Shown here: piece by piece, positions 1-42,243 of the stretch | Layout: each line of letters begins with the position of its first letter | Position numbering within the stretch: the stretch's first letter is position 1 | DNA from: Acidobacteriota bacterium | GTDB lineage: Bacteria; Acidobacteriota; Terriglobia; Terriglobales; Acidobacteriaceae | Direction of reading: 5' to 3' | Assembly (NCBI GenBank): GCA_003225055.1 | Contig: QIAU01000164.1 | Coordinates: forward strand, 1 to 42,243 | DNA length: 42,243 nucleotides | Notes under the pieces: model-generated | The model's input: the letters and a program-made list of their open reading frames with translations, nothing else | The model's database searches: none | Told to the model about the DNA's origin: nothing | Translations under genes and position numbers: made by a program

Positions 1-2
1 AG

Positions 3-86
3 GACAACGATAAGCCGCTGGCTGTCCTGCTGAAATACGAACATTTCTTGGCGATGCAAGAGAAGATACTGAAAAGCGAGGAATAG
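3..86 (+). CDS. Phd/YefM-like antitoxin, C-terminal fragment (cut by window edge)
   Basis: The window opens inside a reading frame that ends at TAG 84-86. The 27 visible residues contain KPLAVLLKYEHFLAMQEKI, which resembles the C-terminal half of Phd/YefM-family type II antitoxins (pattern KPVAVLxxYExxxxMQ). In that family this part forms the end of the DNA-binding fold plus the helix that wraps the toxin. The N-terminus lies outside the window. No toxin-like gene follows on this strand, so the partner would have to lie upstream or be missing. The call rests on a short motif only; another small protein is possible. Confidence 0.55.
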   Translation, partial: DNDKPLAVLLKYEHFLAMQEKILKSEE

Positions 87-94
87 TGAAGCAG

Positions 95-370
95 CTACTT
101 ACCTTCTGTGGACTCTCGCACGATTCGCAGGGCGTTTTGGCTGCTATCGATCAGCTTGCACTTATGGGAGTTGAACTGTTCTTGGATGGCGGATTGGGCA
201 TTCCCCATCTTGGGGTCTCCCCGGAACTGCGCGTTACAGCCTTCACAGATTCCGAGCACCGGAACGTTCCTAACTCGTTTCACGATCCGAAGATTACGCT
301 TTGGCATATCAAAGAGTCTAACGCATCTTGCGCAGCGGGCGTATAGCCTGTGGAAACCCAACGGCACCAC
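95..370 (-). CDS. small zinc-ribbon-like protein
   Basis: A 91-residue basic protein with two Cys pairs, CARC near residue 13 and CEGC near residue 42, followed by a HKC motif near residue 69. This spacing suggests one structural zinc site. The central stretch MPKRNLRIVKRV is strongly basic, which would suit nucleic-acid or RNA-protein contact, but that is inference. GTG at 370 is chosen because it keeps the first Cys pair and has a purine-rich GAGGAAAAAGGG upstream. ATG at 307 would give a 70-residue protein but has no visible ribosome site. It faces the antitoxin fragment tail to tail. I believe similar proteins occur in Acidobacteriota genomes; the function is unknown. Confidence 0.55.
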   Translation of the reverse strand: MVPLGFHRLYARCARCVRLFDMPKRNLRIVKRVRNVPVLGICEGCNAQFRGDPKMGNAQSAIQEQFNSHKCKLIDSSQNALRIVRESTEGK

Positions 371-400
371 TACCGCCCTTTTTCCTCTTTTCCCTCCTGG

Positions 401-886
401 TTAGAACCGCAGCACGATTCCGGCGGAAACGCGGGCGTTCTTCCTGTCCGTTACACCCGAGAAGCGCAAAATTTCCCAATCCGCCTGCACGACGCGGAAC
501 ACCAGCCCATACTTCATGCCGGCATCGATTCCGCCGCCCAAGAACATCGCAAGTCCGTTCGTGCTTCCCGAACTTCCGCTCACTGTTGTGTAAAACCCTC
601 CGAACAGGGCGTGCACAAAAGGACTGATCGATCCCTTGCCCGCTGAAATGGTTGGACCGAAGGTGTAGGTGTGGACCCTCAGGCCAGAACCGTAGGCGCC
701 ACTTGCGTCCGCCGTTGCTCCCAGGAACGAAGTTATGTTGTAAGTCGCCGAACCATTCCAGCCATTGGCATTCGGGCCGCCATCGAAGTGCGTGTACTGG
801 TAACCACCAAAAACTTCCGCTTTTTGTGCAAGCGCAGGCAGTGAAATCAGCGCAAGAAAAACAACCAGCAGCGTGCAGCGTCTCAT
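401..886 (-). CDS. outer-membrane beta-barrel protein (OmpA-N/OMP_b-brl type)
   Basis: A 161-residue protein with an N-terminal signal peptide (MRRCTLLVVFLALISLPALAQ, likely cut after ALA). Alternating hydrophobic/polar beta strands follow, beginning KAEVFGGYQYTHFDG, and the protein ends in the terminal phenylalanine (VSAGIVLRF) typical of BAM-inserted barrels. The size fits an eight-stranded barrel of the OmpA-N/OmpW-like class. ATG at 886 is preferred over the adjacent in-frame TTG because GAGGAGAA lies 8 bases upstream. It probably sits in the outer membrane. A pore, adhesion or structural role cannot be told apart from sequence. It reads as a single-gene unit. Confidence 0.8.
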   Translation of the reverse strand: MRRCTLLVVFLALISLPALAQKAEVFGGYQYTHFDGGPNANGWNGSATYNITSFLGATADASGAYGSGLRVHTYTFGPTISAGKGSISPFVHALFGGFYTTVSGSSGSTNGLAMFLGGGIDAGMKYGLVFRVVQADWEILRFSGVTDRKNARVSAGIVLRF

Positions 887-1005
887 CAAGCGTTCTCCTC
901 AAACATGCCTGGCACCATTGTCGAGGCTTTCGCTGGTGGTGACCAGTCCCTTCCCCGATGTCCTCCCACGTCGCCGTGCGTTCTTGTGACCCAAATCGCT
1001 GCGCT

Positions 1006-1317
1006 TCAGACGGATAGGGCAACCATGAGAGTGTACTTGTGAGTAATCAGGAACAGGTCGCTGACGACAGGAACAATCGAGAACACTGCTTCTTCGCCGG
1101 GCGGCAGCGGGAAAGCAGATACGAAATTTCGCCACTCGTCCTTAAGACGTGAATGAGAGGAGTGATCCTTAGCTTGGCAGAAAACAGAGACGCCGGTGCA
1201 GCTGTCCAGCCCGTTCTTGACAGCTATCTTCGCGGTCACCACGACAGCGGTTCGGCTGATCGTGCTTGCCGTCAAGTTCGGTCCGCCGCTGCCGGCAAGC
1301 TGATCCGGGTCCAGCAA
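1006..1317 (-). pseudogene. possible beta-sandwich (GH2-like) domain remnant
   Basis: An open frame directly after the response regulator stop encodes about 100 residues with the pattern TAVVVTAKIAVKN, then LPPGEEAVFS, then HKYTLMVALSV. The order 'VxV..VxN / PGE..xF / YTLxVxL' resembles the immunoglobulin-like sandwich domain of glycoside hydrolase family 2 enzymes. No catalytic domain, signal peptide or ribosome site is present. If the resemblance is real this is a stranded domain fragment; otherwise it is a chance open frame. The rest of 887-1332 shows nothing I can assign. Confidence 0.25.
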
Positions 1318-1332
1318 CTCGTTCGGGCATCT

Positions 1333-2084
1333 CTAGGAGCGCACACTATCTGGCTCGGCCAGGAATCGGTAGCCGACGCCTCGAACCGTGACCAGATGCC
1401 GGGGCCGCGCGGGATCGTCCTCGATATAACGCCGCAGCCGAACTATAAAATTGTCGATCGCGCGCGTGTCTGTGTCTTCCTTCAGCCCCCAGACTTGTTC
1501 CAGAATTGACTTGCGGGAGACCACCTTACCGCTGTTGCGGATCAGGTGTCGCAGTAATTCTGCCTCCATCAGGGTCAGACGAATGGTGTTGCCGTTGACC
1601 CGAAGTTCCAGGGTGCTGAAATCGATCGTTCTGCCGCTGAAGGTGACCACCTCATCCGCCGCGCCTTCCGGAGAGGGTGGGACGCCCGCCGAAGCGGCTT
1701 CCCGGCTTGCCCGCATCCAGCCGCTCCTGCGCAGCAAGCCTTGCAGGCGGGCCAGCAGGATGGCCAACTCAAAGGGCTTAGGCAGGTAATCGTCGGCTCC
1801 GGAGGCAAACCCCTTGAGCACGTCCTCGGGCCTACCACGAGCCGTCAGCATGAGCAAGGGGATGTAATTTCTGGCGGCTCGCAGCTCGGAAGCAACTCGA
1901 AAACCGTCCATGCCCGGCAGCATCACATCCAGCACAACCGCGTCAAAGTCTTCTTTGCCCTTCAGAAGCCAATCGAGAGCAGTCTCGCCGTCGCCCGCGA
2001 CCCGCACGGAGTGGCCTTCCGCCTCCAAGTTGAACTGGAGTCCGCGGGCGAGGTGCGCTTCATCTTCCACGATCAGGACTCGGC

Positions 2085-2088
<4 letters not shown>
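1333..2088 (-). CDS. OmpR/PhoB-family response regulator
   Basis: A 251-residue regulator with an N-terminal receiver domain (residues 1-120) and a C-terminal winged-helix DNA-binding domain (about 150-245). The acidic pocket E8/D9, the phospho-acceptor D54 (VVLDVMLPG) and the conserved lysine in LPKPF are all present. The effector domain carries the usual LTLMEAELLRHLI and VRGVGYRF signatures. A linker of about 30 residues rich in Ala/Gly/Pro joins the two. Its ATG overlaps the stop of the kinase gene (ATGA at 2085-2088), so the two are translationally coupled and the kinase is its likely partner. Phosphorylation would promote dimer binding to direct repeats; the targets are unknown. Confidence 0.92.
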
Positions 2089-2990
<902 letters not shown>

Positions 2991-3314
2991 AGAGTGATTT
3001 TAGCGCGACGAAACTCGACAATCGAAGCGACCTGAGCTTGCTTCACCGGCTACCTGTGACCGCTTTTCGGTTGAAGAGACTCCTCAGATACGGTAGTTTT
3101 ACAGTCAGTTAACCCCCCAGAGCCAAGCACATTTCCTGAACCTCCGTCTTGGCGCTCAAAGATGAGTTTTTATTGTCTTGACCGGTAGCACAAAAGGCGC
3201 GAGTCGCAAGGGTAAGTTCTACGCCACGGGCTCAGCCGCGGGCGTGATGATTCGGGCTGTCTCCCGAAGCCAAGAACTGATCCTTGCCACTGCCGGATTG
3301 GTTAGGAGCCAGCC
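2991..3314 (+). promoter_or_regulatory. shared divergent control region of two two-component operons
   Basis: This 324-base gap separates the leftward kinase/regulator operon from the rightward porin operon, so it must hold both promoters. I found no gene and no convincing -35/-10 pair. A small hairpin, CTCA-AAGA-TGAG followed by TTTTTA, lies near 3158-3175. AGGAGCC lies just before the porin ATG and serves as its ribosome site. No known riboswitch consensus was recognised. Confidence 0.45.
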
Positions 3315-4622
3315 ATGAAATCCTCGATTGTCCCGCTCACCAGGACGACGCTGAAGGTCACGGGCCGGATCTTTAAGGTGCTTCCCATGCTGCTCGGAGT
3401 TCTGCTTAGCACCCGGGTTGTCCGGGCGCAGCAAGCACCAGATCCGGCGGACCAAGATAAGCAAACCATACGCATGTTGCTCGAGCGAGTTGAGCAACTG
3501 GAGGCCAGGGTCACTCAATTGGAGGCCGCCAGGCAAGGTCGACCGGCGGTCGCGCCGACCCTGGTGACTCAGCAAGCCAGTACCCCTGCTGAGCCTGAAA
3601 CCGAGACCCAGGCGGAGCAGCCTTCCGAGCCGGAAAGAATGGATCTCAGCAAGACGCTGCTGCGCATGCGCGGCTTCGGGGACATCACTTTGCATGGCGA
3701 TAACCACAAAGGTGACACCACCTCTTTCAGCCTGGGACAGCTGAACTTGTTTGTTACCTCCGACGTTTCCGAGAAGTTCAAGTTCCTGACGGAAATTGTG
3801 TTTGAGGCAGGACCAGACAATGCGGTCGGTGTGGATGTGGAGCGCATGCTCCTCGAATATTCGCCCAGCGACTATTTCAATCTCGCCGTAGGCCGATACC
3901 ATACCGCGATCGGCTACTACAACACCGCCTATCACCACAGCACCTGGTTCCAGACGACCACCGGCCGGCCCTTCCTTTTTGACTTCGAAGACAAGGGAGG
4001 ACCGTTGCCCATCCACAACGTCGGAGTCTCCGCCTCCGGCCTGATACCATCCGGGCGTCTAGGCTTGCACTACGTGGCCGAAGTCGGCAATGGACGCACC
4101 TCGCGTTCTCCGGCCAACGAACCGGTGCAAAACCTTGTAGATGAGAACAACCACAAAGCGTTCAACCTTGCGTTTTTCGCGCGCCCCGAGTCGGTTCGCG
4201 GGCTGCAAGCCGGCTTCTCGGTCTATCGCGATGTGCTGAGCCCCGCCAATTTGCCAAGAATTGGTGAAACGATCCTGGCTGCTCATGCCGTGTTCGTGCG
4301 TCCGAAATTCGAGTGGCTGAACGAGGCGCTGGTCATCCGGCACGCGCCGTTTGGGCTGTCGCATGTCTTCGAGACGCCGGGATTCTATACCCAGCTCTCC
4401 AAACAGTTCGGTTCCTACCGGCCTTACTTCCGCTATCAATACATGAACGAGTCCAATCGAGAGCCGGTTTTCCCCGACATCGGCCTGCGCCACGGTCCTT
4501 CGGTGGGACTGCGGTATGACGCAAGCGAGTCGGTTGCCGTGAAGCTGCAATACGACTACACGCTATTGCGCCGGCAAGAAGCGGTTAATGGGCTAGCTCT
4601 CCAGGTCGGGTTTACCTTCTAG
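3315..4622 (+). CDS. outer-membrane porin with N-terminal coiled coil (OprP-like)
   Basis: A 435-residue protein. A basic N-terminus and a hydrophobic signal segment end near residue 40 (RVVRAQ). A short coiled coil follows (MLLERVEQLEARVTQLEAA, about 54-72), then a Pro/Glu-rich linker, then a long beta-rich region from about residue 115 to a terminal phenylalanine (LALQVGFTF). Barrel motifs such as LGQLNLFVTSDVSEKFKF and LAVGRYHTAIGYYN resemble phosphate-selective porin O/P-type proteins, and the coiled coil resembles the peptidoglycan-anchoring stalks of such porins. It is the first gene of a four-gene unit; the next start codon abuts its stop. Likely role: outer-membrane uptake of the solute that the downstream binding protein recognises. 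The substrate is not proven. Confidence 0.82.
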   Translation: MKSSIVPLTRTTLKVTGRIFKVLPMLLGVLLSTRVVRAQQAPDPADQDKQTIRMLLERVEQLEARVTQLEAARQGRPAVAPTLVTQQASTPAEPETETQAEQPSEPERMDLSKTLLRMRGFGDITLHGDNHKGDTTSFSLGQLNLFVTSDVSEKFKFLTEIVFEAGPDNAVGVDVERMLLEYSPSDYFNLAVGRYHTAIGYYNTAYHHSTWFQTTTGRPFLFDFEDKGGPLPIHNVGVSASGLIPSGRLGLHYVAEVGNGRTSRSPANEPVQNLVDENNHKAFNLAFFARPESVRGLQAGFSVYRDVLSPANLPRIGETILAAHAVFVRPKFEWLNEALVIRHAPFGLSHVFETPGFYTQLSKQFGSYRPYFRYQYMNESNREPVFPDIGLRHGPSVGLRYDASESVAVKLQYDYTLLRRQEAVNGLALQVGFTF

Positions 4623-5165
4623 GTGAGTCATAAAATCGAATTCGTGACCGGGGTTGTGCTCATGCTGGTGGCGGCGGTAGTGTGGTTGAAACCAGCGCCG
4701 GGCTGGAGCTTTCGAGGAGCTGGATATGCGCAGACCACCTCCGGGCAGAGTCTGGCCATCATCGTGAACCAGTCGAATCCGGTGGAAAACCTCTCTTTGA
4801 CGGAGTTGCGTCGGATCTTCCTGGGTGAGCGCAGCCACTGGCCCAACGGGCGTCGTATTACCCTGGTGATCATGCCGCCGGGGGAACCGGAACGGGAAGC
4901 GATCCTCCGCGAGGTGTGTCGCATGAACGAGAAGGACTATAACAATCATTTTCTGCACGGCCTGTTTACCGGCGAGGTTTTTGCTTCGCCCAAAACCCTG
5001 TCGACGCCCGTCGGGGTGCGCAAGTTCGTGTTTAATGTTCCGGGAGCGATCGGCTACGTGCGCACCGCCGACGTGGATGACTCGGTCAAGGTGCTGCGAA
5101 TCGACGGGCTTCTGCCTGGCGATAAGGACTACAAGATCCCGATGCAGGCCCGCCTGGCAAAATAG
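4623..5165 (+). CDS. PstS-like periplasmic phosphate/oxyanion-binding protein (short)
   Basis: A 180-residue protein with an N-terminal signal or anchor (LMLVAAVVWLKPAPG) and one PBP-like domain. The motifs NPVENLSLTELRRIFLGE, WPNGRRITLV and VPGAIGYV are characteristic of the PstS-type (PBP_like_2) family. It is much shorter than full PstS (about 320 residues), so it may be a single-lobe binder or a sensor accessory. GTG at 4623 follows the porin TAG without a gap. Only 2 bases separate it from the next kinase gene. No ABC permease or ATPase accompanies it, so it is unlikely to feed a classical Pst transporter here. Presenting ligand to the kinase is my inference. Confidence 0.78.
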   Translation: MSHKIEFVTGVVLMLVAAVVWLKPAPGWSFRGAGYAQTTSGQSLAIIVNQSNPVENLSLTELRRIFLGERSHWPNGRRITLVIMPPGEPEREAILREVCRMNEKDYNNHFLHGLFTGEVFASPKTLSTPVGVRKFVFNVPGAIGYVRTADVDDSVKVLRIDGLLPGDKDYKIPMQARLAK

Positions 5166-5167
5166 TT

Positions 5168-6652
5168 ATGAGCGAGAAACCCAGCGACGCGGCAGATCGA
5201 ACCAGGAACGAGGCGGTGCCGTTTACCCGCGTCCTGTCGAACCTGGTTTCGCGTAACAGTTACACGCTGCTGCTGTTATTGGTCTTCAGTGTCGAAGTGG
5301 GGGTAGGCATTTTCGTGATACGCGATCTACGTACCGCCAACGTCGAAGCGCAGAGAATGTATGTGGGGTCGGTGCTCGGGCTGCGCAGGATTGGAGAACT
5401 GCAGTACCAGGCTCAGGAGACTCGCCGCAGCACCCTCTATGCGTTGACAACCAACGACAGCAATCTCCAGGTCGAATATGCCGACCAGTCCCGCGAGGCC
5501 GATGGCCGTGTCACCGATGGCATTCGGGAGTATCTGGAACAGGCACGAATTCCGCGAGAAGTAGAGATTGGCCGGCGTCTCCAGCTCGACTGGTCCGCAT
5601 ATCTCCGGGTCCGGGATGAGGTCTTGGCCTCCATTCTCGAAGGCAGCACGCGAGAGGCGGTGCAATTCGATCTGACCGGAGGCGTTCCTTCGTTCGAACG
5701 CGTCCGTCAGGACCTCGAGGAGGTCAAACGGCTCTACGACGAGCAAGCTTCCCAGCGGCTCGCGATCGTAGCCGGGTCTTCCCACCGGTCCGTGGCCAGG
5801 CTCATTGCGGTTCTCGGCTTCACTTTGCTTTTTGCCAGCGCCTCGATCTGGGCCATTCAACGAAGCAAAATGATGAGCGAAGTGCAACTCGCCAAGTTGC
5901 AGATGGATTTTGTGGCTTCCGTGTCCCACGAATTACGCACGCCCTTGGCGGTAATCGGTTCGGCTGCCGATAATATTGCGGATGGGGTGGTGGAGGGGAA
6001 GGAACAACTGACAAGGTATGGCGTGGTGATCAGGAACCAAACCCGGCAGATTACCGAGCTGGTCAACGAGATTCTGCTTTTCGCCTCCACCAAGGAAAGG
6101 GAGATCCGCTATTATCGGCGCCCCGTAAAAGTTCAGCAGATCGTGGAATCGGTAATGGAAAACACTTCGGAACTGGCGCGCGCCTCCGGCTTCGTAATCG
6201 AGTGCCACGTCGACCCAGAATTGCCTTACGTCATGGCGGATGCAGCGGCTCTTTCCCAATGCTTGCAGAACCTGATTGTGAATGCGGTAAAGTACAGCGG
6301 GGAGAGCCGTTGGATCTCGGTTCGCGCCGCACTGGACTATGCGCATGGCCGAAGTCGAAAAGAAATTCGCATCAGCGTTCAGGATCGCGGGATTGGCATC
6401 GCCAGCTCAGAATTGCCTCACGTTTTCGAGCCGTTTTACCGCAGTCCGGCAGTTAGCGCTTCGCAGATTCACGGGACCGGTTTGGGATTGCCTCTGGCCA
6501 AAAACATTGCCGAAGCCATGGGAGGAACACTCTCGGTCGAAAGTGAACTGGGCGTTGGCAGCGTTTTCACTCTCCATCTTCCCGTAACTGAGAAAGCTCA
6601 GTTCGAGATGGCGGCTGCTGCTCCCGGGCTGGATCCACTCGAAAAATCATGA
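5168..6652 (+). CDS. sensor histidine kinase with periplasmic helical sensor domain
   Basis: A 494-residue membrane kinase. TM1 is at about residues 31-52 and TM2 at about 208-230. The roughly 155-residue periplasmic domain between them is helical and charge-rich, resembling four-helix-bundle sensors of the chemoreceptor type. The HisKA domain has H254 (SVSHELRTPLAVIGS). The HATPase domain has the N box (NLIVNAVKY), G1 (DRGIGIA) and G2 (GTGLGLPLAKNI). It lies between the PstS-like gene and an OmpR regulator whose ATG overlaps its stop (ATGA). The operon suggests that it reads the state of the binding protein or porin substrate and phosphorylates that regulator. Confidence 0.92.
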   Translation: MSEKPSDAADRTRNEAVPFTRVLSNLVSRNSYTLLLLLVFSVEVGVGIFVIRDLRTANVEAQRMYVGSVLGLRRIGELQYQAQETRRSTLYALTTNDSNLQVEYADQSREADGRVTDGIREYLEQARIPREVEIGRRLQLDWSAYLRVRDEVLASILEGSTREAVQFDLTGGVPSFERVRQDLEEVKRLYDEQASQRLAIVAGSSHRSVARLIAVLGFTLLFASASIWAIQRSKMMSEVQLAKLQMDFVASVSHELRTPLAVIGSAADNIADGVVEGKEQLTRYGVVIRNQTRQITELVNEILLFASTKEREIRYYRRPVKVQQIVESVMENTSELARASGFVIECHVDPELPYVMADAAALSQCLQNLIVNAVKYSGESRWISVRAALDYAHGRSRKEIRISVQDRGIGIASSELPHVFEPFYRSPAVSASQIHGTGLGLPLAKNIAEAMGGTLSVESELGVGSVFTLHLPVTEKAQFEMAAAAPGLDPLEKS

Positions 6653-7329
6653 ATGAGAATATTTTGCTCGTAGAAGACGAAGAAGCCTTGCGGATGACGT
6701 TGACGGACCGCCTGCGCAGCGAAGGCTACGTGGTCGACTTTGCCGGCGATGGTGAACAAGGATTCGACAAGGCAACACGTTTACCTTTTGATTTGATCAT
6801 CCTGGATGTCATGCTGCCGTTGCGCAACGGCTTCGATCTCTGCCGCGACATCCGGCAAGCGGGCTTGGCCACGCCCATTCTCCTGCTCACGGCGCGCGGC
6901 CAGACAGTCGACAAGGTGGTCGGCCTCAAACTCGGTGCCGACGACTACGTCACCAAGCCTTTCGACACTCTTGAGCTCATGGCCCGTATCGAAGCGCTGT
7001 TGCGCCGTTTGCCCGCCCGAGCCGGCCAGGGCCTTTTCCAGTTTGGACCCGTTCGAATCGACGTGCGTGGGACCAAGGTTACGCGGGAGGGTAAGCCGGT
7101 TTATCTGTCGGCCCGCGAGTTTCAGCTCCTGCGCTATTTTGCCGAACACGCGGGGGCGACTCTTTCTCGTGACGACATCCTGCGGGAGGTATGGGGCTAC
7201 GATGCAGGAACCTATACCCGCACCGTCGATGTGCACGTGGCCGGCCTGCGCCAGAAGTTAGAAAAGGACCCCAAAAACCCTGAACTGATCCTCACTGTGC
7301 CCGGACTCGGCTACCGGTTCGAGGGGTGA
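6649..7329 (+). CDS. OmpR/PhoB-family response regulator
   Basis: A 226-residue regulator. The receiver domain (1-118) has acidic residues E9/D10, phospho-acceptor D53 (IILDVMLPLRNG) and K in VTKPFD. The winged-helix domain (about 130-224) has LSAREFQLLRYF, TVDVHVAGLRQKLE and VPGLGYRF. The start overlaps the end of the kinase gene by 4 bases, giving translational coupling. It closes the porin/PBP/kinase/regulator unit and most likely controls that operon and further uptake genes. It differs clearly from the regulator at 1333-2088 in linker and receiver sequence, so the two systems are not a recent duplication. Confidence 0.93.
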   Translation: MNENILLVEDEEALRMTLTDRLRSEGYVVDFAGDGEQGFDKATRLPFDLIILDVMLPLRNGFDLCRDIRQAGLATPILLLTARGQTVDKVVGLKLGADDYVTKPFDTLELMARIEALLRRLPARAGQGLFQFGPVRIDVRGTKVTREGKPVYLSAREFQLLRYFAEHAGATLSRDDILREVWGYDAGTYTRTVDVHVAGLRQKLEKDPKNPELILTVPGLGYRFEG

Positions 7330-7560
7330 TCTCAGGCAAAAAGACCCGAATGCTGCCAGAATCTGCGCCGAGCAGCTCTGGCCATTAAGACAGGCTCCGG
7401 GCGCACCTCGGGTAACTCGCCAGAGCCATCATCATCCGATACACTTTGATCTGGAAGAGAGTCCTGGCTTCCGCCCATCACAGCCCGGCTTTCGCGAGCG
7501 GGACGCTAACTGACAAATTTCATTGGGAACCCGGGCTAGCAGCTGTTCGCGAGAACCTCG

Positions 7561-7938
7561 ATGGCACGATGGATTATCTGGATCGCGGAACAAGATCGGG
7601 GATGGGGCTGTTCCCTGTGTGCGTGGGAATACCCTATGCCATCTCTGTTGGCTGATCCGGATGCCAGGATGGCCTACGACCGGCTCGCTCGCGCCAAATT
7701 CGAGGAACACATCTGCGCCAACCATCCCAAAATCCAGGTCGCCATACCCCCTCCGCCGGATGAGTATTCTTTCGGCAGCCGGGCGCGCCAGCTCATCTCC
7801 CGCGGTTACAAGCCCAAAGATGCCGTAGAGCTTGTTCTGGAGGAAATCCTGCTGGAGCACCGCTATGAGCCGAAGAAGATTGAAAGAGCGCGCGCCGACG
7901 CGGAAGAGTTCTTGAGCGGGCTTAGACGGGGTCTTTGA
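7561..7938 (+). CDS. conserved hypothetical protein with N-terminal CxxC
   Basis: A 125-residue soluble protein. Near the N-terminus it has a Trp-rich motif with a Cys pair, GCSLCAWEYP (about residues 16-25), then H50/C52 (EEHICANHP), which could complete a metal site. The C-terminal half is helical and charged (KPKDAVELVLEEILLEHRY). The codon usage is like that of its neighbours and no overlapping frame is as protein-like. I believe homologues occur widely in Acidobacteriota but know no assigned function. No ribosome site is obvious before ATG 7561. The preceding 230 bases (7330-7560) hold nothing I can assign. It converges with the desaturase gene. Confidence 0.65.
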   Translation: MARWIIWIAEQDRGWGCSLCAWEYPMPSLLADPDARMAYDRLARAKFEEHICANHPKIQVAIPPPPDEYSFGSRARQLISRGYKPKDAVELVLEEILLEHRYEPKKIERARADAEEFLSGLRRGL

Positions 7939-7967
7939 ACGCGCGGAGACCAAGGCCAAGACGGTGC

Positions 7968-8891
7968 TTAGTCGCCAGCAATTACGCTTTGGACAGGCGC
8001 CTGGATCAGCTTCCCGTTGGGAGCCGCAACCTTCTTTTTCTTGAGCGCAGCCAAGCTCACTAATTTAATGTCCCTGGCTAGACCCAGCTTCTTCAGAGCC
8101 CAGATTCCATACCAGTTGAGGTCGGCCTCATACCAGGCCAGCCCATGACGCGCCGAGCTAGGATGAGCGTGATGGTTGTTGTGCCAGCCCTCGCCAAAAG
8201 TGAACATCGCCACCACCCAGTTGTTGGTTGACATGTCGCGGGTGGAAAAGCGCCGTGAACCCCACATGTGGGTTGCCGAGTTCACCAGCCAGGTGGCGTG
8301 CAATCCCACTACGGTGCGCAAGAAGATTCCCCACATCAGGAACGGCAGGCCTCCCACGGCCAGCAACACGAGACCGAGAACAATCATCGGCACGTAGTGG
8401 TACTTGGTGATCCACACGTGAAACTTGTCTTTTGCCAGATCCGGAACATAGTGGGCCAGGGTTGTGGTGTCATGGTGCATGGACTTGCCCATCAGGATCC
8501 AGCCCATGTGCGACCACCACTTGCCGTCACGCGGCGAATGCGGATCGCCTTCCTGATCCGAGAACTGATGATGAATTCGATGAGTGGCTACCCAGAAAAT
8601 CGGGCCACCCTCAAGCGCCAGCGTCGCACACGAAGTCAAGAAGTACTCAACCCACTTGGGAGTCTTGTAGCCACGGTGCGTGAGCAGCCGGTGATACGCC
8701 ATTCCGATGCCCAGACTTCCTGACACCCACCACAGAGCGAGAGCCAGGAAAAAGGCTTTCCAGGTAAAGAAGAACGCTGCGGCCACAGCCCCGATGTGAA
8801 AGGCGGCCATAAACGAAGCGGTCACCCAGTTGATCTCGTTCTCGGCAGACTGCTTCCGTGCCAGTGACTGAAGGTCCATGGTGTTTTTCAT
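7968..8891 (-). CDS. membrane fatty acid (acyl-CoA/acyl-lipid delta-9 type) desaturase
   Basis: A 307-residue integral membrane di-iron enzyme. The three histidine boxes are intact: HRLLTH (about 69-74), HRIHH (about 106-110) and HNNHH (about 239-243). Hydrophobic segments lie before box 1 and between boxes 2 and 3, as in the stearoyl-CoA 9-desaturase class. It would insert a cis double bond into a saturated acyl chain using O2 and reduced ferredoxin or a cytochrome, adjusting membrane fluidity. No electron-transfer gene is adjacent. ATG 8891 is used; an in-frame ATG four codons later is an equally good start. The 183 bases upstream contain AGTACT repeated around 8990. Confidence 0.9.
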
Positions 8892-9074
8892 TGCCCCAAC
8901 TAAGATGTAATAGCTTCCCGTAAGGTATCAAGAGAGGACAGGCTCGGTTTGTAATACTTGTGTAAGCGAGGACTCTGGAAGGGTTACTGAAGTACTGAGT
9001 ACTAAGGGACGTTCTTCCATCGCACGCGCAGTTACGCCTGCGACCTGCGGCTCACTTCTGGGAACGGCTCACTT

Positions 9075-9953
9075 CTAGGAACCAGCTTTAACCTCGACCC
9101 CTGCCCATTTTTCCAGCAGGGTCAGCGTCGCGGCGTAATCGAGGTCCTGATACCCCTCTTCGCTGGCCAGATCGTACACTTCTTCCACCGTTTCCAGGCC
9201 GGGCAACTTGACTCGGGCTTCGCGGGCAGCGTCGAGGGCGAGGTGAATATCTTTATGCATAAGGCGGAGTGGGAAGTTGGGCGAGAAATCACGCTTGAGT
9301 ACAAATGGCGCCTTGTAGTCCACCACGCCCGATCGAATCATAGAGGCCTGAATCAGCGGCAGCAGAGTTCCGGCCTCTACTCCGAGCTTGGTGGCCAGCG
9401 TCAGGGCTTCAGCAAAACCTTCATAAATCAGCGCGATCTGAAGATTCATCACCAGTTTTGCTGCTTGCCCCTTGCTGGTTTCGCCCATGCGGAAAACCTG
9501 TTTCCCCATGGCATCGAAGAGCGGCCGAAGCCGCTCGATGACAGCTTCGTCCCCACCCACGATAAAAATCAGGGTTGCATTCTCGGCCCCGATCTTGGAG
9601 CCCGTGACCGGCGCATCCACGTAGTCAACCCCGCGTGTCCGCACTCGTTCGGCAAATTGCCGGGTCGCGCTAGGGGAAATGGTGCTGGAATCAACGATCA
9701 CCATGCCTTGGTTCAGCGATGGTTCGACACCATCGGGTCCAAACAGCACCTGTTCCACGGCCTTGGTATCTGACACACACATCCAGACCACCTCTGCCTC
9801 GCGGGCAGCTTCGGCGGGAGTAGCGGCAGAGCGCGCGCCTTCCACCTGCTTGCCGGGGGTGCGGTTCCAGGCAGACACTTCGTGTCCGGCTTTGACCAGA
9901 TTGACCGCCATGGAACGGCCCATGATGCCCAAGCCCAAGAACGCCACTCGCAT
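9075..9953 (-). CDS. NAD(P)-dependent beta-hydroxyacid dehydrogenase (3-HIBDH family)
   Basis: A 292-residue protein beginning with a Rossmann GLGIMG motif (residues 7-12) and WNRTPGK, which suggests a preference for NADP. The substrate-binding loop DAPVTGSKIGA and the catalytic lysine region GQAAKLVMNLQ match the 3-hydroxyisobutyrate dehydrogenase / glyoxylate-succinic semialdehyde reductase family. The likely reaction is reversible oxidation of a small beta-hydroxyacid or reduction of an aldehyde acid such as glyoxylate or tartronate semialdehyde. A glycerate 2-kinase gene lies 1 kb away on the same strand, which would fit a tartronate semialdehyde-to-glycerate route, but the MBL gene between them runs the other way. 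The ribosome site CAGGAGA precedes ATG 9953. Confidence 0.85.
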   Translation of the reverse strand: MRVAFLGLGIMGRSMAVNLVKAGHEVSAWNRTPGKQVEGARSAATPAEAAREAEVVWMCVSDTKAVEQVLFGPDGVEPSLNQGMVIVDSSTISPSATRQFAERVRTRGVDYVDAPVTGSKIGAENATLIFIVGGDEAVIERLRPLFDAMGKQVFRMGETSKGQAAKLVMNLQIALIYEGFAEALTLATKLGVEAGTLLPLIQASMIRSGVVDYKAPFVLKRDFSPNFPLRLMHKDIHLALDAAREARVKLPGLETVEEVYDLASEEGYQDLDYAATLTLLEKWAGVEVKAGS

Positions 9954-10099
9954 GCTTATGGTCTCCTGTATGAACTACTGGATTAGATATGACCCTGGTA
10001 ACGATGGTCAAGCGAGGAGCAGCGAACGGCTTGAGGAAAACTGGTTTAGAATGCATAGAGCCGATGGCATACCATTTTGAAGGCTTGGCTTCCCCATAG

Positions 10100-10996
10100 A
10101 TGTTCAACGACACACTCAAGAGCCGCGCGTTGCGTCGTCGGGCCGGCCAGTTTACGCAGCTCATCCGGCACTCGGCGGTCACCCCTCGCACCGGGCACGT
10201 CTACAAGCCAAAGCTGGTTACCAACGGAGAGCTCGGGCTTACCTTTATTGGCCACGCCAGCTTTTTCGTGCAGATGGGCCAGCAGAATGTTGTCATTGAC
10301 CCCAATTTTGCTCGCTGGCTGTTCGTTCTGAAGCGCCTCCGCAAGCCCGGCGTACGGCTTCAGGACCTGCCGCCGATTGATCTGGTGCTGGTCACCCATG
10401 CCCACTTCGACCATCTGCATCGTCCATCGCTGCGCTCAATTGCCCAGGCAGCTCTGCGGCAGAGCGGGAAGCCCCCAATCATTGTCGTACCGCACCATGT
10501 TTTTGACCTGGTTTCAGACCTCGGTTTCGAAGACGTGGTTGAGTTGGATTGGTGGATGAGCTATCGGCATGCAGGCCTCACGGTAACCCACGTGCCCTCG
10601 CGGCATTGGGGTGCGCGCATTCTGAAAGACTCGCATCGCGGATATGGCGGCTACGTGCTTCGCTATGGCAGGCATTCCCTGTATCATGCCGGCGACACGG
10701 CCTATTTTGCCGGCTTTCGCGAGATCGGCCGCCGACTCGCCCCAGAACTCGCCCTGCTGCCCATTGGCGCCTACAATCCACCCCAGTTTCGCAATGTCCA
10801 CGCCGACCCTTCCGACGCTACCCGCGCCTTCCTGGACTTGAACGCCCGCTGGATGGTCCCCATGCACTACGGCACCTTCCGCCTCTCGCATGAGCCCATC
10901 GATGAACCCCTGCAACTTTTGGAGCAGGAGGCACGAGCAGCCGGCGTCAAGGATCGCGTGCTCGTCCTTGAAGAAGGCGTGACCCGCTTCTTCTGA
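10100..10996 (+). CDS. metallo-beta-lactamase-fold hydrolase (UlaG / NAPE-PLD-like)
   Basis: A 298-residue protein with the binuclear metal motif HAHFDHLH (about residue 100), a preceding FIGHASFFV strand typical of the UlaG/NAPE-PLD branch, HWGAR near residue 170, GDTAYF near 197 and the final ligand MHYGTFRLSHEP near 254. These ligands match the N-acyl phosphatidylethanolamine phospholipase D-like branch, whose members cut phosphodiester or lactone bonds. No signal peptide is visible, so it is probably cytoplasmic. It converges with the glycerate kinase gene, with 12 bases between the two ends. The natural substrate cannot be inferred. Confidence 0.85.
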   Translation: MFNDTLKSRALRRRAGQFTQLIRHSAVTPRTGHVYKPKLVTNGELGLTFIGHASFFVQMGQQNVVIDPNFARWLFVLKRLRKPGVRLQDLPPIDLVLVTHAHFDHLHRPSLRSIAQAALRQSGKPPIIVVPHHVFDLVSDLGFEDVVELDWWMSYRHAGLTVTHVPSRHWGARILKDSHRGYGGYVLRYGRHSLYHAGDTAYFAGFREIGRRLAPELALLPIGAYNPPQFRNVHADPSDATRAFLDLNARWMVPMHYGTFRLSHEPIDEPLQLLEQEARAAGVKDRVLVLEEGVTRFF

Positions 10997-11008
10997 CCAA
11001 GGCCCGGT

Positions 11009-12343
11009 TTAATAGGCGAGCAAAACTCTCAAATCGCGCACGTTGTTCCCGGTAGGGCCGGTGACGATGGCGTCACCCAGGGCAGCGAAAAACGGGTAGG
11101 CATCAAAACCCGACAGAGCCGACGCCGCACTGAGTCCGCGCTGCTTGCCGCGTTCGAATGTGGTGCCATCGGCAATCGCCCCGGCGGCGGGACTGTTGCC
11201 ATCAATCCCGTCCGTGCCGCCGCTCAGCACCGTAATATTCTCTCCTGAAATTTTTTCAGCGCAAGCCAGGGCGAGTTGCTGGTTCCGCCCTCCCACGCCA
11301 CCGTCGGTCACCTTGACCGTAACCTCGCCGCCCGAAATTAAACACGCGCGGGCGTTGTTCTTCCGCAATTCACGGATTCGTTCTAACAGATAGTCACGCG
11401 CGTCCCGATAATCCCAGTCATCGCAGCCGTTATCGATTTCCACCACTCCGAAACCCAGCCGCTTAGCCTCTTCCGCCGCAATCTTTACCACCGCGGCATT
11501 GGAAAGCACAGGCGACCAGCGTGAACGCTGAAAGGCGGGATCATCCGATTTCGGAGTTTCTTCCAAAGCACGTCGCTGAAACAGTTCTCGCACGGACGCG
11601 GGAAACTGCTCGAGCATTCGATACTTTCCGGCGATCCGATAGCAGTCTTCGACGGTAGTCGAATCCGGCATGGTTGGCCCTGAAGCCAACGCGTCGAGCG
11701 CTGTGTCGGGCACATCGGAAACCAGCAGCGAAACCTGTTGCGCTGGCGAGGCCGCCAGGGCCAGGCGCCCCCCTTTGACGGCGGAAAGATGTTTGCGGAT
11801 GGCATTAATCTCAGCGATCGGCGCCCCGGAAAGCACTAATGCCCGATAGGTCGCAGTCAGATGGTCCAGTGAGATCTCGTCATCAATCGGCTTCTCCACC
11901 ATGGACGAGCCGCCGCCGCTCAACATGAAAATCACCAGTGACGAGGCGTTCTGGGCGGCCAGCGACTTCAAAATAGCTTCAGCCGAGCGCATCGACTCCG
12001 CATTTGGAGCGGGGTGTCCGCCGCGGAAATAGCGGAATCCCCGTACCTGCGAGACCGGCTCAACCGAAGTAGCGACGATCCCTGCGAGTGATTCGCCAAC
12101 CTTTCCACCGAGCGCCTCGACCATGCTATGTCCGGCTTTGCCGATGGACACGACCTGAACCCGCGCGTAGGAATGAAGATCGAACAGGTCGTCACAGACC
12201 CGCAGCACGCCCCGCTCGCAGTCGACATGCCGATCGAACGCCCTTTCAATGCCGGCTTCGGCGACGCTATCGAGAAACAGTTGACGGGCAAGCACGCGCA
12301 TCGCCTGCGCGAGTCGCTCGCGTTCGGGATTGGCTTCCGGCAT
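11009..12343 (-). CDS. gckA: glycerate 2-kinase (MOFRL family)
   Basis: A 444-residue protein with the N-terminal DUF4147 domain and C-terminal MOFRL domain of class II glycerate kinases. Visible signatures are VVSIGKAGHSM, FMLSGGGSSMVEKP, SGGEVTVKV, GGRNQQLALA and GGTDGIDGNSPAAGA. It would phosphorylate D-glycerate to 2-phosphoglycerate with ATP, feeding lower glycolysis. ATG 12343 was chosen over longer in-frame starts because a perfect TATAAT sits just upstream and the protein then begins at the family's usual position. There is no Shine-Dalgarno sequence. The beta-hydroxyacid dehydrogenase at 9075-9953 may supply glycerate. Confidence 0.88.
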   Translation of the reverse strand: MPEANPERERLAQAMRVLARQLFLDSVAEAGIERAFDRHVDCERGVLRVCDDLFDLHSYARVQVVSIGKAGHSMVEALGGKVGESLAGIVATSVEPVSQVRGFRYFRGGHPAPNAESMRSAEAILKSLAAQNASSLVIFMLSGGGSSMVEKPIDDEISLDHLTATYRALVLSGAPIAEINAIRKHLSAVKGGRLALAASPAQQVSLLVSDVPDTALDALASGPTMPDSTTVEDCYRIAGKYRMLEQFPASVRELFQRRALEETPKSDDPAFQRSRWSPVLSNAAVVKIAAEEAKRLGFGVVEIDNGCDDWDYRDARDYLLERIRELRKNNARACLISGGEVTVKVTDGGVGGRNQQLALACAEKISGENITVLSGGTDGIDGNSPAAGAIADGTTFERGKQRGLSAASALSGFDAYPFFAALGDAIVTGPTGNNVRDLRVLLAY

Positions 12344-12350
12344 CCGGAGG

Positions 12351-12356
12351 ATTATA
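12351..12356 (-). promoter_or_regulatory. -10 hexamer TATAAT; likely leaderless start of gckA
   Basis: Read on the minus strand, a perfect TATAAT ends 7 bases before the gckA ATG. A transcript starting at the usual distance would begin at or next to the A of ATG. There is no ribosome site (the bases between are CCTCCGG) and no good -35 hexamer. Leaderless mRNA is the simplest reading. Confidence 0.4.
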
Positions 12357-12436
12357 AGGGGGCGTGTGGCGAGGGGTCTTTGACCCCCTCCCGGCGCATC
12401 GGAGATCCGCCTCCACACCGGGAAGCTTCTCCACCA

Positions 12437-13093
12437 TTAACCAAGGATCTCTTCCCTGACCCAACTCTCGATCGTAGCGCGCACCTCGCGCAATCTTCCC
12501 TCGAAGAAGTGGTCCGCTCCTTCGACGAACACCAGTTTCTTCGGTTCCGGCACATTGGCAACCAGGTTTTCCAACTGCGTCCTCGGTCCGAACTGGTCGC
12601 GCGCTCCACTGACGAAGAGTTTGGGCTTGCTGCAGCTCTGAAGAAATAAGTAATCGTAACTGCGCTCGTCAATCGGAGAAACTGGTGTTCCGAGCGCGAT
12701 CAAGGCCTCGACACGCGGATCAGGGCAGGCCGATCGCAAACCCACAGCGGCGCCAAAAGAGAAGCCGGCAAGAATTATGGGCTGCCGAAATTCTGTTTCC
12801 AGCCAGTCCAGCGCACGGCGCACATCCTCCCCTTCTCCGCGTCCCCGGTCATGTTCGCCCTGGCTGAGCCCGGCGCCACGAAAATTGAAGCGCAACACGG
12901 GGAACCCAAAGCTGTTCAAAGCCTTCATGGTGTGGAAGACGACCTTGTTGTGCAACGTGCCCCCGAAGAGAGGATGGGGATGGCAGACCAGGGCGGCATA
13001 GGTAGGATTGTCCGCGCCTAAATTGAGAAGAGCCTCGAGGCGCCCGGCACGACCTTCGAGGAAGAACGACTTGCTCCGAGCGTTGGTGAGCAC
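12437..13093 (-). CDS. alpha/beta hydrolase (dienelactone-hydrolase-like, short)
   Basis: A 218-residue alpha/beta-hydrolase. It has CHPHPLFGG (oxyanion-hole region, near residue 37), the nucleophile motif GFSFGAA (S near 114), the aspartate in SGARDQFGP and the histidine in EGADHFFEG near the C-terminus, so the triad is complete. This compact subtype (YfhR/KANL3-like 'CHPHP') is common in bacteria; its substrates are generally unknown small esters or thioesters. The start is GTG 13093; no strong ribosome site is seen. It runs the same way as gckA with a 93-base gap, so co-transcription is possible, though gckA appears to have its own promoter. Confidence 0.82.
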   Translation of the reverse strand: MLTNARSKSFFLEGRAGRLEALLNLGADNPTYAALVCHPHPLFGGTLHNKVVFHTMKALNSFGFPVLRFNFRGAGLSQGEHDRGRGEGEDVRRALDWLETEFRQPIILAGFSFGAAVGLRSACPDPRVEALIALGTPVSPIDERSYDYLFLQSCSKPKLFVSGARDQFGPRTQLENLVANVPEPKKLVFVEGADHFFEGRLREVRATIESWVREEILG

Positions 13094-13209
13094 GGACGTG
13101 ATTATAACGACTCAAACGAGTGCGCGACTTTCGGAGTGCCTCTCGATCCGGGATGTCCAGGCCAATCCGTGGCCTGCTTTTTTCTGCTTGCTAGTTTATC
13201 CTCTCGGGC

Positions 13210-14205
13210 ATGGACGTTGTCGCCCTCACGCGCCGATTGGTGGACATCGAGTCGATCTCCGGCCACGAGGGACCTGTGGGTGACTTCCTCCATCAGGAAC
13301 TGTCCCGCCTCGGCTATCGGTCAGAAAAAATTGCCGTGGAGGCTGAGCGCTCGAATGTCTGGGCGTCGCCGCCCGAGTCACGGAACCCGGCACTGGTTTT
13401 CTCCACGCACATGGACACGGTTCCGCCCTTCATTCCTTCATCGGAAGACGCGAACCGCGTCTATGGCCGAGGCGCGTGTGATGCGAAAGGAATTATTGCT
13501 GCCCAGATCGCCTCAGCGGAGCGCTTGCGGGCCGAGGGCGTGGCGGTGGGACTGCTCTTCCTGGTTGGCGAGGAGCGTGACAGTTTAGGTGCCAAAATCG
13601 CCAACCAACATCCCTCGGGGTCGAAATTTCTGGTCAATGGCGAGCCCACCGAGAATCGTATTGCTACTGCTTCCAAGGGAGCACTTCGAGTTGAGATCAC
13701 CGCGCAAGGAAAAATGGCGCACTCGGCGTACCCGGAACTGGGAGAGTCTGCCATCGACAAGCTGCTCGAGGCATTGAGTCGTCTGCGAGCCATGAAGCTG
13801 CCAGTCGCGGAAGCAGCTGGCCCTTGCACATTGAACATCGGCATTATTGAAGGGGGGCGTGCGCCCAATGTCATCCCCGACGCGGCGAAAGCGCACCTGC
13901 TATACCGTCTGGTCGGCCCCTCGGAGAAATTGCGCCGCCAAATCGTCGAGGCAGTCGGAAATCTGGCACGAGTCGATTTTGTGCTGGAAATTCCGTTCGT
14001 GCGGTTGCGGACCCTGGATGGCCTGCCCACCACTATTGCAGCCTTCACAACCGATATCCCGGCGCTCAGCAATTGGGGCCAGCCGCTGCTGATTGGCCCG
14101 GGCTCAATCCACGTGGCTCACACTGCAGGCGAGTACGTCGAGAAACGGCAACTTAGCGAGGCCGTTGACTTGTATTCGACCCTTGCCAAGCGGCTGCTCA
14201 GTTAA
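13210..14205 (+). CDS. M20-family metallopeptidase/deacylase (ArgE/DapE/LysK-like)
   Basis: A 331-residue di-zinc amidohydrolase. Metal ligands and catalytic residues are visible: H in FSTHMDTVPP, bridging D in GRGACDAKG, the Glu pair in VGEERDS, a further ligand in NGEPTEN, and the final His in HVAHTAGEYV. The dimerisation (lid) domain lies at about 165-270, starting ALRVEITAQGKMAHSAYP. Members remove an acyl or carrier group from ornithine, lysine or diaminopimelate precursors. The short length resembles LysK/ArgE-type enzymes. An ArgD-like aminotransferase lies 11 kb away, so a role in arginine or lysine synthesis is plausible but not shown. It is divergent from the hydrolase at 12437-13093. 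Confidence 0.85.
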   Translation: MDVVALTRRLVDIESISGHEGPVGDFLHQELSRLGYRSEKIAVEAERSNVWASPPESRNPALVFSTHMDTVPPFIPSSEDANRVYGRGACDAKGIIAAQIASAERLRAEGVAVGLLFLVGEERDSLGAKIANQHPSGSKFLVNGEPTENRIATASKGALRVEITAQGKMAHSAYPELGESAIDKLLEALSRLRAMKLPVAEAAGPCTLNIGIIEGGRAPNVIPDAAKAHLLYRLVGPSEKLRRQIVEAVGNLARVDFVLEIPFVRLRTLDGLPTTIAAFTTDIPALSNWGQPLLIGPGSIHVAHTAGEYVEKRQLSEAVDLYSTLAKRLLS

Positions 14206-14360
14206 TCGCTCATTTCTGATTGCTGATTACTGAGTTGAAGATTTTTGCGAGCGCGATCCAATCAGCGCGATCCGAAATCTTCGGTGTGCTCTCGGTGAAA
14301 TGATCTCCGGAGCCGACTACCCGCCCAGCCAGCTTTTCGAAAAACGTTTAGACTTTAGGG

Positions 14361-16481
14361 ATGAGCACCCAGACGCTGAACTCACTATCCCGGGCGTCCT
14401 CGGCGTATCTCCGTTCCGCCATGCATCAGCCGATCCAGTGGCGTGAATGGGGTGAAGAGGCATTTGCTCTGGCTAAGCGCGAGAACAAGCCCATGCTGCT
14501 CGACATCGGCGCGGTGTGGTGCCATTGGTGCCACGTGATGGACCGCGAGTCCTACGACAATCCGGAAGTAGCCCAGATCATTAACCAGCGTTTCATCCCC
14601 ATAAAGGTGGATCGCGACGAACGCCCCGATATCGACAGCCGTTATCAGGCCGCGGTCAGCGCCTTGACCGGGCAGGGGGGGTGGCCGCTCACGGCCTTCC
14701 TCACTCCCGATGGCAAGCCGTTTTACGGAGGCACTTACTTTCCCCCCGATGACCACTGGGGGCGTCCCGGTTTTAAACGCGTACTGGTGGCCATCGCCAA
14801 TGCATTTCAGCAAAAGCGGGAGGAAGTGGCCGAGCAAGCCGGGATGGTGGAAAGTGCCATTTCCCAGGCCGAGTCCCTCACCGGACCGAGCGCGAAATTC
14901 AATCCAGGCGTGGTCGACGCAATCGTGAAATCGGGGCTGGACATGTTCGATCGCGACCACGGCGGCTTCGGACAAGCTCCGAAGTTCCCTCATCCGGCGG
15001 CTCTCGATTTGCTGATCGAGCAGTACTCCCGTTCGCGAGACGATCGGCTTCGCAGCGTTTTTGTCACCACGCTCGAAAAGATGGCCAAAGGCGGCGTCTA
15101 CGACCAGCTTGCCGGAGGGTTCCACCGATATTCCGTGGACGAGCGCTGGGTCGTCCCGCACTTTGAAAAGATGTCTTATGACAATTCGGAACTGCTCAAG
15201 AACTACGTGCATGCTTACCAGGCAACCGGCAGCCAGTTCTTCGCCGACGTCGCCCGCGACATCGTCCGCTGGGTAGATGAATGGCTGAGCGACCAGGGCA
15301 AAGGCGGCTTCTACGCCTCCGAGGACGCTGACTATTCAATGGAAGATGACGGCGACTATTTCACCTGGACACTCGGCGAAACGCAGGCAGTTCTGACAGA
15401 CGAAGAAGCCAAAGTCGCAAGCCTGCATTACGACATCAACGAAGTCGGCGAGATGCACCACAACCCGGCCAAGAATGTCCTGTACGTTCGCGCCTCCATC
15501 GAAGAGATCGCCAAGCGGCTGGATCTGAAGGCCGGTAAGGTCCGTGAACTTTTGGAAACAGCCAAAAAGAAGATGTACACGGCGCGCCTGAGGCGTCCAA
15601 CTCCGTATGTCGACAAGACCGTCTACGTGGCCTGGAATGCGCTTGCGATCTCCGCGTATCTCCAAGCCGCGCGAGTTTTGGACCTGGTCGAAGCTCGCCG
15701 GTTCGCCTTGCGTTCTTTAGACCGCATACTCGCTGAAGCCTGGCATCCAGAACGCGGGCTGCAGCACGTGGTCGCTTACTCCGACCCACAAGCCGAACAT
15801 CGCGATATTCCCGGCTTGCTTGACGACTACGCGTTCACAGCAGTTGCCTGTCTGGATGCCTACGAGACCACCGCCGACATCAGTTACTTCCATTTCGGCA
15901 GGCGGGTCGTTGATCTCATGGTCGATCGTTTCTTCGATCCTATTGCCGGCGGCTTCTTCGATACAGCTCCGGCAGGCGGCGATGCTTTGGGAGTGCTGGG
16001 CGCGCGCCGTAAGCCTTTCCAGGATTCTCCCACTCCGGCAGGAAACTCAGTAGCCGCAATTGCGCTGTTGCGCATGCACGCCTACACCCGGGATCAGAGC
16101 TACTGGAAAAAAGCGGAGCAGACGATCGAAGTTCTTGCGGCAGTGGCCGGTCAATACGGCATCTTCGCCGCCACCTACGGCATCGCAGCCCTATTGTTCT
16201 CTCAACCTCACACCCAGGTGGTCGTGATCGGTGATGATGAGAAAGCTCAGCGGCTCACCGCGGCGGCAGCAGCATCCTTCTCGTTCAACAAGGCGGTAAT
16301 CCAGCTGACGAAGAATGAAGTCGCGGCGCAGAATCTGCCACCAGCGCTGGCACAGACCATCCCAAACGCGCCAATCAAGAATGCGGGCAGCGTGGCGCTC
16401 ATCTGCACCGGCTTTGCCTGCCAGGCACCAGTATCCGAGGTGACGCACCTACAGGAAATCCTGTATGCCGGGCGGGAATAA
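14361..16481 (+). CDS. DUF255 thioredoxin-fold protein (YyaL/SPATA20 family)
   Basis: A 706-residue protein. The N-terminal thioredoxin-like domain (about 22-180) has a CxxC redox motif in VWCHWCHVMDRES and the family signature GQGGWPLTAFLTPDGKPF. The C-terminal part is an (alpha/alpha)6 barrel like the glycosyl-hydrolase-related domain of this family (for example KFPHPAALDLLIEQ, VPHFEKMSYDN, DDYAFTAVACLDAYE). The full length matches the family (about 680-750). The exact reaction is not known; a redox-linked role or N-acyl-sugar epimerase-like fold is discussed for the family. It stands alone. The 155-base spacer upstream has GCGCGATCC twice (near 14255 and 14269). Confidence 0.9.
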   Translation: MSTQTLNSLSRASSAYLRSAMHQPIQWREWGEEAFALAKRENKPMLLDIGAVWCHWCHVMDRESYDNPEVAQIINQRFIPIKVDRDERPDIDSRYQAAVSALTGQGGWPLTAFLTPDGKPFYGGTYFPPDDHWGRPGFKRVLVAIANAFQQKREEVAEQAGMVESAISQAESLTGPSAKFNPGVVDAIVKSGLDMFDRDHGGFGQAPKFPHPAALDLLIEQYSRSRDDRLRSVFVTTLEKMAKGGVYDQLAGGFHRYSVDERWVVPHFEKMSYDNSELLKNYVHAYQATGSQFFADVARDIVRWVDEWLSDQGKGGFYASEDADYSMEDDGDYFTWTLGETQAVLTDEEAKVASLHYDINEVGEMHHNPAKNVLYVRASIEEIAKRLDLKAGKVRELLETAKKKMYTARLRRPTPYVDKTVYVAWNALAISAYLQAARVLDLVEARRFALRSLDRILAEAWHPERGLQHVVAYSDPQAEHRDIPGLLDDYAFTAVACLDAYETTADISYFHFGRRVVDLMVDRFFDPIAGGFFDTAPAGGDALGVLGARRKPFQDSPTPAGNSVAAIALLRMHAYTRDQSYWKKAEQTIEVLAAVAGQYGIFAATYGIAALLFSQPHTQVVVIGDDEKAQRLTAAAAASFSFNKAVIQLTKNEVAAQNLPPALAQTIPNAPIKNAGSVALICTGFACQAPVSEVTHLQEILYAGRE

Positions 16482-16514
16482 CGGGAGGGGGAGAAATATA
16501 CAGGAAATACTGTA
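16450..16514. repeat. two near-identical 16-bp palindromes, 49 bp apart
   Basis: TACAGGAAATCCTGTA lies at 16450-16465, inside the last codons of the DUF255 gene. TACAGGAAATACTGTA lies at 16499-16514, just after its stop. The first is a perfect inverted repeat (6-bp arms, 4-bp spacer); the second differs by one base. This could be a dimeric regulator site or a small duplication. Confidence 0.4.
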
Positions 16515-16543
16515 TGGTGGATTTGAGCGCGGAAAATAAAATG

Positions 16544-16576
16544 GGGCTGACGTGGCGCTAAGCACTTCGTCAGCCC
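16544..16576 (-). terminator. rho-independent terminator of the 48-residue peptide gene
   Basis: A perfect 9-bp inverted repeat GGGCTGACG/CGTCAGCCC encloses a 15-base loop. On the minus strand it is followed by CATTTTATTTTCC, a T-rich tract. It lies about 60 bases past the stop of the peptide gene at 16636-16782. Confidence 0.65.
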
Positions 16577-16635
16577 GGAATCTCTTCAGCCGGCGTTACT
16601 CCCGGCATTACCTACAGGTTACCTTGGTTACTTGC

Positions 16636-16782
16636 TTAAAATCCGTTAGGGCCGCATCCTGTCTTTGGATTACACGTTGGCATCGGGCCGCCGTCCGGAG
16701 CCGGAAGCATCGGGGCGGCTAGTGCCACGTAGGTGGTTGCCAAACCTAACGCCAGGACTACCAACCTGAGTACGTTTTTCAT
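16636..16782 (-). CDS. small secreted two-cysteine peptide
   Basis: A 48-residue protein. A clean signal peptide (MKNVLRLVVLALGLATTYVALA) is followed by a mature peptide of about 26 residues rich in Pro and Gly, ending PTCNPKTGCGPNGF with cysteines 6 apart that could form one disulphide. ATG 16782 is supported by AAGGAGAG 8 bases upstream. The gene has its own -10 box and its own terminator, so it is a complete single-gene transcription unit rather than a chance frame. No immunity, transporter or maturation gene is adjacent. I believe similar very short Cys-containing exported peptides occur in Acidobacteriota; the function is unknown. Confidence 0.6.
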   Translation of the reverse strand: MKNVLRLVVLALGLATTYVALAAPMLPAPDGGPMPTCNPKTGCGPNGF

Positions 16783-16843
16783 GGGGTTCTCTCCTTGTTG
16801 ACCCGTAGCTCCTGCGCTGTCTTGCAAGAACTTACTGATCAGC

Positions 16844-16874
16844 ATTATACGCGGGGTGTGCAAGTCCTTTGCAC
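16844..16874 (-). promoter_or_regulatory. -10 box with overlapping palindromic operator
   Basis: On the minus strand TATAAT (16844-16849) lies about 60 bases before the peptide ATG at 16782. Immediately upstream, GTGCAA-GTCCT-TTGCAC (16858-16874) is a perfect inverted repeat with 6-bp arms covering the position where a -35 box would sit. That layout suits a dimeric repressor or activator site. No good -35 hexamer is seen, which fits activator dependence. Confidence 0.45.
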
Positions 16875-17112
16875 TTTAGTAACCTACACATTTGAATAAT
16901 TAGTTCACTGGTCGGACCACCAGACACTACCGTGGACCCTGTATTATGAGTAGGATACGAAACTTCCGCCGATATGTACAAAATAGATAACAGTAACCGG
17001 TCGACTTGGTTCCAGATTCAGAAGAGCGGCGCGGAGCGGTTAGACAAGAGATGTTGAGTAAAAGGCAGGCACGAAAGGTGACAGCCGAGCGCGTGTGCGC
17101 GTGGCGCGCGCT

Positions 17113-18045
17113 TTACGCTTCCCGCGAACAGCCCAGAGGAAGCACGGAGGCGACTTCCAGACTCGGCGGAGCTGTTGTGTGGGAGTCGGCGAGGGCCTCG
17201 GTTGCTTGTCGATCCACGGAAACGACGCTGTACTTGCTAGTCCTGGAAAATGCCCGGTCCACCATGCCCTCGAACATCGGGATGAGTGAATCCGCGAGTG
17301 CAGGCACCGTCAGATCGGTCAGACTCTGCTCCCATCGTTGCGACTTGAGCAGGGTTGACGTACACTCGCGACTCGGGCTCTTCATCCACATGTACATCGC
17401 CCAGGTCATGATCGCCGTGTTGTAGGCGCTCATGTTTACCGCGTTCATTAGCGGCTCGGAAAGATACATCCCCGAGCGCAAGGCAATCAGCCCCAATTCC
17501 ATAAAGGCAAAACCGCCGAAGCCTAAGGCCACTCCGAAGCTCCGCTGCCGCCAGGAAATGCCCAGGTACTTGGAAAAGAACAGGAGGAACAGGACCAACC
17601 CGAACTGAATCACTCGCACGCTGCGCTGGAGTGTCAATATTGCTTGCACCAGAGGCCCAGCTTGAGTCGCGGGGTTGGATGCCGCAGTCACTCCCGCCAC
17701 CAGCAACATGACGAGACCTGCCCACTTGAACAAGACCGAACCCAAGTCTCTCAAGGTGTGATACGGCCGGAAAATGTCGACGAAGACCTCGTGAATGACC
17801 TTGAATCCCAAAAGCACGCTGACGGCGGTAGTGATCCAGTAGACGTCAAAGAAGATCTCGTAGAGCTCCGGCTTGTAGATCGGATACAAGGTCGCAAAGA
17901 TCAGGATCTGGGCGACCACATAGGTAAAGAAGCAAGGAAAGGTCTTGTAAAGCTTGCGCCGGATCATGGCCGCAGCAACCACCGACTGCAGCACAGGATG
18001 GGCAATCCAAAGCGCCTTCAGCAGGAGGTGATATTTAGGGCTCAC
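17113..18045 (-). CDS. multi-pass membrane protein of unknown function
   Basis: A 310-residue protein with about seven hydrophobic segments in its first 230 residues, beginning ALWIAHPVLQSVVAAAM and FFTYVVAQILIFATLYPIY. A soluble tail of about 80 residues follows, rich in Ser/Thr/Ala. Tyr and Phe are frequent in the membrane segments. I recognise no catalytic motif; the seven-helix plan resembles membrane sensor or scaffold modules seen as hypotheticals in Acidobacteriota. GTG 18045 is the start used; no strong ribosome site is visible. The 215 bases upstream carry an 8-bp inverted repeat with GTAACC motifs. The 250 bases after the gene (16864-17112) hold no gene. Confidence 0.65.
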   Translation of the reverse strand: MSPKYHLLLKALWIAHPVLQSVVAAAMIRRKLYKTFPCFFTYVVAQILIFATLYPIYKPELYEIFFDVYWITTAVSVLLGFKVIHEVFVDIFRPYHTLRDLGSVLFKWAGLVMLLVAGVTAASNPATQAGPLVQAILTLQRSVRVIQFGLVLFLLFFSKYLGISWRQRSFGVALGFGGFAFMELGLIALRSGMYLSEPLMNAVNMSAYNTAIMTWAMYMWMKSPSRECTSTLLKSQRWEQSLTDLTVPALADSLIPMFEGMVDRAFSRTSKYSVVSVDRQATEALADSHTTAPPSLEVASVLPLGCSREA

Positions 18046-18157
18046 TAGGTGTTCTCTAGGGGTTTCCGCTCCCAGCCCACAACGAGCGCAAGCACCTATA
18101 CCTTCCGGGGTAACATTATCAGGTCCGCACCACAGGTCAATGCACCGAAGTAACCTG

Positions 18158-18181
18158 AGGTAACCACCCGGCTGGTTACCT
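18158..18181. repeat. 8-bp inverted repeat AGGTAACC/GGTTACCT
   Basis: AGGTAACC (18158-18165) and GGTTACCT (18174-18181) are perfectly complementary across an 8-base loop. A further GTAACC lies directly before the left arm, at 18150-18155. The site is about 115 bases upstream of the membrane-protein start on the minus strand, so it is a plausible operator. The same core occurs near the peptide gene (see findings). Confidence 0.4.
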
Positions 18182-18260
18182 GCTATTTCGCTCCGAATTC
18201 GCCCTGTTTGCCCCGCTCAAAGCCGCCGTAATCCCTGGGGAAGCATCCCAGGAGACCGCA

Positions 18261-19300
18261 ATGGGTTTCTCTGTGATCCGCTCCGGTTTGACTTCGGTCC
18301 TATTACTCGTCACAGGGCAAAGTTTGCCCGCACAGGCGGCCGTCAATAGGTCCCAGATTCACCCCGACAGCGCCTTGAATGGAATCGAATGGAATCGAGG
18401 AGTGCACGGTCAGCATAACGGCGCCATAGGATTCCTCCTGCGCGGCACAACCACTTCGAGCGCGGCAATCTGGTTTTCGATCTGTACCATGCCCAGACGA
18501 TCGGCGCAGATGGCAGGTTTGCCAGCTACGGGCTGGAAGGGACAGTCGGCGGTCAGGCGCAGAGCGTAGAAGCTTGGGTTGAGGTCCAGCAGATCATTAT
18601 GCAAGCCACAGCCGGCGGCCAGACGCAGAAAAAGACGGCTGAGTTTCGTGCCCACACAGTCGTTTCCGACAACCTGATTGCCAGACGTTATCAGATTCTG
18701 CTCCCCTGTCTCGGCGGCAAAGACGCGGCAGGCGGCACATACAAGGGGCAGGGGATCGAGCTTCAAAAATACCCAGCGGACCTGGGTGGTTTGAGCATTG
18801 AGCTGTGGGCGCAAGGTGAAGGACCGACGCTCATGCGCGCCGACGCGCCTACGCCAGAGATCGAATGATTCGCCATGGCTTTGTGCTTGAGTCCAACCCG
18901 CCCGAAACCGCCAAGCCCGAAAGCTTTGCCGAGCGCCCGATTACTTTCTCCAGTGGCGGCGTCGAAATCCCGGGCAGGCCATGGCGAAGCGACAGGGAAA
19001 GATGCCGATCATCGTGATGGTGCAGGGTTCCGACCCACAGAATCGCAACCAGAAGATTGGCCTAAACTACCCTCTTCGCGAGCTCGCCTGGCAGCGGCCG
19101 GCGTTGCCACACTGCGCTACGACAAACGCAATTGGGAAGTCACGAACGATGAGGTGGCGGCGCTCGAATTTGCAGCCACCCTATTCATGCCGGCGCAACG
19201 CGAGCCCTCTTTCGACTACGCAAAACCCGGCCATCTCGACTCACAAGCTGTCGACATCATCGCCAACTGGGTAAAGAAAATTGGGGCTCGGGCCAAGTAA
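18261..19300 (+). pseudogene. decayed secreted alpha/beta hydrolase (serine aminopeptidase-like)
   Basis: Homology-like text runs through all three frames in order. It starts with a signal peptide (ATG 18261), shifts near 18440 into NHFERGNLVFDLYHAQTIG and QKKTAEFRAHTVVSDN, meets a stop at 18866-18868, continues in a third frame (RPITFSSGGVEIPG), shifts again to KMPIIVMVQGSDPQNRNQKIG, then again to VATLRYDKRN. The C-terminal tail FMPAQREPSFDYAKPGHLD follows directly after VAALEFAATL. In intact members of this family those two segments flank the GxSxG nucleophile and acid regions, so about 150 residues appear deleted. At least four frame changes plus a catalytic deletion make it non-functional. 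Confidence 0.8.
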
Positions 19301-19372
19301 TTGGTTTGAATGCCGTCATCGTGAGCGGACTTAAAGCGCCGGGGAGAATCCTGCTCCCGCGGCTCAGGAAAC

Positions 19373-19807
19373 CTAAATCTCCGGCGTGGTCTGGATGTAA
19401 GCCCGCATCATGCGGACCTCTTCGTCTTTCTCGCTGAGGTCGTGCAGCATGATGTCCCGCAGTGAGACCATTCCCAGCAGTAGTTTTCCGTCGCAGATCG
19501 GAATGTGGCGGAAACCGTGTCGGCGCATGAGCATCATGCAGGTCTCCAGCGACTCCTGGGGGCCGACTGTGAGTGGGTCATCGGTCATGACCTCCAACAC
19601 GCGAGTGGTAAGCGGATCGCGGCCGGCCACCACCACGCGCTTCATCAGATCGCGTTCCGAGAAGATACCGACCAACTCACTTCCGCGGAGTACGGGCACC
19701 GCGCCAATGTTGCGTTCCACCATGGCTTGCGCCAGTTCGAAGACTGTCTGCTGCAGGTTAGCGCGGTAAGTGTCCTGACCTCTGATCAGATCGTAGATAA
19801 CCGCCAT
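19373..19807 (-). CDS. CBS-domain pair protein
   Basis: A 144-residue protein made of two CBS motifs in tandem, about residues 10-65 (GAVPVLRGSELVGIFSERDLMKRV) and 75-130 (HIPICDGKLLLGMVSLRDIM). Such stand-alone Bateman modules bind adenine nucleotides (AMP, ATP, S-adenosylmethionine) and regulate partner proteins. ATG 19807 is chosen over an upstream in-frame start because GGAGG lies 8 bases before it. It stands alone between the hydrolase pseudogene and an unassigned spacer, so no partner can be named. Confidence 0.88.
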   Translation of the reverse strand: MAVIYDLIRGQDTYRANLQQTVFELAQAMVERNIGAVPVLRGSELVGIFSERDLMKRVVVAGRDPLTTRVLEVMTDDPLTVGPQESLETCMMLMRRHGFRHIPICDGKLLLGMVSLRDIMLHDLSEKDEEVRMMRAYIQTTPEI

Positions 19808-20357
19808 CTTTGCGCCTCCAGGGGGATTGTGGGAGGGCAACTCACCCCAACAAGATTGCTTTCGCCGCGGAGTATATGACGAAACCAGAGCAGCTCGCTA
19901 GTACCTTGGAAACTGTAGGCGCTTTCTACTGTGTGCTCGCGTGGCTCATCGACCGAACTATCTCGCCGCGGTTCAAAATTCCTGAACTGGACTTGGTGAC
20001 GGGGCACTCGTCGCCGGAAATTTTGCAAAATCGAGAGCCAAAGAAGGTATTCTGGTTGGCTCCTAAGTATTTGATTTTAAAAATGGACGCCGGCTTGCCA
20101 AAATCGGCAACCAAAAATGCGCTGGCCTTTGCGCAGAACTCGCGGATGGGGCGTCGGAAAAGCTCAGCCCTTGGCTGTGCTCAGAGTTTGTGACTTGCTT
20201 TCGCGCACGGGCCGATGCTGAAAACAGGCACCTTACGTGCCTGAAAAACCCCACAAGCCCAAAGAAAGTGGGGTGGATGACAAGTGAGCTGGACCGGTTA
20301 AAAGTAAAACTTAGGGGCTCCCCTCACGGTGCGGTGGGGCAACCCCTGCCCTGTTGT
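19808..20357. other. 550-base spacer without a supported gene
   Basis: Short open frames exist on both strands, but none shows a recognisable motif, ribosome site or protein-like composition. AT content is higher than in the flanking genes. The only clear structure is the hairpin at 20225-20243 listed separately. Confidence 0.5.
20225..20243 (-). terminator. hairpin terminator of the glycine-zipper gene
   Basis: CAGGCAC-CTTAC-GTGCCTG is a perfect 7-bp stem with a 5-base loop. On the minus strand it is followed by TTTTCAGC and preceded by a run of T. It lies about 115 bases past the stop of the gene at 20358-21350. The short T run makes it a modest terminator. Confidence 0.5.
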
Positions 20358-21350
20358 TTACCGATTTTCGTTCAACTCGAACATGTCGAGGACGTGGCCG
20401 CTGTCGTCCACCAGCAGGACGCGTCCGCTATAAACCACGCGCTCCTGGTTGCTCCGCAAATTCGGCAGCTGCTGTTCGCAGGCGATGGGAAGAGCTTGCG
20501 CCTTCGTCTCAACATCGCTCGGGAGGGTACCCCCAACCCGCACCTGGCGATCGGATCCGGACGGCAGCTCAGGACGCTCCAGCGTTCCCTCAGGAAATTC
20601 AGTCGCGTGGGCGTTCAGACAGTTGCGGATTACACGGCGGTCACGCGCGGTGAAGAGGACCGCGTTGCCAAAGCTATCGTTTCCGCCCGGTTCATCGCGC
20701 TCCGGCTCCTTGGCCGTCGGGGTGTTCTCACGAGTCGCAGGTTCCGCCGTGGTGCTCGCCTGCGGGACGGGTGCGGCAGTAGAGGTCTCCGTCGTCACGA
20801 ACTTCAGTACTGCCTCTGACTCGACCACCGCATCACGCTTGCCGGTAGCCGCGGCTCCGGCAGTACCTGCGGCGCCGCCTGCGCCAGCGCCGATGGCAGC
20901 ACCTTTGCCGCCCCCGGCAATTCCGCCGATGATGGCTCCCAGGGCCGCTCCTCCACCAATCTTGGTGACATTGCTCTTGCCGTGGGATTCGCCCTTGACC
21001 ACCAGCGGCTGCACCGTTACGGACGATGCCATCTTCTTGGAGCTAATGGTGTTGAGCACCAGGCTCAGTTCGCCGGGATCGCTGAGGCGACCGGATTCGT
21101 GCACGGCTACTACGGTTCCGGTGACGTCGGCTCCCTTGGGAAAAACTTGCTTGCCGGCGACTACGATGGGTTCCTCCAAGGTTCCGTGGAAGATGTCACC
21201 GGCTGTGACCTTGGCGCTAGTCAGGGTATCGATCATGCGCACGTGAACGTCGGTGCCCGGCGGGATCTCGGGAGTGGCAGCAGCTAATCCGGCCAGAGAG
21301 CCGGCCAGTAAAAATAAGATCGCCACGAACAGGCTACGGGTGCGGTACAT
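20358..21350 (-). CDS. exported glycine-zipper protein
   Basis: A 330-residue protein with a signal peptide (SLFVAILFLLAGSLAGLAAA). A beta-rich domain (about 25-130) has VPKGADVTGTVV-like strands (here FPKGADVTGTVVAVHESG). A glycine zipper follows at about 140-175 (GAALGAIIGGIAGGGKGA and more Gly/Ala repeats), then a Pro/Glu/Thr-rich linker and a charged C-terminal domain with two cysteines (NCLNAH, IACEQQ). Glycine zippers pack against or insert into membranes, so it likely sits at the inner face of the outer membrane or in the periplasm. ATG 21350 has GAGG upstream; a longer in-frame start would precede the signal peptide. The function is unknown; the type is common in Acidobacteriota. Confidence 0.75.
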   Translation of the reverse strand: MYRTRSLFVAILFLLAGSLAGLAAATPEIPPGTDVHVRMIDTLTSAKVTAGDIFHGTLEEPIVVAGKQVFPKGADVTGTVVAVHESGRLSDPGELSLVLNTISSKKMASSVTVQPLVVKGESHGKSNVTKIGGGAALGAIIGGIAGGGKGAAIGAGAGGAAGTAGAAATGKRDAVVESEAVLKFVTTETSTAAPVPQASTTAEPATRENTPTAKEPERDEPGGNDSFGNAVLFTARDRRVIRNCLNAHATEFPEGTLERPELPSGSDRQVRVGGTLPSDVETKAQALPIACEQQLPNLRSNQERVVYSGRVLLVDDSGHVLDMFELNENR

Positions 21351-21554
21351 GGGGCCTCGCTTCTTTAGAATTTTTGTACTTGCTGGGAGAGGACATCTGT
21401 ACATTCAGATGCTACTCTGCCCGCAATTCGAGTACAAGCTGGGACCCTGTGGAACATCGCCCCGGGTGGATATCGTCATCCTGCGGAACGGCTGCGTCCC
21501 GTAAGGATCTTGCGGGCACAATTCAGCCGTCGAGGAAACTTGCCCGGCCAGCGC

Positions 21555-22958
21555 TCACCGTCGATCCTCGATAAACACAAAGTACGAGCATGACCACAGG
21601 CGGGTAGGCATAGTGCCGCGTGGACGAGTGGTTAGAACGATGTTGTAGTCATCCGATGGCCCAAGGTCATCTATCACGGATTTGCCCGGTTTCGGTTCGA
21701 TTACCGCGAGATAGGCCAGAAACTGGTAGAGGTCCGGTGCGCCGCCGTAGTTCTGGGCTGCGAACGATGTCTCGGCGTGCTCGGAAGTAAAGTGCCAGGT
21801 CAGCGATGCCGCCAGCGCCACTGCCTTCTCATACGTGTCGCTAGTCACGGCGCCGGGATTGGGATTGTCGAAGACAATGCGCACCTTGCGTTCGTCCTCG
21901 CGGGTGAACTCGCGAACCTTGGGCGAGCCCGACTTCGCGGTGGCCTTCCAGTCCACGTGTCGTGCGGAATCTTCGGGCATGTATTCGCGGATACGGTAAA
22001 GGTCGTAGCCACGTCCGCGCACAAAGGTCTCGAACTCTCCGGTGATCAGGGGCAGGACTTCGAAGAACTCGTCGGTGGGCTCGACCGAGGGATAAACGAT
22101 CACTTCGCGCCCTAACGGCACACGGCGCGTTTTGGTCAGAAAGGAAAATGGGAAACGGGTGGACAGGCCGAAGCTGTCCTGCTGGTGGCGGCCACGACGG
22201 TCGAAACGCAGCGTGAGGTCGGCGCTGTGTTCCGATTGCGGCGGGACGTAGGAAAAATAAACCGAGCCTTCGAAAATCCCGGGAAGAACGGGGCCGGAAT
22301 CGAACCGGCGCAGGGAGCGGTCGGGAAGGCTGAACCAAAGGCGCCGGGTGCTGGGAAAAGCAAACGTCGTCTGCTCCCAGCGCCAGACCTTCGTCGCCCG
22401 GCGCTTCTTGGGAGGAATCACGCTGACTGAGAACGATGGCAGCCAACGCCGCCGGTTGCGCAAGATGATGCGGCCGAAAACCTGACGTCCGGCAAAGACG
22501 TGCTCGGGAAGCCGCACATCCAGTTCGAGTTGGCGCAGCACTATGGCGGACGCGTAGCCGGAAACCATGATCGACGCCAACATCGCGGCCACCACGATGT
22601 AAAGCAGGTTGTTTCCGGTGTTAAGGGCGGCGATGCCGATTACGATCGCAGTCAGAATGTAAATGATGCCAACCCGGGTTACGTCGTAATCGATTGCCTC
22701 GCGGACTCTCGCCACCGCCACCCGGCGCGCGAGATATGGAACCGTGGTCAATCCAACAATCGCGGCGAGCAAAAGGGCAGCCGAGGCCAGGATGAAGGTC
22801 GCCCACATGTCGCCAGATTCGCGCGAGACGGTTGAAAACAGGGCAGCGGCGAACGCCAGCACCAGCCCTGCGATGGCCAGCAGAAAGCGCATCCAGACGT
22901 CAGAAACGTGCTGGTGGAGAAAGTGGGTGAGACCGTTCTTGGAAACCGCATCCGGCAT
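21555..22958 (-). CDS. DUF58 membrane protein
   Basis: A 467-residue protein. Hydrophobic segments are at about 22-45, 52-75 and 92-130, followed by a long cytoplasmic or periplasmic part with the DUF58 core (RIREYMPEDSARHVDWKATA, then KVREFTREDE). DUF58 proteins usually accompany MoxR AAA+ ATPases and transglutaminase-like proteins in chaperone-like complexes. Neither is in this window, so a partner must be elsewhere or the gene has moved. The ATG is at 22958. The next gene on the same strand (23004-23267) is only 45 bases upstream, so they may share a transcript. Confidence 0.88.
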   Translation of the reverse strand: MPDAVSKNGLTHFLHQHVSDVWMRFLLAIAGLVLAFAAALFSTVSRESGDMWATFILASAALLLAAIVGLTTVPYLARRVAVARVREAIDYDVTRVGIIYILTAIVIGIAALNTGNNLLYIVVAAMLASIMVSGYASAIVLRQLELDVRLPEHVFAGRQVFGRIILRNRRRWLPSFSVSVIPPKKRRATKVWRWEQTTFAFPSTRRLWFSLPDRSLRRFDSGPVLPGIFEGSVYFSYVPPQSEHSADLTLRFDRRGRHQQDSFGLSTRFPFSFLTKTRRVPLGREVIVYPSVEPTDEFFEVLPLITGEFETFVRGRGYDLYRIREYMPEDSARHVDWKATAKSGSPKVREFTREDERKVRIVFDNPNPGAVTSDTYEKAVALAASLTWHFTSEHAETSFAAQNYGGAPDLYQFLAYLAVIEPKPGKSVIDDLGPSDDYNIVLTTRPRGTMPTRLWSCSYFVFIEDRR

Positions 22959-23003
22959 AAAACGGCTGAACCGAGAGTAACACTTCAGGAGGGCTGACGA
23001 AAG

Positions 23004-23267
23004 TTACGGCTGTTGTCCAGAGAGGCGCCGCATCCAGGCAGCCGCCTTCTCGGCAGCCTGGTCGGCCTTGTGGCTGATGCTGGGGAATTTCTCGCGGAGC
23101 CGTTCGAGCAGGTGGTGTGCCCAGACGTATTCGGAGGAAAGAATCATCAGGCCGACCAACAGAAACAGCATCCCTTGCAGAATGGGCAGAAACAAGCCTG
23201 CTATGCCCAGAAGAATGAAGCTCCATCCCACAATCAAAAGCAGGATACGTTTGGCGCGAGTCTTCAT
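23004..23267 (-). CDS. small PGPGW-type membrane protein
   Basis: An 87-residue protein with two closely spaced hydrophobic segments (about 8-25 and 30-46) joined by LFLPILQG, followed by a charged amphipathic tail. The arrangement GWSFILLGIAGLFLPILQG fits the PGPGW putative transmembrane family, in which the Pro-Gly turn joins two helices. The role is unknown; members are often next to envelope or chaperone genes. It is upstream of the DUF58 gene on the same strand. Confidence 0.7.
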   Translation of the reverse strand: MKTRAKRILLLIVGWSFILLGIAGLFLPILQGMLFLLVGLMILSSEYVWAHHLLERLREKFPSISHKADQAAEKAAAWMRRLSGQQP

Positions 23268-23337
23268 GGACCGATAGTTAGGGGCAGAATGGCAGACTGG
23301 CTGTGATGCGGGGCTTTACGGCGCTTCTCGGTAAACA

Positions 23338-23943
23338 TCATTCGGAAGTCTTGCTATGCTGCCACCAGAGATAAAAAATCGACAGCGCCAATACCACCGC
23401 GATGGCAAGGTCGAGTCTTTTGAACACGGGCATGAACCTTTGCCAGTGCCGTGCAAACAGGAAGCCAACCATGGAAATCGTAATCACCCATAGAACCGCA
23501 CCCAGGAGATTGAACAGCACGAACCTTTTCCAAGGCATGCGCAAGATGCCGGCAAGCGGCCCCCCAATCACCCTCAACCCGGCGACGAAACGGGCGAAAA
23601 AAACGGTGACGGAGCCGTATTTCCGGAAAATCCGCTCGCCCGAATGAACCACGCGTGCCGAGATATGCAGCGCGCGCATATACCGTGCCAGAAATCGGCG
23701 TCCGCCGTAATGGCCGATGGCAAACCCGATGTTGTCGCCTATGGTCGCCGCTACGGTTCCGATCAGGATGATGTACGGAAGACGCAGACGGTGTTCAGAG
23801 TAGGCCAGAAAACTGGCGAGCAGCAGGATCGTCTCGCCGGGGACTGGCAGCCCGGCATTCTCCAGCAGTAAGGCAACGGCGACCGCCCAGTAACCGTAGT
23901 GAGCCAGGTAGCTGCGCAGGAGGTCGACAAGATGGTGGGCCAT
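23338..23943 (-). CDS. DedA-family membrane protein (SNARE-associated/VTT domain)
   Basis: A 201-residue multi-pass protein with the DedA signatures ENAGLPVPGETILLLASFL (about 27-45), IGDNIGFAIGHYGGRRFL (about 66-84) and FFARFVAGLRVIGGPLAG (about 115-132). DedA proteins act in the inner membrane; recent work on the family supports flippase activity for undecaprenyl phosphate or phosphatidylethanolamine and a link to proton motive force. The conserved acidic and Arg residues of the motifs are present. It ends in a positively charged tail. It runs the same way as its neighbours. A decayed relative of the same fold lies at 39.9 kb. Confidence 0.9.
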   Translation of the reverse strand: MAHHLVDLLRSYLAHYGYWAVAVALLLENAGLPVPGETILLLASFLAYSEHRLRLPYIILIGTVAATIGDNIGFAIGHYGGRRFLARYMRALHISARVVHSGERIFRKYGSVTVFFARFVAGLRVIGGPLAGILRMPWKRFVLFNLLGAVLWVITISMVGFLFARHWQRFMPVFKRLDLAIAVVLALSIFYLWWQHSKTSE

Positions 23944-23980
23944 GCCTTCATTCAGGAGGATACCGCAGAACCCGCGCGGG

Positions 23981-24865
23981 TTACCTGGGGGTATGCGTGG
24001 TCGTCAGAAAATCAATCACCGCGCGGTTGAAGTCGACGGGGGCTTCCTCGTAGGGCAGATGGCCCGCGCCGTCGAGCATCACCAGGCGAGCGTTGTGGAA
24101 ATAAGGCTGCAGAAGGTGTGCGGACCGCGGGTCCACAGCAACATCCTTGCTGCCCCAGATTAGAAGCGTTGGAATATCCGCGATCTGGGAAAGGGCAGAT
24201 TCGAGGTCGTGCAAACTGTCGAGCCAGGTGCGGACGATGTCCAGGCCGTACTCGAGGCTGCCGGGAATCGCGATTGGTTTTGAATAGCCTTCCAGCGTAC
24301 CCGGCGCGATGCGGCCCGGGTCGCCATAGAGGCGGCGCAGAAGATAGCTATGTGTGAACGTCACCCGCGGGAACAGGCTCCGAAACAAGGCTGACACAAT
24401 GCGGCCGCCCAAAAACGGCGCCAGGAAACGGCCATGGGCTGAAAAGGGGTTGACCGGACCGACCAGGATAAGCCGTCGCACAGTCGGCTGGGATTGGTTA
24501 GCCATAGAGGCTGCCATCATGGCGACGGCGCCGCCGTGCGAGGTCCCCAGCAGGTCGAAGGAACAGATGCCCATGTGCTCGACGAAGCGCAACAAGCGCG
24601 TGGCCGACCCGCCGAACCTCGAGTCCATGCCGGGGCAACGGTCGGAGAACCCGGCGCCCGGCATGTCAAGGGCGTACACCGTGGCGTGTTGTGCCAGGAC
24701 TGGGATGTTGAACCGCCAGGAAAAGCAATAGCCGAGAAGCCCATGTACTAAGACCAGCGGCGGGCCGGAGCCGGCGCGCTGATAACGCACGCGGACGCCG
24801 TCAATCGCGGCCCAGCATTCTTCGACCTGGGGAACAGCTTTCGGAACCGACTGCAAATTGGGCAT
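23981..24865 (-). CDS. alpha/beta hydrolase
   Basis: A 294-residue alpha/beta-hydrolase. It has the oxyanion-hole motif VLVHGLLG (about 35-42), the nucleophile in GTSHGG (S near 110), the acid in WGSKDVAVD and the base in DGAGHLPYEEAP, so the triad is complete. A cap region of about 60 residues lies between (FGGRIVSALFRSLFPR-like helices). The family includes epoxide hydrolases, haloperoxidases and esterases; sequence alone does not decide. ATG 24865 is preferred because the 46 extra residues of a longer in-frame start are low-complexity and lack family similarity. The 38-base gap to the DedA gene suggests a shared transcript. Confidence 0.85.
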   Translation of the reverse strand: MPNLQSVPKAVPQVEECWAAIDGVRVRYQRAGSGPPLVLVHGLLGYCFSWRFNIPVLAQHATVYALDMPGAGFSDRCPGMDSRFGGSATRLLRFVEHMGICSFDLLGTSHGGAVAMMAASMANQSQPTVRRLILVGPVNPFSAHGRFLAPFLGGRIVSALFRSLFPRVTFTHSYLLRRLYGDPGRIAPGTLEGYSKPIAIPGSLEYGLDIVRTWLDSLHDLESALSQIADIPTLLIWGSKDVAVDPRSAHLLQPYFHNARLVMLDGAGHLPYEEAPVDFNRAVIDFLTTTHTPR

Positions 24866-25075
24866 TTCCTTTTGGGCGAACAACTTTTTGGTTGTGAACA
24901 GATTCTTACTGGTTGATATCGCCCCCGTCGCTTCTGTCGAGGGGGCTTCGGCTCCCCCATTTTTTCTGCCGATTTGAACCCAAGCGGGAAAAGCAATTTT
25001 CAATTTCCGATTGCCAATTGCCGATTTAGAAGAACCTAGTTGACCGGCAATTGGAAACTGGCATTTGAAAATCCC

Positions 25076-26281
25076 TCACGAGCCCCTGCGTTTCTTGCCT
25101 AATAGCTTCTTCAATACCCTGATTCCCGTGTCCACATGCTTTTCCTCGAGCAGGAAGGGCGGAAGGAAGCGCAGAACCGTGTCCTGCGTGCTATTGAAAA
25201 GCAGGCCCCGGGCGAGTGCTTGTTCCACGAGGGGACGGGCGGGGACCTCCAACTGGAGACCCAGGATCAACCCGCGGCCCCGAACTTCCTTCGCGGCGGC
25301 ATAGCGTTCGGCAATTTGCTTCAACCCCTGCTCGAGATAGGCGCCTACTCGCGAAACATTCTCCAGCAACTTTTCTTCTTCAACAATGGCCAGATATTCG
25401 AGGGCTACGCGGCAGGCCAGCGGACCGCCTCCGAAGGTAGTGCCGTGCTGGCCGATGGCGATGGCGGAAGCAAACTCCTCGCGGGCAAGGAAGGCGCCGA
25501 GCGGCAGGCCGGCGGCAATGGGCTTGGCGATAACGACGATGTCCGGCGTCACACCAAATGACTGGAAGGCGAAAATGGTGCCGGTCCGGCCCAACCCGCA
25601 TTGAATCTCGTCGAAAATGAGCGCGGCGCGATGGCGGTCGGCGGCGGCACGCGACTGGCGCAGGAACTCGGGCGAGCACTCATGGATTCCTCCTTCCCCG
25701 AAGATCGGCTCCAAGACAATGGCCGCAGTGTTGTCGTCCACGGCGGCATGGAGGGCCTGAACCTCATTACGGGGAACAAACTTGACGGCCTCCAGCAGAG
25801 GCTCAAAGCCTTTCCGATATTTGTCTTGGCCGGTGAGCGACATGGCGCCAAAAGTCCGGCCATGGTATGAGCCTTCGAGAGCTACGAGCTGGCACTTGGC
25901 CTCCCCCCCGATTCGATGTCCGGCCAGGCGGGCCAACTTGATTGAGCCTTCGATCGCCTCGGTCCCGCTGTTCGAGAAGAAAACACGCTGAAGACCAGAC
26001 AGTCCGCACAGCTTCTCAGCGAGGCGCCCCTGATATTCGTGGTAGTAGAGGTTGGAGACGTGGATGAGCTTTGCGGCCTGGTCGCGGATGGTCTTGACGA
26101 TACGCGGGTGGGCGTGGCCGACCGCATTGACGCCCAGGCCGGCGACGAAATCCAGATAGCGGCGCCCATCCAGGTCAAACAGAAAGACGCCTTTCCCGCG
26201 AGCAAGAGCTACAGGATAACGATTGTAGGTCTCAAGAAGGCTGCGGCGTTCAAGTTCGACGATTTCTTCGAAGCGAGTCAT
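25076..26281 (-). CDS. argD: acetylornithine-type class III aminotransferase
   Basis: A 401-residue PLP enzyme. It shows FFSNSGTEAIEGSIKLAR (cofactor phosphate site), SYHGRT, the aspartate in IFDEIQCGLGRTG that contacts the pyridine nitrogen, the Schiff-base lysine in VIAKPIAAGLPLGA, and GTTFGGGPLACR. These fit acetylornithine/succinyl-diaminopimelate aminotransferase, converting N-acetylornithine and 2-oxoglutarate to the semialdehyde and glutamate. No other arg gene is adjacent, so a different omega-amino acid substrate is possible. ATG 26281 is the family's usual start; a longer frame reaches ATG 26341. Neither has a clear ribosome site. Its 5' region lies head to head with the gene at 26367. 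Confidence 0.8.
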   Translation of the reverse strand: MTRFEEIVELERRSLLETYNRYPVALARGKGVFLFDLDGRRYLDFVAGLGVNAVGHAHPRIVKTIRDQAAKLIHVSNLYYHEYQGRLAEKLCGLSGLQRVFFSNSGTEAIEGSIKLARLAGHRIGGEAKCQLVALEGSYHGRTFGAMSLTGQDKYRKGFEPLLEAVKFVPRNEVQALHAAVDDNTAAIVLEPIFGEGGIHECSPEFLRQSRAAADRHRAALIFDEIQCGLGRTGTIFAFQSFGVTPDIVVIAKPIAAGLPLGAFLAREEFASAIAIGQHGTTFGGGPLACRVALEYLAIVEEEKLLENVSRVGAYLEQGLKQIAERYAAAKEVRGRGLILGLQLEVPARPLVEQALARGLLFNSTQDTVLRFLPPFLLEEKHVDTGIRVLKKLLGKKRRGS

Positions 26282-26366
26282 GGGAGAAGATAATTGTAGT
26301 CGGGCGACAGGTGCACGAGGGGCGGGCTCGGGCCTGCTCATCCTAGGAAAGAGACTTCGTCTATGA

Positions 26367-28091
26367 TTGCGCTTCGCCGTGGCCGCGAAAACTCTAGCTC
26401 GTCTACTGGCACGACTGGACGACTCCAAATGCCGCGTGGGAGAAGTCGATCCCGCCCAACTGGAAAAACTGTTGGTTCAGGTCGGGCGGCAGCGGTTGGC
26501 TGACGCCGAGTCGCTGGCCCGATTCCATGACGCGTTGTTATTCCTGCGGGCGCATCCCCCGAGCCGGCGGATTTTGCGACGGGTCGAGTCGCAATTAGGT
26601 TCCTTTGCCGGGCGGATCGATGAGTTTCGCCAAGCTGGCGGCGATCTCTCTCCTCTGGACGAGGAGCAAGTCTCGGGAATTGCAGGAACGACCCTGTCTG
26701 CCGACTTCCACTATGACCAGGTGTCCTGGCTGGTGAAGAAGTTTCCTCGGACTGTCTCCATCGATTGGGAAGGCTACGAAAAGAATGAGGCCCTGGCCGC
26801 CACTTTGCCCCGCTTCATTCCTCTGCTGGAAGATGACTCTTTGGTCGAGCCCGATGTTCCTTACCGCCGTTGGATGGAAGCTGCCAGCGGAGGATCGGGC
26901 CGTGCGCTTGGCTGGCTGGTTGCGCAATTTCAAAAGCTGCCGCTCAACATTGAAGCGCAGGCGGAAATCTTCGGGTCGCTGGAATTGCCGGTGCGCTGGG
27001 AATTGGGCGACTCAAAAGCTGCGCGCACCCACGGGAAATTGTCGGTGCGGAAGGTCTTTTATCAACGCGAACCTCTCATCCCCCGTAGCCAGGTTTTGCT
27101 GGCGAAAGAGTTCGCCAAGCCGCCGCTGAAATTGAAAAAACTCTCGCTCCGAGAGGGAGAAAAAATTCTTGACCTATGCCGCGAGGCGACCACGGTGCGG
27201 TATCGGGAACTGTATGGCACGACGCGCGGCGATCCGGCTAGCGTTTTCGAAGCAGAGGTTGGGCGCGGCGTCCAGATTTTCCTGTGGGGCTTACCCCCGG
27301 AACGCCGCTTGCCTCTGCGTGTTTATCAGGCCGGGTTCACCCTGAAGAACGGCGTCCCGATCAACTACATCGAGGGGATTTCTCTTTTTGAGTGGATGGA
27401 GATAGGCTTCAACACGTTCTATGCGTACCGCGAAGGAGAAACTGCCTGGATTTACGCGCAAGTCCTGCGCATGCTCCGGCAGATGTTGGCAGTGAGCTCG
27501 ATCTCGGTCTATCCGTACCAAATCGGGCAGGACAACAAGGAGGCGATCCAGTCCGGGGCGTTCTGGTTCTACCGCAAATTGGGATTCCGTCCGATGCGGT
27601 CGGACCTGGCCAAAGTGGTGGCGGAGGAGGAGAAGAAAATTGCCAAAGACCCGCACTATCGCACTCCGGCACGAACGCTCGGGCGCCTGGCGCAAGGGCA
27701 CCTGGTGTACGAACTAGGGGAAGCCTCCCCTGGCGACTGGGATCGCTTTCGCATGCGCAATGTCGGCCTCGCCGTGCAGCCCGGAATGGCGAGCCGCTTT
27801 GCGGGAGACGTCTCAGATTTTCGCCGCGTCGCAGGGCAGAAACTAGCTCGTCTACTCGATGTGCACCCGGGAAGTTGGTCGCCCTTGGAGCAAAAGGCGT
27901 TTTCAAATTTCGCGCTGGTCCTGGACAGGATTCCAGGCGTCGCGCTCTGGACGACGGCGGACAAGGATCGGCTGGTGGCAATCATTCATGCCAGAGCCAC
28001 CGCCGCCGAGCCCGAGTATTCGGCGCTTCTGCAGGCTCATGCGCGCTTGCGGGCGGCAATTCTCAAGCTGGGCAGCTCAGCGGAAAGCTGA
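26367..28091 (+). CDS. large conserved hypothetical with GNAT-like C-terminal motif
   Basis: A 574-residue soluble protein with no signal peptide or membrane segment. The first 250 residues are helical and charged and match nothing I know. Around residues 330-420 the text INYIEGISLFEWMEIGFNTFY, then AIQSGAFWFYRKLGFRP, recalls the C-terminal signature of GNAT acetyltransferases (AxxFYxKLGF), where the Tyr is the general acid. A canonical RxxGxG/A acetyl-CoA loop is not evident, so activity is uncertain. The start shown is TTG 26367; GTG 26379 is an alternative. It diverges from argD with 85 bases between starts. It seems to be a conserved acidobacterial protein of unknown function. Confidence 0.7.
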   Translation: MRFAVAAKTLARLLARLDDSKCRVGEVDPAQLEKLLVQVGRQRLADAESLARFHDALLFLRAHPPSRRILRRVESQLGSFAGRIDEFRQAGGDLSPLDEEQVSGIAGTTLSADFHYDQVSWLVKKFPRTVSIDWEGYEKNEALAATLPRFIPLLEDDSLVEPDVPYRRWMEAASGGSGRALGWLVAQFQKLPLNIEAQAEIFGSLELPVRWELGDSKAARTHGKLSVRKVFYQREPLIPRSQVLLAKEFAKPPLKLKKLSLREGEKILDLCREATTVRYRELYGTTRGDPASVFEAEVGRGVQIFLWGLPPERRLPLRVYQAGFTLKNGVPINYIEGISLFEWMEIGFNTFYAYREGETAWIYAQVLRMLRQMLAVSSISVYPYQIGQDNKEAIQSGAFWFYRKLGFRPMRSDLAKVVAEEEKKIAKDPHYRTPARTLGRLAQGHLVYELGEASPGDWDRFRMRNVGLAVQPGMASRFAGDVSDFRRVAGQKLARLLDVHPGSWSPLEQKAFSNFALVLDRIPGVALWTTADKDRLVAIIHARATAAEPEYSALLQAHARLRAAILKLGSSAES

Positions 28092-28209
28092 GGGGGGACC
28101 AGCACCTTTGGCGACCTAAGCAATCTACCTTAAATGATGCCTAGCCAGCCCGATACATAAACCAAGATACAGTCTTCCAAAAATCATAGCCGCCCTGTGG
28201 ATGCTCGTC

Positions 28210-28243
28210 TATAATCGGGGAAGTCGCGGTTTTCTAGCGACTT
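28210..28243 (+). promoter_or_regulatory. -10 TATAAT followed by a 5'-end stem-loop
   Basis: TATAAT at 28210-28215 is followed 5 bases later by AAGTCGC-(9 bases)-GCGACTT (28221-28227 and 28237-28243), a perfect 7-bp inverted repeat. The transcript would begin at or just inside this hairpin, about 125 bases before the kinase ATG at 28346. It could be an operator overlapping the start site or a 5' stabilising hairpin. No clear -35 hexamer is seen. Confidence 0.4.
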
Positions 28244-28345
28244 AGCGGATTGCCCATGGGAATTGGCTTGGCACCTGAGTTGCATTACGCGGTTAAAAGG
28301 GGTGAGCGCCCAACCCTGAGGACCGTACCACCAGCGTACAGGCCC

Positions 28346-31171
28346 ATGAACAAAGAGTCCCAAATCCGCTTCATCGCCGTCCTGCTGTTTCTGCTGACGG
28401 CGGCCGCGGCCACCTTCGCCTGGATTAACTTCCAGAAAGAACGTGAGTTCCAGGTGCCTTACGATGGCGTCTGGTGGCTTGAGAAATCCGGCAGGCTGGT
28501 GGCTGAGCGGGTGGAACCAGATGGGCCGGGGGCTAAGGCGGGAATCAAGCAAGGCGACGGACTGGCCGCCATCGACAGAGTGGACGTCAAGCGGTTGCCA
28601 GAACTGAGCCGGCAGCAGTATAGGGACGGCGTCTACTCGCGGGCCACCTACTCGCTGGTGCGGCATTCCATCCCGGTGGACACGCAGGTGGTGTTGGTGC
28701 CTGCGGATCGCAGCCTGTACATGCCGCTGCGTCTGATCGGATTGGTTTACCTGGGAATCGGCTTGTACGTTTTGCTGAGGCGCTGGACCGCTCCCAAGTC
28801 CACCCACTTTTACCTGTTCTGCCTCGTCTCTTTCATCTTCTACTGCTTCCATTTCACAGGGAAGTTGAACCAGTTTGACTGGATCATTCTGGGAGCGAAC
28901 ACCGTTGCCTGGCTGCTGCAGCCGGCCCTGTTCCTCGATTTCGTGCTGACCTTCCCGGAACGAAAGGAATTTGTCCGCCGGCATCGGTGGATCATGGCAC
29001 TGTTGTACCTGCCGGGATTGCTGCTCTTGATCCTCGAGATTGCCAGCCTGGAGTTGCTCGTGGCCACCGGGCGGTTGCGCTGGAACCTTGACCGCCTGCA
29101 GATGTTTTACCTGGCGGCTTACTTTGTGCTCGCCACCTACGTGCTCTGGCGCAGTTACCTGCGGGCGACGACGCCCGTGTTGCGCCAGCAACTGAAGTGG
29201 GTCACCCGGGGAACGATTCTGGCCATCGCGCCGTTTACGCTGTTCTACGTGGTCCCCTTCTTGTGGGGCACGGTTCCGGGTCCGCTGATGCGGTTGTCGG
29301 TGCTGTCGCTGATCTTCCTGCCCTTGACGTTCGGTTATGCCATCTTCCGCTATCGCCTGATGGATGTGGATCTGATCTTCAAACGCGGCGTTGTGTACAC
29401 GCTGGCGGCAGCGGCGATTGCTGCGGTTTATTTCGCGGTGGTCGCGGGCGTGGCGGAGGTCGTACACCTGCGCCTGCCCAGCAGCGGGCCGGCCGGATTG
29501 GTGCTGGCGGTTGCGGTCACGGCGGTGCTGTTTGATCCGGTACGGAAGTGGATTCAGGAGAAGGTCGACCAGTTCTTCTACCGCAAGCGCTATGACTATC
29601 GCAAAACCCTTGTGGAGTTCGGACGTGAGCTCAGCGCTGAGACCGACCTCGACCAGATGCTCAGCTCGGTGGTGGATCGGCTGACCCGCACCCTGCTGGT
29701 GGACCGGATGGCAATCTTTCTGGCGACAGGCGACGGAGAAGCCGAGCGCTTTATTCTGGCGAAATCATTTGGAATGACCCACACTAGCGGTCTGGATCTC
29801 AGCTTCCTCGGCACGCCGCGCCCTGAGAGCGAAGCCGGCCACCTGTTCTTCGACAACACGCACCAGATGCCTCGTGAAAACGCCAACGCGCAAGCGGCGA
29901 TTGCCCTGCTAGACCTGAACTACTACATCCCGTGCCGGGTGCAGCAGAAGGCGATCGCGTTCCTCGGCTTGGGCAAAACCGCTGAGGGCGATTTCTTGTC
30001 CAGCGAAGACGTGGAACTGCTTGAGACCGTTGCCGGGTATGTCGGCATCGCCGTCCAGAACGCCCGGCTGTACGCATCTCTGGAGCAGAAGGTTACCGAG
30101 TACGAACGGCTGAAGGATTTCAACGAGAACATTGTCGAGTCGATCAGTGTGGGTGTGATGGCGGTAGATCTGGCGGACCGGATCGAGTCCTGGAACTCGC
30201 AGATGGAAGTGATGTACGCCTTGCCGCGCTGGCAGGCTCTGACCCGGCCTCTGAGCGAGGTTTTCCCGGCTCCGTTCGTGGAAGAGTTTTACCGGGTGCG
30301 TCAGAGTCCCGGCATTCATAACCTGTACAAGTTTCGGCTCCATACGCCCGCGGGGGAGACGCGAGTCGTCAACGTCGCGATTGCGCCGCTGGTCTCGAGG
30401 AAGTTCAACGTGATCGGACGGCTGATTATTGTCGACGACATCACGGAACGTGTAGAACTGGAATCGCAGTTGTCGCAGGCGGACAAGCTCTCGTCCATCG
30501 GACTGCTGGCGGCCGGGGTTGCGCATGAGGTGAACACGCCCCTGGCGGTGATCTCTTCCTATGCCCAGATGCTCTCGAAGCAGCTTCAGGGCGATCCGTC
30601 CAAGGCCGGGTTGCTGGAGAAGATCACACGCTCGACCTTCCGCGCGTCGGAGATCGTTAACAACCTCCTGAATTTCTCGCGCATCGGCGGGACCGAGTTC
30701 AGCGACGTCGACGTCAACAAGATCATTCTCGACACGCTAGCGCTGCTGGAGCACCAATTCAGGACCTCGCGCATCAAGGTCGAGGACGAGTTGGCCGAAC
30801 ACCTGCCGCTGATCAGCGGCAATGGCGGAAGACTCCAGCAGGTATTCCTGAATTTGTTTCTCAATGCCAAAGACGCCATGCCGGGCGGGGGAACCCTGCG
30901 GGTGGCGACTGCAAACGGAACGGGCGTGAGTGTGATGGTGTCCGACACCGGCTCTGGAATTGCGCAAGAGCACATGGCACGAATTTACGATCCGTTTTTC
31001 ACCACCAAAACGTCTCCCCGGAATGGAAGCCGTGGGACCGGCCTGGGGCTGAGCGTCACCTACGGCATCATCCAGGAGCATGCTGGGAAAATCCGCGTCG
31101 AGAGCCGTCCGGGAGAAGGCACGACCTTCTACCTGGATTTTCCTTTAATGAGGAAAGCCGTCAATGTCTGA
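28346..31171 (+). CDS. PDZ/7TM/GAF/PAS sensor histidine kinase
   Basis: A 941-residue kinase. TM1 (about 8-26) leads to a periplasmic PDZ-like domain (about 45-120; GPGAKAGIKQGDGLAAI is the carboxylate-loop signature). A bundle of about eight membrane helices follows (128-400), then a GAF domain (about 430-575), a PAS domain (about 590-700), a HisKA domain with H727 (GVAHEVNTPLAVISS), and a HATPase domain with N box (LFLNAKDAM), G1 (DTGSGIA) and G2 (GTGLGLSV). The HEVNTP box places it in the NtrB/ZraS group, which pairs with sigma-54 activators, and one follows with an 8-base overlap. ATG 28346 is chosen because 32 further upstream residues lack membrane or family character. The PDZ domain suggests sensing of exposed C-termini of damaged envelope proteins; that is inference. 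Confidence 0.88.
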   Translation: MNKESQIRFIAVLLFLLTAAAATFAWINFQKEREFQVPYDGVWWLEKSGRLVAERVEPDGPGAKAGIKQGDGLAAIDRVDVKRLPELSRQQYRDGVYSRATYSLVRHSIPVDTQVVLVPADRSLYMPLRLIGLVYLGIGLYVLLRRWTAPKSTHFYLFCLVSFIFYCFHFTGKLNQFDWIILGANTVAWLLQPALFLDFVLTFPERKEFVRRHRWIMALLYLPGLLLLILEIASLELLVATGRLRWNLDRLQMFYLAAYFVLATYVLWRSYLRATTPVLRQQLKWVTRGTILAIAPFTLFYVVPFLWGTVPGPLMRLSVLSLIFLPLTFGYAIFRYRLMDVDLIFKRGVVYTLAAAAIAAVYFAVVAGVAEVVHLRLPSSGPAGLVLAVAVTAVLFDPVRKWIQEKVDQFFYRKRYDYRKTLVEFGRELSAETDLDQMLSSVVDRLTRTLLVDRMAIFLATGDGEAERFILAKSFGMTHTSGLDLSFLGTPRPESEAGHLFFDNTHQMPRENANAQAAIALLDLNYYIPCRVQQKAIAFLGLGKTAEGDFLSSEDVELLETVAGYVGIAVQNARLYASLEQKVTEYERLKDFNENIVESISVGVMAVDLADRIESWNSQMEVMYALPRWQALTRPLSEVFPAPFVEEFYRVRQSPGIHNLYKFRLHTPAGETRVVNVAIAPLVSRKFNVIGRLIIVDDITERVELESQLSQADKLSSIGLLAAGVAHEVNTPLAVISSYAQMLSKQLQGDPSKAGLLEKITRSTFRASEIVNNLLNFSRIGGTEFSDVDVNKIILDTLALLEHQFRTSRIKVEDELAEHLPLISGNGGRLQQVFLNLFLNAKDAMPGGGTLRVATANGTGVSVMVSDTGSGIAQEHMARIYDPFFTTKTSPRNGSRGTGLGLSVTYGIIQEHAGKIRVESRPGEGTTFYLDFPLMRKAVNV

Positions 31172-32603
31172 GCTGGCAGTAGTCTCGCGTCGCAACTTCG
31201 GGGAAGCGTCGCCGGGTTCGGCTGGGTCGGTATTGATCGTCGACGACGAGGCCGAAATTCGCGAATCGCTACGCACCTTGCTCGAATTGGAAGGTTACGA
31301 AGTGGAAAGCGCCTCCAGCGGAGAGGAAGGCTTGTCGCGCATGGGCGAGCGCACGTTCGATCTGGTGCTGCTCGACGTGGCTTTGCCCGACCGGAATGGG
31401 TTGGACCTCCTGGTTGGTTTGCGTTCCCTTGATCCGCTGATGTCGGTGGTGATGATTACCGCTTACGGGACTGTGGAAAACGCGGTTCGTGCGATGCAGT
31501 CCGGCGCCGCGAATTTCATTCAGAAGCCTTGGGACAACGAAAAGCTGCTCGCCGACGTGCGGGCGGCTGTGGCCCGGCATCGCGCCGAAGAGGAGAACGT
31601 TCAGCTCAAGCGGGCGCTCAAGCAGCGCTACAACTTTGAAAACATCGTGGGCAAGAGTGAGCCCATGCTCAAAATTTTTGACCTGGTGGCGCAAGTGGCG
31701 CCCAGCCGCTCGACAGTGCTGTTACAGGGTGAAAGCGGCACCGGAAAGGAGCTGATCGCCAAGGCCATCCACTTGAACTCGCCGCGGCGCGAACGATCGT
31801 TTGTGCCGGTCAATACCGGCTCCATGCCGCCTGATCTGCTTGAGTCCACGCTGTTCGGTCACGTGAAGGGTGCCTTCACGAGCGCGATCGCTTCCAAGAA
31901 AGGGCTATTTGAGATCGCCGACCGCGGCACCCTCTTTCTGGATGAAATCGGGACCATGGGCACAGAGACGCAAAGCAAGATTCTGCGCGTGCTCCAGGAC
32001 CGCAAGTTCATGCACCTCGGCGGCGTGCAAGAAGTCCAGGTGGACGTCCGCATCATCGCGGCGACCAACGTGGACTTGAAACAAATGGTACGCGAGGGCA
32101 AGTTCCGCGAAGATCTCTTCTACCGGCTGAACGTGATTACGATCGACCTGCCTCCTTTGCGTCTGCGCCGGGAAGATATTCCGTTGCTGGCGGAGTACTT
32201 CTTGAAGAAGTATTCAGAAGAGAATGAGCGGCCCGAACGCCACATCAACAACGAAGCACTGCGGGCTCTGGTCAACTACGCCTGGCCAGGGAATGTGCGC
32301 GAACTGGAGAATGTGATCGAGCGCGCGGTGGTGCTCTCTGCCGGACAGGAGATCGGGCCTGACCTCCTACCCAGCCACATCGTCGAGCGGGGCGGCGCAA
32401 TCCCGATTCTCGAGCACCGGATGGACGCTTCCTTGTTTGACATCGTGGAAGACTGTGAGCGGCGGATCATCACTGACATGCTGGAAAAGTGCAACTGGAA
32501 TCAGACCGAAGCGGCGGAACGGTTCCGTGTGCCGCTGTCTACTCTCAATCAGAAGATTAAGCGGCTGAATATCGAGCTGCGAAGGAAAAACGGAACCAAA
32601 TAG
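31164..32603 (+). CDS. NtrC/AtoC-family sigma-54-dependent response regulator
   Basis: A 479-residue regulator. The receiver domain (20-135) has D27/D28, phospho-acceptor D71 (VLLDVALPDRNG) and K121 (FIQKPW). The AAA+ domain (about 160-400) has Walker A GESGTGKE (189-196), Walker B LFLDE (257-261) and the sigma-54 contact loop GAFTSA (236-241), where the usual GAFTGA has Gly changed to Ser. The C-terminal Fis-type helix-turn-helix (about 435-475) reads NWNQTEAAERFRVPLSTLNQKIKR in part. It overlaps the kinase gene by 8 bases, so the two are a coupled pair. Its targets would have -24/-12 promoters; I saw none in this window. Confidence 0.92.
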   Translation: MSELAVVSRRNFGEASPGSAGSVLIVDDEAEIRESLRTLLELEGYEVESASSGEEGLSRMGERTFDLVLLDVALPDRNGLDLLVGLRSLDPLMSVVMITAYGTVENAVRAMQSGAANFIQKPWDNEKLLADVRAAVARHRAEEENVQLKRALKQRYNFENIVGKSEPMLKIFDLVAQVAPSRSTVLLQGESGTGKELIAKAIHLNSPRRERSFVPVNTGSMPPDLLESTLFGHVKGAFTSAIASKKGLFEIADRGTLFLDEIGTMGTETQSKILRVLQDRKFMHLGGVQEVQVDVRIIAATNVDLKQMVREGKFREDLFYRLNVITIDLPPLRLRREDIPLLAEYFLKKYSEENERPERHINNEALRALVNYAWPGNVRELENVIERAVVLSAGQEIGPDLLPSHIVERGGAIPILEHRMDASLFDIVEDCERRIITDMLEKCNWNQTEAAERFRVPLSTLNQKIKRLNIELRRKNGTK

Positions 32604-32637
32604 GGCTCTCGGGTCTGGGAAACCAAGACCGAGAGCC
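32604..32637 (+). terminator. strong hairpin after the sigma-54 regulator gene
   Basis: GGCTCTCGGGTCT (32604-32616) pairs with AGACCGAGAGCC (32626-32637), leaving one bulged G and a 9-base loop. It starts one base after the stop codon of the regulator. There is no T tract after it, so it is either a weak intrinsic terminator or an mRNA 3'-end stabiliser. Confidence 0.5.
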
Positions 32638-32698
32638 AGGAGCCTTCTGCCCGTACCCGCTCTGTGACTTTAGACGTCCTCCGCCCTCTGCTATAGTT

Positions 32699-32724
32699 CC
32701 GGATAACCTGACCGGATAACCTGA
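32699..32724 (+). repeat. 13-bp tandem duplication upstream of the mlaE-like gene
   Basis: CCGGATAACCTGA occurs twice in direct contact (32699-32711 and 32712-32724), 40 bases before the permease ATG. Two helical-phase-near copies (13 bp apart) could be a dimer site, or simple slippage. No -10 box is convincing nearby. Confidence 0.4.
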
Positions 32725-32764
32725 CTGGAAATTAAATTGTGCCCCGGCCGGGTTTGTCACACCC

Positions 32765-33541
32765 ATGGAACTGATTTCGCCTACCGAACTTGCTAAAGAA
32801 AAAGTTGTATCGGTTCAGCACTACACCTTCCTGGCCTGGCGCTCTGTCGCGAACCTGTTCCGTACTCCCCGCTACTGGACCGACATGATCCAGCAAGCTG
32901 ACCTGATCGGGTTCGGCTCGCTGCCCATTGTTCTTGCGGCTTGTTTCTTCACCGGCGCTGCGCTGGCCTTGAACAGCGCTACCACGTTAAGCCGGTTTGG
33001 CGCGCTGTCGTTGATCGGCCAACTGGTTTCTCTCGGTATCGTGCGGGAGCTCGGGCCAGTGCTTTCCGGACTGGTTGTGGCTGGGCGAAATTCCTCCGGC
33101 ATGGCCAGTGAACTGGGCTCCATGATCGTCACCGAACAGATCGATGCCATGCGCGCCCTGGGCACCGATCCCATGAAGAAGCTGGTGACCCCGCGCGTCG
33201 CCTCCACGGTTATCATGCTGTTTTTTCTCACCATCCTTGGCGATCTTCTGGGTTTGATTGGCGGAAACGTCGTGGCGAGTCTTTTGCTCGGCCTGGACTC
33301 TCACCAGTATTGGAGCAACGCCTGGCAGACCCTGGTTTTTGAAGACGTGTTCATGGGGCTGGTTAAGCCGCTGGTGTTCGGCTTCATCATCGCGACCATC
33401 GGTTGCTATTACGGCTTGACAACAAGAGGCGGCACTCAGGGCGTAGGGCGGTCGACTACCGAGGCAGTCGTGGCTTCGATGATTTTAATCATTGTGGTGG
33501 ACGTCTTTGTCACCCGGCTGCTGATGATCTTGCTCGGATAA
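32765..33541 (+). CDS. MlaE-type lipid ABC transporter permease
   Basis: A 258-residue inner-membrane permease of the MlaE family (DUF140). It has an amphipathic interface helix at the N-terminus (about 20-45), five or so hydrophobic segments, and the family signature region REILGPV-like (here VRELGPVLSGLVVAGRNSSGMASELGSM, about 93-120) and EQIDAMRALGTDPMKKLVTPR (about 121-141), which contacts the ATPase. With MlaF it powers phospholipid or sterol movement between membranes through an MCE-domain protein. The ATPase gene follows after 21 bases. No MlaD gene is next to them. Confidence 0.9.
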   Translation: MELISPTELAKEKVVSVQHYTFLAWRSVANLFRTPRYWTDMIQQADLIGFGSLPIVLAACFFTGAALALNSATTLSRFGALSLIGQLVSLGIVRELGPVLSGLVVAGRNSSGMASELGSMIVTEQIDAMRALGTDPMKKLVTPRVASTVIMLFFLTILGDLLGLIGGNVVASLLLGLDSHQYWSNAWQTLVFEDVFMGLVKPLVFGFIIATIGCYYGLTTRGGTQGVGRSTTEAVVASMILIIVVDVFVTRLLMILLG

Positions 33542-33562
33542 TCGGTGGGGAATTGTTGAACT

Positions 33563-34411
33563 ATGGCCTATCCTCCCACTGTTTTCGAACGCGCCCCCGT
33601 GAGGAGGGCCGGGGCGGAGGGGAATGCCGTCGTTTTTGAAGACGTCGCGATGAGCTTTGAGAGTAACCCGGTCCTCGATGGAATTTCGTTCCGGCTGGCT
33701 CTTGGTGAAACCAAGGCTATTTTCGGTGTAGCCGGGGCCGGCAAGAGCACGATTCTCAAGCTCACGCTGGGGCTGCTCAAACCGGACCAAGGCCAAATCT
33801 ACGTCCTCGGCCAGGATGTCACCCAAATGGAGGAGGAAGACCTTTTCGAGCTGCGGCGCAAGATTGGCATCGTGTTCCAGGAGAGTGCGCTGTTCGACTC
33901 ATTGACGGTCCGCGAAAATGTAGCGTTTCGGCTGATGGAAGAAGGTGGCACGTCCGAGGATGAAATCGAGCAGCGGGTGCGAGAGTCGCTGCGCTTCGTC
34001 GAACTGGAACACACGCTCGACATGTTTCCGGTTGAGCTTTCCGGCGGCATGCGGCGCCGAGTGGCCATTGCGCGCGCCATCATCACCCAGCCTGAGGTTT
34101 TGCTCTATGACTCGCCAACCGGCGGGCTGGATCCAGTCACCTCGACCACGATCGTTGAATTGATCGTCAAGCAGCGGGACGTGTATAAGACCAGTTCCCT
34201 GCTGGTCAGCCATCGCCTGCAGGACGCGTTCACGATGGCTACGCATTACTTTGACCGCCGGGAGAACAGAATGAAGCCTCTGCCACCCGGATCCCGTACA
34301 GAGGTTCCCATGAACTTCATCGTGCTGCGCGATGGCAAGGTGATTTTCAACGGCGATGCGCATGAACTGGCGCAGTCTAAGGACGAGTACATCCGGGAAT
34401 ATATCTCGTGA
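33563..34411 (+). CDS. MlaF-type ABC ATPase lacking the Walker B glutamate
   Basis: A 282-residue nucleotide-binding subunit. It has Walker A GVAGAGKST (55-63), Q-loop VFQES (Q106), signature ELSGGMRRRVAIARA (158-172), Walker B VLLYD (179-183), D-loop GGLDP and H-loop SHR (H217). The residue after the Walker B aspartate, normally the catalytic glutamate of LLYDEP, is serine here (YDSP, S184). An extra segment of about 25 residues follows the H-loop (FDRRENRMKPLPPGS) before the final strand. All other motifs are intact, so it may hydrolyse ATP slowly, use another base, or serve as a clamp. It pairs with the MlaE-like permease 21 bases upstream. No MCE gene follows. Confidence 0.88.
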   Translation: MAYPPTVFERAPVRRAGAEGNAVVFEDVAMSFESNPVLDGISFRLALGETKAIFGVAGAGKSTILKLTLGLLKPDQGQIYVLGQDVTQMEEEDLFELRRKIGIVFQESALFDSLTVRENVAFRLMEEGGTSEDEIEQRVRESLRFVELEHTLDMFPVELSGGMRRRVAIARAIITQPEVLLYDSPTGGLDPVTSTTIVELIVKQRDVYKTSSLLVSHRLQDAFTMATHYFDRRENRMKPLPPGSRTEVPMNFIVLRDGKVIFNGDAHELAQSKDEYIREYIS

Positions 34412-34859
34412 GATTCGCCCATAGTGCACGCCAGATCCTTCGCGGCGTACCTGGCCCTGTACTGGTTGACCGATTTGTGTTGCGGGTCAAAAAACAAAAC
34501 TTCGGTTGTCTGCCGCTTTGGGCTCGGGGGCAGCGCCGGTTGTACTTTTCCCGCCTCCTCGGCACCGCGCCCTGTAGGGTGGCCCAGGGGCCTTCAGCCC
34601 TCGGATTCTCAAGCCAACCGCTGGAACGGGCTTTCGTTAACCGCACAGGTACGCCCGTGCCCGAGCTAGGCGGTCCACGCCGAGTGAGAAATGTTCATAG
34701 GCCCCTCCGTAAGACCTCGGCGCATGCTTCGACTTCGCTCCGGGCAGGCTGCTGAAGCTTTGGCAAGACAATTTCTGAACCGAGCTCCCAGGCATTACCA
34801 GAGCTCCAAAGAAACGCATAGATGCAGCGATGCAGCATGAGACGTTGCCGAGCCACAGG
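34412..34859. other. 448-base spacer without a supported gene
   Basis: After the ATPase stop this stretch is GC-rich and has several short open frames, none with a recognisable motif or ribosome site. It contains text such as TAGGGTGGCCC and CTTCGACTTCGCTCCGG, of the kind found scattered between acidobacterial genes, and a related CGAGTCGAAG occurs again at 41350. No MCE-domain (MlaD) remnant was found in any frame. Confidence 0.45.
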
Positions 34860-35330
34860 TCAGCGTGCCCTGGCTACTGCCGCTTCCTTCATCATCTTCT
34901 TCCGGGCGGCTAGTCGCTCTTCAAACCCCTTCAACGTGTGGCGACCGGCTTTCGATCGCGTAATGAGTTTTTCCAGGTTCGCCATAATGGTCGGACTCTT
35001 CAGCTGGGTTCGCAGGTCCTTCAGGAAGGGGCGAACCTTCGCGAATATCACGAACATCTCCCCCGAGAAGGCGAGTTCCATGAAGAGTTCTTCACTCAGT
35101 GTGCCATGCAAGACGAACGAAGCTGCCATTTCCCAGTAGCCGGTCACCTGTCGCAGCCAGTTGTTCTCCTGGGTACCCGCCGCCATGGCGATTTTCGCAA
35201 GATCGTCGGCGCTGTCCGGCCAGAAGGTGGCAACCCACCATTAACGCGCCTTCCGCATCTCGGCCTCACGGCGCAAGTCATAGAGTTTTACAATCAGTTC
35301 GGCATCAGCGGCAGTTGGCTTTTTAGACAT
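34860..35330 (-). pseudogene. conserved small gene interrupted by an in-frame TAA
   Basis: ATG 35330 is preceded by a perfect AGGAGG and opens MSKKPTAADAELIVKLYDL up to codon 29, where TAA (35241-35243) interrupts. The same frame then continues without a break through WWVATFWPDSADDLAKIA and WLRQVTGYWEMAASFVLHG to a stop at 34860. Together they read as one protein of about 155 residues of a conserved hypothetical type that I associate with Acidobacteriota. A restart at ATG 35186 would give a 108-residue C-terminal part, but no ribosome site is seen there. A single base change restoring a sense codon would repair it, so this is a recent nonsense mutation, a sequencing error, or a read-through stop. 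Confidence 0.7.
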
Positions 35331-35389
35331 GAAACCTCCTCCAAATTTTGTATTTCCGTAATTTTGCAAGCGGGTAATTTAGGGTGCCG

Positions 35390-37870
35390 CTAGATTACCG
35401 GAGCGGCTTCCACCGGGACGGGACGTTCGTAGTCGCACTCTTTGTTCGGACACGCGATTACCGGACCAGCTTTTAATATCTTCTCAACCAGGTACTCGCC
35501 TCCGCACGACGGGCATTTCTCAGCGATTGGCTTGTTGGCTGACGTGAACTTGCAATTTGGGTAATTCGAACAGCCGTAGAACGTATTGCCTTTGCGGCGG
35601 GCTCTCTTCTCGACGACTTCGCCGTCTTTGCAGAGCGGGCATTTGACGCCGATAAAGTTTTGCTTGACGTATTTGCACTCCGGATAACCGCTGCAGGAGG
35701 TGAATTCTCCGTAGCGGCCGTGCCGGATCACCAGATTACGCCCGCACTTGGGACAGATTTCATCCAGCGGAATGTCAGGAACTTTGCGGCCCTGATCCAG
35801 GCGGCGCGTGGTCTTGCAATCCGGATAACCCGTGCAGGCCATGAACTGACCGAAGCGTCCGCGCTTGAGCACCATCACTCGCCCGCAGTTCTCGCAGTAC
35901 TCCTCCTGCGTGGTCTCCTGCATATCGGCCGAATCGAGATCCGGCAGGTTGATGGGGTTTTCCTTGGTGAAGGTGCAGCTTTCGGGATCGTCCTTGTCAT
36001 AGGAACTGCAGGCATAAAAGGAACCGTGTTTCCCCCACTTGATCACCAGCGGCGAGCCGCAGCGTTCGCACTTTTCGTCCGTGGGCTTCTCCATACGCTT
36101 GATGTTTTCCATGTGCTTCTCAGCGTATTTGAGGTCCTTGGCAAAACGCTTGTAGAACTCGGCCAGCGTGTCGGTCCACTTCTCCTTGCCTTCTTCGATT
36201 TCATCCAGTTCTTCTTCCAGGCGGGCGGTGTACTGAAAATCGAAGATGTCGCGGAAATTTTCCACCAGCAAATCCGTGACCACCAGCCCGATCTCGGTGG
36301 GCACAAATTTGCCCCCCAGCTTCTGCACGTACTGGCGCTCCTGGATAGTCGTGATGATCGCGGAATACGTGGACGGACGGCCGATTCCGCGCTCTTCCAA
36401 TTCCTTGACCAGCGAAGCTTCGTTGTAGCGCGGTGGCGGCTCAGTGAAGTGCTGCTCCGGCTTGAGGCTCTTGAGGGTCAATTTCTGGCCGGCTTCGAGC
36501 GGCGGCAGCTTGTGCTTGAGCTCTTCCGCTTCCTCATCTTCGCCTTCTTGCGACTCTTTATATATTTTCAAGAAGCCATCAAACTTAAGCACCGAACCGG
36601 TGACGCGGAACCAGAAGCTGTCGCCGCCCGACCTTGCGTCGATGTCCACCGTGGTCTGGTCGAACACGGCTGGGTTGATCTGCGAAGCAACGAAGCGCTG
36701 CCAGACCAGCTTGTAGACCTTGTACTCATCTTCTTTTAAGTACTGCTTGATCCGGTCGGGATGGCGCAATGCGGAGGTGGGACGAATGGCTTCGTGGGCA
36801 GCCTGCGCTTCCTTCTTCTCCTTATAGGTATTGGGCTGCTCGGGCAGGTACGGGGCGCCGTACTCGGAAGTGATGTACTCGCGGACTTCTTGGATCGCGT
36901 CAGGCGAGACGCGGGTGGAGTCCGTACGCATGTAGGTGATCAAACCGACCAGGCCTTCCTCGCCCAGCTCGACGCCTTCATACAGGCGCTGCGCAATCAT
37001 CATGGCCCGTTTGACGCTAAAACGCAGCTTGCGCGAGGCGTCCTGCTGCAGCTTGCTAGTGGTGAACGGCGGAGCCGCATTGCGGCGGCGCTCTTTCCGT
37101 TCGACCGAACGAACCAGCCAGTCTGCCTTATCCAGGGCAGCGCGGATGTTTTCCGCTTCGTCGCAGTTGGGAATTTCGATCTTCTCTTCGCCCTTGCCGA
37201 GAAAACGCGCGTCAAACGCCGGCGGCTTGGACGCGGCCAGATGAGCATCTATAGTCCAATATTCCTTCTTCTCGAAGGCCTTGATCTCGCGTTCGCGCTC
37301 CACGACCAGACGGAGGGCGACGGTCTGCACCCGACCCGCAGAAAGGCCACGACGCACTTTGTCCCAGAGCAGCGGCGACACCTGGTAGCCTACGAGGCGG
37401 TCGAGCACGCGGCGAGCCTGCTGGGCGTCGACTAAATTGCGGTCAATCCCACGCGGATGTTCGAAAGCTTCACGGACCGCGCGTTGCGTGATCTCGTTGA
37501 AAGTCACGCGCTGGATGCGCAGAGTGTCCTCTGCCTTCTTCCTTTTCTTCTTCTTCCTTTTGCCCGAGCCGTTGCCCAGTTCCTCTTCCAGGTGCGCGGC
37601 AATAGCTTCGCCTTCGCGGTCCGGGTCAGGCGCCAGATAGATGGATTCGGCGGACTCGGCCAGCTTCTTCAGCTTGACCAGTACCTTTTCTTTGCCGGGA
37701 ATAACGATGTATTCCGTATCGAAGTCTTTGTCGATATCGACTCCCAGAGTGCTCTTGGGCAAGTCCTTCACATGGCCGAGCGAAGCTTCGACCGTGTACC
37801 CTTTGCCAAGATATTTCTGGATGGTCTTCGCCTTGGCAGGCGATTCGACGATGACTAAGCTTTTGGACAA
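35390..37870 (-). CDS. topA: DNA topoisomerase I (type IA) with five zinc ribbons
   Basis: An 826-residue type IA topoisomerase that relaxes negative supercoils. It has the TOPRIM domain (SLVIVESPAKAKTIQKYLG, then LAPDPDREGEAIAAHL), the catalytic tyrosine in GLITYMRTDSTR, GLSAGRVQTVALRLV, and the core motif RYNEASLVKELEERGIGRPS. The tail carries five CxxC...C zinc ribbons, starting at CERC, CENC, CPKC, CPLC and CPSC; E. coli TopA has fewer canonical ones. A Lys-rich insertion (GKRKKKKRKKAED) lies after the TOPRIM acidic motif. TTG 37870 is chosen because it yields the family's usual start and has GAGGGG 4 bases upstream; an upstream ATG at 37918 adds 16 residues without similarity. Confidence 0.95.
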   Translation of the reverse strand: MSKSLVIVESPAKAKTIQKYLGKGYTVEASLGHVKDLPKSTLGVDIDKDFDTEYIVIPGKEKVLVKLKKLAESAESIYLAPDPDREGEAIAAHLEEELGNGSGKRKKKKRKKAEDTLRIQRVTFNEITQRAVREAFEHPRGIDRNLVDAQQARRVLDRLVGYQVSPLLWDKVRRGLSAGRVQTVALRLVVEREREIKAFEKKEYWTIDAHLAASKPPAFDARFLGKGEEKIEIPNCDEAENIRAALDKADWLVRSVERKERRRNAAPPFTTSKLQQDASRKLRFSVKRAMMIAQRLYEGVELGEEGLVGLITYMRTDSTRVSPDAIQEVREYITSEYGAPYLPEQPNTYKEKKEAQAAHEAIRPTSALRHPDRIKQYLKEDEYKVYKLVWQRFVASQINPAVFDQTTVDIDARSGGDSFWFRVTGSVLKFDGFLKIYKESQEGEDEEAEELKHKLPPLEAGQKLTLKSLKPEQHFTEPPPRYNEASLVKELEERGIGRPSTYSAIITTIQERQYVQKLGGKFVPTEIGLVVTDLLVENFRDIFDFQYTARLEEELDEIEEGKEKWTDTLAEFYKRFAKDLKYAEKHMENIKRMEKPTDEKCERCGSPLVIKWGKHGSFYACSSYDKDDPESCTFTKENPINLPDLDSADMQETTQEEYCENCGRVMVLKRGRFGQFMACTGYPDCKTTRRLDQGRKVPDIPLDEICPKCGRNLVIRHGRYGEFTSCSGYPECKYVKQNFIGVKCPLCKDGEVVEKRARRKGNTFYGCSNYPNCKFTSANKPIAEKCPSCGGEYLVEKILKAGPVIACPNKECDYERPVPVEAAPVI

Positions 37871-38944
37871 TGTCCCCTCGACGAGTCTTTCTTTTTTTGA
37901 AGCTAGCACGAATGGCAAGCTGGCAACAAGCTACTATTGCTCGCTACTGGCTACTGGCAACCTCGCTGACGGCTAGAGCCTCGTTTTTTGAATGCGATAC
38001 AGGCCGGACCCTCTGTACCGGGTACCAGGCCAGTCAGCATCCGCGCAACCTCCACGACCTCGATCACACGACCTCGAACACGAGTCGTCGAAAATCGACG
38101 TCAAGCCAGAAAATCGAAAGCCCTTGCCAACAAGAAGGGCTATTCCAGTTGGGTTGCCGAACCGCGCGCGATCTTGGAGAAACAGCCTAAATTCACCGTC
38201 GGAACCTCTGCCCCATGCTACGGCGATATTCGCGCCGATCGAAGCCGCGGAACGGCGCAGCTGACGGGTGAGACCCTATGCCTTTTCCCCGGGGAAGTTG
38301 CGGGTAACCTCGTACACGCTGAGAGTCAGATCATGAGCCTTCGTCCCGACTTTCAACTCCTTGAAGTTCTTCCCTTATCAGATTTTGTTTCGCGTGCCAG
38401 CTTGCTAGCAGCTTGTAGCTAAAAGCTCTGCACAAAATTCTTCCCCGGCAGCAGTTTCACCTCGCCGGCGGGTTCGAAGAGGACGGCAAAGATCTCGGAG
38501 CAGGAAACTTCGAATTCCAGACAGTTCTCCTTCGTCCCCGAATAGAGATGCAGTTCCCTCCGGCTGCGATTCAGGGCGGGGGCGAGTTGGAGCTTGGCGC
38601 GTTGTTTTATCAAGGTGTTGGGACCCCAAGCGTTTTTGTTCGTTACCTCACCCGGGCATGGCAAAGACGTCGCAGCTCGGTTCCAGAGCGCAACCTTCCG
38701 GTAAGCGAAGGGCGCAACACGGCTCCCACATCGCCGAGACACTCCGCGATGCACCGTGCGGGCGTGGCGACCGAGGCCGGGCGTTAAAGCGAGCGCCAAC
38801 CAGAGCCGGGCGCGGTCTTGAGCGGGTTTGACGGGAAGAGCCAAGGGCTGAGGCACATAAGCCTCCTCGGCGGGCATGTGACAGCCGGACAAATCGCTGC
38901 CAAGGATTGGCGGCGCATGGCTTTGTTAAAATTAGCGGTTCTCC
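37871..38944. other. 1.07-kb spacer between topA and mqnA, no firm gene
   Basis: No frame here shows a recognisable family. The most protein-like stretch is on the minus strand at about 38419-38640, ending CLEFEVSCSEIFAVLFEPAG then KLLPGKNFVQSF, in an open frame without a good start or ribosome site. It could be the end of a decayed gene. On the plus strand 37988-38422 is open but has low-complexity, Arg/Thr-rich text. The region probably holds the topA and mqnA promoters; TTAAAATTAG lies about 15 bases before mqnA. Confidence 0.4.
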
Positions 38945-39778
38945 ATGGGCCGCCTGCGCATATCGGCAATTTCCTACCTCAATACTGCACCCTTAATGTG
39001 GGATTTCGAACACGGCAGTGCCGGCTCGGAGTTCGAGATTTCCTATACCATCCCGTCGGCCTGCGCACAGGCCTTGCGCGACGGGACAGCCCAGATCGGG
39101 ATCATCCCCGCGGCGGCCTACGCCACTGTTCCCGACTTGGTGATACTTCCGGGCGTATCCATTGCCTCGCGGGGCCCGGTGCGCTCCATCCTATTGATCA
39201 GCAAGCTGCCGATTGAAGAAATACGGTCAGTAGCGCTGGACCGCTCTTCCATGACTTCGGTCGCTCTGCTCAAAGTGATCTTGGCCAAGTGGGTAGGCCG
39301 AGAGCCGGTTTTTAGCTCCCTCGGTCCCGACCTCCACGAGATGCTGAGAGACCACGATGCGGGATTGCTGATCGGCGATCCGGCGCTCGAGGTCGACAGG
39401 TCCCGCTATCACTGCTACGACTTGGCAGAAGAATGGATTCGCCACACGGGCAAGCCATTCGTGTTCGCGTTCTGGGCGGTAGGCAAGGCCGCGCTACGAA
39501 ATGCCCCCGCCAACTTGGATTTGGCGGCGATATTTCAGAAATCGCGGGATCATGGACTTGGTAAGATTGATGATATCGCACGAATCTGGGGGCCGAGGCT
39601 GGTGGGGCTCAGCCAAGCCGACGTGAAAAAGTATCTGGCCGAAAACATTTACTACTACCTCGACTGGGAATGCCTGGACGGCCTACGGCTTTTCTACCGG
39701 TATGCGACCGCTTGTGGGGTTCTGCCACCCGCGCCTGCTCTCGAGTTCTACGAAGCGCTCAAACCCGCTATCCGATAG
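38945..39778 (+). CDS. mqnA: chorismate dehydratase of the futalosine menaquinone pathway
   Basis: A 277-residue MqnA-type protein with a periplasmic-binding-protein-like fold but no signal peptide. Diagnostic text is RISAISYLNTAPLMWDF at the N-terminus, QIGIIPAAAYATVPDL, LLIGDPALE near residue 140, and FVFAFWAVGK. It dehydrates chorismate to 3-[(1-carboxyvinyl)oxy]benzoate, the first step of the futalosine route to menaquinone. mqnC lies 490 bases downstream on the same strand, confirming the pathway. ATG 38945 gives the family start. Acidobacteriota commonly use this route in place of the men pathway. Confidence 0.93.
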   Translation: MGRLRISAISYLNTAPLMWDFEHGSAGSEFEISYTIPSACAQALRDGTAQIGIIPAAAYATVPDLVILPGVSIASRGPVRSILLISKLPIEEIRSVALDRSSMTSVALLKVILAKWVGREPVFSSLGPDLHEMLRDHDAGLLIGDPALEVDRSRYHCYDLAEEWIRHTGKPFVFAFWAVGKAALRNAPANLDLAAIFQKSRDHGLGKIDDIARIWGPRLVGLSQADVKKYLAENIYYYLDWECLDGLRLFYRYATACGVLPPAPALEFYEALKPAIR

Positions 39779-39861
39779 AACTATTCCCGCCCGTACACTA
39801 TCCCCGGGAGCCTAAATAAGTTCAAAAGGCGGGATGGAAGCTCGTTTGGCACTGGCGATTC

Positions 39862-40110
39862 GTGTCGGCATGGACCTGGCTGCGCCGCCTGGGTGGCCCC
39901 CGGCCTTTCCTGCTGGCCTCCGGGGCCCTGCAGTATCCGCGCCAGAAGTTCCTGGCGTTGCTCGGCTTTGGACGGGCCCGTGCGTTTCACCATCGTCGGC
40001 TTCCTGGCGGCGCACAATGGCCAACAGATCCTCCAGTTTTTTTCGAAGTACTCGAAGCCAACCCGGTATACGCTCATCGCGCCGGCGATCGTGGGAGTGC
40101 TTGCCAGCTT
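39862..40110 (+). pseudogene. remnant of a DedA/VTT-domain membrane protein
   Basis: Between mqnA and mqnC the text PFLLASGALQYPRQKFLALL (one frame, from about 39898) continues as VRFTIVGFLAAHNGQQILQFF and YTLIAPAIVGVLASLLA in the next frame, with a one-base shift near 39978-39981 in GGGCCCG. This order matches the C-terminal half of VTT (SNARE-associated) proteins. The N-terminal half, with the PVPGE-type motif, is absent; WTWLRRLGGP joins directly to PFLLA, suggesting an internal deletion. The second frame has no stop of its own and runs into the mqnC frame. It is non-functional as it stands. Confidence 0.6.
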
Positions 40111-40267
40111 GTTGGCGACGTGCGCTTCTGGCGGAGTCGGGCAGGGAGCCGGCACCCAACGCAGCCGAGTTCAAAGGCGCGGAGCCGGAAAGCCGGGCGA
40201 AGCAGTCCTAACTTGGAGGGGACCGCCGGGGTCCGATAGAATTGTCCCACGCGGCTGTGATCGGCTT

Positions 40268-41314
40268 ATGTCCTTGACCAAGCAGCAAGCGCTCGAGATG
40301 TACCAGTCAGATGACCTGATTGGCATTGGCATGGAGGCGGATGCCTTGCGGCGCAAGCTCCATCCCGAGGGGGTGGTCACCTACATTATTGACCGCAATA
40401 TCAACTACACCAATTTCTGCACCGAATACTGTACCTTCTGTGCGTTCTACCGCCCGCTGAAGGGCCCCCGGGCCAAAGAGGGCTACATCCTCGATTTCGA
40501 GACCATCTACGAAAAGATCCGCGAGACAGTAGAGTTGGGTGGCACGGGCGTCTTGATGCAGGGGGGACTCGATCCCGACCTGAAAATTGACTGGCACGAG
40601 CAGTTGCTGCGCGGCATTAAGCAACGCTTTCCCAAGATTCACCTGCACTGTTACTCGGCTTCAGAGATCATTGCCGTCGCCGAATACAGCGGGCTGACCA
40701 TTCGCGACACGATCCTGCGTCTGCGCGACGCCGGACTGGATTCGATTCCGGGCGGAGGCGCCGAGATTCTGGATGATGAGGTGCGCTACAAAATTGCGCG
40801 TTTGAAGTGCCTCACGGACGACTGGTTGAACGTCCATCGCACCGCACACCAGATCGGAATGCGGACGACCGCTACCATGATGTTTGGGGTGGGCGAGAAG
40901 CACGAGCACCGCATCAACCACTTCCAGCGTCTTTATGAGCTTCAGGAAGAGACCGGCGGCTTCACGGCGTTTATCCCCTGGACTTTTCAACCCGCCCACA
41001 CCGCCCTCGGCGGCCGACACTGGGAGGAAGCAACTGCAGTGGAATATCTGAAGAATCTGGCTATCTCACGGCTCTATCTCTCCAATTTCAAGAACGTGCA
41101 GTCCAGCTGGGTGACACAGGGCCTGAAGGTTTGCCAACTGGGATTGCGCTTTGGCGGCAACGATGTCGGGTCGGTGATGTTGGAAGAAAACGTGGTGCGG
41201 GCCGCGGGTGTTTCGAATTGCACAACTGAGGAAGAGTTGCGGCGCATCATTCGCGATGCAGGATTCCGCCCTGCGCAACGAGACACGTTATACCGGACGT
41301 ACTTCCTGAATTGA
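40268..41314 (+). CDS. mqnC: cyclic dehypoxanthinyl futalosine synthase (radical SAM)
   Basis: A 348-residue radical SAM enzyme. The 4Fe-4S motif CTEYCTFC (C51, C55, C58) follows NINYTNF, and the SAM-binding GGTGVLMQGGLDP and GAEILDDEVR text is that of MqnC. It converts dehypoxanthine futalosine to the cyclic form, step three of the pathway begun by MqnA. ATG 40268 is chosen by family length; the frame stays open for another 125 codons upstream only because it runs through the VTT remnant. No strong ribosome site precedes it. mqnB, mqnD and mqnE are not in the window. Confidence 0.94.
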   Translation: MSLTKQQALEMYQSDDLIGIGMEADALRRKLHPEGVVTYIIDRNINYTNFCTEYCTFCAFYRPLKGPRAKEGYILDFETIYEKIRETVELGGTGVLMQGGLDPDLKIDWHEQLLRGIKQRFPKIHLHCYSASEIIAVAEYSGLTIRDTILRLRDAGLDSIPGGGAEILDDEVRYKIARLKCLTDDWLNVHRTAHQIGMRTTATMMFGVGEKHEHRINHFQRLYELQEETGGFTAFIPWTFQPAHTALGGRHWEEATAVEYLKNLAISRLYLSNFKNVQSSWVTQGLKVCQLGLRFGGNDVGSVMLEENVVRAAGVSNCTTEEELRRIIRDAGFRPAQRDTLYRTYFLN

Positions 41315-41532
41315 GGTTTCGTGCTGAGCGAGGGCCAACCCGAGTCGAAGAGCCCCTACCCGGCCGGCGTGGCTGATGCTGCTTGAAGGTATTTTTACCA
41401 GCTGCCAACGGCAGAGTTGAATGGTAGAGACCGAGCTGTGCCCCCTCCAGTGATTCCAGAGGGGCTCTACCCTGAGGAGGACAGACTCCAAGCAACTGTA
41501 GTCGCAGCGGGTTACCGGGAAGCGCCGTAAAG

Positions 41533-41553
41533 CCCCGCCCTTTAGGGCTGGGG
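41533..41553 (+). other. IS200/IS605 left-end hairpin with bulged T
   Basis: CCCCGCCC pairs with GGGC-T-GGGG across a TTTA loop, leaving one unpaired T (41549) in the 3' arm. A bulged T in a subterminal hairpin is the feature that TnpA of this family recognises on single-stranded DNA. Confidence 0.65.
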
Positions 41554-41609
41554 ATATAAGGCGTGATTTTGCCTTGTCTTAGATTGCTTCATTAGGTATA
41601 AACATCAGT

Positions 41610-42011
41610 ATGGCCCTGGAAGGGTACAAATCAAACCACAACGTGGTCTATTCAAGCAAGTACCATTGTGTGTGGACACCTAAGTATCGGCGAGCTGTGC
41701 TGGTCGGACGAGTCGCTAAACGGTGCGAACAGGTGCTTAGACAAGTGGCAGACAAATATCATGCCGAAATCATGGCTCTGGAAATCATGCCCGACCACGT
41801 ACACGTGCTGGTAGAAGTAGACCCGCAGTTGGGTATTCATCGGTTGGTTAAGCACCTCAAGGGGGTTTCCTCGCACATCTTGCGGCAGGAATTTCGCACC
41901 CTGAAATCACGGTTGCCGACGCTGTGGACGAATAGCTATTTCGTGTCCACCGTCGGGGGGGCGCCGCTAGCGGTCATCCAACAATATGTCGAAAAGCAGA
42001 AGAACGTATAA
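41610..42011 (+). CDS. tnpA: IS200/IS605 TnpA, Y1 HUH transposase
   Basis: A 133-residue single-strand transposase. The HUH metal motif is H63-V-H65 (PDHVHVLVEV) and the catalytic tyrosine is Y126 (VIQQYVEKQ). KYHCVWTPKYRR at the N-terminus and GAPLAVIQQY are family signatures. The length is that of active members. It cuts and rejoins single-stranded ends using a 5' phosphotyrosine intermediate, guided by the left-end hairpin 60 bases upstream. The last 26 bases overlap the tnpB start. It appears intact, so this part of the element may still act on its ends. Confidence 0.95.
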   Translation: MALEGYKSNHNVVYSSKYHCVWTPKYRRAVLVGRVAKRCEQVLRQVADKYHAEIMALEIMPDHVHVLVEVDPQLGIHRLVKHLKGVSSHILRQEFRTLKSRLPTLWTNSYFVSTVGGAPLAVIQQYVEKQKNV

Positions 42012-42243
42012 ATATCGGCTGTGGCCAAACCGCAAACAGCGGGAAGTCCTGTTTTCGACGCTGGAAGTGTGCCGCCAGTTGTACAACGATGCTCTCAAAG
42101 AGCGGCGCGAGGCTTGGAAGTTGTGCCGCGCAATGCGTATCTTTCTCCATGCAATCGGCGCAGTTGCCCGCCTGCAAGGCAGCCGACCCTGCGCTGGGCA
42201 AGGTGTATTCGCAGGTGCTGCAAGATGTGCTGCACCGTGTAGA
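41986..42243 (+). pseudogene. tnpB: TnpB, N-terminal part, frameshifted and cut by window edge
   Basis: ATG 41986 lies inside the end of tnpA. The frame reads MSKSRRTYKYRLWPNRKQRE, then FSTLEVCRQLYNDALKERREAW, the TnpB N-terminal signature. After about codon 45 the family text moves to another frame: SMQSAQLPACKAADPALGK then YSQVLQDVLHRV from about 42146. The shift is one base (or two lost) between about 42112 and 42140. TnpB proteins are RNA-guided nucleases related to Cas12; the catalytic RuvC part and the guide RNA region lie beyond the window. With the shift, no functional protein would be made. Confidence 0.75.

Follow-up and report, generated by a model that had tools for sequence, protein, structure and literature searches.

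NspS-MbaA and LuxP-LuxQ are receptor systems activated by SBPs, and the known SBP-activated receptors use, to our knowledge, ordinary SBPs. PhoBR works with the phosphate porins OprP/OprO, and in the RcsF and FecA-FecR systems an outer-membrane barrel is coupled through the periplasm to an inner-membrane signal protein. In PMC11113362, chemoreceptors, kinases, and diguanylate cyclases are all described as being activated by SBPs, and 10 of the 11 characterised SBP–kinase couples are gene neighbours; the two neighbouring SBP–kinase cases tested there showed no interaction, and neighbours are not always functionally linked. According to PMC4926252, PstS carrying phosphate activates CtpL in the phosphate chemotaxis of Pseudomonas aeruginosa.

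The window analysed here, that is, the whole stretch of 42,243 nucleotides, carries a cassette of four genes on the forward strand: a porin gene (P1; 3315..4622; 435 aa with a leader, a pre-barrel helix, and a 16-strand barrel), a gene with a GTG start for a single-lobe PstS-like protein (half-PBP, or P2; 4623..5165; 180 aa), a sensor histidine kinase gene (5168..6652; 494 aa), and an OmpR/PhoB-type response regulator gene (6649..7329; 226 aa; Pfam Response_reg and Trans_reg_C). The ORF coordinates bore out the spacings of 0, 2, and -4 given in an earlier note on this DNA. The same note had stated that no ABC permease accompanies the cassette, and the two pstC-model matches in this genome were indeed both found on another contig (C220). 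The region 5' of P1 (2991..3314, no strand assigned) abuts a second, divergent kinase/regulator pair at 1333-2990 and presumably holds the cassette promoter; no 8-mer was shared by the upstream regions above the level of shuffles (the best 8-mers occurred in 4 of 13 regions, and 30 shuffles gave 3 or 4). The host is a soil-type bacterium. The cassette is real, conserved, and wider than the earlier note said, and its genomic linkage and predicted folds suggest a mechanism. We lean modestly towards regarding it as one variant of a sensory module, in which P1 and P2 form an input pair for the adjoining membrane receptor.

The structures of the porin and P2 were modelled singly. The porin model (mean pLDDT 78.2) was an OprP-type barrel of 16 strands preceded by a helix at residues 44-74 (3444..3536, + strand), which is probably a periplasmic coiled coil. 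Its nearest structures were OprP and OprO (Z 27.1 and 27.0, 13-14% identity; 3.6 Å over 300 residues for OprP), followed by other 16-strand porins at Z 23-26, and the match to the Pfam family of OprP/OprO (Porin_O_P, PF07396) was weak, at 14.6 bits for a cut-off of 20.9. A conserved stretch at residues 196-234 (3900..4016, + strand), flanked in the model by strands 189-195 and 235-244, is probably the constriction loop; invariant or nearly invariant in the porin alignment A2 were H196, Y201, T204, H207, W211, Q213, T214, R218, P219, F224, G228, and P232. Used by itself as the query, the window porin retrieved two P1 porins in its own genome, each adjacent to a P2 gene. Across 61 genomes, 13 P1-family porins were found at E 1e-20, spread over 10 genomes, and 13 of 13 adjoined a P2 match; as the A2 profile was made from P2-adjacent porins, this count means only that no P2-less member was found at E 1e-20. 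The OprP-like barrel and the PhoB-like regulator recall PhoBR with OprP/OprO, from which the cassette differs in the 4HB input of its sensor and in a binding protein that lacks lobe 1 and the site SGT.

P2 matched PBP_like_2 (PF12849) weakly, at 21.3 bits, below the curated cut-off of 27. Its predicted model showed a folded lobe at residues 41-179 (4743..5159, + strand), with pLDDT of 94-98 per ten-residue block over 41-170, and a hydropathy scan found a hydrophobic leader at residues 4-22; P2 is probably exported. The best structural matches of the model (Foldseek was also run) were PstS-type proteins, with the alignment confined to a single part of each: 1twy_B was matched over its chain residues 102-239 (Z 18.7, 1.6 Å over 122 residues), and residues 41-179 of P2 aligned with residues 76-257 of E. 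coli PstS at a Z of about 13. By the anatomy of PstS, the matched part is lobe 2. As modelled, P2 is thus lobe 2 of PstS alone, with lobe 1 absent and the two-lobe clamshell of PstS not formed, in agreement with the statement of the earlier note that the 180-residue protein is about half the normal size. In PstS, the SGT of the lobe-2 phosphate loop contacts phosphate. The P2 residues aligned with the SGT-carrying stretch are MPPGEPER (84-91; 4872..4895, + strand), and SGT occupied the three aligned columns in 0 of 28 aligned relatives, one of which (L055) has SGT two columns off. Because the aligned SGT is not kept, PstS-like phosphate binding by P2, and with it phosphate as the ligand, is doubtful on the basis of the alignment.

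The earlier note had proposed that P2 may act as a ligand-presenting co-receptor. The usual clamshell cannot form from one lobe, which counts against that reading, and since both lobe 1 and the phosphate-site SGT are absent, a ligand-presenting role is only putative; P2 could relay the state of the porin instead. The same two features would suit a truncated PstS remnant travelling with the porin, yet such decay is extremely improbable, as the lobe has persisted in three phyla, has a confident predicted fold and a hydrophobic leader, and retains W73 and G141 without exception across the 28 aligned sequences. P2 also carries a conserved motif, FVFNVPGAIGYV, at residues 135-146 (5025..5060, + strand).

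The kinase has the composition of a 4HB-type sensor histidine kinase, with a four-helix-bundle input domain (4HB_MCP_1, PF12729; residues 38-196; 5279..5755, + strand; 50.9 bits for a cut-off of 27) between two TM helices, followed by HisKA (246-307) and HATPase_c (358-474). TM helices were called throughout by a simple hydropathy scan, which placed them at 33-51 and 212-230 in this kinase, a close fit to the periplasmic domain of residues 53-207 predicted earlier. 4HB assignments beyond the close group were taken from Pfam, as the rerun 4HB profile was too narrow (1 match).

The close homologues come from a single scan, which yielded 28 named loci in Acidobacteriota and in two members of Verrucomicrobiota. 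A P1 porin lay upstream of P2 on the same strand in all 28, although L043, L044, and L046 carried it as two frames and it stood about 600 bp off P2 in L053 and L055; this retention argues that porin–P2 adjacency is not due to chance. As in the window locus, a receptor gene adjoined the porin–P2 pair in 26 of the 28, the remaining two (L044 and L045) being cut by contig ends. The earlier note had asked how often P2 lies between a porin and a kinase: the porin was constant, and the window-type 4HB kinase was present at 13 of the 28 loci, together with a regulator at 12 of them (L031-L034, L036-L042, and L056) and cut at the contig end in L046. The expected co-occurrence of all four genes therefore held in part, with the same order in 12 of the 28 named loci (the 13th being cut) and in 0 of the 26 P2 loci of other relatives (L062-L087); L055 and L128 have a different kinase in an otherwise four-gene set. 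Six named genomes contained the window-type pair together with a second pair.

Of the other named loci, seven carried a Ser/Thr kinase (L035, L043, and L048-L052, partial in L051), and an eighth, L047, had a broken one; L053 and L055 carried PAS kinases, L054 and L057 hybrid kinases, and L058 a GGDEF-EAL protein. The interpretation of pairs without a histidine kinase as orphans was dropped for most close homologues, where a Ser/Thr kinase adjoins. The earlier proposal of a unit in which pore, binder, and sensor are made together needs changing: the porin and the half-PBP are the constant unit, and the kinase with its regulator is only one of several partners.

Taken over all loci, the partners of the porin–P2 pair included, besides the window-type kinase, chemoreceptors, hybrid kinases, Ser/Thr kinases, GGDEF/EAL proteins, a SpoIIE phosphatase, and a nucleotide cyclase. 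A tree of 65 P2 domains labelled by partner required at least 17 changes among eight labels, compared with 40.5 in shuffles, and partners have thus been both swapped and inherited. Histidine kinases of one form or another account for three of the eight labels, six rows have no detected P1 (L124, L154, L175, L181, L186, and L205), and two labels were set from the 4HB start at a contig end (L046) and from the kinase profile alone (L185). The window type formed one side of a branch with a support of 87, adjacent to the Ser/Thr-kinase-linked rows, in what was a quick tree of modest support with several long branches. At some loci (e.g., L048, L052, L066, L067, L121, L123, L143, L212, and L213), the partner was encoded on the opposite strand, so the adjacency of pair and receptor does not reflect co-transcription only.

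Of the 38 receptors checked, 19 had two TM helices about 146-163 residues apart, and these 19 ranged over kinases, chemoreceptors, SpoIIE, a cyclase, and a GGDEF-EAL protein. Others had shorter or Cache-sized inputs, one had nine TM helices, and three Ser/Thr kinases had a single TM helix each. The spacing of 146-163 is near the 150-160 residues reported in PMC4926252 for the 4HB domains of Trg, Tar, Tap, and Tsr, which are PBP-activated, and it speaks for the sensory-unit reading. Among the partners were also non-4HB inputs (Cache, CHASE8, the nine-TM form, and the propeller or TPR parts of Ser/Thr kinases), and P2 would therefore need several docking surfaces, which argues against the co-receptor reading.

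A wider set of 109 loci was compiled from relatives and from 297 sampled genomes of the phylum; it comprised the pst operon of the host genome and 108 loci with one P2 match each, two weak full-length-like matches (G052 and G060) being left out. The 108 matches consisted of 83 single-lobe proteins, 21 full-length proteins, three fusions to a TonB C-terminal domain, and one tandem double lobe, where a protein counted as single-lobe if fewer than 40 residues followed the matched lobe; the starts of several frames (e.g., L123 and L157) are over-long. Genes for pstC and pstA lay within 5 kb of 20 of the 21 full-length proteins and 0 of the 83 single-lobe proteins (Fisher p 1.6e-20), whereas a P1 porin adjoined 0 of 21 and 45 of 83, respectively (p 1.9e-6); both p-values are too small owing to genome kinship, and some stretches stop at contig ends, but the split is clean. 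It had been raised beforehand that the homologues might usually occur beside pst permeases, and this was not what was found. Neither P2 itself nor any of the 83 single-lobe proteins had pstC/pstA in the stretches examined; one locus, L158, had a pstB-like ATPase match 3.2 kb away.

Beyond the named loci, a receptor adjoined 32 of the 45 porin-linked Acidobacteriota pairs, a count that includes a 4HB-HAMP protein with no recognised output (L071), a locus with a small opposite frame between (L131), and three receptors called from the kinase profile without Pfam (L129, L134, and L185). No receptor was found at the other 13 of 45 pairs (L064, L065, L069, L070, L133, L136, L137, L162, L165, L168, L176, L193, and L211). 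A histidine-kinase gene lay within 300 bp of 12 of the 45 pairs, for which about 3 were expected from the density farther off. No P1 porin was found beside 38 of the 83 single-lobe proteins, and these loci may represent a different guild; their neighbours included ammonium transporters (L077 and L083), TPR proteins (L076, L082, and L087), and, at L073, PilZ with a hybrid kinase carrying PAS/GAF inputs in Pfam. An apparent porin–PBP fusion in L029/L070 was considered as Rosetta-stone evidence and set aside as an assembly frameshift, because the frame passes through a garbled porin end and then enters a new leader of the PBP that begins with Met; L070, in which a single frame matches both profiles, is still counted among the 45.

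These loci also bear on the relay alternative, according to which P2 carries no solute but touches the porin on its periplasmic side and reports porin assembly or occupancy to the receptor. The constancy of the porin–P2 pair, the lack of lobe 1 and of the aligned SGT, and the helix and linker modelled ahead of the barrel would suit such a role, as would the TonB C-terminal fusions, one of which adjoins a P1 porin. However, these fusions are few (3 of 108 P2 matches), contact between P2 and the porin is only putative, and the conserved porin loop also fits simple solute passage. RcsF and FecA-FecR report envelope state by means other than this, and we consider the relay rather unlikely.

A distant single-lobe member led to 20 plasmid records from Proteobacteria, all of which were examined; some are near copies and two lack annotation. 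A P1-family porin adjoined P2 in 18 of the 20 (not in L145 and L215), and no pstC/pstA match was found in any of the 20 loci. A receptor adjoined P2 in 15 of the 20, one of them without a porin; the partners were MCPs (L141, L143, L144, L146, L212, L213, L215 with one gene between, L216, and L221), GGDEF/EAL proteins (L138, L139, L147, and L220), and hybrid kinases (L218 and L219). No receptor was found beside P2 in L140, L142, L145, L214, and L217. In 13 of the 20 records, the half-protein bore the annotation "phosphate ABC transporter substrate-binding protein".

The loci at which no receptor was found (13 of the 45 pairs, and 5 of the 20 P2 genes on plasmids) and the closeness of the porin fold to OprP/OprO would suit a nutrient-capture pair, in which the adjoining regulators merely control expression of porin and P2. 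We regard this uptake role as distinctly unlikely, as the adjoining chemoreceptors, GGDEF/EAL proteins, SpoIIE phosphatase, cyclase, and Ser/Thr kinases are not direct transcription regulators, and no pstC/pstA was found at the 83 single-lobe or the 20 plasmid loci, L158 alone having its distant ATPase match.

On the sensory-unit reading, which we prefer, the linkage and swapping suggest that the porin and P2 serve as the input of a membrane receptor; because relatives adjoin several different kinds of membrane sensor, the two would form a plug-in sensing cartridge rather than part of a transporter. A solute would enter via the porin, P2 (either carrying this solute or in a shape that it induces) would dock on the periplasmic domain of the kinase, and the resulting change in kinase activity would lead to phosphorylation of the regulator and altered transcription. 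We infer the docking, the solute passage, and the exclusion of P2 from transport from this linkage and the predicted fold. Weighing against this reading are the pairs and plasmid P2 genes with no receptor found next to them, the 38 single-lobe proteins with no P1 neighbour found, and the point made in PMC11113362 that adjacent SBP and kinase genes need not be functionally linked. By analogy with SBP-activated receptors, a co-receptor role of P2 would be reasonable, and the single lobe and the dedicated porin do not fit the standard SBP-receptor picture. Two explanations suggest themselves: the receptor may complete the site with the half that P2 lacks, or P2 may pass on the state of the porin.

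PstS–CtpL (PMC4926252) is a similar arrangement, with a periplasmic PstS-family protein feeding a receptor that has a helical ligand-binding domain; in that system, PstS is a tight phosphate binder with a second role in the transporter, whereas the cassette has one lobe, no adjoining pst genes, and its own porin. SBP-activated receptors in general share with the cassette a binding-protein gene adjoining the sensor and the use of several receptor types, and in the texts covered here neither a dedicated porin nor a single lobe was met, both of which the cassette has. Among the matches listed in the open-access literature, with most subscription papers outside its scope, no unit of porin, single-lobe PstS, and receptor was found, nor was one described in passages from PMC9602780, PMC9796306, and PMC5585712; this absence argues weakly for novelty. 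The logic of SBP-activated receptors is already known, and the half binding protein with its dedicated porin would be the new part. The proposed link from an outer-membrane barrel to the inner membrane across the envelope is shared with RcsF and FecA-FecR, and the cassette is built from other protein families.

If the sensory-unit reading is true, half-size proteins often annotated as phosphate ABC transporter substrate-binding proteins would be sensory subunits rather than transport parts, and a porin next to such a lobe would serve as a signature for the input of many receptors whose signal is unassigned, among them chemoreceptors, cyclic-di-GMP enzymes, Ser/Thr kinases, and two-component kinases. 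The family would also provide a natural swap system for how one periplasmic subunit drives differing outputs. It is conceivable, though unlikely, that the porin itself is the receptor, changed by passage or binding, and that the half-PBP carries its state across the periplasm to any one of the several inner-membrane outputs named above; Acidobacteriota, Verrucomicrobiota, and Pseudomonadota would then have in this pair a general cartridge for porin-to-inner-membrane signalling.

In several genomes, a second pair of genes for the OprP-like porin and the half-PBP, the single-lobe PstS-like protein, adjoined a Ser/Thr kinase gene; the genome carrying the window was among them (locus L059). This kinase (L049:1600-4374 and its relatives) had one transmembrane helix and propeller-like repeats. 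On two Alteromonas plasmids (L140 and L214), the half-PBP/porin pair was adjoined by a type IV CRISPR (csf) locus. In the window, another kinase/OmpR-type regulator pair (1333-2990) was located 324 bp upstream of the cassette and divergent from it.

The PstS lobe was also found in fused and double forms. Fusions of the lobe to a TonB C-terminal domain were identified at L086:5361-6053, L159:5177-6028, and L171:5306-6190, and a porin matching the profile built from half-PBP-adjacent porins adjoined the fusion of L086. At L161:5521-6357, two single-lobe matches lay in tandem within one 278-aa protein.

A distant single-lobe group with a KDVALISNK-like start (L061, L073, L077, L078, and L083) lacked the profile-matching porin. 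Near L077 and L083 lay a gene for an ammonium transporter–CBS protein, and near L073 lay genes for PilZ and for a hybrid kinase with PAS/GAF domains; large kinases were encoded near L061, L078, and L083. Of 20 proteobacterial plasmid records found with a distant single-lobe member (H1–H20), 13 had their single-lobe gene annotated as a phosphate ABC transporter substrate-binding protein, and the gene neighbourhood does not support this annotation.
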